NCBI GenBank assembly: GCA_020847735.1
Contig: JADLBL010000020.1
Location: forward strand, 257,632 to 321,631
DNA length: 64,000 bases
Source of the DNA: Candidatus Eisenbacteria bacterium
Lineage (GTDB): Bacteria > Eisenbacteria > RBG-16-71-46
Direction of reading: 5' to 3'
Shown: positions 1 to 64,000 of the stretch, piece by piece
Numbering within the stretch: the first letter of the stretch is position 1
How the letters are laid out: every line of letters begins with the position of its first letter
Translations under genes and position numbers: made by a program
The notes under the pieces: generated by a model
Database searches by the model: none
The model's input: the letters and a program-made list of their open reading frames with translations, nothing else
Told to the model about the DNA's origin: nothing

Positions 1-1
1 C

Positions 2-295
2 CGCCTGTTCCAGTTCCTCGGCCGCAGTTCGGTCGTCGGCGACGCGGACGAGGCCGCGATCCTCGCCGCGGTCCGCTCGCTGCGTCCGCTGGATGCCGGG
101 CGCGCGAGCGCCGTTCCCGATCGCGTGCGCGTGCTGAGCGCGCCCGCCGCCGGCACGCTGCGCTCGCTGCTGCCGCGGCTGCAGCCGAACGCGCTCGATG
201 TGCTCGATCTGGCCATCCTCAACGGCGTGGATTCGACGACGGCGATCGCTTCGGGCGAGTGGCTCAAGCTCGTCGAGCCCGGTCGGCGACGATGA
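2..295 (+). CDS. M48-family metallopeptidase, C-terminal fragment
   Basis: Open at the left edge; 97 residues remain before the TGA at 293-295. The pattern resembles the C-terminal extension of secreted M48 Zn-metalloproteases: a conserved SLRPL-like segment, an RVRVLSAPAAGTLRSL stretch, a LAILNGV segment and a final WLKLV, which looks like a LysM-like repeat. The HExxH catalytic core would lie upstream, outside the window, so the assignment rests on the tail only. It ends 55 bases before actA and does not overlap its promoter at 311, so it is probably a separate transcription unit. Confidence 0.55.
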   Translation, partial: RLFQFLGRSSVVGDADEAAILAAVRSLRPLDAGRASAVPDRVRVLSAPAAGTLRSLLPRLQPNALDVLDLAILNGVDSTTAIASGEWLKLVEPGRRR

Positions 296-310
296 GCAGC
301 TTGAGAAGGG

Positions 311-339
311 TTGACATCCCCGGCGCGGCATCCTAGGTT
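311..339 (+). promoter_or_regulatory. Sigma70-type promoter of the act operon
   Basis: TTGACA at 311-316, a 17-base spacer and TAGGTT at 334-339. Transcription would start near 346, about five bases before the actA ATG at 351. No Shine-Dalgarno sequence precedes that ATG, so the mRNA is probably nearly leaderless. Confidence 0.75.
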
Positions 340-350
340 GCCGCACGGCC

Positions 351-881
351 ATGAAGAAACTCACCGTCGCCGCCATCGTGGTGTCGTTCCTCGCGCTCGC
401 CACCGTCGCGTTCACGCAGTCGTTCGGCGTGCAACTCGGCGGACGCAAGGGACCGAAGCAGCCGATCGCCTACAGCCACGCGATTCACGCGGGCAAGCTC
501 GGCATGGACTGCCGCTACTGTCACTACGGCGCCTACAAGTCCAACTGGGCGAACATCCCGGCGATGAGCACCTGCATGGGCTGCCACAAGATGGCCGCCA
601 CCGACCGCCCCGAGGTGCAGAAGCTCACCGGCTACTGGGAGCGCGGCGAGAACATTCCGTGGGTCAAGGTGCACTACCTGCCCGACCACGTGAAGTTCAA
701 CCACAAGCGCCACGTCCAGGCCGGCTTCGCCTGCCAGGAATGCCACGGCCCGGTGCAGGAGATGGACGTCGTCTACCAGTACAGCTCGCTCAAGATGGGC
801 TGGTGCGTGGACTGCCATCGCAAGCACGAGAACGACCCCAAGTTCACGGCCACGCTCGACTGCCTCGCCTGTCACCACTAG
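351..881 (+). CDS. actA: ActA, pentaheme cytochrome c subunit of alternative complex III
   Basis: 176 aa. An N-terminal membrane segment or signal anchor (about residues 4-22) is followed by five CxxCH heme-attachment motifs: C54-H58, C75-H79, C128-H132, C152-H156 and C171-H175. Five c-type hemes match the pentaheme ActA of characterised complexes. In that family ActA sits on the periplasmic face and carries electrons from the iron-sulfur/quinol module onward to ActE or an external acceptor. It is the first gene of a complete actABCDEF operon, 15 bases before actB. The start is the first ATG after the promoter at 311-339 and has no Shine-Dalgarno sequence. Confidence 0.95.
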   Translation: MKKLTVAAIVVSFLALATVAFTQSFGVQLGGRKGPKQPIAYSHAIHAGKLGMDCRYCHYGAYKSNWANIPAMSTCMGCHKMAATDRPEVQKLTGYWERGENIPWVKVHYLPDHVKFNHKRHVQAGFACQECHGPVQEMDVVYQYSSLKMGWCVDCHRKHENDPKFTATLDCLACHH

Positions 882-896
882 AGGACCCGTTCCCCC

Positions 897-3800
897 ATGT
901 CGGATTCGGTGGTCTTCAATCGCCGCGACTTTCTCAAGCTGGTGGGCGTCGGCGTCGCCGGCGCGGCGGCGGGCTGCGCGAAGCCACCCGCGGAGAGACT
1001 GATTCCGTACCTGGTGGCGCCCGAGGACATCCTCCCGGGCGTTCCTTACTTCTACGCCAGCACCTGCCGTGAGTGCCCGGCCGCCTGCGGCATCGTCGTC
1101 CGCACGCGCGAGGGCCGCGCGATCAAGATCGAGGGCAACCCGGATCATCCGGTGAACCAGGGCGGACTGTGCGCGCGCGGGCAGGCGTCGCTGCAGGGGC
1201 TCTACGATCCCGACCGCCTGAAGACGCCGATGCTGAAGGAAGCGGGCAAGTGGCGGCCCGCCACCTGGGAGGAGGCGCTGGCGCTCGCCGCCGGCAAACT
1301 CGGCGCCGCGAAGGGCAGGACGCTGCTGCTCACCGGGCGCGAGACCGGCTCGATGCGCGCGCTGGCCCGCGATTTCGCGAAGGCCACCGGCGGCCGGCAC
1401 GTGATGTGGGAGCCGTACGCGTACGAGGCGGTGCGGGCGGCCAACCAGAAGACGTTCGGCCTCGCGGCGGTGCCGCGCTACGACTTCGCCTCGGCGCGCT
1501 GCGTCATTTCGTTCGGCGCCGACTTCCTCGAGACGTTCGGTTCCCCGGTGGCGCAGGCGCGCGGATTCGCGGCCATGCGCGCGAAGCGGGACGATTCGGC
1601 CGGCTGGTTCGTTGCCGTCGAGCCGCGCCTTTCGCTGACGGGCGCGAACGCCGACGAGTGGGTCGCGATCCGGCCGGGAACCGAAGCCGCGCTCGCGCTC
1701 GGGCTCGCGCACGTGATCCTCGCCGAGAACCTCGGGCCGCCGGTGCCCGAGGGCGGCGCGCTGCGCGCCGCGGTCGCGGCCTGGACGCCCGACGAGGTCG
1801 CGAAGCAGACGGACGTGGACGCCGCAAGCGTGCAGCGGCTCGCGCGACTGTTCGTCAGGGCCGGCTCGCCGCTGGCGGTGGCGGGCGGCATCGCCGCCCA
1901 GGGCACGCAGGCGACCTCGCTGGTCGCCGCGGTCAACCTGCTCAACTACGCCTCGGGCGCGGTCGGCCGCACGCTGCGATTCGACCGGCCCCTCGACTTC
2001 GACGGCGTCTCCGGTTTCGCCGCCCTGGGCGAGGAACTGAAGGCGATGTCGGCCGGCGCGTTCGACGTCGCGCTCGTGAACGGCGCGAACCCCGCCTACG
2101 CGCTGCCGGCGTGGGCCGGCTTCGCGGACGCGTTCGCGAAGGTGCCCTTCAAGGTCGCGCTCGCGGCGGCGATGGACGAGACGGCGGACCAGTGCGACCT
2201 CGTGTTGCCGGTCCTGCACCCGCTCGAGAGTTTCGGCGACGACTTCGGCGTCAAGGGCGTCTTCTCGCTGATCCAGGCGACGATGAAGCCGCTGCCGATG
2301 TTCGACGCGCGCGCCGCCGGCGACGTGCTGCTGCAGCTCGGCACCGGCTCGGGACTTCTCACCGGCGCGGCCCCGGCGTGGTTCGACTACGTCAAGGCCA
2401 ACTGGAAGCCGGTGCACGCGCGGCTGGGAAGCGGGCGCGACTTCGACACCTTCTGGCTGGACTCGCTCAAGGCCGGCGGCGTCTGGGAGCCGGCCGCGAA
2501 TCCCGCGGTGCGCTGGGCCGGTGCGCCCGTGTTCGCGACGTCGCCGCTCGCGGGCGAGGGCGACTACACGCTGGTCGTGGTGCCGTCGAACAATTTCCAC
2601 GACGGCCGCGGCGCGAACAAGCCCTGGCTGCAGGAACTGCCCGACATGACCAGCAAGGCGGTGTGGGGCACCTGGGCCGAAATCCACCCCGACACGGCGA
2701 AGAAGCTGGGGCTGGACTCCGGCGACGCCGTTCGCGTCGAGACTTCGGCCGGCAGCGTCACGGTGCCCGCGTACCCGTATGCCGGCATCCGTCCGGATAC
2801 GGTGGCGATCACCCTCGGGCAGGGCCACACGAACTATGGTCGCTACGCGACCGGCCGCGGCGTCAACGCGCTCGCGCTCGTGCCGCAGGCGACCGACGCC
2901 GCTTCGGGCGCGCTCGCGTACCTGGGCGCGAAGGCGAAGCTGGCCGCGGGCGCGAAGGCGGCCAGCCTGTACCTGCAGCAGGCCACCAAGGACCAGCACG
3001 ATCGCGGCATCGCGCAGGTCATCCCGGTCGCTCAGCTGCTCGCGGCGGCGGGTGCGTCCGGCGGGCACGCGACGGAAGGCGGGCACGCGAGCGAAGCGAA
3101 GGGCGCGCACGAGCGCGCGTATCCGGGGCACTACCCGGGCGGCGAGGGCGTGCACGGCGACGTGAGCCCGATGCAGATGAAGAAGGGCCGCTACACCGAG
3201 CCGCTGGCGCGCCCCGACTCGGTGAAGATGCCCGCGCACACGATCACCGCCTTCGAGAGCGAGCTCAAGGGGCGCGGACCGCGCGCGAATCCGGTCAACG
3301 TCGGCAGCTACGCGACCGCCAAGCACCGCTGGGCGATGGCGATCAACCTCGACGCCTGCACCGGCTGCGCCGCGTGCGTCGTGGCGTGCTACGCCGAGAA
3401 CAACATTCCGGTCGTGGGTCCCGAACTGGTCCAGAAGGGCCGCGAGATGGCGTGGATCCGTATCGACCGCTTCGAGGAGAAGCTCGCGCCGGGCGCCGCC
3501 GACGTGCGCTTCATTCCCATGATGTGCCAGCACTGCGGCGACGCGCCGTGCGAGATGGTGTGCCCGGTCTACGCGACCTTCCACACGCCCGAGGGGATCA
3601 ACGGGCAGGTTTACAACCGCTGCGTCGGCACGCGGTACTGCTCGAACAACTGCCCGTACAAGGTGCGCGCGTTCAACTGGTTCGACTACAGCGCGCCCGA
3701 GAAGGTGACCTTCGCGTTCCCCGAACCGCTCAACTGGCAGCTCAATCCCGACGTCACGGTCCGCTCCAAGGGCGTGATGGAGAAGTGCTCGATGTGCATC

Positions 3801-4058
3801 CAGCGCATCCTCGAGGGCAAGGGCAACGCCAAGGACGAGCATCGCGAGGTCCGCGACGGCGAGATCCAGACCGCGTGCGCGCAAAGCTGCCCGGCGCGGG
3901 CCATCACGTTCGGCGACCTTGCCGACGCCGATTCGGCCGTGCACAAGGCCAGCTTCGGCGAGCGGCGCTACTGGGTGTTCGACGAACTCAACACGAAGCC
4001 GGGCGTCACGTACCTGCAGAAGGTCAAGCGGGACACGATGAGCGGGGGGCAGGCGTGA
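897..4058 (+). CDS. actB: ActB, molybdopterin-oxidoreductase-like and Fe-S fusion subunit of alternative complex III
   Basis: 1053 aa. Residues 9-14 (RRDFLK) form a twin-arginine signal, with a possible lipidation Cys at 27. The N-terminal domain (about 40-700) resembles the large subunit of molybdopterin oxidoreductases. A His/Gly-rich linker (about 700-760) leads to a ferredoxin-like domain. That domain has 15 cysteines in the expected groups: C821/824/827/831, C877/880/885/889, C909/915/919, C964/967 and C994/998. This fits three [4Fe-4S] and one [3Fe-4S] cluster, as known for ActB. The N-terminal domain also keeps a C57-C60-C64-C92 motif of the kind that holds an extra [4Fe-4S] in true Mo enzymes; I see no obvious Mo ligand. 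The stop overlaps the actC GTG start. Confidence 0.95.
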   Translation: MSDSVVFNRRDFLKLVGVGVAGAAAGCAKPPAERLIPYLVAPEDILPGVPYFYASTCRECPAACGIVVRTREGRAIKIEGNPDHPVNQGGLCARGQASLQGLYDPDRLKTPMLKEAGKWRPATWEEALALAAGKLGAAKGRTLLLTGRETGSMRALARDFAKATGGRHVMWEPYAYEAVRAANQKTFGLAAVPRYDFASARCVISFGADFLETFGSPVAQARGFAAMRAKRDDSAGWFVAVEPRLSLTGANADEWVAIRPGTEAALALGLAHVILAENLGPPVPEGGALRAAVAAWTPDEVAKQTDVDAASVQRLARLFVRAGSPLAVAGGIAAQGTQATSLVAAVNLLNYASGAVGRTLRFDRPLDFDGVSGFAALGEELKAMSAGAFDVALVNGANPAYALPAWAGFADAFAKVPFKVALAAAMDETADQCDLVLPVLHPLESFGDDFGVKGVFSLIQATMKPLPMFDARAAGDVLLQLGTGSGLLTGAAPAWFDYVKANWKPVHARLGSGRDFDTFWLDSLKAGGVWEPAANPAVRWAGAPVFATSPLAGEGDYTLVVVPSNNFHDGRGANKPWLQELPDMTSKAVWGTWAEIHPDTAKKLGLDSGDAVRVETSAGSVTVPAYPYAGIRPDTVAITLGQGHTNYGRYATGRGVNALALVPQATDAASGALAYLGAKAKLAAGAKAASLYLQQATKDQHDRGIAQVIPVAQLLAAAGASGGHATEGGHASEAKGAHERAYPGHYPGGEGVHGDVSPMQMKKGRYTEPLARPDSVKMPAHTITAFESELKGRGPRANPVNVGSYATAKHRWAMAINLDACTGCAACVVACYAENNIPVVGPELVQKGREMAWIRIDRFEEKLAPGAADVRFIPMMCQHCGDAPCEMVCPVYATFHTPEGINGQVYNRCVGTRYCSNNCPYKVRAFNWFDYSAPEKVTFAFPEPLNWQLNPDVTVRSKGVMEKCSMCIQRILEGKGNAKDEHREVRDGEIQTACAQSCPARAITFGDLADADSAVHKASFGERRYWVFDELNTKPGVTYLQKVKRDTMSGGQA

Positions 4059-5431
4059 CGACGACGACCCTGCGGGATCTGACCGTGGACGGCGTGAACG
4101 ACGTGGACGAACGTCCCGTCACGCAGAAATCGCTGAACGACGACGTCCTCAGGCTGATCAGCCTGCCGGGCAAGGTCTGGTGGACGCTGTTCCTGCTCGA
4201 CCTGATCGTGCTCGCGGTCGCGCTCGCCTCGGTGCGCAACCTGATCGTGCTCGGCTGGGGCGTCTCGGGCTTCCAGCGCCCGGTCATGTGGGCGGTCGGC
4301 ATCACGAACTTCGTCTTCTGGGTCGGCATCGCGCACTGCGGCACGCTGGTCTCGGCGGTGCTGTTCCTGTTCCGCTCGCATTTCCGGCGCGCCGTGTATC
4401 GCATCGCCGAGGCGATGACGATCTTCGGCGTGCTGACCGCGGCCGTCTTCCCGGCGATCCACACCGGCCGGCCGTGGTTCGACTACTGGCTGTTCCCCTA
4501 TCCGAACCAGCGCCAGATCTGGACGAACATCCGCTCGCCGCTCGAGTGGGACGTGTTCGCCGTCAACACCTACCTGACGATCTCGAGCATCTTCTTCCTC
4601 GTCGGGCTCATTCCCGACATCGCCGCCGCGCGCGACCGCGCCAAACACCCGGTGATGCGGCTGATCTTCTCGCTCCTGTCGTTCGGCTGGTCCGGCGCGA
4701 ACTACCAGTGGAAGCACTTCTACGGCGCCTACCTGTTCTTCGCCGCGCTCGCGACGCCGCTGGTCTTCTCGGTGCACTCGGTCGTCTCGTGGGACTTCGC
4801 GATGGCGCAGGTCCCGGGCTGGCACACCACGATCTTCGCGCCCTACTTCGTGGCGGGCGCGATCTTCTCGGGTGTGGCGATGGTGATCTTCCTGCTCATC
4901 ATCATCCGCAAGGGCTTCAACCTGCAGCACCTGGTCACCATCGACCACATGGAGAAATTGTCCAAGCTCGTGCTGCTGACCTCGAGCATGGTCGGCTACT
5001 CGTACCTGACCGAGTTCTTCATGGCGTGGGCGGGCCCGAGCAAGACCGAGCGCGACCTGTTCGTGTTCCGGGCGTTCGGGCACTACTGGTGGGCCTTCTG
5101 GATCATGTTCAGCTGCAACGTGATCTTCCCGCTGTCGCTGTGGTTCAAGTCCGTGCGGCGAAACATGACGGCGCTGTTCATCCTTTCGATCCTGGTCAAC
5201 GTCGGAATGTGGTTCGAGCGGTTCGTCATCATCGTCACCTCGCTGGCGCGCGCCTTCAACCCGTCGAACTGGTTCCACTACCGCATCTCGATCACCGAGA
5301 TCGCGCTGATCGTCGGGTCGTTCGCGTGGTTCTTCATGTTCTTCCTCGTGTTCGTCCGATTGCTGCCGGCGTTCTCGATCACCGAGATCAAGGAAACGCT
5401 GCCCGTTCCGCGGCGAAAGGGGAGCCACTGA
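4055..5431 (+). CDS. actC: ActC, NrfD-like quinol-binding membrane subunit
   Basis: 458 aa. This is an integral membrane protein of the NrfD/PsrC family with about ten predicted hydrophobic helices; in alternative complex III ActC carries the quinol site next to ActB. The GTG start at 4055 overlaps the actB stop (GTGA), and the segment before it in the same frame is not protein-like. A hydrophilic N-terminus of about 40 residues precedes the first helix (LFLLDLIVLAVALAS). The stop overlaps the actD ATG by one base (TGATG). The residues GRPWFDYWLFPYPNQR and the following NIRSPLEWD are typical of this subunit. Confidence 0.95.
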   Translation: MTTTTLRDLTVDGVNDVDERPVTQKSLNDDVLRLISLPGKVWWTLFLLDLIVLAVALASVRNLIVLGWGVSGFQRPVMWAVGITNFVFWVGIAHCGTLVSAVLFLFRSHFRRAVYRIAEAMTIFGVLTAAVFPAIHTGRPWFDYWLFPYPNQRQIWTNIRSPLEWDVFAVNTYLTISSIFFLVGLIPDIAAARDRAKHPVMRLIFSLLSFGWSGANYQWKHFYGAYLFFAALATPLVFSVHSVVSWDFAMAQVPGWHTTIFAPYFVAGAIFSGVAMVIFLLIIIRKGFNLQHLVTIDHMEKLSKLVLLTSSMVGYSYLTEFFMAWAGPSKTERDLFVFRAFGHYWWAFWIMFSCNVIFPLSLWFKSVRRNMTALFILSILVNVGMWFERFVIIVTSLARAFNPSNWFHYRISITEIALIVGSFAWFFMFFLVFVRLLPAFSITEIKETLPVPRRKGSH

Positions 5432-5979
5432 TGCTGGGCGGGATGTTGGAACGCATCTTGAACCCGGTGCCCCCGAAGTTCAGCGGCGTGCTGGGCGTCT
5501 GGTACTACGTGGACGACGCCGCCGACGCGGTGAAGGCGCTGCGCCAGGCCGGGCACGCGGACCTCAACGTGTTCTCGCCCGTGCCGCACCACGAGCTCGA
5601 GAGCGCGCTCGACCACGGCCCGTCGCTGGTCCGCTGGGTCACGGCGGTGGGCGGCTTTCTGGGCGCCGCCGGCGGTTTCGGCCTGTGCTACTACACGCTG
5701 TGGGCGTGGCCGCTCGTCATCGGCGGCAAGGAGCTCTATTCACTGCCGCCGATGACCGTGATCGGCTACGAATCCATGATTCTCATCGCCGGCATCGCGA
5801 ACCTGATCGGCATGCTCGCGCTCGCGAGGCTGCCGCAGGTCAAGCCGGTGGCGCCCTACGATCCGCGCTTCCAGGAGGACCGCATCGGCGTCTGGGTGCC
5901 GTGTGACGCGAAGGCCGCGCAGCGCGTCGAGGAAGTGATGAAGGGCAGCGGGGCCGAGGAGGTGCAGGTCCATGCTTAA
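5431..5979 (+). CDS. actD: ActD, DUF3341 membrane subunit of alternative complex III
   Basis: 182 aa. A soluble N-terminal part (GVWYYVDDAADAVKALRQAG) is followed by two transmembrane helices at about residues 70-98 and 110-130 and a soluble C-terminus. This is the DUF3341 layout of ActD. In known complexes it is a structural subunit beside ActC and its function is unresolved. The ATG overlaps the actC stop by one base and the end overlaps the actE start by eight bases, so translation is probably coupled. Confidence 0.93.
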   Translation: MLGGMLERILNPVPPKFSGVLGVWYYVDDAADAVKALRQAGHADLNVFSPVPHHELESALDHGPSLVRWVTAVGGFLGAAGGFGLCYYTLWAWPLVIGGKELYSLPPMTVIGYESMILIAGIANLIGMLALARLPQVKPVAPYDPRFQEDRIGVWVPCDAKAAQRVEEVMKGSGAEEVQVHA

Positions 5980-6538
5980 GCCCGCGCTCCTGCTCGGCGT
6001 CCTCGCGCTGTGGTCGGTGTCCTTCCAGCAGGGCTGCCAGGATCTGAAGAAGTCGCTCACGCACCTGCGCTATTACCCGATCCGCGACATGCGCCAGACC
6101 ATCGTGATCGACCCGCAGCGTTACGACCCGACGAACGGCAAGTGGGTCACCTTTCGCGCCCCGGACTCGCTGGCCGTCTCGTCGATCGGCCAGGACCGCT
6201 GGATCGGCTCCGCGCCCTACGACGAAACGGCGCCGCTGATCCACGACCCCACGCCCGTGACCGACGAATCCATCGTGCGCGGCGACACCTTGTTCCGCGC
6301 GATCTGTTCGCCCTGCCACGGCAAGACGATGATGGGGGACGGCACGGTCGTGCCGTTCTTCATGCCGCCGCCCGACCTGCTCGCGCAGGCGACGCGCGAT
6401 CGCAGCGACGGCTTCATCTACAGCTACATGCGCTACGGCGGGGTGGTGATGCCGTCGTACGGGAACGCCCTCTCGGCGCACGACGCGTGGGACATTTTGC
6501 ACTACCTCCGCCACATGCAGAAGGTCAGCCCGAGATGA
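5972..6538 (+). CDS. actE: ActE, monoheme cytochrome c subunit
   Basis: 188 aa. One heme-attachment motif C112-S-P-C115-H116 is present, with a likely axial Met at 160 (GVVMPSYGN). The N-terminus is a signal sequence ending near Cys22. ActE is a lipoprotein in characterised complexes, but the lipobox here (QQGC) is weak. ActE is thought to deliver electrons to a terminal oxidase or soluble acceptor on the periplasmic side. The start lies inside the end of actD, and the stop overlaps the actF ATG (ATGA). Confidence 0.93.
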   Translation: MLKPALLLGVLALWSVSFQQGCQDLKKSLTHLRYYPIRDMRQTIVIDPQRYDPTNGKWVTFRAPDSLAVSSIGQDRWIGSAPYDETAPLIHDPTPVTDESIVRGDTLFRAICSPCHGKTMMGDGTVVPFFMPPPDLLAQATRDRSDGFIYSYMRYGGVVMPSYGNALSAHDAWDILHYLRHMQKVSPR

Positions 6539-7791
6539 GCCACGAGGACGTGCTCCGCGACATCGCCGGCAAGCTCCCCGTCCGGCCCAACGCGCGCAAG
6601 CGGCGGATCTGGATCGCCTGTTTCGTCGTCGGGGCGGCGTCGCTCGCCTACCTGTTCGCGACCAACCCGCTGCGTGCCTGGGGCGCGTGGGCGATCAACA
6701 CGATCTACTTCCTCGGTGTGGCCCAGGGCGCCATCGCGCTTTCCGCCTCGTACCGGCTGTCGAACGGTCGCTGGGGCGGTCCGGTGATGCGCATCGCCGA
6801 GTCCTTCACGGCCTACCTGCCCGTCGGCATCGCGACGCTGCTGGTGCTGCTCGTCGGCGGCATCGGGACCTACCTGCCGTGGGTGCAGGGAGTCGAGCCG
6901 CGGCTCAAGCCGTTCCTGAACGTGCCGTTCCTCTACGTGCGCACGCTCGGCGGCGCGCTGCTCTTCTGGTGGCTGTCGGCGAAGCTGGTCCGGGTGACGC
7001 TGCGCTCCGACCTTCAGGCCCTCAAGCCGCACGTGGCGCCCGAGCTGAAGGCCGAGTACGAGCGCATGTCGGCGAACTGGAAGGGCGACGAGGCGGAGGC
7101 GAAATGGCGCCGTCACGAGCTCGCTCACCTCTCGCCCCAGCTGGCGCTGACCTTCGTGATCTTCTTCTCCGTGCTCGGCTGGGACTTCATCATGGAGCTG
7201 ACGCCGAACTGGGTGAGCGGCCTGTTCGGCTGGTGGATCTATGCCGGGGCGTTCATCGCGGGCATCGCGATGACGGCTTTCATGGCCGTGCAGCTGCGCG
7301 CGAAGTACCGGCTCGAGGCGTACATCTCGACCAACATGTTCTGGGACATCGGCAAGATCCTGTTCGCCTGGTGCATCTTCTGGGCCTACCTGTTCTGGTC
7401 GCAGTACCTGACCATCTGGTACGCGAACATTCCCGAAGAGAGCTGGTGGGTGTTCATCCGTTTCGAGGAGCCGTGGCGCACGCTGTCGTTCACGGTATTC
7501 ACGCTGGTGTTCGCCATTCCCTTCCTCGGAATGCTCAACAAACCCGCGAAGACGAAGCCCGTGCTGCTCATGACCTTCTCGCTCATCGTGCTCGTCGGTA
7601 TCTGGCTCGAGCGCGTCGTCCTCGTGATGCCGTCGCTGAACGCCGAGCAGGTCTGGCTCGGGCTGCCGGAGATCGGGGTCACGATCGGCTTCCTCGGTCT
7701 GTTCGGCTGGCCGGTGCAGAGCTTCCTGTCGAAGTTCCCCGTCGTGAACGTGACCGACGTGTTAGAGGGCGCGGGAAGATCCGGGCACTGA
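6535..7791 (+). CDS. actF: ActF, second NrfD-like membrane subunit of alternative complex III
   Basis: 418 aa, polytopic with about ten predicted helices and a large charged cytoplasmic loop (about residues 165-205, with HELAHLSPQLALT at its end). It is a diverged paralogue of ActC and in known structures lies beside it in the membrane; a role in proton movement is debated. The ATG at 6535 overlaps the actE stop. It is the last gene of the operon and a strong hairpin follows 24 bases later. No cytochrome c oxidase genes follow, although they often do in other genomes. Confidence 0.95.
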   Translation: MSHEDVLRDIAGKLPVRPNARKRRIWIACFVVGAASLAYLFATNPLRAWGAWAINTIYFLGVAQGAIALSASYRLSNGRWGGPVMRIAESFTAYLPVGIATLLVLLVGGIGTYLPWVQGVEPRLKPFLNVPFLYVRTLGGALLFWWLSAKLVRVTLRSDLQALKPHVAPELKAEYERMSANWKGDEAEAKWRRHELAHLSPQLALTFVIFFSVLGWDFIMELTPNWVSGLFGWWIYAGAFIAGIAMTAFMAVQLRAKYRLEAYISTNMFWDIGKILFAWCIFWAYLFWSQYLTIWYANIPEESWWVFIRFEEPWRTLSFTVFTLVFAIPFLGMLNKPAKTKPVLLMTFSLIVLVGIWLERVVLVMPSLNAEQVWLGLPEIGVTIGFLGLFGWPVQSFLSKFPVVNVTDVLEGAGRSGH

Positions 7792-7814
7792 CGTCTTTCC
7801 TCCGCCGATGACGG

Positions 7815-7849
7815 CGCCCGGATCCTCGCCTCGAGGGTCCGGGCGTTTC
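7815..7849 (+). terminator. Intrinsic terminator of the act operon
   Basis: An 11-bp stem with one G-T pair (7815-7825 with 7835-7845) and a nine-base loop is followed by TTTCTCGTTT. It lies 24 bases after the actF stop. Confidence 0.7.
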
Positions 7850-7889
7850 TCGTTTCGAGGCTCGTTCGGGGGCGTTGGGGATCGCATGC

Positions 7890-7910
7890 GGGCGGGTTCT
7901 GGGCCCGCCC
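7890..7910 (+). other. GC hairpin upstream of tRNA-Leu
   Basis: GGGCGGG at 7890-7896 pairs with CCCGCCC at 7904-7910, 11 bases before the mature tRNA 5' end. It may be a processing or termination structure. There is no T tract. Confidence 0.35.
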
Positions 7911-7921
7911 GATCGGAAGAC

Positions 7922-8004
<83 letters not shown>

Positions 8005-8126
8005 CATCTCCGAAGTCGGGACGAACGACGGCAGGTGCGGATCGAAAGAGCGGGGCGGACCCGTGCGGCGTTCGTGTATCCTGCGCGCTCGTCGGCGCTC
8101 CGCGCGCCGCCCACAGGGAGGTGCGA

Positions 8127-8840
8127 TTGGGGCTCTGGCGGTGGCTGGCGACGTCGTGCGACGCGGGCTGGCGGCGGCATGCGCGGTTTCTGGGACTCGG
8201 CTGGCTCGGCGGCCTGCTGGTGTGCGCGCTCGCCGCGTGGGCGGGGCACGGGCTTTACTACTTTCTCGACTTCCGCTGGAGCGGACGGCCGTTGTCGGGG
8301 TTGATGACGCTGGCGAGCGGCTTCTGCCTGGTCATTTGCGGCAGCGGTTTCCTGGTCGCCTCCCGGCGCGCGATGCGAACGCCGGGGCAGGGGCGTGAAT
8401 GGCTGGGCTGGCTCCTCGGCGGGCTGGGTTGCTTCTGGCTCGCATTCGACGAAGTCGGCCAGCTTCACGAGCAGGCGGCGGAACTGCTGCTTCGCGCGGG
8501 TGTCCCGCGTCCGCTGGGCGTGCTCGACACGGATCTGTACGTCTTCACGGCCTACGTGGCGGGGCTGGTGCTCGTCGTCGCGATGCTGTGGCCGACGCGC
8601 CGGGCACTCGAGCCGGCCATGCTCCCCCTGGCCGTCGCGCTCGTCTGCTTCGCGCTGTCCGAGGTGTTCGACCAGCTTCCGTGGGACCGCCTCGCGCCCG
8701 CGACGCGGCCATGGGTGGGAACGACCGAGGAGGTCTACAAGTCGCTCGGTGCGTGGTCGCTGGCGATGTGCGGGCTGCTGTGCGCCGACGAGGCGACTCG
8801 CGCGGACGCGAACCCGGGCGAGCGTGTCGGTCGAACCTGA
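8127..8840 (+). CDS. Unrecognised membrane protein with an FDExxxLHE motif
   Basis: 237 aa from a TTG start at 8127, chosen because GGGAGG (8115-8120) lies at a suitable distance; GTG at 8121 is too close to that site. About five hydrophobic helices are visible, starting near residues 20-45, 50-75 and 95-115. The third is followed by a charged FDEVGQLHEQ segment that stands out against the hydrophobic background and could bind a metal or a substrate. I do not recognise a named family. It stands alone between tRNA-Leu and the converging pilin operon and is followed by a hairpin at 8886-8915. Confidence 0.65.
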   Translation: MGLWRWLATSCDAGWRRHARFLGLGWLGGLLVCALAAWAGHGLYYFLDFRWSGRPLSGLMTLASGFCLVICGSGFLVASRRAMRTPGQGREWLGWLLGGLGCFWLAFDEVGQLHEQAAELLLRAGVPRPLGVLDTDLYVFTAYVAGLVLVVAMLWPTRRALEPAMLPLAVALVCFALSEVFDQLPWDRLAPATRPWVGTTEEVYKSLGAWSLAMCGLLCADEATRADANPGERVGRT

Positions 8841-8885
8841 CGCCCGCGAGCGGGCGCCGCGGGAGCGCGACGGGCCGAAAGCGCC

Positions 8886-8915
8886 GAGGCCGCCCGGAAG
8901 GTTCCGGACGGCCTC
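8886..8915. terminator. Hairpin between converging genes
   Basis: A 14-bp stem with one mismatch (8886-8899 with 8902-8915) around a two-base loop. It lies 46 bases after the membrane-protein stop (8840) and 24 bases beyond the end of the minus-strand pilin operon (8939). Neither side has a strong T tract, though the minus strand reads CTTTCGG after it. Confidence 0.5.
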
Positions 8916-8938
8916 GAATCATGCGCGGTTGCAGGGGC

Positions 8939-9145
8939 TCATCCCGGCAGTCCGCCGTTCACCTCGGTGACGATCGGAGCCTCGGGCTTCTGCTTCGCCG
9001 GCTTCGGCTTCGCGGGGGCGCTGGCCCGCACGGGAGCGGCGGTGGGCCGCGGCTGGTTCGAGCGCCAGCCGAGGAACGCGAGCGCCGCCACGGTCACGAG
9101 GGCGACGGCCCACACGAGCGGTCCCGGGCCGGACTTGTTCTCCAT
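8939..9145 (-). CDS. Small membrane-anchored protein at the end of the pilin operon
   Basis: 68 aa. One transmembrane helix (about residues 9-26) is followed by a basic Pro/Ala/Lys-rich tail with KPKPAKQKPE. It starts three bases after the PilX stop on the same strand and is the last gene before the hairpin at 8886-8915. The topology (short N-terminus, one helix, disordered extracytoplasmic tail) would suit a small assembly or anchoring factor, but no function can be assigned from sequence. Confidence 0.6.
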   Translation of the reverse strand: MENKSGPGPLVWAVALVTVAALAFLGWRSNQPRPTAAPVRASAPAKPKPAKQKPEAPIVTEVNGGLPG

Positions 9146-9148
9146 GGC

Positions 9149-10831
9149 TCAGATCTCCTTCCACGACAGCGTGCGCGCCGTCGGCATGTTGGAGTTGAAG
9201 CGGAGCGTGGTCGGATAGCACGGCGGCACGAGGCCGCGCTTGTCGTAGCGGAAGTTGCGGCCGTAGCCGGTGAGCAGCTTGCCCGTCCTGGTGTCGAACG
9301 TGAAGAACGGGCCGTAGAAGGTTTCGGTGATGCCACCGCGAAGATTGAAGATGCCGCGCGAGGAGCCGCTGTTGTAGTTGTCCACCGTGAACTGGCCGTC
9401 GGTGGCGTCGGTCGCCATCACGAACGCGTCGAGGTTGAGATTGTCGGGAGCGCCGCTGCCGACGTGCACCGCACCGACGGGCGTGAAGATGCCGAGCACG
9501 TTCGCGGCCTTGTCGTAGCTGTCGTAGGTCAGGTCGCGCGTCAGCGTGATGTCTCCGTTGGCGGTCAGCAGCATCTTGTTGCCCTCGGCGACCGCCGGCA
9601 GGACGAGCCCGCCGCTCGTGCGGTCAGGTCCGCGCAGGTCGCTGATGCTGCCGTTCACGAACAGCTGGCCGTTGGGGACGCCGGTGAAGGAGGCGTCCGG
9701 CGAGCCGCTGAAGCTGGACCCGTTCCAGACCTTCGTCGAGCCGCCGGAGGCCGGGTCCACGCATACGGTCTTCACCGTGCTGCCCTGCGTGAACTGGTAC
9801 CACTGGCGGTTGCCCACCGTGTCCGCCCACATCTTGCACTTGTCGAGCCTGCCCTGGATGTACAGGCCGCCCGTCATCGCGCCGGTGGTGGCCGAAGCGC
9901 CGCCCGAGTTGACCATGTAGATGCCGTTCGGCGGGGTGCTCGAGCCCGCGCCCGTGCCGAGCACGCCGTTCACGTACGAGTTGGTCGGCGAGGTCGTGGC
10001 ACCCGCGTTGCCGAGCGCCTCCTGCTGCTGGTTGTAGGCGTTCGTGGGCAGCGGAATGTCCGGCTGACCCCGGTAGAAGCCGTTGCCGAAGTTGGGCACG
10101 TCGATCGTGCCGTTGTTGTTCGCGGCGAGCGTCTTGGGGCTGCCGTTGTTGTTGAACATCGCCCTGGAGTTGGTGCTCGTCACCGCGTCGTAGAAGGTCG
10201 GCTTGAACGCGAAGTGGAGCATGTCGTTCGCGTGCACGCGGCCGTCGAAGGTGACGCTCGAGGTGAACCAGATGGCCGCGCCGCTGGTCGAGGTGTGGTT
10301 CTCGAGGAAGATCAGGTAGTCGGCGAACGTGCCGCGCGTGGCGCTCAGGCGCAGGTTGCCGGACGCCTGCACGCGGCGGGTGCCGCCGTTGCCGACGGTG
10401 CCCTGCGACTGGATCGTGAAGCGGTAGTCGTACGCCTGCATCTGCTTGGTGATGTCCGTGTCGGCCCAGGCGATGGTGCCGCTGGCCGAGAACGGCGGGT
10501 TGGAGGAGGCGACGGTGAAGACGCCGTTCGGGAAGATCGCGCCCGGGTTCTTGATCACCAGGCTGTCCATGCCGTTCCACGCGGCGACGCAGCTGTCCAC
10601 CTTCGCCTGCGCGAAGTTGGCCAGCCACTGCTGCTCCGTGCGCACGCCGGCGTCGGCGGCGTAGAGCGAGGCCTTGGCGATCTGGACGTTGGACGACATG
10701 GCGCGCTCGCCGACCGTGGTCGTCATGAACGTCGCGACGATGATCGACGACATCAGGACCACGAGAATCGCGGCGGCCAGGGCGATCCCTCGCTCCGAAT
10801 GCGTGCGGTGCGGGCTGCGAGCGGGAACCAT
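9149..10831 (-). CDS. PilX-like pilus assembly protein
   Basis: 560 aa. The N-terminus has the PilX pattern: a short basic segment, SERGIALAAAILVVLMSS as the hydrophobic helix, then ADAGVR where PilX proteins carry an E/D-AG-R motif. The remaining 480 residues are Gly/Asn/Ser/Thr-rich, mostly beta-type, and contain VHANDMLHFA. The shape fits the PilX_N plus DUF4900 families. Cysteines are few (CVAAW, CKMW, CVDP, CYP). A GGAGG lies at a good distance before the ATG at 10831. It is the fourth gene of the pilin operon. PilX-type proteins are minor pilins or pilus-associated factors that help type IV pili assemble at the inner membrane. Confidence 0.8.
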   Translation of the reverse strand: MVPARSPHRTHSERGIALAAAILVVLMSSIIVATFMTTTVGERAMSSNVQIAKASLYAADAGVRTEQQWLANFAQAKVDSCVAAWNGMDSLVIKNPGAIFPNGVFTVASSNPPFSASGTIAWADTDITKQMQAYDYRFTIQSQGTVGNGGTRRVQASGNLRLSATRGTFADYLIFLENHTSTSGAAIWFTSSVTFDGRVHANDMLHFAFKPTFYDAVTSTNSRAMFNNNGSPKTLAANNNGTIDVPNFGNGFYRGQPDIPLPTNAYNQQQEALGNAGATTSPTNSYVNGVLGTGAGSSTPPNGIYMVNSGGASATTGAMTGGLYIQGRLDKCKMWADTVGNRQWYQFTQGSTVKTVCVDPASGGSTKVWNGSSFSGSPDASFTGVPNGQLFVNGSISDLRGPDRTSGGLVLPAVAEGNKMLLTANGDITLTRDLTYDSYDKAANVLGIFTPVGAVHVGSGAPDNLNLDAFVMATDATDGQFTVDNYNSGSSRGIFNLRGGITETFYGPFFTFDTRTGKLLTGYGRNFRYDKRGLVPPCYPTTLRFNSNMPTARTLSWKEI

Positions 10832-10846
10832 GGGAAACCTCCGGAG

Positions 10847-11707
10847 CTAGAACGTGCGTGGGCGGATCGAAGCCCACACGCTGTCGCGCAGGGTGCCGTA
10901 CCGGGCGTCGTCCACCCGGGTGAAAACCACGGGAATGATCTTGTCCACCATGTTCAGGTCGACGGGATCGCGGGTCCACGTGCCGTCCTGGAGCTGGTAC
11001 CAGACGCGGAAGCCGCTGACGTCGTAGGCGACGACCTGGCGAGGCTGGCCGGGCTCGTAGCGAACCACGCACGGTTTGCGGAAGCTCGTCGAGTCGTACA
11101 CGTAGCTGGACATCGTGACCTTGTACAGGTACGAGCCCGAGCCGTATCCGGGCGAGGGCGGCCAGTTCGTGTGGCCGGTGTTGTAGGACGACGTGTTGGC
11201 GTGCAGCAGCGTGTTGGTGCCGGTGTTGACACCGGTCACCTGGAACAGGTGCGCGCGCTGACTCTGCTTGTCGGTGATGAGCACGAGATCGTCTACGTTG
11301 ATGCCGGCCACGCTGGCGACGGTCAGCGCCGAGTTTTCGTCGAGCATGTTCGCCGTCAGGGTCGTCGCGGACTGCCAGGCGCCGAGCAGGACGATCGAGT
11401 CCGGACTGGTCGGGCCGCCGTAACCGAAGTTGATGGCCTGCAGGTCCGCGCCGCCGCCGGAGCGGACGACCGTGCGACCCCAGCCCGAGCCCGACATGCG
11501 AACCTCACGCTCGAGGAGCTGCACGGCGGTGCGCGCCATCTGCCGCTCCTCGGCGACCTTGGTCACGCGGGTGCTCTGGTTCTGCGAACCGGTGAGGGCG
11601 AGAAACACCATGCCGAGCACGCCGCCCAGCACGGTCAGCGTCACGAGCAGCTCGATCAGGCCGAAGCCGTGAACGGCCGCCGCGGGGGTCGGGACACGGG
11701 ACCGCAT
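10847..11707 (-). CDS. PilW-like minor prepilin
   Basis: 286 aa from the ATG at 11707, one base after the PilV stop; a longer upstream reading has no pilin character. The type III signal is HGF-GLIELLVTLTVLGGV, with Glu at position +5 after the cleavage site, followed by one hydrophobic helix. The rest is a hydrophilic globular domain. PilW-family proteins are minor pilins cleaved and methylated by prepilin peptidase. Fifteen bases separate it from pilX. Confidence 0.82.
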   Translation of the reverse strand: MRSRVPTPAAAVHGFGLIELLVTLTVLGGVLGMVFLALTGSQNQSTRVTKVAEERQMARTAVQLLEREVRMSGSGWGRTVVRSGGGADLQAINFGYGGPTSPDSIVLLGAWQSATTLTANMLDENSALTVASVAGINVDDLVLITDKQSQRAHLFQVTGVNTGTNTLLHANTSSYNTGHTNWPPSPGYGSGSYLYKVTMSSYVYDSTSFRKPCVVRYEPGQPRQVVAYDVSGFRVWYQLQDGTWTRDPVDLNMVDKIIPVVFTRVDDARYGTLRDSVWASIRPRTF

Positions 11708-11708
11708 C

Positions 11709-12131
11709 TCAACCTCCCGACTGCGGGCACACGATCGTGACCGCGGCTTCGGCCTTGGCGCCGACACTGTTCTTCGAGACGCTCACCACGACGCGCTTGC
11801 ACCCGGCGATCGGCGCGTCGTCCGTGACGGTCCACCTCACGTAGTAGGTGCTGTCCACCGGGTTTTCCGGGTCCGTGTGGGCGCCCGAGAGCAGATCGTC
11901 GTGACCATAGGGCGTGGTCAGCAGGGTCTCGGCCCTTTCGGCGGCGAGCGCCGACGCGCGAGTCTGCACGCCGGCCTTGGTGACGCGCTTGGTCGCGGCC
12001 GGGACGACGAGGCCGAGCGACAGCACGCCGACGGCGAAGATCACCAGCGCGACCATGACCTCGATGAGCGTGAAGCCCGCGCGAGGGTTGCGGAGTCCTG
12101 CTGGGCGACGGGAGCGGAGTCGTTCGTTCAT
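11709..12131 (-). CDS. PilV-like minor prepilin
   Basis: 140 aa. The N-terminus reads RAGF-TLIEVMVALVIFAVGVLSLG, a near-perfect prepilin signal with Glu at +5; the downstream region resembles the PilV family. The ATG at 12131 overlaps the stop of the preceding FimT/GspH gene (ATGA), so the two are translationally coupled. Cys residues in GCKR and IVCPQSGG could form the C-terminal disulfide common in minor pilins. Confidence 0.82.
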   Translation of the reverse strand: MNERLRSRRPAGLRNPRAGFTLIEVMVALVIFAVGVLSLGLVVPAATKRVTKAGVQTRASALAAERAETLLTTPYGHDDLLSGAHTDPENPVDSTYYVRWTVTDDAPIAGCKRVVVSVSKNSVGAKAEAAVTIVCPQSGG

Positions 12132-12613
12132 GGCCGGTACGCGATTCCCGCGGCGGAGACCTGGAGCGTGTCGCTGTTGCCGCGCTGATTGGCGAACACG
12201 AGCGTTCCGCCGTTCGAACCCGGCCAGAGGATCCCGCTGATGTCGAACACCAGCGTGTCGGGTTGCGGAGAGACGGAGACGCTGAGGAGCTGCGTGGTCG
12301 AAGGCAGGTTGCGCCGGTAAAGGCGCTCGTCGGTGTCGAGGACGCCGTTGGCGTTCTTGTCCACGTAGATCTGGTAGCTGGTGATGTTGGTGGTGGCCGG
12401 GGGGTTGCCGAAGATGACGTAGACCGGGGAGCGCCTCGAGACGGCGTACTGCCGGGCGCTCCGCAGGTCCTCGAGCAGGTTCGTCCTCACCTGCTTGAGC
12501 GCGAGCGAGTTCCGGTAGCTCCCGAACGCGGGCAGGCCGATCGCGAAGATGATCCCCGCGACGACCAGCACGATCATGAGCTCCATGAGGCTGAATCCAT
12601 CCATGCGACGCAC
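12128..12613 (-). CDS. FimT/GspH-like prepilin
   Basis: 161 aa from a GTG at 12613, preferred because GGAGG lies six bases upstream; an ATG three codons later is possible. The signal is MDGF-SLMELMIVLVVAGIIFAIGLP with Glu at +5. After it, LLEDLRSARQYAVSRRSPVY is the hallmark of FimT/GspH minor pilins and pseudopilins. It is the first gene of a five-gene operon. No pilus ATPase, secretin or major pilin is in the window, so this set must work with machinery encoded elsewhere. Confidence 0.85.
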   Translation of the reverse strand: MRRMDGFSLMELMIVLVVAGIIFAIGLPAFGSYRNSLALKQVRTNLLEDLRSARQYAVSRRSPVYVIFGNPPATTNITSYQIYVDKNANGVLDTDERLYRRNLPSTTQLLSVSVSPQPDTLVFDISGILWPGSNGGTLVFANQRGNSDTLQVSAAGIAYRP

Positions 12614-12680
12614 TGCCCACCTCCAAGGTGCAAGCCGGACACAATCCAATGCTGCCTCTGCAAGTCCGGGGCCGGGCAGC

Positions 12681-12760
12681 TCCGGCGCTTCAAGCCCAGC
12701 CTCCGCTGGCGTCTGGGAGATCTCGCCCGGCCGGAGGCTGGCGTTTTGCAGCCCGGAAGC
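12681..12760 (-). repeat. Long imperfect palindrome in the pilin-operon leader
   Basis: An 80-base inverted repeat centred on AGATCT at about 12718-12723. The core arms are 12696-12705 (CCAGCCTCCG) and 12732-12741 (CGGAGGCTGG), a perfect 10-bp match. Pairing continues imperfectly outwards through GGCGCTTCAAG on the left and GTTTTGCAGCC on the right. The right edge of the palindrome is 68 bases upstream of the FimT/GspH GTG. Confidence 0.6.
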
Positions 12761-12924
12761 CCGCTCCGCCGTGCGTCCCGCACGGACGTGCGCCGCTCGA
12801 TGACCCGAAAGCTCGTCCGGAGTTCGGCGGTCCGAGGCGCCAGGCCCCGCAGTTCGCACTGGGCCGAAGCGCCCGACTGTGGACCCGGCTCATTCTCTAC
12901 CGGGGGACGGCCAGAACTCGCCCG

Positions 12925-12953
12925 TGAACACCTGCCGATTCATCTGTTATAAG
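12925..12953 (+). promoter_or_regulatory. Promoter of sucA-sucB-lpd
   Basis: TGAACA at 12925-12930, a 17-base spacer and TATAAG at 12948-12953. The leader before the sucA ATG at 13028 is about 68 bases and ends in a GAGGGAG ribosome binding site. Confidence 0.6.
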
Positions 12954-13027
12954 GAACGCCCATCGGACCCGCGGCGCTCGCACCGCCTGCTGCGCCCAGC
13001 GGGCCTCGGCATTTACCCGAGGGAGTC

Positions 13028-15805
13028 ATGTCGCGGCCACTCGATTTCGTCCTGCGTGCCAACGCCGACTACATCGACGCGCAGCACTCGCGCTGGCAGG
13101 CCGATCCCGCGTCGGTTCCGCCCGAGTGGGCGCTGTTTTTCGCGGGCGTCGAGGTCGGCGCCCGGCGTGACCGAGGCGAGGCGACTGCCCAGACCACGTC
13201 CGAGGGGGGCGCCCAGGGGGTGATCCACGCCTACCGCGAGTTCGGCCACCTGGTGGCCCGGCTCGATCCCCTGGGCTCGGGTCCTCAGCAGCACCCGTTC
13301 CTGGAGCTCGCGGCGCACGGGCTCTCGGAGGCCGATCTCGATCGGCCCGTCTCCGGGGCACCGTTCCTCGGAGAGTTCGGCGGCACGCTGCGCCAGCTGA
13401 TCGAGGCGCTGCGTTCGACCTACTGCGGAACCCTGGCGGTCGAATACATGGACATCTCGGATCCGGCGCGTCGCGAGTGGCTGGCGGACCAGATCGAGCG
13501 CGGGCTCAACCGCCCCCGACCCACCCCGGGAGAAAGGGTCCGCATCCTTCGCGCGCTGCTGGCGGCCGACGGGTTCGAACACTTCCTGCACGCCCGCTAT
13601 ACCGGTCAGAAGCGCTTCTCGCTCGAGGGCGCCGCGAGCCTGATTCCGATGTTCGAGTCGCTGACGGTCGAGGCCGGGCTGCTGGGCGTCGAGACGCTGC
13701 GGATGGGCATGCCGCATCGCGGCCGGCTCAACTTCCTCGCGAACATCCTGAAGAAGCCGCTCGAGGAAATCTTCAGCGAGTTCGAGGGCAGCTTCCTGCC
13801 CGAGGACGTCCAGGGGCATGGCGACGTGAAGTACCACCTCGGCTACTCGTCGAGCATGCCGCTGCCGAACGGCCGCAGCATCGCGCTGTCGCTGTGCTAC
13901 AACCCCAGCCATCTGGAGTTCGTCAACCCGGTCGTGCTCGGATCGCTGCGCGCCAAGCAGCAGGTGGCGGGGGACACCACGCGCACCCGCGGCGTGCCGG
14001 TGCTGATTCACGGCGACGCCGCCTTCGCGGGCGAAGGCATCGTCGCCGAGACCCTGGCGCTCGCGCAGCTGCCGGCCTACGTCACCGGCGGCACGATCCA
14101 CGTCATCGTCAACAATCAGGTGGGCTTCACGACCTCGCCGGAGTACTCGCGCCCGACCCGTTATCCGACGGCGATCGCACGGGCGCTGGACGCGCCGGTG
14201 TTCCACGTCAACGGCGACGACCCGGAGGCCTGCGTGCGCGCGATGTCGCTCGCCCTCGCATGGCGCATGCGCTTCCAGCGCGACGTGTTCATTGATCTCG
14301 TGTGCTATCGCCTGCACGGGCACAACGAGATGGACGATCCGACCTTCACCCAGCCGGTCATGTACAAGGCCATCGCCGAACACGTGCCGGCCGCCCGCCG
14401 CTATGCCGGGCGGCTGGTCGCCGAGGGCGTGCTCGATTCCGCCACGCTCGAGAAGATCGAGTCCGAACTCGCCGCCACGTTCCGTGCCGCGCACCGCAAG
14501 GCGACCAGCGATCCCGTGCCCCCGAACCGCGGAAATCCGGCGGGCCTGTGGCGCGGGCTGGAGTGGGCGGGTGAGGACTGGAGCGCCGACACGCGCGTGC
14601 CGCGGGCCACTCTGGAGCAGATTCTGCACGGGCTGACGAACCTGCCGGAGGACTTCCGGCCCCACCGCAAGATCGCGCAGCTTGCCGTGGACCGCCGGAA
14701 GATGCTCCTCGAGGACCGGGTGGACTGGTCGCTCGGGGAGTCGCTCGCCTACGGCTCGCTGCTGCTCGAGGGCCGGAACGTCCGGCTCTCGGGACAGGAT
14801 TCGGGGCGGGGCACGTTCACGCACCGCCATGCGATGCTGCACGACGCCGAGGATGGCCGCCGGTGGGTGCCACTGCAGCACCTCGCGCCGGAGCAGGGAC
14901 GTTTCGAGATCGTGGACACGATGCTCAGCGAAGCGGCCGTGCTCGGCTTCGAATACGGTTACAGCACGGCCGACCCCCACACGCTGGTGATCTGGGAGGC
15001 GCAGTTCGGGGACTTCGCCAACGCCGCCCAGGTCATCGTGGACCAGTTCGTGGCGAGCGGCGAGGCCAAGTGGGGCCGCATGTCGGGCCTGACGCTGTAC
15101 CTGCCGCACGGCTACGAAGGGCAGGGACCGGAGCATTCCAGCGCGCGGCTCGAGCGGTTCCTGGAGCTGTGCGCCGATCGCAACATGCAGGTGTGCAACC
15201 TGACGACGCCCGCACAGCTGTTCCACGCCCTGCGCCGCCAGCTGCACCGGCGCTTCCGCAAGCCGCTGGTCCTGATGAGCCCCAAGAGCCTGCTCCGGCA
15301 CAAGCTCGCGGTCTCGCGCGTGGAGGAGTTCGAGCGCGGGGCGTTCCAGGTCGTGATCGACGATCCGCGAACCGACGTCGCGGCCGTGACGCGCGCGCTG
15401 ATCGTTTCGGGCAAGCTCTACTACGCGCTGCTCGAAGCACGGGCGGCGGGCAAACGCGAGGACGTCGCGATCCTGCGGCTCGAGCAGCTCTATCCCTTCC
15501 CCGGCGACGAACTCAAGGCGGCGCTCGCGCGCTACCCGAACCTCAAGGAGGTCCGCTGGGTTCAGGAGGAGCCGGCCAACATGGGGGGCTGGCGGGCGAT
15601 GCGCCACCGCATTGACGGCGTCCGTCCGGCGGGCACGGACTTCCGGCGCATCTCGCGCCCGGCGGCGTCCTCGCCGGCGACTGGCTACTACGGAATGCAC
15701 CAGCAACAGGAGCAGCAGCTCCTCGCCGAGGCCTTTGGCGCCACCGTCGTGGATCGCGACTCCGAAGGGCGCCCGGCACGGGCGATGAAGGGAGCAAGGC
15801 CGTGA
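13028..15805 (+). CDS. sucA: 2-oxoglutarate dehydrogenase E1 component
   Basis: 925 aa, the usual length for the homodimeric thiamine-diphosphate E1 that decarboxylates 2-oxoglutarate in the TCA cycle and transfers succinyl to the E2 lipoyl group. Visible signatures are the N-terminal [19 protein letters not shown] segment, GMPHRGRLN (about residue 227), the ThDP/metal motif GDAAFAGEG through NNQVGFTT (about 328-368), and the C-terminal transketolase domain with [14 protein letters not shown]. The N-terminal segment is the one that binds E2 in this family. A GAGGGAG site precedes the ATG. The stop overlaps the sucB GTG, giving the complete sucA-sucB-lpd order. Confidence 0.96.
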
Positions 15806-17106
15806 GCGTCGAGATCCGGGTACCGAGACTGGCCGAGTCCATCTCCGAGGCGGTGCTCGTGGAATGGCTGAAGGACGACGGCGCCGCCGTGCGCGTGGAC
15901 GAGCCGGTCGCGACGCTCGAGACCGACAAGGCGGCGGTCGAAATCGTCGCGGACACCTCCGGCGTGCTTCGCCACGCACGGAAGGTCGGCGAAACCGTGC
16001 AGGTCGGGGACGAACTCGGCCGGATCGAAGCTGGCGGGGTCTCGGCCCCGCCCTCCGCGGCGGTCGCGTCAGCGCCAGAGGCCGCCCCGCCGGCCGTCGC
16101 GGCCGCGGGCCCCGCGGCGGCGCCCGCGAAGGACACGACGCTCTCGCCGGCGGTCCGAAGAATCGTCGAGGAGCGCGGGCTCGATCCGGCCGCGCTGCAG
16201 GGCACAGGTCCCGGCGGCCGCGTGCTCAAGGAAGACGCGCTGCGTGCCGCGGCGTCCGCCCCGGCGGCGCGCGCGGCCGTGCCGCAACCGCCACCGGCCG
16301 GTTCCGCGCCCTGGGCCGCGCCCGATTCGGCGCCGGCGGTCGCTCCGCGGCCGGCAGCGCCGGAGCCGGCGACGCCTCCCGCCGCGCTCGAAACTCCCGC
16401 GCCCGGCTCGGACGAGCGCATCGTGCCGATGAGCCGGATTCGCGCGCGCATCGCCGAGAAGCTGGTGCGCGCCCAGCAGACGGCGGCGATCCTCACCACC
16501 TTCAACGAGGTGGACATGTCGCGCGTGATGGAATCGCGGGCGCGCTGGAAGGACGCATTCGAGAAGAAGCACGGCGTGCGCCTCGGGCTGATGAGCTACT
16601 TCGGCCGGGCGTGCATCGAGGCCCTCGAGGACGTGCCGGCGGTCAACGCCGAGATCCGCGGCAGCGACATCGTCTATCACGACGTCGTGCACCTCGGCAT
16701 CGCGGCGAGCACGCCGAGGGGCCTGGTCGTTCCGGTCGTGCGCAACGCCGAGCGGCTCGACTTCGCCGGCCTCGAGCGCGAGATCGCGCGCCTGGCCGGC
16801 CGCGCCCGGGACGGCATCCTCACGCCGCAGGAACTCTCGGGGGGCACGTTCACGATCACCAACGGCGGCGTCTTCGGATCCCTGCTTTCGACGCCGATCC
16901 TGAATCCACCGCAGAGCGGCATCCTCGGCATGCACAAGATCGAGAAGCGGGCGGTGGTGGTGGACGACTCCGTGGTCGTGCGGCCGATGATGTACCTGGC
17001 GCTCTCCTACGACCACCGCCTGATCGACGGCGAGCAGGCCGTGACGTTCCTCGTGCGCGTGAAGGAGCGCCTCGAGGATCCCGAGCGGCTGATGCTGGCG
17101 GTCTGA
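15802..17106 (+). CDS. sucB: Dihydrolipoyl succinyltransferase (E2 of 2-oxoglutarate dehydrogenase)
   Basis: 434 aa from GTG at 15802 (GTGA overlap with sucA). Domains: one lipoyl domain (residues 2-75) with the lipoylated lysine K43 in ETDKAAVE; an Ala/Pro linker; a peripheral subunit-binding domain at about 113-150 ([15 protein letters not shown]); a second Ala/Pro linker; and the catalytic acyltransferase domain from about 207. The C-terminal active-site motif DHRLIDG is intact, with His405 and Asp409. It moves the succinyl group from E1 to CoA. Placement between sucA and lpd argues for succinyl- rather than acetyl-transfer. Confidence 0.94.
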
Positions 17107-17113
17107 GGGAGCG

Positions 17114-18517
17114 ATGAGCGAAACGGTGTTCGACCTCGTCGTCATCGGTTCCGGCCCGGGCGGCTACGTCGCCGCCATCCGCGCCGCGCAGCTCGGAATG
17201 AAGACCGCCTGCGTCGAGAAGTACGCGACCCTCGGCGGAACGTGCCTGAACGTCGGCTGCATCCCGAGCAAGGCGCTGCTGGATTCGAGCGAACATTTCC
17301 ACCTCGCGCGCCATGGCTTCGCGCAGCACGGGATCCGCGCCACCGTCGAGCTCGACCTGCCGGCCATGATGAAGCGCAAGGACGGCGTCGTACGCGACCT
17401 GACGCGCGGCGTCGAGGGGCTGTTCCGCAAGCACGGGATCGAGCGGGTCGCCGGCACCGCGCGGATCGCGTCCCCGGCAGCGGTCATGGTCGCGAACGGG
17501 ACGGATGTCCGGACGCTGAACACCCGCCGCATCCTGATCGCGACGGGCAGCAAGGCCTCGTCGCTGCCCGGGATCGAGTTCGACGGCCGGCGGATCGTGC
17601 ATTCGACCGACGCGCTGACCCTGCCCAGCGTGCCGGCGCGGCTGGTGGTCGTGGGGGCCGGCGCGATCGGCCTCGAGCTGGGATCGGTGTGGCGCCGGCT
17701 CGGCAGCGAGGTGCTCGTCCTCGAATACCTCGACCGCATCACGCCCGGCATGGACGCGGGAAGCGCCAAGCTGCTGCAACGCGCCCTCGAGCGCCAGGGC
17801 GTGAAGTTCCGCTTCGGCGTCTCGGCGAAATCCGCTTCCCTCGAAGGCGAGGAGGTTCGCGTCGAGGTCGCGCCCGCCACGGGGGGCGAATCGGTCACGG
17901 AACGCTGCGACGTGCTTCTGGTCGCCGTCGGCCGCCGGCCGTACACGGATGGCCTCGGGCTCGAGCAGGCCGGCGTTCGCAAGGACGCACGCGGGCGAAT
18001 CGAGGTGGACGACCATTGGCGCACGAACGTGCCGGGCGTGTGGGCCATCGGGGACGTGATCCACGGGCCGATGCTCGCGCACAAGGCGGAGGAGGAGGGC
18101 GCCGCCTGCGTCGAGCGGATGAACGGCCTCGCCGGGCATGTCGCGTACGGGGCCATCCCGAGCGTCGTCTACACGTGGCCGGAGTTCGCGTCGGTCGGGT
18201 TGACCGAGGAGGCCGCCCGTGCGGCCGGCCGCGAGGTCGCCATCGGAGTCTTCCCGTTCCTGGCCAACGGCCGCGCCCGCGCGCTGGGGGAGAAGGACGG
18301 GCAGGTCAAACTCGTCGCCGACGCGCAAACGGACCGGCTGCTCGGCGCGCACATCGTCGGGCCGAGGGCGAGCGACCTGATCGCCGAACTGGTGCTCGCG
18401 ATCGAGCTGGGCGCGAGCGCCGAGGATGTCGCCCGCACGGTGCATGCCCATCCGACGCTGCCCGAGGCCGTGAAGCAAGCGGCGCTCGCCGTGGCCGGGA
18501 GGCCCATCCACATCTAG
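17114..18517 (+). CDS. lpdA: Dihydrolipoyl dehydrogenase (E3)
   Basis: 467 aa. The FAD-binding GSGPGG is at residues 12-17. The redox disulfide is C44-C49 in GGTCLNVGCIP, and a second nucleotide-binding GAGAIG lies mid-protein. The catalytic His446/Glu451 pair sits in HAHPTLPE near the C-terminus. It reoxidises dihydrolipoamide on SucB with NAD+. It begins seven bases after sucB behind a GGGAGCG site, so it is part of the same operon; it may also serve other dehydrogenase complexes. Confidence 0.95.
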   Translation: MSETVFDLVVIGSGPGGYVAAIRAAQLGMKTACVEKYATLGGTCLNVGCIPSKALLDSSEHFHLARHGFAQHGIRATVELDLPAMMKRKDGVVRDLTRGVEGLFRKHGIERVAGTARIASPAAVMVANGTDVRTLNTRRILIATGSKASSLPGIEFDGRRIVHSTDALTLPSVPARLVVVGAGAIGLELGSVWRRLGSEVLVLEYLDRITPGMDAGSAKLLQRALERQGVKFRFGVSAKSASLEGEEVRVEVAPATGGESVTERCDVLLVAVGRRPYTDGLGLEQAGVRKDARGRIEVDDHWRTNVPGVWAIGDVIHGPMLAHKAEEEGAACVERMNGLAGHVAYGAIPSVVYTWPEFASVGLTEEAARAAGREVAIGVFPFLANGRARALGEKDGQVKLVADAQTDRLLGAHIVGPRASDLIAELVLAIELGASAEDVARTVHAHPTLPEAVKQAALAVAGRPIHI

Positions 18518-18579
18518 ATGTTGCCCCGGCGCGTTCCCAGGGGCTCCCACCCGCAGGTCCTAAGTGCATGTGAAATTGC

Positions 18580-18610
18580 TTGCTAGGGGCCGGGTGGCTG
18601 ATGGTAGACT
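18580..18610 (+). promoter_or_regulatory. Possible promoter of the DUF4114-like gene
   Basis: TTGCTA at 18580-18585 and TAGACT at 18605-18610 with a 19-base spacer, slightly long. It would give a leader of about 130 bases ending in AAGGAG before the ATG at 18746. Confidence 0.4.
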
Positions 18611-18745
18611 TGCCCGCGTGAAGCTGTAGTCGTAGCCGGCGTCTGTGCGCCCTTGCGGTCCCCCCTTCCGCGCAGACCACTGGCGGCATGGCTGCCCCGG
18701 TGACTCCCGATTCGACAGCCTGAATGACACCAAGGAGATACGCCG

Positions 18746-19507
18746 ATGAGGCAGTCCCGTTCCCTCATCGTCGCGGCGCTCGCATGCCTGACGACGATGA
18801 CGGCGAGTCTCGCACTCGCTTCCAGTCCCGTTCCGGTGCCTTTCGGCGCCAGCTGGGACCCGCCGGCCCACTCGCTCCAGAACATCGTGGACGCCTACCT
18901 CGGAACCGCCGGGGCCATCAACGTCCAGACGGACTACATCGGAGCGCACGCGGGCGACCCCGACCCGTGGTTCTGGATCGGAAGCGGATTCCCGGCCCTC
19001 CTGGTCTCCGAGGTCGCCGGCAACGCCAACGTCAACACGCTCGGCTGGTACGCGGAGACGGGTTCCGTCCCGGTGATCGACGGCGTCGGCGACGGCGTCG
19101 TGTTCTCGGGTTCGCAGGGCGCGGGTTCGAGCACGGTGGTCGTCATGCCGGGCAGCACGATCCGCTTCGGCTTCTACCTCGATCCCGCTCCGGAGAGCCC
19201 CGCGTCGCACCAGCGCTTCTTCACGAACCGGTTCCTGAACGACCTCGGGCCGCAGGGCGCGGGTGCCGTGCATGCGCCGTTCGACGGCGACGTGCAGGCG
19301 ATCGTGTTCGACGTGTCACGCTGGAAGGGCCCCGATACCTGGCTCGTCTGCTTCGAGGATCTCGACGCCGGCAATCCGATCACGCCCTGCTGCACCGGCA
19401 CCGACGACGACTACAACGACATGGTCTTCCAGGTCTCGGCGCTCGGCGCGACTCCCGTGCGGGCGCTTTCCTTCGGCGAGCTGAAGCTTCGATTCGGCGG
19501 CCGGTGA
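18746..19507 (+). CDS. Secreted DUF4114-like protein
   Basis: 253 aa. A signal peptide (about residues 1-25, ending LALA) is followed by a secreted domain. Near the end, FEDLDAGNPITPCCTGTDDDYNDMVFQV matches the acidic DxDYNDmVF core of DUF4114, a domain of secreted or surface proteins often thought to bind calcium. No PEP-CTERM tail or transmembrane sorting segment follows; the protein ends LRFGGR. The start is backed by AAGGAG. It is monocistronic and its function is unknown. Confidence 0.72.
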   Translation: MRQSRSLIVAALACLTTMTASLALASSPVPVPFGASWDPPAHSLQNIVDAYLGTAGAINVQTDYIGAHAGDPDPWFWIGSGFPALLVSEVAGNANVNTLGWYAETGSVPVIDGVGDGVVFSGSQGAGSSTVVVMPGSTIRFGFYLDPAPESPASHQRFFTNRFLNDLGPQGAGAVHAPFDGDVQAIVFDVSRWKGPDTWLVCFEDLDAGNPITPCCTGTDDDYNDMVFQVSALGATPVRALSFGELKLRFGGR

Positions 19508-19553
19508 CGGTTCCCGGGGCGGCCGGCCCGCGTGGCGGTCGGCCGCGATCCGG

Positions 19554-19582
19554 TTGACGGGCGGACAGCGCGCACCCATCTT
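19554..19582 (+). promoter_or_regulatory. Promoter of the metallo-hydrolase gene, probably leaderless
   Basis: TTGACG at 19554-19559, a 17-base spacer and CATCTT at 19577-19582. The ATG at 19589 is only six bases after the -10 box and has no Shine-Dalgarno sequence. Confidence 0.6.
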
Positions 19583-19588
19583 GCCGGC

Positions 19589-20458
19589 ATGCCGACGCTT
19601 CAGCTGGGCGAATGGACGGTGCACACGATCGAGAGCGGCTTCCTGTGGCTGGACGGCGGCTCCATGTTCGGTTCCGTGCCCAAGCCGCTGTGGAGCCGCA
19701 CGAACCCGGCCGACGAGCGCAATCGCATCCGGCTCGCGATGCGCTGCCTGCTGATGATCGGGCATGGCCGCCGCGTGCTGGTGGACGTCGGTCTCGGCGA
19801 CAAGTTCGACGCGAAGCTTCGCGACATCTACCGCGTCGAGCCCGGGCCCCGGCTCGAGGACTCGCTCGCCGCGGTGGGGGTTGCGCCCGCGGAGGTCACG
19901 GACGTCGTGCTCACGCACCTGCACTTCGATCACGCCGGCGGCGCGACGGCCCGGACGGACGGCCGGCTCGTGCCGCGCCTCCCGAACGCCCGCTGGTACG
20001 TGCAGCGACGCAACTGGGAGAACGCGCACGACCCGAACCCGCGGGAGCGTGCCTCGTACCTGCCGGAGAACTTCGATCCGCTCGAGGAGTCCGGCGTGCT
20101 CGAACTGTGGGAGGGCGCCGTCCAACCCTGGCCGGGCGTCGAGATGATCCCCGCCGAAGGCCACACGCGCGGCCAGCAACTGGTTCGTGTCGAAGGGGGC
20201 GGGCAGGTCGTCTACTTCGTCGCCGACCTCATTCCGACCGCCGCGCATGTCCGCATTCCCTTCGTCATGGGCTACGACGTGGCGGCGATCGAGACGATGA
20301 CCGAGAAGCGGGAGCTGCTCGCCCGCGCCTCGGCGGAGCATACGTGGATCGTGCTCGAGCACGATCCGGACGTGGCGCTGGGCCGCCCGATCGCCGACGG
20401 CGCCGACTTCACGTGGGAAGAGCGCGTGTCCGCGGCCGCTTCCGCCACCGCCGGCTGA
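19589..20458 (+). CDS. MBL-fold metallo-hydrolase
   Basis: 289 aa. The dinuclear metal motif H110-L-H112-F-D114-H115 is intact, followed by HTRGQ and, near the C-terminus, EHDPD, where the family carries its later ligands. The overall layout (VDVGLGDKF, then HLHFDHAGG) is that of the AttM/quorum-quenching-lactonase-like and methyl-parathion-hydrolase-like groups. The true substrate cannot be told from sequence. The ATG at 19589 is preferred over an upstream in-frame ATG because of the promoter position. DedA follows 25 bases later and may be co-transcribed. Confidence 0.82.
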   Translation: MPTLQLGEWTVHTIESGFLWLDGGSMFGSVPKPLWSRTNPADERNRIRLAMRCLLMIGHGRRVLVDVGLGDKFDAKLRDIYRVEPGPRLEDSLAAVGVAPAEVTDVVLTHLHFDHAGGATARTDGRLVPRLPNARWYVQRRNWENAHDPNPRERASYLPENFDPLEESGVLELWEGAVQPWPGVEMIPAEGHTRGQQLVRVEGGGQVVYFVADLIPTAAHVRIPFVMGYDVAAIETMTEKRELLARASAEHTWIVLEHDPDVALGRPIADGADFTWEERVSAAASATAG

Positions 20459-20483
20459 GCGCCGGCCACCCGAACGGAGCGTC

Positions 20484-21137
20484 ATGTTCCACCAGCTGTT
20501 CGCCCTGTGGATGAAGCTGTCGCTCGACTGGGGCTACCTGGGCGTCTTCCTGCTCATGGCGATCGAGTCCACGGTCTTTCCGCTGCCCAGCGAACTGGTC
20601 GTCCCGCCCGCCGCGTACTGGGCGCAGCAGGGGCACCTGTCCTTCTGGGGTGTCGTCGCCGCCTCGACACTGGGTTCGTGGTTCGGGGCGACGCTCTCCT
20701 ACGGCTTCGCCGCCTGGCTCGGCCGTCCCGCGATTCTCAGATATGGCCGCTACTTCTTCGTGCCGGAGAAGAAGTGGCTACTCGCCGAGAGCTGGATTCT
20801 GCGCTACTCGGCGGCGGGGGTTTTCTTCGCGCGATTGCTGCCGGTGGTGCGCCACCTGGTTTCCCTTCCCGCCGGGGCGGCGAGGATGAACTTCAGGATC
20901 TTCTCGCTGATGACGCTGGCCGGATCGTTCGTCTGGTCCGTCGTCCTCGCCTGGTTCGGCGCGCGCGTCCTCGGCGGCGAACCCCGGCTGCTCAACGAGC
21001 CCGACGCGCTGATGCACGTGCTCAAGGCGAAGCTGCTGTGGTTCGTGGGCGCGGCCGCGCTGCTGCTGGTCCTGTACGTCGTCGTGGATCTCCTGGGACG
21101 GCGCATGAAGGAGAAGGGAACCGCGCCCGAAGCGTGA
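20484..21137 (+). CDS. DedA-family membrane protein
   Basis: 217 aa, with about five helices including two re-entrant segments. The DedA signature appears as ESTVFPLPSELVVPPAAY near the N-terminus and FARLLPVVRHLVSLPAGAARM in the middle, including the conserved G/PxPsE and FxRxxPxxR-type residues. DedA proteins are inner-membrane transporters or flippases of undecaprenyl phosphate or other lipids in characterised cases. That would suit the polysaccharide-making character of this genome, but the gene is not near that locus. Confidence 0.88.
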   Translation: MFHQLFALWMKLSLDWGYLGVFLLMAIESTVFPLPSELVVPPAAYWAQQGHLSFWGVVAASTLGSWFGATLSYGFAAWLGRPAILRYGRYFFVPEKKWLLAESWILRYSAAGVFFARLLPVVRHLVSLPAGAARMNFRIFSLMTLAGSFVWSVVLAWFGARVLGGEPRLLNEPDALMHVLKAKLLWFVGAAALLLVLYVVVDLLGRRMKEKGTAPEA

Positions 21138-21144
21138 TCGGGCT

Positions 21145-21173
21145 GCGCGGCGGCGCCCGCCGGCGCGCCGCGC
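21145..21173 (+). other. GC hairpin after DedA
   Basis: GCGCGGCG (21145-21152) pairs with CGCCGCGC (21166-21173), eight bases after the DedA stop. There is no T tract, so termination is uncertain. Confidence 0.35.
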
Positions 21174-21190
21174 TTCGATCCGGCGGGCGG

Positions 21191-21220
21191 TTGCTTCGGG
21201 CGCCGCGGATGACCTAACGT
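21191..21220 (+). promoter_or_regulatory. Promoter of the ABC ATPase gene
   Basis: TTGCTT at 21191-21196, an 18-base spacer and TAACGT at 21215-21220, giving a leader of about 37 bases. Confidence 0.5.
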
Positions 21221-21263
21221 CGGTCGCGTCCACGCCTCGCCGGCCTCCACCCGGATACTCCCC

Positions 21264-22391
21264 ATGCCCTCCGTCGAACTGCGCAAGCTCGGCAAGACCT
21301 ACGGCCGCGGCCAGAAGGCCGTGGAGGGCGTGGACCTGCTGATCCACGACGGCGAGTTCCTGGTGCTCGTGGGGCCGTCGGGTTGCGGGAAGTCCACGGT
21401 GCTGCGCATGGTCGCCGGGCTCGAGGACGTCTCGGAAGGGCAGGTTCGGATCGGCGACCGGGTGGTGAACGACGTCGCGCCCAAGGATCGGGACGTGGCC
21501 ATGGTGTTTCAGAACTACGCGCTCTACCCGCACATGAGCGTGTTCGACAACATGGCGTTCGGGCTCCGCCGGCGGCGGATGGCGGAGGCCGAGGTTCGCA
21601 GCAAGGTCGAGGAAACGGCCGAGGTGCTCGGGCTCTCGGGCTACCTGCGGCGTCGGCCGCGCGAACTGTCGGGCGGCGAGCGCCAGCGGGTCGCACTCGG
21701 CCGCGCGATGGTGCGCAAACCGCAGGTCTTCCTGTTCGACGAGCCGCTCTCGAACCTCGACGCCAAGCTGCGAGTGCAGATGCGCGCCGAGATCAAGCGC
21801 CTGCACCAGCGTGTCGGCGCGACGATGATCTACGTGACGCACGACCAGGTCGAGGCCATGACGCTGGGCGACCGGATCGCGGTCATGAGCAAGGGCCACC
21901 TCATGCAGTGCGCGGATCCGTTCACGCTTTACACCGCCCCCGCGAACCAGTTCGTCGCCGGCTTCATCGGCAGCCCGCCCATCAACTTCATCGGCGCCAC
22001 GGTCGCGGCCGACGGTTCGTCGCTCGATGCGGGCGGCGTGCGGATCGCGCTGGAAGGCCCGTCGCGCGCGGCGGTCGGCGGCCTGCACGGCCGCGCGATC
22101 ACGATCGGCATCCGCCCCGAGGATCTGCACCTCGAGCCCCGTCCCGATGCGGCGGCGATTCCCGCGACGGCCGAGGTGCGCGAGCCGCTGGGCAACGAGA
22201 CCCTCGTGCACTGGACCTCGCCCGCGGGCGGCCTGGTCTCGCGTGTTCCCGGACAGTCGGCTCCGGCGGTGGGCGAACGGGCCACCCTGTACTGCCCGCT
22301 GGCCAGGATCCACCTGTTCGATCCGGCCACCGAGGCCTCACGGACCGGCGCTTCGCCGGCGGCCCCGGCGGCAGCCGCGAACGCGCCGTAG
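21264..22391 (+). CDS. ABC transporter ATP-binding protein, sugar/MalK-UgpC type
   Basis: 375 aa. Walker A GPSGCGKST at 37-45, Q-loop VFQNYALYPHM, signature LSGGERQ at 135-141, Walker B ending FDEP at 158-161, and H-loop His193 are all present. The C-terminal 130 residues form the TOBE/regulatory domain typical of MalK, UgpC and MsmK, with GIRPEDLHL. It would power an importer of sugars or glycerol-3-phosphate. No permease or binding-protein gene is next to it, so it is an orphan ATPase that may serve several importers, as MsmK does. Confidence 0.9.
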   Translation: MPSVELRKLGKTYGRGQKAVEGVDLLIHDGEFLVLVGPSGCGKSTVLRMVAGLEDVSEGQVRIGDRVVNDVAPKDRDVAMVFQNYALYPHMSVFDNMAFGLRRRRMAEAEVRSKVEETAEVLGLSGYLRRRPRELSGGERQRVALGRAMVRKPQVFLFDEPLSNLDAKLRVQMRAEIKRLHQRVGATMIYVTHDQVEAMTLGDRIAVMSKGHLMQCADPFTLYTAPANQFVAGFIGSPPINFIGATVAADGSSLDAGGVRIALEGPSRAAVGGLHGRAITIGIRPEDLHLEPRPDAAAIPATAEVREPLGNETLVHWTSPAGGLVSRVPGQSAPAVGERATLYCPLARIHLFDPATEASRTGASPAAPAAAANAP

Positions 22392-22552
22392 CGAGCGACG
22401 GCGCGCGCGCACGCTCGCCGGCATCGTCGGCGGGTATTCTCGATCGCCGCCGGGCGCGACTTCGCCCGCGCGTTCGGCGCGCGGCACGCCGCGAAGTCCG
22501 TCGCGAGCCCGGCGTCCGTCCGTTTCGCCGGCCGCTCGGAGCCTTCCGGCGC

Positions 22553-23449
22553 TCAGGCTCCGCGGCGTGCGAGCAGGCGCGCGAGCACGGGCCCGCCTTC
22601 GGGCTCGACCTCCTCGTAGTGCTCGACCTCGAGCCGGGGGAACGCCGAGCGCAGTTCGTCGGGCTGCAACAGGAATCGCGGACTCTTCGGCCTCCCGTAG
22701 CGCTCCTGCCCGGTGCGAAACGTCTCGTAGACCAGCGTGCCGCCGGGTGCGAGCGCGCGCTCGATCCATGGAAAGAGCGGCCGGTGCAGGAAGCGCACGA
22801 CCACGATCACGTTCCAGGGCCCGCCCTCCGCCGGTGGGGCGAGGCTTTCGAGCTCGACCTCGCGCGTCGCGAGCGCGACGCCCTCGACCGACGCCAGCGC
22901 GCCCGCGCGCCCGAGGGCGACCGGGTCGTGGTCCCAGGCCTCGCTGCGCCAGCCGTGCAGCGCGAGCCAGACCGCGTCGCGGCCGGAACCCGCGGCAAGG
23001 TCCAGCGCCCGGCCTTTCGCGAGGCGCGGGAGCGACCGCTCGAGAAACGGAGAGGGCCGCCACAGGCGCGCGGCGGGCCCGCGATCGGCGTGGCCGCCGG
23101 GCAACGATGCAAGCGGCGTGTCGAGCCAGCGAACGCGTTGATAGCCGAGCAGCGCGAGCGTGGTGGCCGCCCGCCGCGCCTCGGCCGGCTCGTCGTGCAC
23201 CACGAGCACGGACGCGGTGCGCGGGGGGAGCTCGGCCCTGCGAAGTCGGAACTCGTCATGCGAAATCCGGCCGGCGCCCGCCAGGTGTCCGCGTGCGAAC
23301 GCCAACGGCTCGCGTCCGTCGAGCACGAGCGAGCCCGCCAGCAACCCGCCGGCCTCCTCCGGCGAGGCCGCGATCGCGCGGCCGGGGGGCGGTCCGGCAT
23401 TGAATGGTGCGTTCGCCTTCCGGGCAGTCCCGTCGTCCGGGCGGTTCAT
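22553..23449 (-). CDS. Rhodanese-homology and SAM-dependent methyltransferase fusion
   Basis: 298 aa from the ATG at 23449. Residues about 25-120 resemble a rhodanese domain (VLDGREPLAFARGHLAGA, then VLVVHDEP and LALLGYQRVRWL). The active-site loop has HDEPAEAR where catalytic rhodaneses have Cys, so this domain is probably not a sulfurtransferase. Residues about 145-298 form a class I methyltransferase with motif I ALDLAAGSGRDA, similar to TehB-like enzymes. No Shine-Dalgarno sequence precedes this ATG. It overlaps the stop of a 23-codon ORF (ATGA), so coupled translation is likely. The substrate is unknown. Confidence 0.75.
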   Translation of the reverse strand: MNRPDDGTARKANAPFNAGPPPGRAIAASPEEAGGLLAGSLVLDGREPLAFARGHLAGAGRISHDEFRLRRAELPPRTASVLVVHDEPAEARRAATTLALLGYQRVRWLDTPLASLPGGHADRGPAARLWRPSPFLERSLPRLAKGRALDLAAGSGRDAVWLALHGWRSEAWDHDPVALGRAGALASVEGVALATREVELESLAPPAEGGPWNVIVVVRFLHRPLFPWIERALAPGGTLVYETFRTGQERYGRPKSPRFLLQPDELRSAFPRLEVEHYEEVEPEGGPVLARLLARRGA

Positions 23450-23517
23450 GACCGCAGCTGCGCCGGCCGGAGATCGGAGGAGCGGGCCGGGTCCACCGGC
23501 ACGAAGGGGCGGCTCAT
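23446..23517 (-). CDS. Possible 23-aa upstream ORF coupled to the methyltransferase
   Basis: ATG at 23517, stop at 23446-23448, encoding MSRPFVPVDPARSSDLRPAQ and three more residues (LRS). A GAGAGGAA ribosome binding site lies at the right distance, whereas the following gene has none. The stop overlaps the methyltransferase start as ATGA. It could be a leader peptide, a coupling device, or chance. Six of 23 residues are Pro or Asp, and no attenuation hairpin is evident. Confidence 0.35.
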   Translation of the reverse strand: MSRPFVPVDPARSSDLRPAQLRS

Positions 23518-23569
23518 GGGGCGTTCCTCTCGAGCGTTGGTTTCGTTGAGGGGATGGAGGCGAACCCGA

Positions 23570-23599
23570 TTGACCCCTGCGCGCGTCACGAACCATACT
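23570..23599 (+). promoter_or_regulatory. Promoter of the GWxTD-like gene
   Basis: TTGACC at 23570-23575, an 18-base spacer and CATACT at 23594-23599. The leader is about 49 bases. Confidence 0.6.
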
Positions 23600-23654
23600 T
23601 CGCGCCGCGACCCGGCGTCCTGAGCCGGCCGGCTGCGCCGGTCCTCCCGCGAGC

Positions 23655-25589
23655 ATGCACAGAGCCTACCCTGCCGTCGCCATCCTCGCCTTGTGCTTCC
23701 TCCCGCTCCTTGCCGGGCGGGCCGGCGCGGGCACGCCTCCCGGTGCGCGGGAGCGGCGCGAGGCGGAGGCGGCCCGCCTGGTGGAGAAGGCGGTCTTGCG
23801 CCTGCGCGCCGGCACGATCGACGCCCGCCGCAGCGCGCTCTCCAACCTCGAGCGCGCAGTCCAGCTCGCCCCGAGCCGGCCGGACTACGAGCTGCTGCTG
23901 GCCCGTGCCTACATGGCCGGCGGCTACCAGCGCCAGGCCCGCACGCACTTCACCCGGGTCACGGCGCTCGCGCCCGACGACGCCGAGGCGCGCTTCGGCC
24001 TCGCGCGCATGTGGAGGCGCGATTACCTCAAGTACCTCGACACCACCTCGCTGGTCCGCGCGATCGGGCACCTCGAGCAGGCCACGCGGCTGGACACGGC
24101 GAACGTCGCGGGCCGCGTGATGCTGGCGTCGCTTCGGACCGAGCACAGGGATTTTCCCGGCGCGCTCGCTGCGGCGGAGGACGCGCGTGCGCATGCGCCG
24201 CGGGCCCCGGAAGCGCTCGCGGCGCTGGGCACGGCACGCTGGCGCATGGGCGATGTCGAGGGCGCCGACAGCGCGTTTCGCGCGGCGCTTCCGCGGCTCC
24301 CCGAGAAGGTGCGGGAGCGCTTCGACGACATCGCGCCGCTCGTGACCGAGGCCGACACGGCCTACTACAACCACCTGTCCGCCGAGGACCGCTACGAGTA
24401 CGCCCGCCGGTTCTGGGCGGAGCAGGATCCCGACCTGGGCACGAGCGAGAACGAAGCGCGACTGGAGTACTGGTCCCGCGTGGCGCAGGCCTGGTCGTTG
24501 TGGTTCGACACCCGGCGGCAGGAATGGGACGAGCGCGGCGAGGTCTACGTGCGCTTCGGCCCACCCGAACGACAGGTCTACAACCCCGTGGGCATGACGC
24601 TGGACGCGCAGGCGGCGAGCACGTCACGGTTCCGTTTCCCGCTGAACGTGCTGCAGTGGCAGTATCCGTCGCTCGGCATGACGGTGAATCTCCTCGACCG
24701 GGTGCTCGCCGAGTATTACCTGCTCCAGCGTTACGCGGACCACCCGCCGGATCCGGTCCCGGATCCGGACTCGCTCGCCCGGCGCGACCTCGTCGCGACG
24801 CCGGGAGTCCGCGGGCTGTTCCCCACGCTGCCCCCGGGCGCGAAGCGCATTCCGCTCGCCGGGCAGGTGTCGCGCTTCGAAGGGGCGGGGCGGCCGCGAA
24901 TCGTCGCGACGCTCGAGGTGCCCGCCGGCCCCGCGGATTCCCTGGTCGCGGACTACGTCGTCATGGACAGCCTCGAGCACGTCGTCGCGCGTGGCGCGCG
25001 GACGCTTTCGCCGTCCGCCTGCGCCGCCGACCGCTTCCGCGTCGCCGACTTCGCGAGCGACCTGCCGCCGGGCGGATACCGTGTCGGCCTCTCGGTCCGT
25101 GGTCCGGGAGGGCGCGGCGCGCTTCGTCTGCCCGTCCGGTTGCCGGCGGCGGACTCGGCGCTCGCGCTCAGCGACCTCGTCGTCACCTGCGGAACGCCGG
25201 CGCCGCTCGAGGCCTCCGTGCGCCTGGCCGCGAATCCCGCCGCCCGTGTCGTCGGCGAGGATCCGTTGACCGCGTACTTCGAGATCTACCATCTCGCCAC
25301 CGGAGCCGATGGACAGGCGCGATTCGAGGTCGGCTGGACCGTGCGTTCGCAGGAGCGCGATTCGCGGGTCTGGCTCCAGCGCCTGCTCGCGCCCAGGCCG
25401 GCGCCGCCGACGATCGAGGCGACGCGGCGGGAGTCGAATACGGGCCCGCTGCGCCGGCAGTTCGTCAGCGTTCCGGTGCGTTCGCTTCCGCCGGGCCGCT
25501 ACCGGCTGGAGGTTTCCGTGCGGGACCTCTTGAGCGGCGCCGAGGCGGCGGGCGGGGTGTCGTTCGTGCGCGCGCCCGCCGCACCCTGA
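23655..25589 (+). CDS. Secreted TPR protein with a GWxTD-like domain
   Basis: 644 aa. A signal peptide (about residues 1-24) is followed by tetratricopeptide-type helices (about 25-220). Next comes a segment with RRFWAEQDPD, NEARLEYWSRVAQAW and ERGEVYVRFGPPE, which is the GWxTD domain pattern (FW..rDP, NE...eY..R, rG.vyi.yG.Pd). The name-giving residues read EWDERG here instead of GWxTDRG. The remaining 300 residues are beta-rich with Ser/Pro segments and resemble the C-terminal region of other GWxTD proteins. The family is common in FCB and related phyla and has no known function. It has its own promoter. Confidence 0.75.
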   Translation: MHRAYPAVAILALCFLPLLAGRAGAGTPPGARERREAEAARLVEKAVLRLRAGTIDARRSALSNLERAVQLAPSRPDYELLLARAYMAGGYQRQARTHFTRVTALAPDDAEARFGLARMWRRDYLKYLDTTSLVRAIGHLEQATRLDTANVAGRVMLASLRTEHRDFPGALAAAEDARAHAPRAPEALAALGTARWRMGDVEGADSAFRAALPRLPEKVRERFDDIAPLVTEADTAYYNHLSAEDRYEYARRFWAEQDPDLGTSENEARLEYWSRVAQAWSLWFDTRRQEWDERGEVYVRFGPPERQVYNPVGMTLDAQAASTSRFRFPLNVLQWQYPSLGMTVNLLDRVLAEYYLLQRYADHPPDPVPDPDSLARRDLVATPGVRGLFPTLPPGAKRIPLAGQVSRFEGAGRPRIVATLEVPAGPADSLVADYVVMDSLEHVVARGARTLSPSACAADRFRVADFASDLPPGGYRVGLSVRGPGGRGALRLPVRLPAADSALALSDLVVTCGTPAPLEASVRLAANPAARVVGEDPLTAYFEIYHLATGADGQARFEVGWTVRSQERDSRVWLQRLLAPRPAPPTIEATRRESNTGPLRRQFVSVPVRSLPPGRYRLEVSVRDLLSGAEAAGGVSFVRAPAAP

Positions 25590-25701
25590 ACGCGCCGGCG
25601 GACGCCCGGACGTGCGGCCCGATTTCGGGCTGCAGGCGCGGGCGGGGGCGACCGATAACGGCCGCGAACGACTCGCACCGACCCGTGAACGGAATCCCAC
25701 C

Positions 25702-26100
25702 ATGCCCCAGAACCCGCCGCGCATCCTGATCGTGGACGACGAGCCCGACCTGCGCTCGGTGCTCCGCTTCGGGCTCGAGGCCGAGCGCTTCGAGGTGATC
25801 GAGGCCGCCGACGGCGAGGAAGGCCTCAAGCTCGCCTGCGATCAGTTGCCGGACCTGATCGTGCTCGACCTGATGCTGCCCCGCATGGACGGCTACAAGG
25901 TCTGCCGCGCGCTCAAGTTCGACGACCGCTACCGGCACATTCCGGTCATCATCCTCAGCGCCCGCTCGGGTGAGACCGACCGCCGCCTCGCGCTGGACCT
26001 CGGGGCCGACGGGTACGTGACCAAGCCGTACGACATGAAGGACCTGGTGTCGCGCGTTCGCGAGCAGCTGCAGAACGCGCCGCGCACCGACGCCGCCTGA
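25702..26100 (+). CDS. Single-domain response regulator
   Basis: 132 aa from the ATG at 25702; the upstream in-frame extension is not protein-like. It is a CheY-type receiver only, with acidic residues D12/D13, phosphoacceptor D56 in VLDLMLP, Ser/Thr-type residue S86 and K108 in TKPYD. There is no output domain, so it must act through protein contacts or as a phosphate relay. No histidine kinase is adjacent; the PrsK kinase at 62388 is far away. Confidence 0.9.
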   Translation: MPQNPPRILIVDDEPDLRSVLRFGLEAERFEVIEAADGEEGLKLACDQLPDLIVLDLMLPRMDGYKVCRALKFDDRYRHIPVIILSARSGETDRRLALDLGADGYVTKPYDMKDLVSRVREQLQNAPRTDAA

Positions 26101-26109
26101 GGCGGCGTC
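26089..26109 (+). terminator. Hairpin spanning the response-regulator stop codon
   Basis: GACGCCGCC (26089-26097) pairs with GGCGGCGTC (26101-26109), a perfect 9-bp stem whose three-base loop is the TGA stop codon. No T tract follows. It may serve as a terminator between converging genes. Confidence 0.45.
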
Positions 26110-26132
26110 GGCCCGCCTCCGCTTGGCTTCCT

Positions 26133-26954
26133 TCAGAGTGCCGCGCGCACGTGCGCGTCCGGATGGCGCGCCAGCACCTCGAGCAGCCGCGGGTGCAGCT
26201 CCGGCCCGGCGGCGCACACCTGCCGGCCGTCGAGCCGGAACTCGCGTCCCGCGTAATCCGTGATCCGGCCGCCGGCCTCGCGCACGATGAGCGAGCCCGC
26301 GGCGACGTCCCACGGCGAGAGGTTTCCCTCCCAGAAGCCGTCGAAGCGGCCCATCGCGAGGTAGCACAGGTTGAGCGCCGCCGAGCCGTCGCGGCGGACG
26401 CCCTGCGCGCGCACCAGGAACTCGCCGAACAGCGGCAGGTGACGGTGCGGATATTCGCGAACGTCGTAGGGAAAGCCCGTGACCAGCAGCGCGTCCTCGA
26501 GGCGCGCGCAGCCGCTCACGCGGATCGGGCGGCCTCCGAGCGTCGCGCCTTCGCCGCGTGCGGCGGCGAACATCTCGTCGCGGACGGGATCGTAGACCGC
26601 GCCGGCGGTCATCACGCCCCCGACCTCGACTCCGACCGAGACGGCGAAGAACGGGTAGTTGTGCGCGAAGTTGGTGGTGCCGTCGAGCGGGTCGAGGATC
26701 CAGCGCACGTCCGCTCCGCCGGCGCCGGCGTGCGCGCCGGACTCCTCCGCCATCACCGCGTGTCCGGGGAAGGCCTCGGCGATGCGCTGCAGCAGACGTT
26801 CCTCCGAACGGCGGTCGTACTCGGTGACGAGATCCGTGCGTCCCTTGTGCTCGGGGACGTGCTCCATGCCGTAGCCGGCGAGCACGACGGCGCCGGCCTC
26901 GCGAGCGAAGCTCACGGCGGCTTCGCGCAGAATCGCGGCGGAGAGTTCGTTCAT
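26133..26954 (-). CDS. Inositol monophosphatase family phosphatase
   Basis: 273 aa. Metal-binding motifs are intact: EESG in the first, WILDPLDGTTNFAHNYP in the second, and SPWDVAAGSLIV near the C-terminus. These three form the Mg2+/Li+-sensitive active site of IMPase/SuhB/CysQ enzymes. It hydrolyses a small phosphorylated compound, most simply inositol-1-phosphate, but members also act on histidinol phosphate or 3'-phosphoadenosine phosphate. It lies 27 bases after the helicase gene on the same strand and is the last gene of a three-gene minus-strand operon. Confidence 0.88.
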   Translation of the reverse strand: MNELSAAILREAAVSFAREAGAVVLAGYGMEHVPEHKGRTDLVTEYDRRSEERLLQRIAEAFPGHAVMAEESGAHAGAGGADVRWILDPLDGTTNFAHNYPFFAVSVGVEVGGVMTAGAVYDPVRDEMFAAARGEGATLGGRPIRVSGCARLEDALLVTGFPYDVREYPHRHLPLFGEFLVRAQGVRRDGSAALNLCYLAMGRFDGFWEGNLSPWDVAAGSLIVREAGGRITDYAGREFRLDGRQVCAAGPELHPRLLEVLARHPDAHVRAAL

Positions 26955-26981
26955 GCGTGGGCGGGTCCCGGCACGCGGCCC

Positions 26982-29954
26982 TCAGCGACGGGCGGCGCTG
27001 TAGAGGCAGAAGCGTGAATAGGGGCAGAAGCCGCAGTTGCGCTGGTCGGGCGTGGCCGGAAACTCGGCGCGGCGGATTCCCGCGGAGGCCCTGGAAATGC
27101 GCTCGAGCGCGAGCTCGTGGTGCTTCGGCGCGACGTCCGCCGAGCCGACGAGTCCCGAGCCGACGAAATGGAGCTGCACGCGTGCGGCGTCCTTGCGGCG
27201 GGTCTCGCGATACGCGAGCGCGTAGAGCCCGAGCTGTCCCTCCTTGAGGCTCTCCTTCGCGCGCTCGTCGGCCTTCGCCTGGTCGCTCACCTCGCCCGTC
27301 TTGTAGTCCACGAGCACGATGCCCTCGGCGGTCTCCTCGATGCGATCCCAGCGCCCGCTCACCACGTCACGGCCGATCGCGAAGCGGAACTCCATCTCGA
27401 CGGCGAGCGGCAGCCGGCCGGACGCGGACTCGCGCGCCATGAATCGGCGCAGCGACTCGCGGCCCTCTTCGAGCCGCAGGTCCTCGTGCTCGACCGAGTA
27501 GAAGCCCTCGCTCGACCACGCTCCCTCGAACGCCGCGATCACGTCCCGCTCCTCGATCGGCAGTCCCTTGAGCCGATGCTGCAGAAACACGCGGATCGCG
27601 TGATGGATGGCGATGCCGTACATCGCCTGCGGGTCCGAGGCGAGCGGCACGCGCACGACGTGGGCGTAGCGGTACTTGAGCGGGCAGGTGAGGTAGTCGT
27701 CGATCTGTCCGTGCGAGAGCGTGAGCGGCTCGTCGTCGGCGAGCGGACGCGTTCCCGCGGCGGGGGCCTCGGCCGCCGGGGCGAACCGGCGGATGCTCTC
27801 CTCGGCGCTGGCCGTCTTGCTCGTCTTGGGCGGCGCGGGCAACCGGAGCGCCTCGACGACGAACTTGCTGAGCTTGACCGTTCGCTTGCCGCCGTAGTCT
27901 TCGGCGCTCGTCAGCACCAGCCGGTCGCGCGCGCGCGTGAGGCCGACGAAGAACAGCCGGCGCTCCTCGCGCTCGTGATCGGCGCCCGGGTCGGCCCCGC
28001 CGTGCGTGAGTTCCGGGGGAAAGGGCAGGCCCCCGCCCTTCGCCCGCATCGGAAACCGGCCCTCGGCGAGCTGGACGAGCCAGACGACGCCGAACTCGAG
28101 TCCCTTGGCGTTGTGCGCGGTCAGCAGCTGCACGGCCTCCTCGTCGGTGTCGGCGGTCGCCGCCTGCGGGTCGTCGCCCGCCTCGATCAGCAGGTCGAGG
28201 TGGCCCACGAACTCGGGCACGCGGTCCCCGCGCAGGAGCGGGCCGACGCGCTGGACGATGCCGAACAGCTTGTTCAGGTTCTGCACGCGTTCGGCGGCCT
28301 CCGCCGACTCGTCCTGCGAGAGCCGGCCGAGCAGGCCGCTTTCGGTGACGAACGCGTACAGGACCTCGCTCGTCCGGCGGCGCGTCGCCTGCTCGGCGAG
28401 AACGTCCCAGAGCGCGAAGAAGCGGCGCAGCGCCTCGAGCGATTCGGCCGAAAAGTCCTGCGGCGGCGCTTCGGCCGCGCCCCGGGCCGCGCGCAGCAAC
28501 CCCCGCCGCGTGCGGTTCGCGGCGGCGGTCAACTGCAGCAGGTCGAGCGGCGCGACGCCGAAGAGCGGGTCGCCGAGCACTCCGAACGCCGCCGGCCCGT
28601 CGTCGGGATCGGCGAGCGTGCGCAGGAGGTTCAGGCACAGCAGCACCTCGGGACGCGAATACAGGCCGCGCGAACTGCGGCGCTGGAACGGCACACCGCG
28701 GGCCCGCAGGCCGAGCGCGAAGGATTCGAGCTGCGAATGCGCCCGCGCCAGGATGGCGAGTTCGGAGGGCCGGCGGTCCCCCGAGGCGATCGCCGACGCG
28801 ATCTCGGCGGTCACGGCGTCCACCTCGTCGGCGCCGGTCGCGAACGCCTGATGCACGACCTCGCCCGGCAGATCGCGCGCGGCGCGCAGGCGTTTGTCGA
28901 AGCGCACCGCGTCGGAGGCTTCGAGGCGCCCGGGATTGTTGAACTGGATCGCCCGGTGGGCGACGTCGAGAATGCGCTGCCCGGAGCGGTAGTTGTCCTT
29001 GAGCAGCACGACCTTCGCGGACGGGAAGGCCCCGAGGAAGCCGAGCAGGTTCTCGACCTTGGCGCCGCGGAAGCGGTAGATGCTCTGGTCGTCGTCACCG
29101 ACGACCGCCAGGTTGCCGCTGCCGCGCTCCTCCGATCCCCGCGCGGCGAGGAGCTTCACCAGCTCGAACTGGACGTGGTTCGTGTCCTGGAACTCGTCCA
29201 CCAGGATCCAGCGGTAGCGTGACTGCACCTCGCGGCGGACGTGCGGCCGCTCGCGCAGCAGCCGCAGCGCGAGCGAAATCTGCGAGCCGAAGTCCACCCG
29301 GCCGTGCTCCAGCAGCAACCGCTGGTAGGCGGCATAGGCTCGCGCCTTCTCGAGCTCGGATTCGGCGCGGTCGCGGTCGGCGTCGGACGCCGCCGCGGCG
29401 GCGAGCCCCGCGGCGAACGCCAGGTACTGCTCGGGACTCACGTCCTCGTCGCGCGCGCGATCGAAGACGCGCACCAGCGCCTCGAGGTGCGTGTCGGGCG
29501 CACCGAGCGGCCGGTAGCGCGCAAGGCCGAGCTCGAAGATCCGTTCGCGCAGGAACACGAGGATCTCCGCGGGCTGCTCGACCCGCAGCTGCGAGGTGAG
29601 GCCGAGCTCGATCGCATGCTCGCGCACGAGCCGGTCGCAGAAGGAGTGGAACGTGGAGATCGTCGCGCCGGTGAACCCGTACGGCACGCGCTCGTCCACG
29701 CGCGCTTCCATCTCGGCCGCGGCCTTGTCGGTGAAGGTCAGGGCGAGGATTTCCTCGGGTCGGGCGCGCCGGGTGGCGATGAGCCAGGCGATGCGGCGGG
29801 TGATCACCGCGGTCTTGCCGGTCCCGGCGCCGGCCACGATCATCAGCGGTCCTTCGCCGTGCGTGACCGCCTCGAGTTGCGGCTCGTTGAGCCCCTCGAG
29901 CGCCTCGTGGATCTCGCGCGACTCGCCCGTCGCGGTCTCGCCCGGCGCGCTCAT
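26982..29954 (-). CDS. UvrD/PcrA-type helicase with C-terminal Fe-S PD-(D/E)XK nuclease
   Basis: 990 aa from the ATG at 29954; an upstream extension in frame is low-complexity and rejected. The N-terminal 740 residues are a superfamily 1 helicase: Walker A GAGTGKT (42-48), TFTDKAAAEM, VDEFQDT and VVGDDDQSIYRFRGA. The C-terminal 230 residues are an AddB/Cas4-like nuclease with GRWDRI, VDYKTG (D883, K885) and four cysteines, C757, C974, C977 and C983, spaced as in Fe-S-bound nucleases. Together this resembles the AdnA/AdnB or AddAB type of DNA-end resection motor-nuclease in double-strand break repair. The start overlaps the M24 peptidase stop (ATGA). Confidence 0.88.
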   Translation of the reverse strand: MSAPGETATGESREIHEALEGLNEPQLEAVTHGEGPLMIVAGAGTGKTAVITRRIAWLIATRRARPEEILALTFTDKAAAEMEARVDERVPYGFTGATISTFHSFCDRLVREHAIELGLTSQLRVEQPAEILVFLRERIFELGLARYRPLGAPDTHLEALVRVFDRARDEDVSPEQYLAFAAGLAAAAASDADRDRAESELEKARAYAAYQRLLLEHGRVDFGSQISLALRLLRERPHVRREVQSRYRWILVDEFQDTNHVQFELVKLLAARGSEERGSGNLAVVGDDDQSIYRFRGAKVENLLGFLGAFPSAKVVLLKDNYRSGQRILDVAHRAIQFNNPGRLEASDAVRFDKRLRAARDLPGEVVHQAFATGADEVDAVTAEIASAIASGDRRPSELAILARAHSQLESFALGLRARGVPFQRRSSRGLYSRPEVLLCLNLLRTLADPDDGPAAFGVLGDPLFGVAPLDLLQLTAAANRTRRGLLRAARGAAEAPPQDFSAESLEALRRFFALWDVLAEQATRRRTSEVLYAFVTESGLLGRLSQDESAEAAERVQNLNKLFGIVQRVGPLLRGDRVPEFVGHLDLLIEAGDDPQAATADTDEEAVQLLTAHNAKGLEFGVVWLVQLAEGRFPMRAKGGGLPFPPELTHGGADPGADHEREERRLFFVGLTRARDRLVLTSAEDYGGKRTVKLSKFVVEALRLPAPPKTSKTASAEESIRRFAPAAEAPAAGTRPLADDEPLTLSHGQIDDYLTCPLKYRYAHVVRVPLASDPQAMYGIAIHHAIRVFLQHRLKGLPIEERDVIAAFEGAWSSEGFYSVEHEDLRLEEGRESLRRFMARESASGRLPLAVEMEFRFAIGRDVVSGRWDRIEETAEGIVLVDYKTGEVSDQAKADERAKESLKEGQLGLYALAYRETRRKDAARVQLHFVGSGLVGSADVAPKHHELALERISRASAGIRRAEFPATPDQRNCGFCPYSRFCLYSAARR

Positions 29955-31048
29955 CGAGCGCCCGGAGGCCGCAGGTCGATCGGCGCGTTCGTCAGCCGGC
30001 GCGCGCCTTCCGCCTCGACCACCACGATGTCCTCGATTCGAATGCCGAAGCGGCCGGGAAAGTAGACCCCCGGTTCGACGCTGTGGACGTTGCCCGCCGC
30101 GAGCGGCTCGCGATTGCCGCGCACGAGCCACGGAGGCTCGTGGACTTCGAGCCCGAGTCCGTGGCCGGTCCGGTGGGTGAAGTGCTCACCCAGCCCGGCG
30201 CGCTCGATGACCTCGCGCGCGGCCGCGTCCACCGCCTCGCACGCGGTTCCGCTTCGCACCGCGGAGATGCCGGCGACGCGCGCGGCGTTCACGACCTCGT
30301 GCGCACGCAGCACCTGGCGGGGCGGGTCGCCGAGGAAATAGGTGCGCGTGATGTCGGAACTGTAGCCGCGGGTGGAGGCGCCGAGATCGAGCAGCAGAAC
30401 CTCGCCGTCCTGCAGGGGGCGGTCGGAGGTGAAGTGGTGGGGATCGGAGGAGTTCGGCCCCGAGGCGACGAGCACCCAGGGATCGGAGTCGCCGAGGGAC
30501 TCGAAGCGCTCGAGGGCGAAGCGCGCGACCTCGCGTTCGGTCATGCCGGGTCGCGCGTGATCGGCGGTCGCCTCGACCACGTCGTCGGCGTGCGCCGAGG
30601 CCTCGCGCAGCCCGGCCAGTTCCTCGGCGTCCTTGACCGCGCGCAGCGCGCCGAGCGCGGGCGTCGCGGCCCGGCAGTGGGTGGTCGCCGCCAGGCGCAG
30701 CAACTGCGGCACGCGCATCCCCTCGCCGAGCAGGATGCGGCTTCCCGTGCCGAGTCCGGCGCGCGTCACGAGCCGCTCGAGCGGGTCTTCGTGCTCGTCC
30801 CAGGCGAGCAGCTCGAGCTCGGGCATCGCGGTCGCGAGCGGTCCGGCCTCGAGGCGCGGCGCGACCAGGAAGGCGTCGCCCGAGCGCGGGACCGCGAGGG
30901 CGACGAGGCGTTCGGTGACGCGAGCCGTGGCTCCCGTGAGCCAGCGGAAGTCGGGGGAGGCGGGAACGATGAGCCACTCCGCGCCGGCGCTCGTGAGCGC
31001 GGCCCGCGCGCGATCGATGCGCGCGGCGCGTTGAGCGTGGCTTGCCAT
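29951..31048 (-). CDS. Xaa-Pro aminopeptidase, M24 family
   Basis: 365 aa. The C-terminal pita-bread domain carries the dinuclear metal ligands in order: Asp in LLLDLGAS, Asp in SDITRTY, His in THRTGHGLGLEVHE, Glu in SVEPGVY and Glu in RIEDIV. The N-terminal domain resembles the creatinase/prolidase cap. It removes N-terminal residues next to proline or splits X-Pro dipeptides. ATG at 31048 is chosen over an in-frame GTG at 31057, because that GTG lies inside the -10 box. It is the first gene of the minus-strand operon. Confidence 0.88.
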   Translation of the reverse strand: MASHAQRAARIDRARAALTSAGAEWLIVPASPDFRWLTGATARVTERLVALAVPRSGDAFLVAPRLEAGPLATAMPELELLAWDEHEDPLERLVTRAGLGTGSRILLGEGMRVPQLLRLAATTHCRAATPALGALRAVKDAEELAGLREASAHADDVVEATADHARPGMTEREVARFALERFESLGDSDPWVLVASGPNSSDPHHFTSDRPLQDGEVLLLDLGASTRGYSSDITRTYFLGDPPRQVLRAHEVVNAARVAGISAVRSGTACEAVDAAAREVIERAGLGEHFTHRTGHGLGLEVHEPPWLVRGNREPLAAGNVHSVEPGVYFPGRFGIRIEDIVVVEAEGARRLTNAPIDLRPPGAR

Positions 31049-31055
31049 GAACCGC

Positions 31056-31085
31056 ACGCTAGCAGCGCGCGGCCACGAGGGTCAA
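31056..31085 (-). promoter_or_regulatory. Leaderless promoter of the M24-helicase-phosphatase operon
   Basis: On the minus strand, TTGACC (31085-31080), an 18-base spacer and TAGCGT (31061-31056). The ATG at 31048 is seven bases downstream with no Shine-Dalgarno sequence. Confidence 0.68.
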
Positions 31086-31151
31086 CGACCGACGGCGTCC
31101 GCCGCCGCGCGAGGCGGGTGCGACCCGGATGCCCCGGCGAGGAATCCTGAC

Positions 31152-31157
31152 TACACT
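31152..31157 (+). promoter_or_regulatory. Probable -10 box of the solute-binding protein gene
   Basis: TACACT eight bases before the ATG at 31166, again with no Shine-Dalgarno sequence. No good -35 box is at the expected distance, so the promoter is only partly supported. Confidence 0.35.
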
Positions 31158-31165
31158 GTGCCGCC

Positions 31166-32734
31166 ATGATGCCGACCGCATGGAAGCGAGCCCGGAGCCT
31201 TGCGATTTCGCTGATCGTTTTCGGTCTGCTGTCGTCCGCCGGCTGCGCGCCACGCCGGCCGGTCGTGACGACCCGCGCCTGGGTCGCCGGCTGCGCCGAG
31301 CCCGTCTTCGACCCGGACGGTCCGCCGCACGCCGTCCGCTGGGCGATGGAACGGCTCCTCTCGCGGGGGCTGGTCGAACTGGACTCGACCGGTCGGGCAC
31401 GGCCCGCCGCCGCGGAGTCGGTCTCCGTGTCCGCTGACGGACGCACCTGGAGCTTTCGCCTGCGGGAGGGCCTGCGCTTCACCGACGGCAGTCCGGCGAC
31501 GAGCGAGGACTTCCGCGTCGCGCTGCTCGCCGGGCTGCCGCGCGAGGACCACGGCTCGCGTGCCTGGCTGCTGGCGGCGGTGACTGGGGTGGATCGCGTC
31601 CGCGCGGGCCGCACGCTGCCCGCGCTCGGCGTCGAGGCTCCCGATCCCCGCACGCTGGTGTTGCGCCTCTCGGCGCCCGATTCCTTGTTGCCGCTCAAGC
31701 TCGCGCTGCCCGGCGTGGCGACGCCGTGGAAGCGGCGCACGGGGATCGCGTGGAGCGAAGCCGTCGGACTCGGGCCCTACCGCGTCGTGGACGAATCCGA
31801 CGGCCGATCGCTGCTGCTCGCGCGGGCCGCGGACTGCGTCGTCGCCGACGCGGCGGCGGACACGCTGAGGGTGCGATTCGTCCTCGGCGCGCCTCGCGTA
31901 CGCACGCTCTTGCGTGCCGGGGCCGCCGATCTGGCCTGGCCGCTGCCACCGACGTTCCTCGAGCAGGCGGTGCCCGAGGGCTACGTGATCGGGTCGTCGC
32001 CGGCCGCCCCGGCGAGGCGGCTGCTTCTGGTGTTGCGTGACGACGTGCCGCCGACCACCCGGACCGCAGCCCGGCAGGCGCTTGCTCATGCGCTCAACCG
32101 CGGGACGCTCCTCGAAGCCCTGCGCGGCCGCGCCCGGGCGGAGCCGGGCTGGGTCCCCGGGGCGGGGCCGTTCGACTTCCCGCGACTCGACGCGGGGGAG
32201 TCCCGCGCGTGGCTCGCGCGCGGCAAGCTCGGGGCCTCCCTGCACGTCACTCTCGCCTTCGACGCGGACCTCGCCGGCGCCGAGGTGGCGCGCTCGTTGC
32301 AGGGCGAGTGGGCGCGCCAGGGCTTCTACGCCAGCCTGCGCGGCCAGCGCGGGGAGCCGGCGCTCGAGGAACCGCTTCGGGCGGCGGCCGCGCAGGCGCA
32401 GCTCGTCGAATCGCAGGCGCTGGTGCCGGGCGCGGTGGGCCTTCTGGCGGGCCTCGTCATGCCGCCGCGCGGTCCCGCCGTCGGGTCGTTCAGGACCGGC
32501 TGGCGCACCCGCGAGTTCGATCCCTGGCTGCTGCCCGGCCACCGGGCTGGCCCGCTCGACGCGGCGGGGCTGCAGGCCAGGCTGGTCGAGGAGCGCAACG
32601 TGCTGCCCTTGGCGGAACTGCCGTGGTTGTGGGCGGCGAGGCACGGGGCGGCGACGGTTCGTGTGTCGGCCCGATTCGGCCCCGAGTTCGCTTCCGCGCT
32701 GCCCCTCGCTGCGGCGGCGCAGGGAAGTCGTTGA
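31166..32734 (+). CDS. Peptide/nickel-type ABC solute-binding lipoprotein
   Basis: 522 aa. A lipoprotein signal ends at Cys27 (LLSSAGC). The body has the family 5 binding-protein pattern: AVRWAMERLLSRGLVELDS, LREGLRFTDGSPATSEDFRVAL, and later RQALAHALNRGTLLEAL. It should bind oligopeptides or a similar solute at the outer face of the inner membrane. No permease or ATPase genes are adjacent, so it is an orphan, perhaps serving a transporter elsewhere or acting as a receptor. The start could be the second ATG at 31169. Its stop codon lies inside the -35 box of the next promoter. Confidence 0.78.
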   Translation: MMPTAWKRARSLAISLIVFGLLSSAGCAPRRPVVTTRAWVAGCAEPVFDPDGPPHAVRWAMERLLSRGLVELDSTGRARPAAAESVSVSADGRTWSFRLREGLRFTDGSPATSEDFRVALLAGLPREDHGSRAWLLAAVTGVDRVRAGRTLPALGVEAPDPRTLVLRLSAPDSLLPLKLALPGVATPWKRRTGIAWSEAVGLGPYRVVDESDGRSLLLARAADCVVADAAADTLRVRFVLGAPRVRTLLRAGAADLAWPLPPTFLEQAVPEGYVIGSSPAAPARRLLLVLRDDVPPTTRTAARQALAHALNRGTLLEALRGRARAEPGWVPGAGPFDFPRLDAGESRAWLARGKLGASLHVTLAFDADLAGAEVARSLQGEWARQGFYASLRGQRGEPALEEPLRAAAAQAQLVESQALVPGAVGLLAGLVMPPRGPAVGSFRTGWRTREFDPWLLPGHRAGPLDAAGLQARLVEERNVLPLAELPWLWAARHGAATVRVSARFGPEFASALPLAAAAQGSR

Positions 32735-32760
32735 CCGCAACTCAACGTGTTGCATAGGAT
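32731..32760 (+). promoter_or_regulatory. Promoter of the C25 protease gene
   Basis: TTGACC at 32731-32736, an 18-base spacer and TAGGAT at 32755-32760. The -35 box contains the stop codon of the upstream gene. The leader is about 144 bases. Confidence 0.65.
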
Positions 32761-32910
32761 TGACTGCCACCAGATTCGGGCCAGACACCGCGCCCCGCCT
32801 CACCATCGTGTGCCCGTCGCCGAGCAGCCTCGGCGGTGATGCCGGTCGCGCGGCCCTGTCACTTTCCTGACCGTTACACGCCTCGCGCGCGCCACCGGGA
32901 GAACCTGCTC

Positions 32911-35900
32911 ATGCACCTTCGATTGTTCGCCGTGTTCGCCGGAGCGCTTCTCGCGACGGCGGGGGTGGCCAGTGCCGCCACCGTGATCGAGAAGGAGTTT
33001 CGCTACGACGCCGGCCGCGTGCGCGTCGCGAGTCGCGATGGCTACACCGCGGTGGAAGCGCGCGGAGCGGTGCGCGAGTTCCGCTCCGGGCATCCGGACC
33101 TGCCGTGGATCAGCGAACGCATCGACCTGCCGGAGGGAACGCGCGCGACGTCGGTCGAAGTAGTGGACGTCGAAACCGGCCTGCTCGCGCGCGGCGCGCT
33201 GATCGCGCCCGCCATGGTCCTCACGCCGGGTCTGGGCCCGGTCGAACGGACACGGCCCGATCCGCGATATTTCTCGACCGCGACGCCGCAGCCCGAGGAC
33301 TGGGTCGGCCTCGGAGAGCAGGGTTCACGTCGGGGTCGCAACGTCGCCTACGTGCGAATCAGCCCGGTGCGCTGGAACCCCTCGACCGGCGAGTTGGACC
33401 GGGTCGCGCGGGTGCGGGTTCGGCTGACGCTCGAGGCGAGCCACGATGTTCCGGTCACACGCGAGCGGATCGTGCGCGAATGGGAGGACGGGGGGCTGCC
33501 GAGCGGCGTGCCGACCCGCGCCCTGGGTGCGGCGCTCACCGCGGCCGACGGGGTCCCGAGGCCGGGGGCGGGCGCGTTCCGGCCGCAGCAGCTGCCGTCG
33601 GTGCTCGGCAGCCCGGTCGCCTATCTCATCATCACGAGCGACGCGCTGGCGCCCTCGTTCCAGCCGCTCGCGGACTGGAAGACGCAGTGCGGCGTCCCCG
33701 CGGTGGTGCGCACGACCTCGTTCATCCAGCAGCAGTACCCGTCGGCGGCGGACGACGCCGAGCGCATCCGGCTGTTCATCCGCGACGCCTACTCGCGCTG
33801 GGGCACGAAATGGGTGTTGCTCGGCGGCGACACCGACATCATTCCGACGCGGCAGGCCATTACGCTCTTCTATGGCGGCGAGAGCATCGCCACCGACCTG
33901 TACTTCAGCTGCCTCGACGGGAACTGGAACGCCGACGGCGACAGCGTCTACGGCGAGGGCTACTCCTCGCCGTCGGACCCGGGAGACGGCTGCGACCTCC
34001 TGCCGGACGTGTACGTCGGGCGCGCGCCGGTCCTGACGGTGAGCGACGCGCAGACGTTCGTGAACAAGACGCTGTCGTACGAGAAGACCCCGCCGGGCGG
34101 CTACGAGCAGGGCTGGCTGTTCTTCGCCGAAGTCCTGTTTCCGCAGCCGTGGACGACGGGCCAGCCGACGCAGCTCGATGGCGCCGAACTGACCGAGGAC
34201 CTGCTGCCGCTCACCGACCAGGTGCCCGCCATTCACACGGCGAGACTGTACGAGAACTACACCGATGGCCGGTGGCGCCCGGGGTCGCTGCCGGAGGATC
34301 AGCAGTCCGTGATGGACTCGCTCAACGCCGGCTACGGAATGGCGCTGCACATCGGTCACGGCTACCGCAACGTGATGGAGGTCGGCTCCGGATCGCTCGT
34401 CAACTCCGACGTGATGAGCCTCCACAACGGTGACAAGCTCTTCAACCTGTACGCGATCAACTGCACGTCGAGCGCCATCGATTTCCCGTGCATCGGCGAA
34501 GCCTTCATCCTCAATCCCAACGGCGGCGCGGTCACCAACGTCGGCTCGACACGCTTCGATTTCCCGAGCGCCGGCCGCTCCTACCAGTACGAGTACTTCC
34601 GGCTGTTCCTCGAGGACAGCGTGGACGCCGTGGGAGAGCTTCAGGCCCGGCAGAAGGAACCGTTCGTGGCGTTCTCCGCGTACGATGGCGTCCATCGCTG
34701 GACGCAGTTCACCCTGCTCCTGCTCGGGGACCCCGAACTGCACATGTGGCACGGCAGCTGGCGGCCGCTCGCCGTCTCGCATCCCGCTTCGGTCGCGTTG
34801 AGCGATTCCCAGTTCGCGGTGAACGTCTCGAGCGGAGGTCAGCCGGTCGCCAACGCGCGCGTGACCGCCTATCGCGCGGGAGACGAGTACGCGAGCGTGA
34901 CGACCGACGCGCTCGGCAACGCGATCGTGCCGTTCCGTCCGGACTCCGCGGGCTCGTTCGTCCTGACGGCGACGGCGTACAACGCCCACCCGTATCAGGC
35001 CACGGTGGCGCTGCTGCCCTCGGCGGTGGCGACGCTCGTGGACGGGGCGGTGATCGTGGACGACGGCGCCGCCGCGGGGACTTCCGGCGACCAGAACTCG
35101 AAACTGGACGCCGGTGAGACGGCCGAACTGAGGGTCGCCGTTCGCAATCGCGGAGCGCTCGCGGCCACGAACGTGACCGCCAAGCTGTCCACCACCGACC
35201 CGCAGGTCACGATCCTCGTGCCGACGGCCAGCTACGGCTCGCTCGCGGCCGACGCGCTGATCGTGCCGTCGGTGGGCTTTCGCGTCAGCACGCCGGACAC
35301 GATGACGGACCAGCGCGAAATCCCGTTCACGATGACGGTCCTCGCCGACGGCGGGCTGAGCTGGACCGAGAAGTTCCAGCTGACCGTGCACTCACCCGAG
35401 CTGCGAAGCTTCGGACACGGTGAAACGGAGCCCGTCGGCAACGGCAACGGGCGACCCGAGGTGGGGGAGACGGTCCAATACGCGATCCAGCTGCGGAATC
35501 TCGGCACCGGAACCGCCTACGGCACCGCCGCGGTTCTGCGCAGCTACGACGGGCTGGCGCTGGTGACGGACAGCACCACGTCGTTCGGCACCGTCGCGCC
35601 GGGCACGGTCTCGACCGGCGATCCGCTCGTCTTCCAGCCGTTGTCGGCGGGCGCGAAACTCGCGCTGATCGTGAGCGACTCCCGCGGCCTGCAAACGACC
35701 CAGACGCTCGACCTCGGCCATCCCGCCGTGCCGAGCGCGATCAAGGGGCTCGGGGCGGCCTCGAGCATCGCCCTGACCTGGAAGCGCGTCCTGGACCCCG
35801 ACCTGTTCGGCTACCGCATCTACCGGAGCTCTTCGCAGGGAGGCACCTACACGCTGGTGAACCCGGTCCCGACGGATCGGATCGCCTATTTCACCGACGA

Positions 35901-37629
35901 GGGGTTGGTGCCGCTCACGCGCTACTACTACAAGATCTCGTCGGTGGACTCCTCGGGCAACGAGTCGGCGCTTTCGGCCGTCGCGGCCTCGAGCACGAAC
36001 CCGCCCCTGCATTCGATCTTCCCGGTGCCGACCGGCCGCAACACGCCGTCGCCCGTCGCGCTCGAATACGTGTACTCCTCGTCGCAGATGGACATCGCCG
36101 CGGGCGCCGACTTCCTCTATGTCCTGCACGCGGACGGCAACGCGCCGGTGGACGCCGACGGTTCGGGCGCGACCCTCGGCGACTTCAGCAACGTGGGCAG
36201 TTACTACGCGGCCGGCCCCTCGATCGCGCCGCTGGCGCCCGGCCAGGGCTGGTCGTTCATCTGCCCGACCTGGGACTCCTCGGCGCTCTACGTGTTCGAC
36301 ACCGCCGGCCAGCTCCGGCCCGGGTTTCCGGTCAGCACGCTGGATCCGCTGTGGAGCTCTGCGGCGGTCGGCGACATCGACGGCGACGGCCGGATGGAGA
36401 TCGTGGTCGGATCGAACGGCGTGCGCGTCTACGCCTTCAACGACGACGGCACCGAAGTTCTCAACGGCGACAACAACGCCGGAACGCAGGGTGTCTTCAA
36501 GGCGCTCTCCGCCGGCCCGAACTTCTGCACGCCGGCGCTCGCGGACATTGACGGCGATGGTCTGCCGGAGATCATCTTCAACGGCGGTGACGGCCGCGTG
36601 TACGCCTGGAACGCCGACGGCTCGAACGTTCCCGGGTTCCCGATCGTCACGAACGCCTACTTCTCGGGCTCGCCGGCCGTCGGACATCTCGACGGCGCGG
36701 GAGACACGAGCCTCGAGATCGTCTGCGTGGGCACGAACGACTCGATCTACGTTTTCGAACCGGATGGCACGCGACGTCCCGGCTGGCCGCTGTGGAATCG
36801 CGCCAGCGGCACCAGCAAGTCGCCCTCGCCGGCGATCGCCGACATGAACAACGACGGCTACAACGACATCGTGTTCCAGAGCACGAACGGTTACCTGTTC
36901 GTCTACAACCGGAACGGTACGGTCCTCCCGCCGCTGACGGCGATCAAGTACACGGCGCTCACCTCCGGGGTCGCCGAGTGCAGCCCCATCGTCGCCGATC
37001 TGAACGGCGACGGACGCAACGACGTGTTGCTCGGTGACGAGGCCGGCGTTCTGACGGCGATCTCCGGCATGGACGGGACGGTCCTGCCGGGATTCCCGAT
37101 CCAGCTCGCCGGCGAGGTGCGCGGCACTCCGGCGGTCGCGGACATCGATCGCGACGGCATGACCGAAATCGTGGTCGCGGACTGGGACAAGAACATCTAC
37201 GTCTGGGACTACGATTTCCCGTTCCAGCCGAATGGTGAGGCCCCGTGGCCCCAGTTCCACCACGACCCGCGCCGGACGGGCCTGGCGAGCTCGGTGCTCT
37301 ACCTGGGCGCCGGGGATCCCGGGCAGGGCGGTACGCCGGTGCGCGAGCTCGAGCTCGCGCCGCCGTCGCCGAATCCCGCGCATGCCCGTTCGCGGCTCTG
37401 GTACGGCGTGCCGGTCACGCTGGCGGGCGGAACCTACGATCTTTCGATCTACGACCTCGGTGGACGGCGCGTTCGCCACGTCGCCTCGGGCGAGGCGCGC
37501 GCCGGGCGCTGGTCGCTCGAATGGGACCTGCGCGGCGAGGATTCGCGTCCGGTGCGCGGCGGAGTCTACTTCGCGCGCTTCTCGCTGGGCGGCCACGCGG
37601 TGACCCGCAAGCTCGTCGTGGTCCAGTAG
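32911..37629 (+). CDS. Large secreted gingipain-like (C25) protease with beta-propeller and FlgD/T9SS-like tail
   Basis: 1572 aa from the ATG at 32911 (GGGAGAA upstream). Signal peptide about 1-22. The propeptide/N-terminal domain runs to about 230. The C25 caspase-fold protease has catalytic His483 in IGHGYRN and Cys518 in AINCTSS. Next are an Ig/CARDB-like pair (about 640-930), a fibronectin type III domain (about 945-1030) and at least five DxDGDG calcium-type FG-GAP/VCBS repeats (about 1145-1440). The last 80 residues, with SPNPAHARS, IYDLGGRRVR and GVYFARF, resemble FlgD Ig-like or type IX sorting domains. It is probably exported and surface-bound and degrades protein. T9SS genes are not in the window. 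Confidence 0.88.
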   Translation: MHLRLFAVFAGALLATAGVASAATVIEKEFRYDAGRVRVASRDGYTAVEARGAVREFRSGHPDLPWISERIDLPEGTRATSVEVVDVETGLLARGALIAPAMVLTPGLGPVERTRPDPRYFSTATPQPEDWVGLGEQGSRRGRNVAYVRISPVRWNPSTGELDRVARVRVRLTLEASHDVPVTRERIVREWEDGGLPSGVPTRALGAALTAADGVPRPGAGAFRPQQLPSVLGSPVAYLIITSDALAPSFQPLADWKTQCGVPAVVRTTSFIQQQYPSAADDAERIRLFIRDAYSRWGTKWVLLGGDTDIIPTRQAITLFYGGESIATDLYFSCLDGNWNADGDSVYGEGYSSPSDPGDGCDLLPDVYVGRAPVLTVSDAQTFVNKTLSYEKTPPGGYEQGWLFFAEVLFPQPWTTGQPTQLDGAELTEDLLPLTDQVPAIHTARLYENYTDGRWRPGSLPEDQQSVMDSLNAGYGMALHIGHGYRNVMEVGSGSLVNSDVMSLHNGDKLFNLYAINCTSSAIDFPCIGEAFILNPNGGAVTNVGSTRFDFPSAGRSYQYEYFRLFLEDSVDAVGELQARQKEPFVAFSAYDGVHRWTQFTLLLLGDPELHMWHGSWRPLAVSHPASVALSDSQFAVNVSSGGQPVANARVTAYRAGDEYASVTTDALGNAIVPFRPDSAGSFVLTATAYNAHPYQATVALLPSAVATLVDGAVIVDDGAAAGTSGDQNSKLDAGETAELRVAVRNRGALAATNVTAKLSTTDPQVTILVPTASYGSLAADALIVPSVGFRVSTPDTMTDQREIPFTMTVLADGGLSWTEKFQLTVHSPELRSFGHGETEPVGNGNGRPEVGETVQYAIQLRNLGTGTAYGTAAVLRSYDGLALVTDSTTSFGTVAPGTVSTGDPLVFQPLSAGAKLALIVSDSRGLQTTQTLDLGHPAVPSAIKGLGAASSIALTWKRVLDPDLFGYRIYRSSSQGGTYTLVNPVPTDRIAYFTDEGLVPLTRYYYKISSVDSSGNESALSAVAASSTNPPLHSIFPVPTGRNTPSPVALEYVYSSSQMDIAAGADFLYVLHADGNAPVDADGSGATLGDFSNVGSYYAAGPSIAPLAPGQGWSFICPTWDSSALYVFDTAGQLRPGFPVSTLDPLWSSAAVGDIDGDGRMEIVVGSNGVRVYAFNDDGTEVLNGDNNAGTQGVFKALSAGPNFCTPALADIDGDGLPEIIFNGGDGRVYAWNADGSNVPGFPIVTNAYFSGSPAVGHLDGAGDTSLEIVCVGTNDSIYVFEPDGTRRPGWPLWNRASGTSKSPSPAIADMNNDGYNDIVFQSTNGYLFVYNRNGTVLPPLTAIKYTALTSGVAECSPIVADLNGDGRNDVLLGDEAGVLTAISGMDGTVLPGFPIQLAGEVRGTPAVADIDRDGMTEIVVADWDKNIYVWDYDFPFQPNGEAPWPQFHHDPRRTGLASSVLYLGAGDPGQGGTPVRELELAPPSPNPAHARSRLWYGVPVTLAGGTYDLSIYDLGGRRVRHVASGEARAGRWSLEWDLRGEDSRPVRGGVYFARFSLGGHAVTRKLVVVQ

Positions 37630-37724
37630 GCGGATCCGCGAGGGCGGCCGCGCCGGCCTCCGGCGCGGCCGCCGCCCGCGCGCCCGCGACTCCCGCACCG
37701 CAGCGGCCCGATTCGCGCGCAGGT

Positions 37725-37754
37725 TTGACCGCTCGTGCCACCGGTCCGTAACCT
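37725..37754 (+). promoter_or_regulatory. Promoter of gltX
   Basis: TTGACC at 37725-37730, an 18-base spacer and TAACCT at 37749-37754. The leader is about 35 bases and includes a GAGG site. Confidence 0.6.
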
Positions 37755-37795
37755 GCGCCGCCCGAGCGCAGGCCCGTACCGAGGATCCGCCCCGC

Positions 37796-39262
37796 ATGAG
37801 CGTCCGCGTCCGTTTCGCCCCGAGCCCGACCGGCTTCCTGCATGTCGGGGGCGCCCGAACGGCGCTCTACAACTACCTCTTCGCCCGCTCGCGGGGCGGA
37901 ACGTTCGTGTTGCGCATCGAGGACACCGACGCCGGCCGCTCGAGCGAGGCGTCCGTGAACGAGATTCTCGCCGCCCTGCGATGGCTGGGCCTGAGCTGGG
38001 ACGAGGGTCCGGGCGCCGATGGCGGGCACGGCCCGTACTTCCAGTCCCAGCGCACGGACTTCTACCGCCGCGCCGCGGCCCGGCTGGCGCAGGGCGGGCA
38101 CGCCTACCCGTGCTTCTGCTCGACCGAAGAGCTCGAGCAGCGCCGCGCCGCACAGGCGGCGCGCGGCGAGGATCCGAAGTACGACGGCCGCTGCCGGACG
38201 CTTTCGCCGGCCGACCGCGATGCGCGGGGCGCCTCGGGCCGTCCGCACGCCCTACGCTTCGCGCTCGGCGCCTCGGAGGAGGTCGCCTGGGACGACGTCG
38301 TGCGCGGGCACGTGTCGTTCCGCAGCGACGTGCTCGACGACTTCGTGCTGGTGCGCTCGGACGGACTGCCGACCTACAACTTCGCGTGCGTCGTGGACGA
38401 CCTCGAGATGCGGATCACGCACGTCGTGCGCGGCGACGACCACATCTCCAACACCCCGCGCCAGCTGCTGCTCTATCGCGCGCTCGGAGCCGCGCCGCCG
38501 GTCTTCGCGCACGCTTCCATGATCCTCGGCCCCGACGGCAAGCGGCTCTCGAAACGTCACGGCGCGACGTCGGTCGAGGCCTTCGGCGAGCTGGGCATCG
38601 TCCCGGAGGGCATGGTGAACTTCCTGGCGCTGCTCGGCTGGGCCTACGACGGCCGGCAGGAGCTGTTCACGCTCGCCGAGCTCGAGAAGGCGTTCACGCT
38701 CGAGCGGGTCGGAGCCCATCCGGCGGTGTTCGACACGCAGAAACTCGAATGGGTGAACGCGCAGCACCTGAAGCGCCTGGACGAGCCCGAACGCGTGCGC
38801 CGCGTCGTGGCCTTCCTCGAATCGCGCGGCCACGACCTGACGGAGCGAAGTCCGGAATGGCGGCGCGTGTTCGTCCGGGCGCTCGGCGACCGCCTGCGAA
38901 CGCTGGCAGACGCCGAAACGTGGGGCGCGTTCGCGCTGCGCGGAACACTCGAGATCGAACCCGAGGCCTGGGCCGACCTGGCGTCGAGGCCGGCCGCGTC
39001 ACGGGTGCTGGCGCGCCTCGCCGACCTTCTGCGGGCCGACGAAGACTTTTCGCTCGCGAGCCTCGAGGCGGGCACGCGCGCGCTCGCGGCCGAACTGGGA
39101 CTCAAGCCGGGCGAGGTGATCAGCCCGGCGCGTGTCGCGCTCACGGGCCGCAAGGCCGCGCCCGGGATCTTCGAGGTCATGTGGCTCCTCGGCCGGCAAC
39201 CGTGCGTCGCCCGGTTGGAAGCGGCGCACGAGCGCTTGCACTCGCAGGCTCGGAGCGGCTAG
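37796..39262 (+). CDS. gltX: Glutamyl-tRNA synthetase
   Basis: 488 aa, a class I synthetase. The HIGH-type motif HVGG is at residues 16-19 (PSPTGFLHVGGART) and the KMSKS-type motif is KRLSKRHGA near residue 248. A Cys-rich CFCS...YDGRC segment (about 106-140) fits the zinc-binding insert of bacterial GltX. It charges tRNA-Glu; whether it also mischarges tRNA-Gln, as non-discriminating forms do, cannot be seen here. The gene is followed directly by tRNA-Gln(CUG) and tRNA-Glu(CUC). The TAG stop forms the start of the next -10 box. Confidence 0.95.
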   Translation: MSVRVRFAPSPTGFLHVGGARTALYNYLFARSRGGTFVLRIEDTDAGRSSEASVNEILAALRWLGLSWDEGPGADGGHGPYFQSQRTDFYRRAAARLAQGGHAYPCFCSTEELEQRRAAQAARGEDPKYDGRCRTLSPADRDARGASGRPHALRFALGASEEVAWDDVVRGHVSFRSDVLDDFVLVRSDGLPTYNFACVVDDLEMRITHVVRGDDHISNTPRQLLLYRALGAAPPVFAHASMILGPDGKRLSKRHGATSVEAFGELGIVPEGMVNFLALLGWAYDGRQELFTLAELEKAFTLERVGAHPAVFDTQKLEWVNAQHLKRLDEPERVRRVVAFLESRGHDLTERSPEWRRVFVRALGDRLRTLADAETWGAFALRGTLEIEPEAWADLASRPAASRVLARLADLLRADEDFSLASLEAGTRALAAELGLKPGEVISPARVALTGRKAAPGIFEVMWLLGRQPCVARLEAAHERLHSQARSG

Positions 39263-39265
39263 ATT
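39236..39265 (+). promoter_or_regulatory. tRNA-Gln promoter overlapping the gltX stop codon
   Basis: TTGCAC at 39236-39241, an 18-base spacer and TAGATT at 39260-39265; the first three bases of the -10 are the gltX stop codon. The mature tRNA begins 12 bases later. Confidence 0.6.
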
Positions 39266-39277
39266 CCCGCCCGCGAT

Positions 39278-39351
39278 TCCCCGGTAGTGTAACGGCAGCA
39301 CGACAGGTTCTGGCCCTGTTAGTCGAGGTTCAAATCCTTGCCGGGGAGCCA
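39278..39351 (+). tRNA. tRNA-Gln(CUG)
   Basis: 74 bases including encoded CCA. Acceptor TCCCCGG (39278-39284) pairs with CCGGGGA (39341-39347); the discriminator is G39348. The anticodon stem ACAGG/CCTGT encloses loop TTCTGGC, giving anticodon CTG. The T arm is GAGGTTCAAATCC. Confidence 0.96.
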
Positions 39352-39361
39352 TTTCATCGCG

Positions 39362-39390
39362 CGCGCCGGGGATGCAGAGTCCCCGGCGCG
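39362..39390 (+). terminator. Hairpin after tRNA-Gln
   Basis: CGCGCCGGGGA (39362-39372) pairs perfectly with TCCCCGGCGCG (39380-39390) around a seven-base loop. The following GGCGCATTTGC has only a short T run. Confidence 0.6.
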
Positions 39391-39409
39391 GCGCATTTGC
39401 CCGGTCCAC

Positions 39410-39438
39410 TTGACGCGTCGTGAGGGCGTCAGTAGATT
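39410..39438 (+). promoter_or_regulatory. tRNA-Glu promoter
   Basis: TTGACG at 39410-39415, a 17-base spacer and TAGATT at 39433-39438. A GC-rich segment (CGCCCGCTTCGCGGCGGG) lies between the promoter and the tRNA at 39480. Confidence 0.72.
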
Positions 39439-39479
39439 GCCGCCCGCTTCGCGGCGGGACCGTGGGCCGCAAGCCGTGT

Positions 39480-39555
39480 GGCGCTATCGTCTAGGGGTCT
39501 AGGACGGGTGGTTCTCAGCCATCAAACCGGGGTTCGAATCCCCGTAGCGCTACCA
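39480..39555 (+). tRNA. tRNA-Glu(CUC)
   Basis: 76 bases including encoded CCA. Acceptor GGCGCTA (39480-39486) pairs with TAGCGCT (39545-39551), ending in a G1-U72 wobble; the discriminator is A39552. Loop TTCTCAG gives anticodon CTC. The T arm is CGGGGTTCGAATCCCCG. Confidence 0.95.
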
Positions 39556-39583
39556 ACTTCGCTGCTGGAGCGCGCCGTCGCGA

Positions 39584-40096
39584 CTAGCGTGCGGGTCCGC
39601 CGCCGGCGCCCGTCGAATCCGGGAGCGTGAGGTGGCGGAACTCCGAGCCCCAGCGCATGTCGAGTTCGGGGCGCCCGTCCTCGGCCAGCCGGGCGTCCAC
39701 GCCCGTGCGGCCATTCGCGTCGAGCAACTGCACGCGAGGCGAACCGTCCGCGCCGACCTCCAGCACGATGCGGTTGCGTCCGCCGGCGTCGGACAGCCGC
39801 AGGCGCGGCGATCCGTCGGGCCGGATGACGCCGTACAAGACCGCGCGGCCGGACACGTCGTTGAGGCGCACGGTCGGGCTTGCGCTTTCGTCCAGCGCGA
39901 GCGCCCCGCGCCAGTGCTGGTCGCCGTCCACCAGCAGGAAGCGCTGCGCGACCACCTCGGTCCGCGGCAGCAACGCCCAGAAGACGGCGAGCGCGAAGCC
40001 GACGGACAATGCGGCGACCGCCGCGGTGAGCCGTTCGAGCCGGCGCGACAGCGCTCCGGCCTCCGTGTTCTCGCTGGGCATGGCCACGGTCTCCAC
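39584..40096 (-). CDS. Membrane-anchored protein with beta-repeat domain
   Basis: 170 aa from the ATG at 40096; ATG at 40081 is also possible. A short cytoplasmic segment is followed by one transmembrane helix (about residues 26-45). The outside domain consists of repeated short units of the form DxxGRxxLxLxxDGSPRLxLxD, ending in LRWGS-like strands. This looks like a small beta-rich surface or periplasmic domain. I do not recognise the family. It converges with tRNA-Glu and diverges from the SDR gene. Confidence 0.6.
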   Translation of the reverse strand: METVAMPSENTEAGALSRRLERLTAAVAALSVGFALAVFWALLPRTEVVAQRFLLVDGDQHWRGALALDESASPTVRLNDVSGRAVLYGVIRPDGSPRLRLSDAGGRNRIVLEVGADGSPRVQLLDANGRTGVDARLAEDGRPELDMRWGSEFRHLTLPDSTGAGGGPAR

Positions 40097-40177
40097 TGCG
40101 CAGGGGTGAATCGTGGTTGACCGGCGCGAGCATAGGGCAGCGGGCGCGGCGGAGCGACCCCGCCCGCGGCGGGAGCC

Positions 40178-41089
40178 GTGAGCGCCGCCGGATCACGGTC
40201 GCCCGGATTTCCGCATCGCGTCGTCGCGGTGACGGGCGCGCTCGGTTTCGTCGCTTCGAGACTCCTGCCGCGGCTGGCGAGGCGCGGGGTGCGCGTGCTC
40301 GCCGTGCTGCGGCCCGGTCGCGACCCTTCGCCGCTCCCGCCGCTCGCCGAGCTCGAGGTTCGGCACGGCGACCTCGCGGAACCGGCGTCCCTGCGCGGCG
40401 CGTTCGACGGCGCGGGAGCGGTCGTCCACCTGGCGGGACTCGCGCTCGTGCCCGGGATGCTGCCGGCCATCGAATCGGCCGGCGTCGCGGCGGGCGTGTT
40501 CGTCAGCTCCGCCGGCGTCTACACGAAGCTCGCGAGCCGGGGGGCCGACGCCAAGCGCGCCGGCGAGCAGGCGCTGCGCGCTTCGGCGCTCGCATGGACG
40601 ATCCTGCGTCCGAGCATGATCTACGGCACTCCCCGTGACCGGAACCTCGTGAGACTGCTTCGCTGGTTGCGACGCTGGCCGATCGTCCCGGCGCCGCTCG
40701 GCGGCCGCACACCCCAGCAGCCGGTGCACGTGGATGATCTCGCGGATGCGATCGTGGCCGCACTCGAGCGCCCCGCGGCGGCGCGCCGCGAGTACGACGT
40801 CGGCGGACCAGAGGCGATCCCTCTCGCGACGGTCATCCACGAGTGCGCGGAGGCCCTCGGGAGGAGGGCCCGCATCGTGCCGGTCCCGCTCGCGCCGGCG
40901 CACGCGGCGGCGGTGCTGGCGAGGCGGCTGCGATTGCCGTTTCCCGTCAGCCCGGAGCAGGTGCTTCGCCTCGCCGAGTCCAAGGCCGTGGACATCCGTC
41001 CGGCCCGCGAGGACCTCGGCTTCGCGCCGCGGGAGTTCCGCGAGGGCATCCGGGCCGAGGCGCGCATGCTGCTGGAGCAGGCCGACTAG
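40178..41089 (+). CDS. Atypical SDR / NAD-dependent epimerase-like protein
   Basis: 303 aa from a GTG at 40178. The Rossmann start reads VAVTGALGFVASRLL, a variant of GxxGxxG, and later segments include LAGLALV, VSSAGVY, ILRPSMIYG and HVDDLADAI, as in extended and atypical SDRs of the NDUFA9/TMR group. The usual catalytic YxxxK is not evident; VYTKLASRGADAKRAGEQAL follows instead. It may therefore bind NAD(P)H without classical epimerase chemistry. It ends before a T-rich terminator at 41109. Confidence 0.72.
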   Translation: MSAAGSRSPGFPHRVVAVTGALGFVASRLLPRLARRGVRVLAVLRPGRDPSPLPPLAELEVRHGDLAEPASLRGAFDGAGAVVHLAGLALVPGMLPAIESAGVAAGVFVSSAGVYTKLASRGADAKRAGEQALRASALAWTILRPSMIYGTPRDRNLVRLLRWLRRWPIVPAPLGGRTPQQPVHVDDLADAIVAALERPAAARREYDVGGPEAIPLATVIHECAEALGRRARIVPVPLAPAHAAAVLARRLRLPFPVSPEQVLRLAESKAVDIRPAREDLGFAPREFREGIRAEARMLLEQAD

Positions 41090-41108
41090 GTCCCGGCGGC
41101 CGCGCCTT

Positions 41109-41141
41109 CTCCACCAGCGCTCCCCGGGTGGAGGGTTTTTT
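41109..41141 (+). terminator. Intrinsic terminator of the SDR gene
   Basis: CTCCACC (41109-41115) pairs with GGTGGAG (41127-41133), followed by GG and six T residues (41136-41141). It is the only terminator in the window with a long T run. Confidence 0.8.
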
Positions 41142-41281
41142 GGCGCAGACCCCACCGCGCGGCCCGTGACGGAGACGCTCACCCGGGGCTGCAGGCCCGG
41201 ACCCGGCGGCGCACGATCCCGCCAACGGGCGGCCGACCCGGCCGGTCGCTCGTGCGCCATAAGCTCTTTTCTGCGCTTCAT

Positions 41282-41310
41282 TTGACGCTGCCAGACCGGC
41301 TGCCTAGTAT
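41282..41310 (+). promoter_or_regulatory. Promoter of the polysaccharide locus
   Basis: TTGACG at 41282-41287, a 17-base spacer and TAGTAT at 41305-41310. No equally good promoter is seen downstream within the locus. Confidence 0.7.
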
Positions 41311-41583
41311 GCCTGCCACTCGCGCCCAAGGTCACGCGGGTGAAGCGGCTTCACGACGGCGCCGGCGGTCGAAGTGCTCGGCTCGGGACGGAAAGCATCC
41401 CCGGTTTCGCCCTCGGGCCCGCAGGCGCGTCGCTTGCATCTGCTTTCTCGGTTCGGGGTTTCGCCGTGCTCCGGCGGCCCCGGCGTTGCGCTCCGGGGAT
41501 CGGCATTCTCCGGCGACGAATCTCCCCGGGTGGCCCGCGGCGGGCGGGCGACTCGACTCTCCTGCGAAGGTCTCCGCGACCGA

Positions 41584-44169
41584 ATGTCGTTCCGAAAAGC
41601 ACCCCGGTTCCTCGTGCTGACGCTCGGCTACACGCTGATCGTCAACCTCGCCTACGTGGCGGCGCTCATGCTCCGCTTCGAGGGTCAGATTCCGGCTCGC
41701 TTCTGGAACGGCTACCTCGATCTCGCGCCCGCGTTCACGCTGCTCAGCCTGCTCGGCTTCTTCCTCGCCGGCCTGTACCACGGCCTGTGGCGCTACGCGA
41801 GCACCGTGACGCTGTTCCAGGTCTTCAAGGGCGTCACGCTTTCGGCGGCCGCGCTGGTCCTGCTGCTGTTCCTGATTCCCGACCGCAAATTTCCCTCGAG
41901 CCTGATCGTCCTCGTCTGGCTGCTGGAGTTGGTCGCGATCGGTGGCGTGCGCTTCGCGTGGCGGCTGTCGCGCGACCGCGTGCTGGGCTCCTTCAGCGGA
42001 CACTCGGTGCCGACGCTCGTGATCGGCGCCGACCACACCGGCGTGGACCTGGTGCAGGAGATGCGCCGCCGCCGCTCGGGCGAGGAATCGCTGATGCCGA
42101 TCGGCTTCCTCGACGACGACCAGCGGCTGACCGGCCACCTGATCGAGGGACTCAAGGTGTTCGGCACGATCGCGGACCTGCCCGCGGTGCTGCGCGACCG
42201 GCACGTCGAGATGGTGATCTCGAGCGACGCGGCCCTTCCGGGCCGCGTGCTGCGCGAGATCGCGCGCGTGTGCACCGAAGCCAACGTGCGGATCAAGACG
42301 CTGCCCGGGCTGGCCGACCTGCAGCAGCAGGGCTCGCGGCCTTCGCTGGCGCAGATCCGCGACATCCGCATCGAGGATCTGCTGGGGCGAGAGCCGGTGC
42401 AGCTCGATCTCGTGGAGCTGGGAACCTTTCTGAACGGCCAGCGCGTGCTGGTCACGGGAGCGGGCGGGTCGATCGGCTCGGAGCTCGTCCGCCAGATCGC
42501 CGAATACGGCCCTGCGGAACTCGTGCTGCTCGACCACGCCGAAAACGGGCTGTACTTCATCAACAACGAAATCGTTTCGCAGCGCCCGGGCTACGCGGTG
42601 CACGCGGTCGTCTGCGACATCCGCGACGCCGCGGGGATCGAGTCGGCGTTCGCGCGGTTTCGTCCGAACGTCGTCTTTCACGCGGCGGCGCACAAGCACG
42701 TACCGCTGCTCGAATCGAGCCCGCGCGAAGCGGTGCTGAACAACATCGTCGGCACGCGCAACCTGGTGGACGCGTCGGATCGCCATGGCGTTCGCAAGTT
42801 CGTGCTGATCTCGACGGACAAGGCGGTGAACCCCTCGAGCGTCATGGGAGCCTCGAAGCGCGTCTGCGAAATGCTGCTGCAGAGCGCGTCGCAGCGCAGC
42901 ACGACGCGGTTCTGCGCGGTGCGGTTCGGCAACGTGCTCGGCAGCGACGGCTCGGTGATTCCGCTGTTCCAGCGCCAGCTGCAGCGCGGCGGTCCGCTGA
43001 CGGTCACCCATCCCGAGGCCCGCCGCTACTTCATGACGATTCCCGAGGCCGTCCGGCTCGTGCTGCAGGCGGGCGCGATGGGCAGGGGCGGCGAACTCTT
43101 CCTGCTCGACATGGGCGAGCAGGTGCGCATCCAGGATCTCGCGCGCCAGCTCGTGCGCCTGGCCGGCCTGCGCGAGGGCGAGGACATCGACATCGTCTTC
43201 ACCGGCCTTCGCCCGGGAGAAAAGCTCTACGAGGAGCTTCACTCGCACACCGAGAAGACGCGTATCACCCGCCACGAACGCATCCTCGCCTGGGACCTGG
43301 ACACGATCGACGAGCCCGGGCTCCGCACGGCCGTCGCCCGGCTGGAGCGCATCGCCGAGGGCGGCGAGCCGGGAGCGGTGAAGGAGCAGCTGCACGAGAT
43401 CGTGCCCGAATATCGGGAGCCGACGGCCGAGGAGCTGCGATTGCAGCCGGCGCCCGTGACGCCCGACGTTCAGCTGCCCGCGGCGGTGGCGGCGCCCGCG
43501 CCTCCGCCTCTGGACGCGAGCGAGCGGCTGCGGCAGTCGCTGGACGTCGCGATCGCCGCGCTGCTGATCGCGCTCAGTTCGCCGCTGTGGCTGGTGCTGG
43601 CGCTCGAGGGCCGGTTGCGCGGCCAGCGCGAGTTCCTGCTGCGCGAGGTGCGGGTCGGCCGCTCCCGGCGGAGGGGCCAGCGGCGCGCCACCCCCGCGAA
43701 CGTCTCGATCGACCGCCGCAGCATCGAACGACGCACCCAGGACCTGTTCGGGGAGCCGATCACCTGCGCGCGCTTCCGCTGCGACCTCGGGCCGGTCTCG
43801 CGCTGGGCGGCTCGGCGCCGGCTCGACAAGCTGCCCTGGCTGCTCAACGTGCTGCGCGGCGAGATGGCGCTGGTCGGACCCAAGCCCGAGAAGGAGGAAC
43901 TGGTGCTGAGGTTCCAGAACCTCGTGCCCGACTACGCGCGCCGCTTCTCGGTGCTGCCGGGGATCACCGGGCTCGCGCAGGTCTCGCGCATCCCCGACGC
44001 GGAGGCCGACGGGGTGGTGCGCCGGGTCCACTACGACCTCTTCTACGTGGACCACCGGTCGCTCGTCCTCGACCTGCGGACGCTCGCCCGCACGTTCGGG
44101 GTCGTGCTCCAGCACCCCCTGGCCGTCCTTCGTCATTCAGAACCGGTCAAGGCGAGGCCGGCGGCATGA
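41584..44169 (+). CDS. Nucleotide-sugar dehydratase (FlaA1/CapD type) fused to a divergent phosphoglycosyl transferase
   Basis: 861 aa from the ATG at 41584; the upstream in-frame stretch is not protein-like. N-terminal helices (about 1-130) and a CoA-binding-like fold precede a nucleotide-sugar 4,6-dehydratase domain. That domain has VTGAGGSIGSEL (about 289) and STDKAVNPSSVMGASK (about 409-424), where MxxxK replaces YxxxK as in PglF/FlaA1/CapD. After a linker, residues about 640-861 resemble bacterial sugar transferases: LDKLPWLLNVLRGEMALVGPKP and LPGITGLAQVSR. The catalytic Asp-Glu pair of that family is D748-K749 here, and the upstream FRQERVG and KFRTM segments are degenerate. It probably makes a modified UDP-sugar; transferase activity is doubtful. 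Confidence 0.88.
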   Translation: MSFRKAPRFLVLTLGYTLIVNLAYVAALMLRFEGQIPARFWNGYLDLAPAFTLLSLLGFFLAGLYHGLWRYASTVTLFQVFKGVTLSAAALVLLLFLIPDRKFPSSLIVLVWLLELVAIGGVRFAWRLSRDRVLGSFSGHSVPTLVIGADHTGVDLVQEMRRRRSGEESLMPIGFLDDDQRLTGHLIEGLKVFGTIADLPAVLRDRHVEMVISSDAALPGRVLREIARVCTEANVRIKTLPGLADLQQQGSRPSLAQIRDIRIEDLLGREPVQLDLVELGTFLNGQRVLVTGAGGSIGSELVRQIAEYGPAELVLLDHAENGLYFINNEIVSQRPGYAVHAVVCDIRDAAGIESAFARFRPNVVFHAAAHKHVPLLESSPREAVLNNIVGTRNLVDASDRHGVRKFVLISTDKAVNPSSVMGASKRVCEMLLQSASQRSTTRFCAVRFGNVLGSDGSVIPLFQRQLQRGGPLTVTHPEARRYFMTIPEAVRLVLQAGAMGRGGELFLLDMGEQVRIQDLARQLVRLAGLREGEDIDIVFTGLRPGEKLYEELHSHTEKTRITRHERILAWDLDTIDEPGLRTAVARLERIAEGGEPGAVKEQLHEIVPEYREPTAEELRLQPAPVTPDVQLPAAVAAPAPPPLDASERLRQSLDVAIAALLIALSSPLWLVLALEGRLRGQREFLLREVRVGRSRRRGQRRATPANVSIDRRSIERRTQDLFGEPITCARFRCDLGPVSRWAARRRLDKLPWLLNVLRGEMALVGPKPEKEELVLRFQNLVPDYARRFSVLPGITGLAQVSRIPDAEADGVVRRVHYDLFYVDHRSLVLDLRTLARTFGVVLQHPLAVLRHSEPVKARPAA

Positions 44170-44272
44170 CGGGCCGCCGCTGCCGTGAAGTAAGATGGGA
44201 ACGAGGCGGTCGGGCCCGCGTCACGATTCACCGTGCGGGCCGAAGGAATGCGCACGGTCCAGGAGGGCATCG

Positions 44273-45253
44273 ATGAGGCTCATGTCCATTCGCCGGCGGC
44301 TGGCGCCGGCGCTGTTCGCCCTGACGATGCTCGCCGCGGTCCTCGCGCCGCCGGCGCCGGCCCGCGCCGACGAGTACGTGCTCGGGCCCGAGGATGTCGT
44401 CGCGATCTCGGTGTGGCTGCATCCGGAGCTGGAGCGGTCGGTCACGGTCAGCGCCGACGGCAACATCACGCTGCCACCGGTGGGCGACATCAAGGCGGCG
44501 GGCCTGACGACGAAGCAGTTGAGCGAGCGCGTCGCCGACCGGCTTTCGGCCTACCTGCGGCAGACGACGACGGTCACCGCGACGGTGGCGAAATACATGA
44601 GCCGGAGCGTGTTCGTGTCGGGCTCGGTGGCGTCGCCCGGCCGCTACGGGTTCGAACGCATCCCCTCGATCGTCGAGGTGCTCGGATCGGCGGGCGGCGC
44701 GCTCACCGGCGCGAACCTCGAAAACGTCCAGGTCGTGCGGATGGAGAACGGCGTGCGCCGCACGCTGCAGGCCGACGTCGCCGCGGCGATGCGGGAAGGC
44801 GATACGAGCCGGCTGCCCGAACTCAAGGCGGGCGACACGATCATCGTTTCGGGCGTGATCCCGGGAGGCGGGCAGGGCACGGCGCTGACGCCCGGCGAGG
44901 GCGCCGGCGTGCTGGGCGAGGTCCACCGGCCGGGACTCGTGCCGGTCGGGGGAGGAGCGGACGTCTGGGCGGTGATCGCGGCGGCGGGCGGCACGACCGA
45001 GCGGGCGAACCTGCGCAGCGTGCGCGTGCTGACGCGCTCGGAGAGCGGCACCAGCGTCACCGCGTACGACCTGCGCGACGTGCTCGAGCACGGCAGTCGC
45101 GCGCCGGTCACGATCAAGTCCGGAGACATCGTCGTGGTGATGGCGAAGGGCGCGAACCCGTGGACCGGCATCGTTTCGATCCTCGCGGTCTCGCGCGACC
45201 TGCTCAACGTGGCCGTGCTGGTGGACTACCTGAACAACCGGCAGAGGAACTGA
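44273..45253 (+). CDS. Wza-like polysaccharide export outer-membrane protein
   Basis: 326 aa from the ATG at 44273, six bases after AGGAGGG. Signal peptide about 1-34, without a lipobox Cys. The Poly_export domain begins EYVLGPEDVVAISVWLHPEL, with SVTVSADGNITLPPVGDI. Two SLBB-like repeats follow (FVSGSVASPGRYGFER and LGEVHRPGLVPVGGG). In Wza the protein forms the outer-membrane channel and periplasmic vestibule. The Wzc-like partner gene is seven bases downstream. Confidence 0.9.
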   Translation: MRLMSIRRRLAPALFALTMLAAVLAPPAPARADEYVLGPEDVVAISVWLHPELERSVTVSADGNITLPPVGDIKAAGLTTKQLSERVADRLSAYLRQTTTVTATVAKYMSRSVFVSGSVASPGRYGFERIPSIVEVLGSAGGALTGANLENVQVVRMENGVRRTLQADVAAAMREGDTSRLPELKAGDTIIVSGVIPGGGQGTALTPGEGAGVLGEVHRPGLVPVGGGADVWAVIAAAGGTTERANLRSVRVLTRSESGTSVTAYDLRDVLEHGSRAPVTIKSGDIVVVMAKGANPWTGIVSILAVSRDLLNVAVLVDYLNNRQRN

Positions 45254-45260
45254 CGACCGA

Positions 45261-47504
45261 ATGAAGGCGAACGAACTTCCCGGGGCCGCTTCGCTCGACG
45301 TGGGCGAGCTGCTGCGCGTGCTGGGCCGGCGCAAATGGCTGGTCGCGCTGCCCTGGCTGCTGGCCGTCGCGATCGGCGTGACCGCCGCGTTCATGCTCAA
45401 GCCGGTGTGGTTCAGCAGCACCGTGCTGCTGCTGGACCGCGGACAGGCGCTGCAGGGTCCGCTCGGTGCGATCTCGGGCGGGCCGGACGTGGACCAGCAG
45501 GCCGACATCATGCGCGAGCAGATCCAGAGCAGCCTGTTCCTGCGCAGCGTGGTGGTGTCCTCCGGCGCGAAGGAGGACGCGGCGACGCGGGCCTGGGCGC
45601 TCAAGTCGGCGGCCCGCTTCCCGGGTCTTTCGCCGGACGAACAGGTCGAAGCCTTCCTCGTGGACTACCTGCGCAACGCCATCTCGATCCGGCGCAGCAA
45701 GGGCAAGCTCTTCCAGGTGACGGTCGCCGACTACGATCCCGACCGCGCGAAGCGCTTTTGCGAGTCGGTGGCGAACCAGTTCGTCGCCTCCTCCAAGGCG
45801 CGACAGCTCGAGGCCGTGCAGCAGCAGCAGGAGTTCAGCACCGAGCAGCTGCAGGTTTACAAGCGCGCGCTCGAGGAAGCCGAGGCGCGGCTCGAGGCGG
45901 CCCGCCGCAACGCGATTTCGACCGTTCTGACGGGCTCGGTCGTGAACGAACACAACGTCGGGCTCGCCCAGTCGTTGCTGGAACAGGCGGGGACGGAGGC
46001 GGACGAGCAGCGCCAGCGCGTCACGGACCTGCGCGGGCAGTTCGGCGGCCGGGTGAGGGAGAACGATCCCGCCTCGCTCGTGGGGCCGGACATCACCTCG
46101 CTCACGGGCCAGCTCGCGTCGCTGCAGCTTCAGCTCGGCCGGGCGATGCTGACCGAGGGCACCACCAACGGCGGCTCCAGTCTCCGGCTTTCGCTCGCCC
46201 GCCGCACCGCCGAACTGGAAACGGCGCTGTCCGCCGCCGCCGATCGCGCGTTCCCGGCGATGCCGCAGGACGCGCGTGACCTGGTCGTGCGCTACCGCGT
46301 CGCGCAGGCCGACCTCGCCGCTCGCGAAGCCTGGGGCTCCTGGCTGCGCGGGCAGGTCTCGGCCTACCAGAGCGAAGTCGTGATGGCGCCCAACCGGGAA
46401 ATGGACATCACGCGCCTGACCGCCGAAGTCGAGCGCGCGCGAACGCTGTATGCGACGTTCCAGCAGCAGTCGGCCGCGGCGCAGATCGCCGAGGCGTTCC
46501 AGCAGGCCAAGATGAGCGGGCGATTCGTGGTCATGGAGCCCGCCAACCGGCCGCTGTCGCCGGGCAAGCCCAACCGGCCACTGGTCGTGATGCTCGCGTT
46601 CGTGATCGGCGCCGTCGTCGGCATCGGCACCGCGCTGGTCGTCGAGAACAGCGACCAGTCCGTCAAGAACGTCGAGGAGGTCGAGCACCTGCTCGGCCTG
46701 CCGGTGCTCGGGCAGGTCCCGCGCGTGGACGAGCTCAACCGCAGCCGCAGGCCGGCGAGGGGTTCGCCAGCCGCGGGCGCGCCGGGCGCCCTGCCCGCGC
46801 CGCGCGACCAGGGGCTCATCCAGCGCTTCAAGGTCGAGAGCCCGCTGGGCCTCGAGTTCAAGCGGCTGTACCTGAATCTCGCGCGTTCACGCGGGCGGGC
46901 CCTGCCGCGCACGATCATGGTCACGAGTTCGACGCGGGGTGAGGGCAAGACCACGACGGCCGCCTGTCTGGGCATCACGCTCGCGCGCGAGCACCGGCAG
47001 CGCACCCTGCTCGTGGACTTCGACCTGCGCAGTCCCGCCCTGCATCGCGCGCTCGGCGTTCCCGGCAGCAGCTGGGGGCTCGCGCAGATGCTGCTCGCGA
47101 AGCAGTTCGACGAGCGCTTCGTGCGCCAGACGGCGCTCGCGGACCTCGATTTCCTGTCCGCGGGACGCAGCGACCGCCCGGCCGCCGAGATGATCGACAC
47201 CGATTCGGTCGAGTGGTTCCTCGCCGAGGCGCGCAAGCGCTACGACCTCGTCGTCGTGGACACGGCTCCGAACCTGGCCGTGCCGGATCCGCTGATCGTC
47301 GGGCGTGCGGTCGAGGGCGTCATCTACGTGATCAAGGCGGGCGGAACGCTTCGCAAGGCCGTGGAGTACGGCGTCAAGGTGCAGCGCGAGGCGCGCGACA
47401 ACATCCTCGGCGTGCTGATGAACGACCTCGGCGAGTTCCTGCCGACGTACTACGGCTACAAGTCCAACTACTACGGGTACACGACCGAGGCGGCCGAAGG
47501 CTGA
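45261..47504 (+). CDS. Wzc-like chain-length determinant and tyrosine autokinase
   Basis: 747 aa. Two transmembrane helices (about 32-50 and 434-458) flank a periplasmic coiled-coil region rich in Gln/Glu/Ala. The cytoplasmic BY-kinase has Walker A STRGEGKTT (about 557-566), A' LLVDFDLR (about 584) and Walker B LVVVDTAP. A C-terminal tyrosine cluster (Y730, 731, 733, 737, 738, 740) is the autophosphorylation site of the family. Phosphorylation state controls polymer length and export together with the Wza-like pore. A PNRPLSPGKPNRPLV segment before the second helix is typical of Wzz/Wzc. Confidence 0.93.
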   Translation: MKANELPGAASLDVGELLRVLGRRKWLVALPWLLAVAIGVTAAFMLKPVWFSSTVLLLDRGQALQGPLGAISGGPDVDQQADIMREQIQSSLFLRSVVVSSGAKEDAATRAWALKSAARFPGLSPDEQVEAFLVDYLRNAISIRRSKGKLFQVTVADYDPDRAKRFCESVANQFVASSKARQLEAVQQQQEFSTEQLQVYKRALEEAEARLEAARRNAISTVLTGSVVNEHNVGLAQSLLEQAGTEADEQRQRVTDLRGQFGGRVRENDPASLVGPDITSLTGQLASLQLQLGRAMLTEGTTNGGSSLRLSLARRTAELETALSAAADRAFPAMPQDARDLVVRYRVAQADLAAREAWGSWLRGQVSAYQSEVVMAPNREMDITRLTAEVERARTLYATFQQQSAAAQIAEAFQQAKMSGRFVVMEPANRPLSPGKPNRPLVVMLAFVIGAVVGIGTALVVENSDQSVKNVEEVEHLLGLPVLGQVPRVDELNRSRRPARGSPAAGAPGALPAPRDQGLIQRFKVESPLGLEFKRLYLNLARSRGRALPRTIMVTSSTRGEGKTTTAACLGITLAREHRQRTLLVDFDLRSPALHRALGVPGSSWGLAQMLLAKQFDERFVRQTALADLDFLSAGRSDRPAAEMIDTDSVEWFLAEARKRYDLVVVDTAPNLAVPDPLIVGRAVEGVIYVIKAGGTLRKAVEYGVKVQREARDNILGVLMNDLGEFLPTYYGYKSNYYGYTTEAAEG

Positions 47505-47567
47505 GACACGCCCGCGCCGATCGCCCTGGAGTCCGTCCGTTGGTCCGTTCCTGCCTCCCGAGCCGAG

Positions 47568-47601
47568 CCGCCGTGGCGTCCGTGCGCAGCGCACACGGCG
47601 G
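47568..47601 (+). other. Hairpin in the gap between the Wzc-like kinase and GT2 genes
   Basis: CCGCCGTG (47568-47575) pairs with CACGGCGG (47594-47601) in the 127-base gap. It could reduce read-through between the export genes and the following glycosyltransferase run. There is no T tract. Confidence 0.3.
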
Positions 47602-47631
47602 CGGGAAGGCCCGCGAACGAACGGGACTCGC

Positions 47632-48651
47632 GTGAGCCGGGCGACGGTTTCCGCCGTGATCCCGGCGCACAACGCGATGCCGGACGTGCTCGAGGCCGTG
47701 GACTCGGTGCTCGCCCAGGACCTGCCGGTGGACGAGGTCGTGGTCGTGAACGATCGCTCGAGCGACGGCACGGGCGAGGCCGTCGGCGCACGTTTCGGCG
47801 ACCGGGTGCGCGTGCTGGCCGGCGCCTACGGCAGCGCCGCCGCCGCCCGCAACGCCGGCTGGCGCGCGGCGCGCGGGGCGTGGATCGCGTTCCTCGACGC
47901 CGACGACCTGTGGACGCCCGACAAGAACCGCGTTTCGCTCGGCCTGCTCGCGGCCGCGCCCCACGCCGACTGGTGCTTCAGTGACGGCACCGTGCGGGCG
48001 CTCGACGGACGGGAGTTCGATTCGCTGCTCGAGCGCTGGGTGGATCTGCAGGATCCCTACTGCGGCCGTCCGGTGGCGGAACTCATCGAGGTGAACTTCA
48101 TCCTCACCTCCTCGGTGCTGGCGCGGCGTTCGGCGCTCGAAGCGCTCGGAGGCTTCGACGAGTCGCTGAGCCACGCCGAGGACGTGGACCTGTGGATCCG
48201 GCTTTCGCGCGGCGGCTGGGCGGTGGGCACGCACCGGCCGCTGGTGCGCTACCGCGCACGCGAGACCGGCCTGTCGGCGCAGGCCGACAAGCGCAACGCC
48301 GGCGCCGCGACGCTGTTCGCCCGCATGGCGTCCGATCCGACGCTGGAGGAGGGACTGCGCCGGCTCGCGCGGCGCCGCGTTTCGCGCCATCACTACCGGC
48401 TCGCGCTCGCGGCCCTGCGCGAAGGCGAGCCGGGCAGGGCGCGCGCGCACCTCGCGCGCTCGTGGATGTGGCCGGACTTCACCACGCCCGTTCTTCTCGC
48501 GATGGCGACCTCGTTCCTGCCGCGCGGGCTGCAGCAGCGCCTGCGCGGTCGCCGGTCGGTCGGCGCGGTCGCAGGGTCCCTGAAGGCTCCGCGGCGCGTG
48601 CGGCTCGCGGGCTTCGAGCCGCCGCCGGGCGCGGGCGGGGCGACGCCGTGA
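47632..48651 (+). CDS. Family 2 glycosyltransferase
   Basis: 339 aa from a GTG at 47632. GT-A fold signatures are VSAVIPAHNA at the start, VVVVNDRSSDGTGEA, AAARNAGWRAARG and FLDADD, the acidic motif that holds the metal and nucleotide. FDESLSHAEDVDLWIRLSRGG follows, as usual for GT2. It adds one sugar to the growing lipid-linked repeat on the cytoplasmic face. The stop overlaps the next GTG start (GTGA). Confidence 0.88.
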   Translation: MSRATVSAVIPAHNAMPDVLEAVDSVLAQDLPVDEVVVVNDRSSDGTGEAVGARFGDRVRVLAGAYGSAAAARNAGWRAARGAWIAFLDADDLWTPDKNRVSLGLLAAAPHADWCFSDGTVRALDGREFDSLLERWVDLQDPYCGRPVAELIEVNFILTSSVLARRSALEALGGFDESLSHAEDVDLWIRLSRGGWAVGTHRPLVRYRARETGLSAQADKRNAGAATLFARMASDPTLEEGLRRLARRRVSRHHYRLALAALREGEPGRARAHLARSWMWPDFTTPVLLAMATSFLPRGLQQRLRGRRSVGAVAGSLKAPRRVRLAGFEPPPGAGGATP

Positions 48652-50096
48652 GCCCGACGACCACGCCCGGCGGCGGCGAAGCGCAGCGGGCGCGCGGAGC
48701 GGCGCGGCGTCAGGCGCCGGCGCTCGCCCGGGCCCTGCCCGTGCTCGGTGCCATGGCGCTGTCGGCGCTCCTCGTCGGCGCGCTGCTCGTGCTCGACTAC
48801 ACGTTCGACCAGGACCCCCACCGCATCTTCAAGGTCTCGCTCGGCATCGCAGGGCTCGGCTTCGTCCTGCTCAACCCGAAGATCGGGCTGCTGCTGCTGC
48901 CGGTCGTCGCGCCTTTCCTGCCGTGGATTCCGCCCACGCCGGTTCCGGGACTCAACCCGCTCAACATCCTCCTGTTCGCCATCTTCGGCACCTACGCCAC
49001 GAGCCGCATCGTGCGCCGCCTGCCGCTCGTGCCCGAGAACCATCTCGGCAAGGTGCTCGGCCTGCTGATGCTGGTGATCGCCGTCTCGGTCGTGCGCGGA
49101 GCGGCGTTCCCCACCGGATACGGCTTCGACGCGGCGCTCGGGGCCACGACCGTGTTTCGCGCCGGCACGACGTTCGCGACCTACTTCATCGTCATGGCGA
49201 TGGCGCACGGCCCCGAGGAGCGGCGCCGGGTCTGGTGGGCGGTGATGGTCGGGTTGCTGGTCGAGTCCATCGTCACCATCGCCTACGGCCGCAACGGCCG
49301 CGGCGGAAGGGCGATCGGTTCGATCGGCCAGTCGAACGATCTGGGCGCGTTCCTCGCGCTCTTCGCGGTGCCCGCGCTGGCCGGCGTCTTCGGGGTGAAG
49401 AACGGGTTCGGCAAGGCCGTGCTGCTCACGATCTTCGTGCTCGCCAGCATCGGCGTGATGATGTCGCTGTCGCGCGGCAGCATGGTGGCCCTGCTCGCCG
49501 GGGTCTTCGTGGTCGCGTGGATGTCGTCGCGCTGGGCGTTCGGCCTGCTCGTCGTCGCCATGCTGTTCTCGCCGCTGTGGGCTCCCGACTACGTGAAGGA
49601 GCGCGTCCAGTCCTCGTCCATGGAGGTCGAAGGCACCGACGAGGTCACGGTGGACATGGCCTCGGAGGCCCGGCTCCAGACCTGGCAGAGCATCCTCGAG
49701 GTCGTGAAGGATCATCCGATCGAGGGAGTGGGGTTCACGGGCCTCGCGTACGTGCTGCCCGAGATCGGCGAAGGTCTCGGGCTCGAGGAGGTCAAGGACT
49801 CGGCCCACAACACGTGGCTGCGCATGCTCGCCGAAACCGGCCTCATCGGCCTGACGCTGTTCGTGTGGTTGATGTGGAAGGCGTGGATGCTGGGTTACAA
49901 GGCGGCGCGCCGGGCGCGCGACGCGTTCGACCATGCGCTCGGGATCGGGCTGTGCGGAGCGGTCGTCACGCTGGCGGTCAACTGCGCCTTCGGGGACCGC
50001 TTCTTCAACGTGGTCATCGCGAGCAGCTTCTGGATGCTGTGCGCGCTCGCCGAGGTCGCGATCGGCGAGTCCCGCGCGCGCGAGGAGGAGGCGTGA
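48648..50096 (+). CDS. O-antigen ligase/polymerase family membrane protein
   Basis: 482 aa with about 10-12 hydrophobic helices. A large extracytoplasmic loop contains RLQTWQSILEVVKDHPIEGVGF and DSAHNTWLRMLAETGLIG, the WaaL/Wzy-C signature. Members polymerise repeat units (Wzy) or ligate chains; which one cannot be told. The GTG at 48648 overlaps the GT2 stop, and the end overlaps the deacetylase GTG. It is the only polymerase candidate seen in the locus. Confidence 0.85.
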   Translation: MSPTTTPGGGEAQRARGAARRQAPALARALPVLGAMALSALLVGALLVLDYTFDQDPHRIFKVSLGIAGLGFVLLNPKIGLLLLPVVAPFLPWIPPTPVPGLNPLNILLFAIFGTYATSRIVRRLPLVPENHLGKVLGLLMLVIAVSVVRGAAFPTGYGFDAALGATTVFRAGTTFATYFIVMAMAHGPEERRRVWWAVMVGLLVESIVTIAYGRNGRGGRAIGSIGQSNDLGAFLALFAVPALAGVFGVKNGFGKAVLLTIFVLASIGVMMSLSRGSMVALLAGVFVVAWMSSRWAFGLLVVAMLFSPLWAPDYVKERVQSSSMEVEGTDEVTVDMASEARLQTWQSILEVVKDHPIEGVGFTGLAYVLPEIGEGLGLEEVKDSAHNTWLRMLAETGLIGLTLFVWLMWKAWMLGYKAARRARDAFDHALGIGLCGAVVTLAVNCAFGDRFFNVVIASSFWMLCALAEVAIGESRAREEEA

Positions 50097-51112
50097 GCGG
50101 TCGCGCCCTGCGCTGGCTGCTCTCGCTCGCCTCGGGGCCCCTCTCGCCCCGCTCGGGCCGTTCGCGCCTGACGATCGTGCGGCACCACCGCGTGTACGCC
50201 GAAGGCGAGCGGGCGCTCTACCATCTCGGGGTCTCGGAATCGGTGCTGGAGGCGCAGGTCGCGACCTGCGTGCGCGCGGGCGCGACGCCGTGCACGGTGC
50301 GCGAGGGACTGGAACGCCTGCGCGACGGCCGGCCGGGCCACGCGATCGCCTTCTCCTTCGACGACGGTTACGCCGACAACGTGACGCGCGCGCTTCCGAT
50401 CCTCGCGCGCCACGGGGCGAAGGCCACCTTCTATCTGACCGCGGGTCTGATGGACTCGCGCACCGCACCGTGGTGGGACGAACTGGCGTTCGTGCTCGCG
50501 CACGCCGGCACCGCGGTCGCGCGCTGGCAGGCGGCGGGGACGACGCTGGGCCTCGACGTCTCGACGCCGCCGGGCCGGTCGGCGGCGCTGCGCGGGCTGC
50601 TGCCGCTGATGCGGGTCGCCCCCGCGGAGCAGCGCGTGCGGCTCGACGCGCTGCGCGAGACGCTCGGCGTGCGCGGGCCGGCACCCTGCGAGCTGGCGGA
50701 CTGGCCGCTCGCCACGCGGCTCGCCGAGGCGGGCATGGAGATCGGCGCGCACACGCTGACGCATCCCTTTCTCACCCTGCTGCCGCCGGGCGAGCAGCGG
50801 CGCGAGATCGCGGACTCGGCCGCGCTCGCGGCCGCCCGCACCGGCGCGGCCGTGAGCGGGCTCGCCTATCCGGTCGGGGACCACGACGATCGGACGGTGG
50901 ACGCCGCGCGGGCCGCCCGGCTCGCCCACGCGGTGACCACCCGGGCGGGCGACTGCACCGGCGCTTCGGACGACTTCCGGCTGCCGCGCCGCGCGCTGCC
51001 CGAGGGGGCGAGCCTGGGCCCCGGCGGCAAACCGTCCGCGACCATGGTCCGGGCCGAGCTGCGCGGCGCGTTCGACCGGCTGCGCGGCCGGCGTGCGGAG
51101 GCCGGCACGTGA
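50093..51112 (+). CDS. Polysaccharide deacetylase (NodB-like, CE4)
   Basis: 339 aa from a GTG at 50093 with GAGGAGG just upstream. NodB motifs: FSFDDGY with D90/D91, and the metal ligands H220 and H224 in EIGAHTLTHPFL. LAYPVGDHDDRT fits motif 3. It probably removes N-acetyl groups from the exopolysaccharide or a precursor. Deacetylases are a regular part of exosortase-linked EPS loci, matching the genes downstream. Both ends overlap neighbours as GTGA. Confidence 0.88.
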   Translation: MSGRALRWLLSLASGPLSPRSGRSRLTIVRHHRVYAEGERALYHLGVSESVLEAQVATCVRAGATPCTVREGLERLRDGRPGHAIAFSFDDGYADNVTRALPILARHGAKATFYLTAGLMDSRTAPWWDELAFVLAHAGTAVARWQAAGTTLGLDVSTPPGRSAALRGLLPLMRVAPAEQRVRLDALRETLGVRGPAPCELADWPLATRLAEAGMEIGAHTLTHPFLTLLPPGEQRREIADSAALAAARTGAAVSGLAYPVGDHDDRTVDAARAARLAHAVTTRAGDCTGASDDFRLPRRALPEGASLGPGGKPSATMVRAELRGAFDRLRGRRAEAGT

Positions 51113-52290
51113 GCGCGCCGCGCGGCGGACGGCGCATCCGGCTCCTTTACGTCGCCGGCAACTTCGTGACCGGCGGGGCCGAGCGCCATCTGCTCGAAAT
51201 GTGGCGGCGGCTCGACCGCGGGCGATTCGAGGTGCGCATCGCCGTGCTGAAGCGCGAGGGCGCGTTCACGCCGCTCGTCGAGGCCATCGGGCTGCCGATC
51301 ACCGACCTCGGCGTGGGACGGCGCCTCTACGACGCGAGCGGGTTGCGCGGACTGCTGCGGCTGATCTCGCTGGTCCGCGAGTTCCGACCCGACGTGATCC
51401 ACGGGTACCTGTTCGGCCCGAACCTGTTCGCGGCCCTCGCCGGGCGGCTGTGCGGCGTGCCGGTCGTGTGCGTCGCCAAGCGCAACGTGGACGCGTTCGA
51501 GTCCGCCCGCCAGATCGCGGTCCAGCGGCTGGCACACCGGCTCGCGACGCACGTCACGGCGGTGAGCCATGAAGTGGCCGCGAGCAGCGTCGCGCTCGGC
51601 GTGCCGGCCTCGCGCGTCACGGTGATCGAGAACGGCGTGGACGTCGCCCGCTTCGACGGCGCGAGCCGTCGCGAGGCGCTGTCCGGGCTCGAACACGTGC
51701 CGGCGGACGCCCCGCTCGTCGGCAGCGTGGGCTGCCTCGCGCCGCGCAAGGACTACGGCACGCTGCTGCGCGCGCTCGCGCGGCTCGCGGGCAGGCACCG
51801 CTTTCATTGCGCGATCGCCGGCGACGGACCCGATCGCGCGTCGCTTGAGGGGGACATCTCCGCGCTCGGGCTCGCGGGGCGGGTCTCGCTGCTCGGCGAG
51901 CGCTCCGACGTGGACCGGCTGCTTCCGGCCTTCGACGCGTTCGTGCTCTCCTCGCGGGAGGAGGGCATCCCGAACGCGCTGCTCGAGGCGATGGCGGCGG
52001 CCCGGCCGTGCGTCGCGACGCGCGTCGGCGGCAACGCCGAGGTGCTGGAGGACGGCCGAACGGGCTGGCTCGTGCCCGCGCAGGATCCGGAGGCGCTCGC
52101 GGACGCCCTCGCCGAGGTGCTGACGCGACCCGACGAGGCCGCGCGCCGCGGCGCCCGTGCACGCGAGGCGATGATCGCCGAGCGCAGCATCGAGGCCATG
52201 GTGCGCCGCCACGAGGCGTTCTACCGGCAGGCGCTCGGCCTGGAGCGGGGCGGCGAACCGGCCGCCTCGGAGCGAAAGGGCGCCGCGTGA
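51109..52290 (+). CDS. GT4 family glycosyltransferase
   Basis: 393 aa, GT-B fold. The start LLYVAGNFVTGGAERHLLEM, the hinge VTVIENGVD and the donor-side SSREEGIPNALLEAMAAARP, with its E-x7-E pair, are typical of GT4 retaining enzymes. It transfers a sugar from a nucleotide donor to the lipid-linked acceptor. GTG start and stop are both in GTGA overlaps. Confidence 0.9.
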   Translation: MSAPRGGRRIRLLYVAGNFVTGGAERHLLEMWRRLDRGRFEVRIAVLKREGAFTPLVEAIGLPITDLGVGRRLYDASGLRGLLRLISLVREFRPDVIHGYLFGPNLFAALAGRLCGVPVVCVAKRNVDAFESARQIAVQRLAHRLATHVTAVSHEVAASSVALGVPASRVTVIENGVDVARFDGASRREALSGLEHVPADAPLVGSVGCLAPRKDYGTLLRALARLAGRHRFHCAIAGDGPDRASLEGDISALGLAGRVSLLGERSDVDRLLPAFDAFVLSSREEGIPNALLEAMAAARPCVATRVGGNAEVLEDGRTGWLVPAQDPEALADALAEVLTRPDEAARRGARAREAMIAERSIEAMVRRHEAFYRQALGLERGGEPAASERKGAA

Positions 52291-53507
52291 AATCGGTGCT
52301 CTACGTGACGACGACGTTTCCCACACTGGCCGCGTTCATCGAGAACGAGGTGAAGCGCCTGGACGAGCGCGGCGTTCGCGTGCGGGTGCTGACCCTGCGG
52401 GCGGTGGGCGACCAGTACCAGCCGGAGTTCGCGCCGCTCGTCGCCCTGACCCGCGCCGTCGGCTCGCCGCTCGATCCGCGCTCGTGGTGGGCGCTGCTCG
52501 GCTGGCTGGTGCGCCGTCCGCACGTGCTGCTCCCCGGGGCGGCGCGCATGCTGTGGGCCTCGCGCGGCAGCGCGTACGCGCTGGCCGGGCACCTCGCCTA
52601 CCTGCCGGCCGCCGCGCGGGTGGCCGGCATCGCCGAACGCGAGGGCTTCGAGCGCGTTCACGGGGCGTGGGCGCACTTCCCGGCCTCGGTGGCCTGGCTG
52701 GCGGCCCGGCTCGCGGGCCGGCGCTTCAGCATGGCCGCGCACGCCGGCGCCGACCTCTACCGCACGCAGGCCTTCCTCGCCCACAAGGTGCGCGCCGCCG
52801 ACTTCACCACCGCGTGCGTGCGCGGCAACGCCGAGATGCTCCGCCGCCTCGTGCCCGGCGGGCGCGTCGAGTGGCTGTGGCACGGAACCGATCTCGCGCG
52901 CTTCGGCGCGATCGCGCGAGCCCGCTCGGCCGAGCCCCTGCTGCTGGTCGTCGGCCGGCTCGCGCCCGGCAAGGGATTCGACGACGCGGTCGCGGCGCTC
53001 GGCGAGCTGGCGCGGCGCGGGCTGCGGCCCCGGCTCGTGGTCGTCGGCGACGGCCCGGAACGCGAAGCGCTCGGCGCGCTGGCCCGCGCGCACGGCGTCG
53101 CCGAACAGGTCGAGTTCCGGGGTTCGCTCACGCACGACGAGATCGCTCCGCTCTACGCGTCGGCGTGGCTGCTGCTCGCCCCGAGCAAGGTGCTGGCGAA
53201 CGGGCGGCGCGACGGCATCCCGAACGTGATCGTCGAGGCGATGGCCGCCGGGTTGCCGGTCGTCGGCGCGCGCGCGGCGGGGCTCGAGGAGGCGATCGAG
53301 CCGGGCCGGACCGGGGCGCTGTGCGAAAGCGCGAACCCGCGCTCGCTTGCCGGGGCGATCGGGCCACTGCTGCGCGATCCGCGGGAGATCGACCGGATGG
53401 GCGGCCTCGCGCGGGAAGCGGCGCGCGGCTCGTTCGACGTCGAGGCCAGCTTCGCGCGGCTGTGGGAACTCTTCGGCGGCGCGCCGGTGCGCGGGGAGCG
53501 GGCGTGA
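52287..53507 (+). CDS. GT4 family glycosyltransferase, WcaL/AmsK-like
   Basis: 406 aa from a GTG at 52287. The N-terminus (LYVTTTFPTLAAFIENEV) and HGAWAHFPASVAWLAARLAGR resemble colanic-acid-type WcaL/AmsK transferases. The donor motif is RRDGIPNVIVEAMAAGLPV, with the E-x7-E pair changed to D-x7-E. The acceptor is unknown. The stop overlaps the next ATG by one base (TGATG). Confidence 0.87.
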   Translation: MKSVLYVTTTFPTLAAFIENEVKRLDERGVRVRVLTLRAVGDQYQPEFAPLVALTRAVGSPLDPRSWWALLGWLVRRPHVLLPGAARMLWASRGSAYALAGHLAYLPAAARVAGIAEREGFERVHGAWAHFPASVAWLAARLAGRRFSMAAHAGADLYRTQAFLAHKVRAADFTTACVRGNAEMLRRLVPGGRVEWLWHGTDLARFGAIARARSAEPLLLVVGRLAPGKGFDDAVAALGELARRGLRPRLVVVGDGPEREALGALARAHGVAEQVEFRGSLTHDEIAPLYASAWLLLAPSKVLANGRRDGIPNVIVEAMAAGLPVVGARAAGLEEAIEPGRTGALCESANPRSLAGAIGPLLRDPREIDRMGGLAREAARGSFDVEASFARLWELFGGAPVRGERA

Positions 53508-54640
53508 TGCGCGTCGTCCACGTCGTCGAGGCGATGCACCAGGGCGGCGCCGAGTCGCTGGTCGTCGAGCACGTGCGCCTGGCGTCGCCGGAGGTCAAGA
53601 GCACGGTGGTGGCGCTCAATCGCGGCGGTCCCGCGCTCGAGGCGGCGGCCGCGGCCGGCGCGGAGACCGTCGTGCTCGGCAAGGGCGCCGCGCGGGCGGC
53701 GGGCCTCGTGCGGCTGACCTCGCTGCTGCGTGCGCGTCGCGCGGACGTCGTCAACGGGCACAACCCGAGCGGGGCGATGTACGGAACCCTCGCGGCGCGG
53801 CTCGCGGGCGTGCCGGTCGCGGTGCGCACCGAGCACAGCATCCACTACCCGGGCCGGGCGTTCCGATTCTACGGGCCCGTCGAGGCGATGCTCACGCGCC
53901 TGACGGATCGGGTGATCTGCGTGTGCGAAGCCGCGCGGGCCAGCCACGCGCCGCGATTCCGCGGCAGCGAGGAGCGCTTCGTGACGATCGCGAACGGCAT
54001 CGCCGAGGCGCCACCGCCGCGGCCGCGCGCGCAGACGCGCGCGGCGCTCGGCATTCCGCCCGCGGCGGCGGTCGCCCTGACCGTCGGCAGCCTGACGCCG
54101 CAGAAGTCGCAGGACGTGCTCCTGCGGGCGATGGCCGTCGCGCGACGGCGCGCGCCCGGCGCGGTGCTGCTCGTCGCGGGCGAGGGCAGGCTGCGCGAGC
54201 GTCTGCAGGCGCTGCACGCCGAGCTGGGACTGGGCGATGCGGTTCGTTTCCTCGGTCCGAGGAACGACGTGCCGGACCTGATGGCGGCGTGCGACGTTTT
54301 CGTGCTGTCCTCCTCGCGGGAAGGGCTGTCGGTGACGCTGCTCGAGGCGATGCGTGCGGCGCGCGCGGCGATCGCGACCGCGGTCGGCGGCAACGCCGAA
54401 GCGGTGGCCGACGGCGTCACGGGCCGCATCGTGCCGGTGGGCGACGTGGCGGAGATGGCCGGGGCCCTGGCGGACCTGCTCGCGGACGAGCAGCGCCGCG
54501 CCGTCCTCGGCGCGGCCGGCCGGGAGCGCTGGCGCGAGCGCTTCACCGCCGCGCGCATGGTCGGCGAAACCGAGGCGCTGTATCGCGAGGCGCTCGCGCG
54601 GCGCGGCGGGGGAGGGCCCCATGCGGCTGCTCGAGGCTGA
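53507..54640 (+). CDS. GT4 family glycosyltransferase
   Basis: 377 aa from the ATG at 53507; a GTG three bases earlier is possible. VVHVVEAMHQGGAESLVVEH and NGHNPSGAMYG at the N-terminus and SSSREGLSVTLLEAMRAARA in the donor lobe place it in GT4. Its last 20 bases overlap the CapA-like gene, the largest overlap in the run. Confidence 0.88.
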   Translation: MRVVHVVEAMHQGGAESLVVEHVRLASPEVKSTVVALNRGGPALEAAAAAGAETVVLGKGAARAAGLVRLTSLLRARRADVVNGHNPSGAMYGTLAARLAGVPVAVRTEHSIHYPGRAFRFYGPVEAMLTRLTDRVICVCEAARASHAPRFRGSEERFVTIANGIAEAPPPRPRAQTRAALGIPPAAAVALTVGSLTPQKSQDVLLRAMAVARRRAPGAVLLVAGEGRLRERLQALHAELGLGDAVRFLGPRNDVPDLMAACDVFVLSSSREGLSVTLLEAMRAARAAIATAVGGNAEAVADGVTGRIVPVGDVAEMAGALADLLADEQRRAVLGAAGRERWRERFTAARMVGETEALYREALARRGGGGPHAAARG

Positions 54641-55769
54641 GGGCGCGCTGCGGCTCACGCTCGCCGCGGTCGGCGACGTCGGCGTCCTCGGTTCGGTGCG
54701 ACGGCGCGCCGCGAGCGAGGGGCCCGATGCGCCGTTCGCGGCGCTGGCGCCGCACGCGCGCGCCGCCGATCTGGCCTTCGCCAACCTCGAGTTCCCGGTC
54801 GGCGAGCGCGCCTGGGTTCGCCCGGGGCGCGCGGACGAGTTCTTCCACGACGCCGGGGTGCCGGCGGCGCTCGCGCGCGCGGGCTTCCGCGTCGTGTCGC
54901 TCGCGAACAACCACATGATGGACTGCGGCGAGCGGGGCCTCGCGCGAACGCTCGACGCCTGTCGGTCCGCGGGGCTGGCCGCGGTCGGCGCTGGAGCCGA
55001 TCTCGAGGCGGCGCGGACCCCCGCGCGGATCGAGGTCCGGGGTGTCCGGGTCGTCGTGCTCGCCTACGCGACCGCCGGCGGCGACGCCGCAACGTCCGGC
55101 CGGGCCGGCGTCGCGCCGCTCGAGCCGGAACTCGTTGCCGCGGACCTCGCGCGCTGGCGGCCTCAGGCGGACGTGCTCGTGGTGAGCGTGCACTGGGGAT
55201 CCATGTACGTGGACTTTCCGCCCCCGCGCGTCGTCGGAATGGCGAAGTCGATCGCGGCCGCGGGCGCCGACCTGGTGCTCGGACATCATCCGCATGTCCT
55301 GCAGGGCGCCGCAAGGGTCGGCCGCACACTGGTGCTGTACAGCATGGGCGACGCGGTCTTCGACGGCCGCTCGGGGGATTTCGAGGCCTCGGTCGCGGCG
55401 CTGACGCGCCGCGAGAGTGGTGTCTTCACCGCGCGATTCGGCGAGTCCGCCCACGGCCTCGAACTCGCGGCGCTGAAGCTCGACCCGGACGGCGTACCCG
55501 GCGAGCCCGCCGGGACCGAAGCGCGCGCTCAGGCGGAGCGGTTCGCGGCTCTGTCCGCGGGACTGGCCGACGCGGCGGCGCGCTTCGCCGCCGAGGGCGC
55601 GCCGAAACTGCTCCAGTACGAGCTGCAGAGCCTCGGAACCTACCTGCGGCAGGGCCGCTGGGACCGCGTCGCGAAGCTGCTCGGCGGCGTGCGCCCGCGA
55701 CATCTGCCGCTGCTGTGGCAGGCTGTGACCCGGCGGGGACGTGGACGGACCCCGCCGGCCGCCCGATAA
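54621..55769 (+). CDS. CapA/PgsA-family metallophosphatase-like protein
   Basis: 382 aa from the ATG at 54621, behind GGAGGG and 20 bases inside the preceding gene. The CapA pattern is clear: AAVGDVGVLG, FANLEFPVG, LANNHMMDCGERGL, VSVHWGSMY, LGHHPHVLQG and YSMGDAVFD, which carry the metal-binding Asp/Asn/His residues of the calcineurin-like fold. CapA proteins act in poly-gamma-glutamate capsule export in bacilli; many homologues sit in polysaccharide loci with unclear roles. It has no signal peptide, so a cytoplasmic role is likely. Confidence 0.88.
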   Translation: MRLLEAEGALRLTLAAVGDVGVLGSVRRRAASEGPDAPFAALAPHARAADLAFANLEFPVGERAWVRPGRADEFFHDAGVPAALARAGFRVVSLANNHMMDCGERGLARTLDACRSAGLAAVGAGADLEAARTPARIEVRGVRVVVLAYATAGGDAATSGRAGVAPLEPELVAADLARWRPQADVLVVSVHWGSMYVDFPPPRVVGMAKSIAAAGADLVLGHHPHVLQGAARVGRTLVLYSMGDAVFDGRSGDFEASVAALTRRESGVFTARFGESAHGLELAALKLDPDGVPGEPAGTEARAQAERFAALSAGLADAAARFAAEGAPKLLQYELQSLGTYLRQGRWDRVAKLLGGVRPRHLPLLWQAVTRRGRGRTPPAAR

Positions 55770-55823
55770 CGGAGACGCGGGCGCCCGCCCGAGCTCCACG
55801 ACGAGAACCGGGAAGGAATCTTC

Positions 55824-56696
55824 ATGAGCGACGAATCGAAGGCGCGTGAGGCGTTCGAGCGCTTCGTGCGCTGGACCATCGAGAAGGAATACGGGCCGGT
55901 CCAGCCGCGGCTGCCCGAGGCCGAGCGCGAAGCGTTCGCCAGCTACTACAACCGCCTGCCGGCGCCGGGCGAGGAGGCGCGGATCCGCCGCTACCTGCGC
56001 GGCTTCTGGCGCAGCGAGGCCGGCTGGACGGCGCGCTGGATCGTCGCCCGGGCGCGGGAGCTCGGCGCCCGTCCGCGCGTCATGGACGCGGGCTCGGGCT
56101 TCGGCACCTACTCGATGCTCTACGCGGCCGCGGGCGCCGACGTGGTGGGCGCCGACCTGCGCCCGGACCGGCTCGACGCGGCGCAGAAGCGGCTCGAGTT
56201 CCACGCCGAGGTGACCGCCGGGGCGCTTCCGGTGCGCTACGTGCGCGCCGATCTCACCCGCGACTGGGACGCGGACTACGACCTCGTGTGGGTCTACAAC
56301 GCGCTCTCGCACATCGATCCGCTGGATCGCTTCCTCGAGCAGACGCGCCGGCACCTGCGGCCGGGCGGTGTTCTGGTCGTCGGCGACATCAACGGCGCGC
56401 ACCCCGAGCATCTCGCGCGACTGCAGGAACTGCGCGGCGACCACGTGCACCAGGAGTACGTCGCCCCCGACGGGGAGCGTTACTCGTACGCGGTCGAGCG
56501 GCCGTTCCCGCCGCGCGAGATCCGCGGCATCCTGGCGGCGAACGGACTGCGCATGGTGCACCACGAGCTTTACTGGGGCGGACTGGGCACGCTGCCGGAC
56601 CCGGTGTACGAAGGTCTGCTGCGGCCGCTGCAGCGCACCTGGCAGCTCGGACACGGTTTCGCGCGACGGCAGCTCGTCGTCGCGACGCCCGCCTGA
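55824..56696 (+). CDS. Class I SAM-dependent methyltransferase
   Basis: 290 aa. Motif I is MDAGSGFGTYS (about residue 90), followed by GADLRPDRLDAA and VWVYNALSHIDPLDR, as in UbiE/type 11 enzymes. An N-terminal helical part of about 70 residues is of unknown role. GGGAAGGA precedes the ATG after a 54-base gap. In this context it probably methylates a sugar, either a precursor or the growing repeat unit. Confidence 0.85.
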   Translation: MSDESKAREAFERFVRWTIEKEYGPVQPRLPEAEREAFASYYNRLPAPGEEARIRRYLRGFWRSEAGWTARWIVARARELGARPRVMDAGSGFGTYSMLYAAAGADVVGADLRPDRLDAAQKRLEFHAEVTAGALPVRYVRADLTRDWDADYDLVWVYNALSHIDPLDRFLEQTRRHLRPGGVLVVGDINGAHPEHLARLQELRGDHVHQEYVAPDGERYSYAVERPFPPREIRGILAANGLRMVHHELYWGGLGTLPDPVYEGLLRPLQRTWQLGHGFARRQLVVATPA

Positions 56697-56716
56697 CCCG
56701 GAGGCCCGGCGAGCCC

Positions 56717-58525
56717 ATGCGCGTGCTGTTCGTCACGCAGTACTTCCCGCCCGAGACGGGGGCCGCGCCCGCGCGCGCCCTGCACTTCGCGCGCGCGCTC
56801 GCCCGCGCGGGCCACGAAGTGCGCGTGCTGACCGGCCTGCCCAACCACCCGGCAGGCGAAGTGCGCCCCGAGTACCGCGGTGTTCGCCGTCGCACCGAAC
56901 AGGCTGACGGTATCCGCGTCGAGCGGGTGTGGCTGTACGCGACGCCGCGCAAGACGTCGCTCACGCGCCTGTGGAACCACCTGAGCTTCGCGCTCTCGGC
57001 CCTGCCGGTCGCGTTCGCGGGACCGCGACCCGATGTCGTGCTCGTCACCACGCCGCCGCTCTTCCACGGGCTCACCGCCTGGCTGGCGGCCCGTCTGCGC
57101 GGGGCGGCGCTGGTGAACGACTGCCGCGACGACTGGCCGCACGCGGCGATCGCCCTGGGTGAGATGCGGCCCGGTTTCGTCGCCCGGGTGCTCGACGGCG
57201 TCGCGCGATTCTTCCAGTCCCGCAGCAGCCGCGTGCTGGTGGTCACCCCGGGCATGAAGCGCCAGCTCGAGTCGCGCGGGTTCGAGCCGCGGAGGCTCGT
57301 CTTCCTGCCGAACGGCGCCGACACCGAGCTGTTCCGGCCGCCGGCCGAGCGGGCGGAGCGCGGCGGACGGCCGTTCACCGTGCTGTACGCGGGCACGCAC
57401 GGGCTCGTGCACGGCATGGATGCGCTGCTCGATGCGGCGGCCGAGCTGAAGTCCGAAGGGGTGAGGTTCCGGCTCGTGGGCGACGGGGTGGCGAAGCAGG
57501 GGCTGGAGCGGGCGGCCGTCGGGCGGGGGCTCGACAACGTCACGTTCGAGCCGAGCGTGGCGCCCGCCGCGCTCGTCCCGCTCCTCCACGAAGCCGACGT
57601 CGCCGTCGCGACGACCCGGGCGAGCGAGTTCGCGGGGGAAACCATCCCGGTCAAGCTGTTCGACTACCTGGCCTGCGGCTGCCCGGTCGTCGCGGCGGTG
57701 CGCGGCGATGCCGCGGCGGTGATCGAAGCCTCGGAAGGCGGCCTGGTCGTCGAGCCCGAGAACGGAGCGGCGCTCGCGCGTGCGGTGCGGGCGCTTCGCG
57801 ACGATCCCGGTCGCCGCGAAGCGCTCGCCGCGGCCGGGCCGGTGTTCGTCGAGCGCGAGCACTCGCGGCGCGCGCTCGGCGAGAGGCTCGTCCAGGTGCT
57901 GCTCGAGGCCCGGCTCGAGTCGCACGGCCGGGACGTGGGCCCGCTGCCACGGGGGGCCCGGGCGTTCGTCAAGCGCGCCGCGGACGTGGTCCTCGGCTGC
58001 GCGGGACTGATCCTGACGTCGCCGCTGATGCTGCTGGTCGCCCTCGCCATCCGGCTCGAATCGCCCGGCCCCGTGCTGTTCCGGCAGCGCCGCATCGGCC
58101 GCGGCTCCGCCGAGTTCATTCTTTTCAAATTCCGCAGCATGGCGGCGGGCACGCCGGACCTCGCCACGCATCTGGTGACGCCCGGAAGCGTCCGAATCAC
58201 GCGTGTGGGGGCGATCCTGCGCCGCACCAGCCTCGACGAGCTGCCGCAGCTGTGGAACATCGTCCGTGGCGACATGTCGCTGGTCGGACCGCGACCGGCG
58301 CTCTACAACCAGTATGATCTGATCGGCCTGCGACAGGCCGCCGGGGTGGATGCGCTTCGCCCCGGCCTGACGGGGTGGGCGCAGATCAACGGCCGTGACG
58401 AAATCCCCATGGAGCAGAAGGTGGCCCTCGACCGCGAGTACCTCGATCGCAACTCGACCCGCTTCGACACCGAGATCCTCGTGCGCACCGCCCTGACGCT
58501 GTTCGCGATGCGGGGGATCCGGTGA
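56717..58525 (+). CDS. GT4 glycosyltransferase fused to phosphoglycosyl transferase
   Basis: 602 aa from the ATG at 56717. Residues 1-395 are a GT4 enzyme of the WbuB/WcaI kind (FVTQYFPPETGAAPARAL, GETIPVKLFDYLACG). Residues about 416-602 are a PglC/WcaJ-type transferase with the re-entrant membrane helix (ADVVLGCAGLILTSPLM), FRQRRIGRG, KFRSM and SLDELPQLWNIVRGDMSLVGPRP. The catalytic pair D507-E508 is intact. The enzyme should put the first sugar phosphate on undecaprenyl phosphate and add the second sugar, in one polypeptide. It is the best candidate for the initiating enzyme of the locus. Confidence 0.9.
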   Translation: MRVLFVTQYFPPETGAAPARALHFARALARAGHEVRVLTGLPNHPAGEVRPEYRGVRRRTEQADGIRVERVWLYATPRKTSLTRLWNHLSFALSALPVAFAGPRPDVVLVTTPPLFHGLTAWLAARLRGAALVNDCRDDWPHAAIALGEMRPGFVARVLDGVARFFQSRSSRVLVVTPGMKRQLESRGFEPRRLVFLPNGADTELFRPPAERAERGGRPFTVLYAGTHGLVHGMDALLDAAAELKSEGVRFRLVGDGVAKQGLERAAVGRGLDNVTFEPSVAPAALVPLLHEADVAVATTRASEFAGETIPVKLFDYLACGCPVVAAVRGDAAAVIEASEGGLVVEPENGAALARAVRALRDDPGRREALAAAGPVFVEREHSRRALGERLVQVLLEARLESHGRDVGPLPRGARAFVKRAADVVLGCAGLILTSPLMLLVALAIRLESPGPVLFRQRRIGRGSAEFILFKFRSMAAGTPDLATHLVTPGSVRITRVGAILRRTSLDELPQLWNIVRGDMSLVGPRPALYNQYDLIGLRQAAGVDALRPGLTGWAQINGRDEIPMEQKVALDREYLDRNSTRFDTEILVRTALTLFAMRGIR

Positions 58526-59382
58526 GCGTCCCGACGATGGTCGCGCCCGCGAAGGGGCGGGCGGGCGCGTGGCTGAAGGGCGCCCTGCTGTTCGCGCTCG
58601 TGGCACTCGCCTGGCATCGCACGCTGGCGACGCTGTGGGAGACCTGGGCGACGAACGACAACTACTCCCACGGTCCGCTCGTGCCGGCCACCTCGCTGGT
58701 GCTCGTCTGGCTGCGGCGGGACCGGCTGCGGGCCCTGCCGGTGCGGCCGGCCACCTGGGGACTCGCGCTCGTGGGACTCGGGTGCCTGATGCAGGTCGTG
58801 GGCGTGCGCGCCGACGTGCTGGCGCTGCAGGGCTGGGGATTGCTGCCGCTGCTGTTCGGACTCTCGCTCGCGTTTCTCGGGACGGCGATGACGCGCATGC
58901 TGGCGTTTCCGATCGCCTACCTCGGCTTCATGCTGACGTTTCCGCCCCTGGTCATGAACTCGCTCAGTTTCGCGCTCAAGGAGATCTCGGTCAGCGCCTC
59001 GGTCGGCGCCGCGCACGCGCTCGGCGTGCCTCTCGAGCGGGACGGCATGTCCATCCTGCTCGCCTCCGGCGAGTTGCGGGTCGAGAACCCGTGCAGCGGA
59101 CTGCGCTCGCTGCTGGCGCTGCTCGCGACCGGAACCCTGTTCGCCTACTTCCAGAAGGGCGGGTTCTGGCGGCGCGCGACCGTCCTGCTGGCGGCGACCC
59201 CGATCGCGATCCTCGGCAACGCCGTGCGTCTGCTGCTCGTCATCGTCGCGGCGGAAAGGCGCGGCGTGGTCTGGGCCTCGGGCACGTTTCACGACATGAC
59301 CGGGTACGTCGTTTACGGCGTCGCGCTGGCCGCGCTGCTGGGACTGCGCGAACTGCTGACCCCGAAGGGGGCCAGGGCATGA
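58522..59382 (+). CDS. Exosortase
   Basis: 286 aa with about seven to eight helices, GTG start in a GTGA overlap. The exosortase catalytic triad is present: Cys191 in ENPCSGLRSL, Arg236 in GNAVRL and His257 in FHDMTGY, with N-terminal NDNYSHGPLVP. Exosortases are inner-membrane transpeptidase-like proteases that cut a C-terminal PEP-CTERM-type signal, and their genes sit in EPS loci as here. No PEP-CTERM substrate is seen in the window. EpsI is a separate gene next door, whereas some XrtA proteins carry it as a fused domain. Confidence 0.92.
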   Translation: MSVPTMVAPAKGRAGAWLKGALLFALVALAWHRTLATLWETWATNDNYSHGPLVPATSLVLVWLRRDRLRALPVRPATWGLALVGLGCLMQVVGVRADVLALQGWGLLPLLFGLSLAFLGTAMTRMLAFPIAYLGFMLTFPPLVMNSLSFALKEISVSASVGAAHALGVPLERDGMSILLASGELRVENPCSGLRSLLALLATGTLFAYFQKGGFWRRATVLLAATPIAILGNAVRLLLVIVAAERRGVVWASGTFHDMTGYVVYGVALAALLGLRELLTPKGARA

Positions 59383-60026
59383 AGACGCTCCTCGCCGCCG
59401 TCGTCATGCTCGTCGCGACCTCGGCCTCGGTGCTGCTGACGCCGCCCATCGACCTCGCCGCGGGTCACGGCATCCTGCGCGGCGTGCCGCACGAGTTCGG
59501 GCCGTGGCAGGGCACCGACGCGCAGTTCGAGCAGGCCGTGGTCGAGGAGCTGCGCGCCGACGACCTGCTGATCCGCCGTTACGTGGACGGGACGCGGTCG
59601 GTGTGGCTGTGCCTCGTCTACCACCAGAATCGCCGATACGGCGCGCACGATCCGCTGCTCTGCTACACGTCGCAGGGCTACGCGGTGCGGCAGCCGGGGC
59701 GCGCGAGAGTGGACGACGGCTCGCCGAAGGGCCTGATCGTCAACACCTGCATCGCCGAACGCCGCGACGACAGCCGCGTGGTCTGGTACTGGTGGACCAC
59801 CGACGGGCTCTCGACCGGCGACGTCGGCGCCTTCCGCTCGCGCATGGCGGTGCTGGGCGCGCTCGACAACCGCTCGTGGGGCACGTTCGTGCGCGTCGAG
59901 TCGGTGCTGCGCGAGGACGGTGTCGAGGGCGCGACGCAGCGCGCGCGGGAGTTCTCGGGACTCGTGGCGCGCGAGCTGCCCGCGGTGTTCGCGCGGGCGC
60001 GCGCGGCAGCCCCCGCCGTGCCGTGA
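59379..60026 (+). CDS. epsI: EpsI-domain exosortase-associated protein
   Basis: 215 aa; the ATG overlaps the exosortase stop (ATGA). An N-terminal hydrophobic signal/anchor (about 1-22) is followed by the EpsI pattern: FGPWQGTD, LRADDLLIRRYV, VWLCLVYHQNRRYGAHDPLLCYTSQGY and later WYWW. Cys in LLCYTSQG is the usual conserved one. EpsI is needed for EPS production with exosortase in Methylobacillus; its biochemical role is not known. It lies on the extracytoplasmic side. Confidence 0.88.
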   Translation: MKTLLAAVVMLVATSASVLLTPPIDLAAGHGILRGVPHEFGPWQGTDAQFEQAVVEELRADDLLIRRYVDGTRSVWLCLVYHQNRRYGAHDPLLCYTSQGYAVRQPGRARVDDGSPKGLIVNTCIAERRDDSRVVWYWWTTDGLSTGDVGAFRSRMAVLGALDNRSWGTFVRVESVLREDGVEGATQRAREFSGLVARELPAVFARARAAAPAVP

Positions 60027-60868
60027 ACGCGCTCGAGCAGGTCGCCTTCGGCTGGCAGTGCCTGCTCGGTGCCGTGCGCGCGTGCCGCCGGCCGCGAATC
60101 TGGGGGCCATGGCTGCTGCTGTTCGCCCTGCAGGCGGTCGGGATTCTCGCCTGCTGGTGGAGCGCGCACCCGCTCGTCTCGTGGTTCGCGGCGCCGCTGC
60201 TGCGCGCCCTCGAGGGCGACGCGTCGCTGCGCTACCCGGAACTGTTCCGGCGGCTGCCGGGCCTGGCCCGGGACGCGGGCCTGCTGACCGGCGTGCTCGT
60301 GCTGCCGGTGATGGCCGGCGTCTCCGCGCGACTGTTCGAACGCCAGTTCCGCGGCCTGCCGGACGGGTCCGCCGCGGCCTGGTCCGAAGGCATGAGCCGC
60401 GCCGGCGCGCTGCTCATCGCCGCCCTGCCGGTCTCGGCCGCGACGCTCGGGCTGCAGGCGATGCTGCACGCGCTGCCGCTCGTTCGCCTTTCCGGGCTGG
60501 CGCGCTCGTTCGCGCCGCCGGCCGCGGACGCGGCGTTGCTGTTCGTGCGCATCGCCTGCGCCTTCGCGCCCGCGCTGGTCGTGCTCGGTCACCGTTCCGG
60601 TCCGCGGGCGCTGGCCGGGCTGCCCGCGACGTGGGGAAACGGCTTCCTGCCCGCGGCGGTGGCGATGCTGCTGCTCGTCCCCGCGGCCGGCCTCGCCTCG
60701 GCGTCGGTCGCGGCGGCCTCCACGGCCATCGAGCGCGGCATGCCCGAGCTGGTCGCGGCCGCGGTCCTGCTGCGCGCCGCGACCGGAGCGATTCTCGGCA
60801 TGCTCGCCAGCGGTGCGATCACCCTCGCCTGGCTCGGCGGCGTCGGCGCCGGGACGGAGGAATCCTGA
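60023..60868 (+). CDS. Unknown polytopic membrane protein in the exosortase module
   Basis: 281 aa from a GTG at 60023 (GTGA overlap with epsI). Five to six hydrophobic helices with loops of 20-40 residues, rich in Ala/Leu. A hydrophilic segment early (SAHPLVSWFAAPLLRALEGD) and RLPGLARDAGLLTG follow the first helix; charged residues elsewhere are few. I recognise no family motif. The tight overlap with both neighbours argues for a role in the same process, such as a transporter, scaffold or exosortase partner. Confidence 0.65.
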   Translation: MNALEQVAFGWQCLLGAVRACRRPRIWGPWLLLFALQAVGILACWWSAHPLVSWFAAPLLRALEGDASLRYPELFRRLPGLARDAGLLTGVLVLPVMAGVSARLFERQFRGLPDGSAAAWSEGMSRAGALLIAALPVSAATLGLQAMLHALPLVRLSGLARSFAPPAADAALLFVRIACAFAPALVVLGHRSGPRALAGLPATWGNGFLPAAVAMLLLVPAAGLASASVAAASTAIERGMPELVAAAVLLRAATGAILGMLASGAITLAWLGGVGAGTEES

Positions 60869-62391
60869 TGCGCGGCCGAAGAGCCGTGGCGGCGACGTTC
60901 GTGGCGGCGCTGCTCGCCGGCTGCGGCGACCCGGTGCTGTGGTCGCGCTGGCAGGCCGAGCGCGCGCTCTACCATGCCGCCCGAAGCGTGCGCGGGGCGG
61001 AGGCCGGCGATCCGCGCGAGGCCGGTCCGGAGCGTGCCGCGGCGCAACGCCGGTTGGACGACATCGTGTCCCGCTTCCCGGCCTCGCGCTGGGGCGCTCC
61101 GCCGGCGCACGGGCCGGCGCGGGACGTCGCGCTCGCCTCGGCGCGCGCTTCGCTGTCGCTTGCCCGGCTCGCCGCGTCGGCCGGGGAGGACGAGCGGGCG
61201 TTGCAGCTCTGGCGCGAGGCGCTCGCGCGATGGAGTGCTCTGCCCGGAGTCGTGGTCACCGCCCGGGCCGGTTCGGCGCGCGCGCTCGATCGCCTGGGAC
61301 GCTTCGACGAAGCCCTTCGGGAGCGAATGGCACTGGCGCTTCTCGATCCGCTCGGCGACCCGGACCGCACGGGGCCGGTGCGGCAGGTGCTCGATGCGCC
61401 GGTCGCGGTCGCGGCCGAACTCCGGGAACTCGGACGGCCGGGAGAGGCGGCGGAGATTCTCGCCTCGGCCGACGCGACCTTCGCCGCGGCGCTGTCCCGG
61501 GCCAGGCCGGCCGACGCCTCCGCGCTCGCGGGGGCGCTGGCGCGCATCCGGCTCGCCCGCGGGAACGCTCCGGGGGCGCTGGCCGCCCTGCGACACCCCC
61601 TGGCCACGCAGCGCGCATGGGAACGTCCCGCGCAGGCGGTGGCGCTGGCGGCGTGCGCCCTCGAGGGAGGCGTGCCGGACTCGGCGATCTCCTATGCGCG
61701 CTGGGCGGCCTCGGCGACGAACAGCCGCACGGTCGCCGGAGCGGCGCTGCTGCTGGCCGCGCGTGCCTGGGAAGCCATGGGCCGGAACGACTCCGCGTTC
61801 GCCACCTACGACGCCCTGTTCGACCGCTGGACCGATCCGGGGCTGGTCGGTCCGGAAGCGCATTTCCGCCGCGCCCGGCTGCTCGAGCAGCTCGGGCAGT
61901 GGCAGCGCGCGCGCGCGGAGTTCGTGGCGCTCGCGGCGGCCGCGCCCTCCCATCCCTACGCCTTCAAGGCCATGCTGCGGGTGGTCGAGCATCACGTCGG
62001 GGCGGGCGAACTGGATCTCGCCCGGCTGGAAGGCGAGAACGCGGTGGAACGCATGGACTACCTGCTGAGCACGAACCGCGACGCCCGGTTCCAGCGGGAG
62101 GCGGGGGTCGCCCGGGCCGAGCTCCTGTCGGACCTCGGCTCCTTCGCGCCGGCGGAGTCTTCCCTTGTGGACCTGTGGCGCCGTTTCCCGGAAGATTCCA
62201 CCACCGAGTCCGGAGCGCTCCGGGCCGCCTCGCTCGCCGAACGCCGCCCCGGAGGGCGGGCCACCGCGGTCGCGATCTACGAGGAGCTGGCGCGGCGGGC
62301 CATTTCGGCGTCCGTGCGGCGCACGGCCGCCCGCAACCTGGGGGCGCTCGGTTCGACGGGCGCTTCGGCGCGGGGAGGGGGCCGCCCATGA
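60868..62391 (+). CDS. TPR lipoprotein, probable PrsT counterpart
   Basis: 507 aa. Lipobox LLAGC with Cys19, so an outer or inner membrane lipoprotein. The body is helical with repeated TPR-like units (ALQLWREALARWSALPGVVV, AISYARWAASATN, WQRARAEFVALAAAAPSHPYAF). Position next to a PrsK kinase in an exosortase locus suggests the place of PrsT, a TPR lipoprotein of PEP-CTERM systems, but this protein is clearly shorter than typical PrsT. ATG overlaps the preceding stop by one base (TGATG) behind GGAGG; the end overlaps prsK (ATGA). Confidence 0.7.
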   Translation: MRGRRAVAATFVAALLAGCGDPVLWSRWQAERALYHAARSVRGAEAGDPREAGPERAAAQRRLDDIVSRFPASRWGAPPAHGPARDVALASARASLSLARLAASAGEDERALQLWREALARWSALPGVVVTARAGSARALDRLGRFDEALRERMALALLDPLGDPDRTGPVRQVLDAPVAVAAELRELGRPGEAAEILASADATFAAALSRARPADASALAGALARIRLARGNAPGALAALRHPLATQRAWERPAQAVALAACALEGGVPDSAISYARWAASATNSRTVAGAALLLAARAWEAMGRNDSAFATYDALFDRWTDPGLVGPEAHFRRARLLEQLGQWQRARAEFVALAAAAPSHPYAFKAMLRVVEHHVGAGELDLARLEGENAVERMDYLLSTNRDARFQREAGVARAELLSDLGSFAPAESSLVDLWRRFPEDSTTESGALRAASLAERRPGGRATAVAIYEELARRAISASVRRTAARNLGALGSTGASARGGGRP

Positions 62392-64000
62392 CTTGGAGCT
62401 GGAACGCATCGCCCGTCCAGGGAGCCGCTGTCGCGGCGAGCGCGATGCTGCTCGCCGGCATCGGGCTGTTCGGCCTGCTTCGCCGGGGACAGTGGCTCAC
62501 GACGCTGCTGTTCGCGTCGGCGTTCCTTTCGCTCGCGGCGTTCCAGGCGGGCACGCTGGGGATGGTGAACGCGGCCGACGCCGAACAGGCGCGCGTCTGG
62601 GCCACGTATCTGGCGCGGATCTCCGCCCTCGTCTCGTGGTTGTGGCTGACGCTGAGCGTCGTGCTCGGCCGCCCCGAACCGCGCCTGCAACTGCGCAACG
62701 CCGGCGCCTACCTCGTGCTGTCGCTCGTCGGTTGCGTCGTGCTCGCGTTGACCGCGGCCACTCCGTTCGCCGTGCGCGCCGTCACCGGACACGGACCCGA
62801 GGGAGTGGTCGTGTTCGGCCCGCTCGGCAAGGTGTTCCTGATGTATCTGCTGGTGGCGATGGTCGCCGTGCTCATGAACCTCGAGAGCATGCTGCGCGTC
62901 GCGCCCGCGAGCGGGCAGAAGCGCCTGCGCCCGCTGTTCCTGGCGATTCTCGTCAGCATCCTCACCGAACTGCTGGTCGTTTCCGCCGGCCTTCTCTACG
63001 GCGGGCTCAAGGTGAGCTGGATGGTGAGCTCGGCGCCGGTCCTGTTCGTGGCCGGCGTGGTGGCGGCGCTGGCCCTGGCGCGCCGCACGCTCTCGGACAT
63101 GGACGTGCCGGTGGCCCGGCCGGTCATCTACTACTCGTCGGTCACGCTGACGCTCGCGGGTGCGTTCATGCTCGGCGTGCTGGTGCTCAGCCGCCTCGTG
63201 CCCGCGATGTCGCAGCAATGGCGCTTCGGAGTGACCTTCGCGTTCGTGGTGTTCGTCGGCGGTGGCGGTCTGTTGCTCATGCTCAGCCCGCGCACGAGCC
63301 GCACGATCCGCCGGTTCGTGGACCGCAACTTCTACGCGAACCGGTACGACTACCGGCGCGAATGGGAGCGCGTGACGTCATCGCTCGTTCCCACCGGGCG
63401 TCCCGAGGAACTCGCGCGGCAGGTCGAGTCGCTGGTCGGCGCGGTGTTCGAGGCCGACCGGATCGCCATCCACCTGCGGAGCGACGCGGGGGACCTGCGA
63501 CTGCTGCACGGGCCGGCGGGGGTCGACCCGTCGCTGCCCGCGAGCCACCCGCTCCTCGGTCACCTGGGCCGGCGGCAGTTGCCGGTGGTGTTCCACGACA
63601 TGGAACACGACCTCGACATGCTGCCCCTGCTGGTCGAGAGCCACGACACGATCGAGGCCCTGCATGCGGCCGTGTGCGCGCCGCTCACCGTCGGCGACGA
63701 GGTCGTCGGCCTGCTGTGGGTCTCGCGCAAGCGCGTGGACGAGGACTGGTCCTACGAGGACGTCGAGTTCCTGGCCTCGTTCGCGCGCCACGTCGCCTCG
63801 ACGTTGTGGGCGGCACGGCAGGCGGAACTGCTCGCCGAGGCCCGTCAGCTCGAATCGCTCAACCGGCTCTCGAGCTTCGTCCTGCACGACATCAAGAACC
63901 AGGTTTCGGGTCTGTCCCTGGTGGTCGAGAATGCGCGACGGCACCTCGGCAACCCCGAGTTCCAGCGCGACGCCATGGCGGTCGTCGAGCGGACCGTCGC
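62388..64000 (+). CDS. prsK: PrsK-type histidine kinase, partial
   Basis: 537 complete codons before the right edge; the ATPase domain lies beyond it. Eight or so helices occupy the first 300 residues, followed by SPRTSRTIRRFVDRNFYANRYDYRREWERV, typical of PrsK. A GAF domain spans about 335-480, and the phosphoacceptor helix has SFVLHDIKNQVSGLSLVVENARRH with His500. PrsK is the sensor kinase of exosortase/PEP-CTERM loci, acting with the sigma54-type regulator PrsR. PrsR would be expected just outside the window. GGGAGGGG precedes the ATG. Confidence 0.9.
   Translation, partial: MTWSWNASPVQGAAVAASAMLLAGIGLFGLLRRGQWLTTLLFASAFLSLAAFQAGTLGMVNAADAEQARVWATYLARISALVSWLWLTLSVVLGRPEPRLQLRNAGAYLVLSLVGCVVLALTAATPFAVRAVTGHGPEGVVVFGPLGKVFLMYLLVAMVAVLMNLESMLRVAPASGQKRLRPLFLAILVSILTELLVVSAGLLYGGLKVSWMVSSAPVLFVAGVVAALALARRTLSDMDVPVARPVIYYSSVTLTLAGAFMLGVLVLSRLVPAMSQQWRFGVTFAFVVFVGGGGLLLMLSPRTSRTIRRFVDRNFYANRYDYRREWERVTSSLVPTGRPEELARQVESLVGAVFEADRIAIHLRSDAGDLRLLHGPAGVDPSLPASHPLLGHLGRRQLPVVFHDMEHDLDMLPLLVESHDTIEALHAAVCAPLTVGDEVVGLLWVSRKRVDEDWSYEDVEFLASFARHVASTLWAARQAELLAEARQLESLNRLSSFVLHDIKNQVSGLSLVVENARRHLGNPEFQRDAMAVVERTV

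Follow-up and report, generated by a model that had tools for sequence, protein, structure and literature searches.

A polytopic membrane protein paired with a TPR lipoprotein accompanies PEP-type exosortases in Eisenbacteria and other phyla

The window, which is the whole 64-kb stretch of DNA analyzed here (contig C20:257632-321631 of a 3.66-Mb Candidatus Eisenbacteria genome, whose closest named relatives are MAGs of that group), closes with a series of overlapping genes containing the following features:

56717-58525, + strand: fusion of a WcaI-type glycosyltransferase with a bacterial sugar transferase (Bac_transf; PF02397, E 2.9e-57, with GT4 domains)
58522-59382, + strand: exosortase, 286 aa (PF09721, Exosortase_EpsH, E 4.7e-59)
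59379-60026, + strand: EpsI/DUF3485, 215 aa (PF11984, E 1.5e-26; TIGR02914, 83 bits, above the cut-off of 42.8)
60023-60868, + strand: polytopic membrane protein of 281 aa with six helices, hereafter referred to as 6TM (recognized from homologues, synteny and an AlphaFold model)
60215-60238, + strand: 6TM motif G-[DE]-x-x-L-[HR]-Y-P, residues 65-72, the most conserved part of the protein, predicted to be periplasmic, between TM1 and TM2
60743-60748, + strand: second 6TM motif, P241-E242, located between TM5 and TM6 at an end predicted to be periplasmic
60868-62391, + strand: TPR lipoprotein, 507 aa (TPR Pfam matches)
62388-64000, + strand, continuing beyond the window (L002:5020-7203): PrsK sensor histidine kinase, 727 aa (TIGR02916)
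L002:7200-8627, just beyond the window: PrsR (TIGR02915)

Direct reading of the junctions confirmed the original prediction of a chain of genes, from the exosortase to PrsK, linked by overlaps of 1-4 bases (ATGA for exosortase/EpsI, GTGA for EpsI/6TM, TGATG for 6TM/TPR and ATGA for TPR/PrsK). The chain is longer than first described, as it includes the sugar transferase, the last EPS gene 5' of the exosortase, which overlaps the exosortase start by 4 bases, and PrsR, the start of which overlaps the end of PrsK by 4 bases (L002:7200-7203). At full length, PrsK scored 350.6 bits with TIGR02916 (cut-off 300) and PrsR scored 544.6 bits with TIGR02915 (cut-off 502.6). The order of the genes is kept across the phylum Eisenbacteria, and the arrangement is therefore not due to chance; within the family of the window genome, exo-epsI-6TM-TPR-prsK-prsR was retained wherever the contig was long enough. 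No PrsR-type box or sigma-54 site was found 5' of the operon, the matches in the window being distant and at chance level.

The window contains no PEP-CTERM substrate, as originally noted, and the substrate is encoded elsewhere in the genome. PEP-CTERM proteins exceeded the PF07589 cut-off in 31 of the 47 genomes of the phylum, but in the window genome none did; its two weak matches (E 0.7 and 1.3), one of them inside PrsK, were judged spurious. A profile of the tails from related genomes gave exactly one strong match in the window genome (E 1e-16), L244 on contig C9. This protein of 86 aa (MKRWLLPLALLALMAAPAFA...APVPEPGTMALASMGLIALGAAARRRGGK) ends in ...PVPEPGTMALASMGLIALGAAARRRGGK, a PEP motif followed by a helix and a basic tail, so that the genome-wide scan for a C-terminal signal, which had been proposed at the outset, led to a canonical VPEP...RRR tail. 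It is missed by PF07589 alone and scored 14.6 bits with TIGR02595, just under the cut-off of 16. Genomes of this family mostly encode one or two tiny PEP-CTERM proteins (76-110 aa), in which a signal peptide and a short body that shows no conservation precede a tail that is strongly conserved, P(V/I)PEPGTMALASMGL(I/L)ALGAA.(R-rich). With one 86-aa substrate found, the system of the window genome is unusually small.

In the same family, a sigma-54 site (TGGCcC-N5-TTGC type) was present 70-95 nt 5' of the start in 9 of 11 substrate genes, and a 17-nt box (TGTCGG-N6-(CG/TT/TG)ACA type) was also present in 9 of 11, mostly 97-99 nt 5' of the promoter (dinucleotide-shuffle means of 0.06 and 0.07, respectively), the 11 members being related, so that descent explains part of this similarity. 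Both elements were found 5' of the L244 gene. The PEP-CTERM genes of Proteobacteria have motifs of 17 nt that occur in pairs, in which one motif ends in TTTACA and the other corresponds to sigma-54; these pairs have been tied to PrsR and reported in Proteobacteria alone (PMC1569441). The pattern in the family resembles these motifs as described. The region upstream of L244 thus has the features of a PrsR-type control region, and L244 is a predicted member of the PrsR regulon.

The Cys-Arg-His residues of the exosortase (C191, R236 and H257) were invariant across 14 aligned sequences, and a search of the genome revealed no second exosortase. The best NCBIfam model was XrtA (189.4 bits, below the TIGR03109 cut-off of 208); eight exosortases from the 6TM-bearing loci of relatives scored 168-206 bits with this model, all under 208. 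It had been suggested that this may be an exosortase variant outside the well-studied proteobacterial type. Neither a new exosortase type nor an unknown sorting motif was supported: the exosortase matched XrtA best, PrsK and PrsR passed the PEP-CTERM cut-offs, and the plain VPEP tail of the genome's substrate led us to reject an unknown motif. On this basis of canonical substrate tail and regulator scores, the exosortase is, as judged from the sequences, an ordinary PEP-type relative of XrtA. A single new clade of 6TM-associated exosortases was likewise rejected, as the presence of 6TM required six changes on the exosortase tree (mean of 26.7 for shuffled labels), indicating that this label is clustered by lineage without defining one clade.

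The 281-aa protein had been described as matching nothing known, and no Pfam or NCBIfam family names it; none of 19 homologues gave a credible match either. Homologues were identified in 22 of 39 relatives by single-sequence searches and in 30 of the 47 genomes of the phylum by profile searches. The most conserved positions were P50, P58, G65, Y71, P72, L78, P79, P241 and E242, with Y71 and P72 invariant. These positions lie largely in two segments, both of which are placed in the periplasm by the positive-inside count (9.5 Lys/Arg in predicted inside segments versus 4.9 outside), favoring an N-in orientation with the conserved motifs predicted to face the periplasm. The TPR protein downstream has a lipobox, LLAGC, with the Cys at 60922-60924 and Gly at +2. 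By the E. coli rule, Gly at +2 denotes the outer membrane, which is therefore the predicted location of this lipoprotein. It had been noted that it stands in the place of PrsT but is shorter. This description was accurate, and the protein is not PrsT: it has 507 aa, versus the 899 positions of the PrsT model, TIGR02917, which gave no match at E 0.1.

The distribution of 6TM follows that of exosortases. Among 39 Eisenbacteria genomes (G000-G038), 25 had both, one had 6TM alone, one had a full-length exosortase alone and 12 had neither (p = 4e-8); 6TM was thus present in 25 of 26 exosortase-bearing genomes, versus 1 of 13 without an exosortase. In the genome with 6TM only (G038), the 4.4-kb contig stops at the gene; the genome with an exosortase only is G030. 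In three of the 25 genomes (G032, G033 and G035), the 6TM-TPR genes and the exosortase are at separate places. In Omnitrophota (285 genomes), 70 had both, 15 had 6TM alone, 17 had an exosortase alone and 183 had neither (p = 5e-35), corresponding to 6TM in 70 of 87 exosortase-positive genomes versus 15 of 198 others. The genomes are related, and both p-values consequently overstate independence. Gaps in MAGs may account for part of the 15 and 17 discordant Omnitrophota genomes. The contigs in this phylum are short; 56 of 92 6TM genes lay on an exosortase contig and 48 of 92 within 10 kb of the exosortase. In cross-phylum loci gathered with the exosortase as search bait, 6TM was found in Omnitrophota (L142), Zixiibacteriota (L186), an Ignavibacteriaceae-labelled MAG (L131) and a marine bacterium (L130). 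It was not found within the fetched flanks of the nearest exosortase loci from Nitrospirota, Desulfobacterota, Acidobacteriota and others; many exosortase loci of other phyla thus have no nearby 6TM, and the protein is therefore not universally needed. The proposed tie between the 281-aa protein and exosortases nevertheless held, homologues being located mainly at exosortase/PEP-CTERM loci rather than away from them.

The TPR gene accompanies 6TM more closely than does any fixed order of the other genes. TPR profiles being promiscuous, the pairing was judged by position, lipobox and score together. In Eisenbacteria, 6TM usually sits between EpsI and the TPR gene, and a PEP-CTERM gene was found a few kb or less from the pair in G032, G033 and G045. 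In Omnitrophota, a TPR gene followed 6TM in 20 of 20 extended loci, which displayed three arrangements: 6TM-TPR-exo-epsI-prsK-prsR; exo-epsI-(PEP-CTERM-like genes)-6TM-TPR-prsK-prsR; and 6TM-TPR adjoining six PEP-CTERM-like tails. In many loci, the TPR start overlapped the 6TM stop by one base, and the lipobox was conserved. By gene order, 6TM-TPR is the invariant unit, around which Omnitrophota reorder the remaining genes. By its sequence the pair is translationally coupled, with an order kept across phyla and a presence that tracks that of exosortases. Taken together, these features identify 6TM as a real, unnamed family linked to exosortases.

The pair is very probably a dedicated component of the exosortase system. 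That it might be a passenger with no relation to sorting, as the 15 Omnitrophota genomes with 6TM and no detected exosortase could suggest, is highly improbable given the strength of the co-occurrence in Omnitrophota and a coupling conserved in at least three phyla despite differing gene orders. We read the locus as a complete exosortase/PEP-CTERM system under PrsK/PrsR control with 6TM-TPR as an additional two-protein component; the chances of this account as a whole, together with the mechanism proposed below, we consider evenly balanced.

As to what the pair does, we tentatively favor a hand-over role for the processed PEP-CTERM product, while putting the chances of this proposal somewhat below even. 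PrsK and PrsR would, with sigma-54, induce a single very small PEP-CTERM protein whose gene lies elsewhere in the genome. After export by Sec, this protein would be held in the inner membrane by its C-terminal helix, and there the exosortase, with EpsI, would cut at the PEP motif and transfer the protein to an unspecified acceptor. 6TM, through its predicted periplasmic GE..L[HR]YP and PE motifs, would dock the TPR lipoprotein, and the two would either take up the processed product or pass it on in the direction of the outer surface and of the exopolysaccharide that the neighboring genes produce. The fold of 6TM, which resembles transporters more than scaffolds, counts against a hand-over. A bolder version, in which 6TM-TPR would be a core sorting component outside Proteobacteria, acting as a conduit or as an acceptor-lipid flippase at the step after PEP cleavage, appears doubtful.

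The structural models bear on a different possibility, that 6TM is a transporter or flippase with a CysZ/CTL-like fold supplying something the exosortase needs, such as an acceptor lipid or a small anion, with the TPR lipoprotein as its periplasmic or outer-membrane partner. AlphaFold, run with 18 homologues, predicted an all-helical 6TM (pLDDT 94.6, pTM 0.90), and the Omnitrophota member L142 was modelled with a pLDDT of 85.6 and a pTM of 0.83. In Foldseek searches against the PDB, the window model matched CysZ chains from three species (probability up to 0.97, E 0.5; target TM no higher than 0.61), and the L142 model matched PNS1 (probability 1.00), hCTL1 (0.95) and CysZ (0.77-0.80), yeast PNS1 being the top match for both. 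Across the two models, the query TM for CysZ was 0.42-0.53. For neither model, however, was there an E-value below 0.04, and query TM values were only 0.37-0.53. No transporter family was matched by sequence: homology to CysZ was rejected on the hhalign probability of 0.5%, there was no PF07264 match, a PDB sequence search gave nothing credible, and CysZ/EI24 (PF07264) exceeded its cut-off in none of the 47 genomes of the phylum. Moreover, the most conserved residues do not line a path through the membrane but are located on the side predicted to be periplasmic. As the structural matches are weak and there is no sequence relation to CysZ, the modelled fold is at most distantly transporter-like, with a weak CysZ- or CTL-like character, and we regard a transporter function as unlikely.

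Marginally less probable still is a sensory role, in which 6TM-TPR would be the input of PrsK, reporting secretion or exosortase status, with PrsR then activating the PEP-CTERM gene. The pair immediately precedes prsK in Eisenbacteria as well as in many loci of Omnitrophota, which would fit such a role, as would the PrsR-type control region predicted 5' of the substrate gene, and PrsT, also a TPR lipoprotein, matches the phylogenetic profile of PrsK/PrsR in Proteobacteria (PMC1569441). Three loci, however, have 6TM-TPR beside the exosortase with no nearby prsK or prsR (L252, L259 and L263), and Nitrospirota and Desulfobacterota have PrsK/PrsR loci without a nearby 6TM.

Anchoring of the substrate to the outer membrane, to polysaccharide, or to both has been listed as a set of possibilities for these systems (PMC12188702, 2025). 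Concrete candidates for the step of substrate attachment or surface delivery are 6TM and the TPR lipoprotein, whose presence follows that of exosortases across at least three phyla, and the pair is probably a missing part of the exosortase sorting machinery. If it were indeed a core component, this would bear on the identity of the exosortase acceptor and on the route of the product to the surface. In a literature search that covered few subscription papers and preprints, we found no description of exosortases in these phyla or of exosortases with such a partner.

The original reading was thus sound as to the protein and its neighborhood, but not as to an unknown class of exosortase. The weak overall likeness of the 6TM model to the CysZ sulfate permease (PF07264; PDB 3tx3, 6d79 and 6d9z) is accompanied by differences in sequence, with no hhalign relation, in length (longer) and in genomic context. 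The choline-transporter-like proteins PNS1/CTL1 (SLC44), although PNS1 heads the Foldseek results for two independent 6TM models, are eukaryotic, about 140 residues longer and matched at a query TM of about 0.45, with no sequence match found. Exosortase-family proteins with a dedicated adjacent partner embody the same principle as the exosortase with 6TM, but 6TM matches no NCBIfam partner model, and the gene sets and phyla differ. The closest known counterpart is the XrtA/PEP-CTERM system of Proteobacteria (PMC1569441), which shares with the locus described here the Cys-Arg-His exosortase, EpsI, PrsK, PrsR, the EPS neighborhood and a PEP-CTERM substrate with a sigma-54 site and an upstream 17-nt box. 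The window system differs from it in the addition of 6TM, in a TPR protein of 507 aa that is not PrsT, in an exosortase scoring below the XrtA cut-off and in the single 86-aa substrate detected. The system itself is of the familiar PEP-CTERM type, and its novelty is the 6TM-TPR pair.

In the exopolysaccharide gene cluster upstream of the exosortase, a single reading frame (56717-58525) joins a WcaI-type GT4 glycosyltransferase to a polyprenyl-phosphate sugar transferase. This fusion is also present in several relatives; at three loci (L034, L035 and L039), the match at its position covers only the sugar-transferase half. The same cluster contains the following gene:

54621-55769, PGA_cap-type capsule synthesis protein, two genes upstream of the glycosyltransferase fusion

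The tiny PEP-CTERM proteins, small exosortase substrates, found outside the genus of the window (L215, L217-L220 and L224) often have a mature N-terminus reading YVQPG or similar, directly after the signal peptide, the remainder of the body being unconserved. One of them (L217), with a sigma-54-like site, comes from G014, a 96% complete Eisenbacteria genome of the same family in which, despite this protein, neither an exosortase nor the 281-aa six-helix membrane protein (6TM) was detected, reflecting either an assembly gap or an orphan substrate.

A contig labelled Ignavibacteriaceae (L131) carries an exosortase-epsI-6TM-TPR lipoprotein cassette of the Eisenbacteria-like type, the exosortase of which clusters with those of Eisenbacteria, consistent with either lateral transfer or a misbinned contig. 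In an Omnitrophota locus (L247), an array of six consecutive PEP-CTERM-like tails lies immediately 5' of the 6TM-TPR pair.
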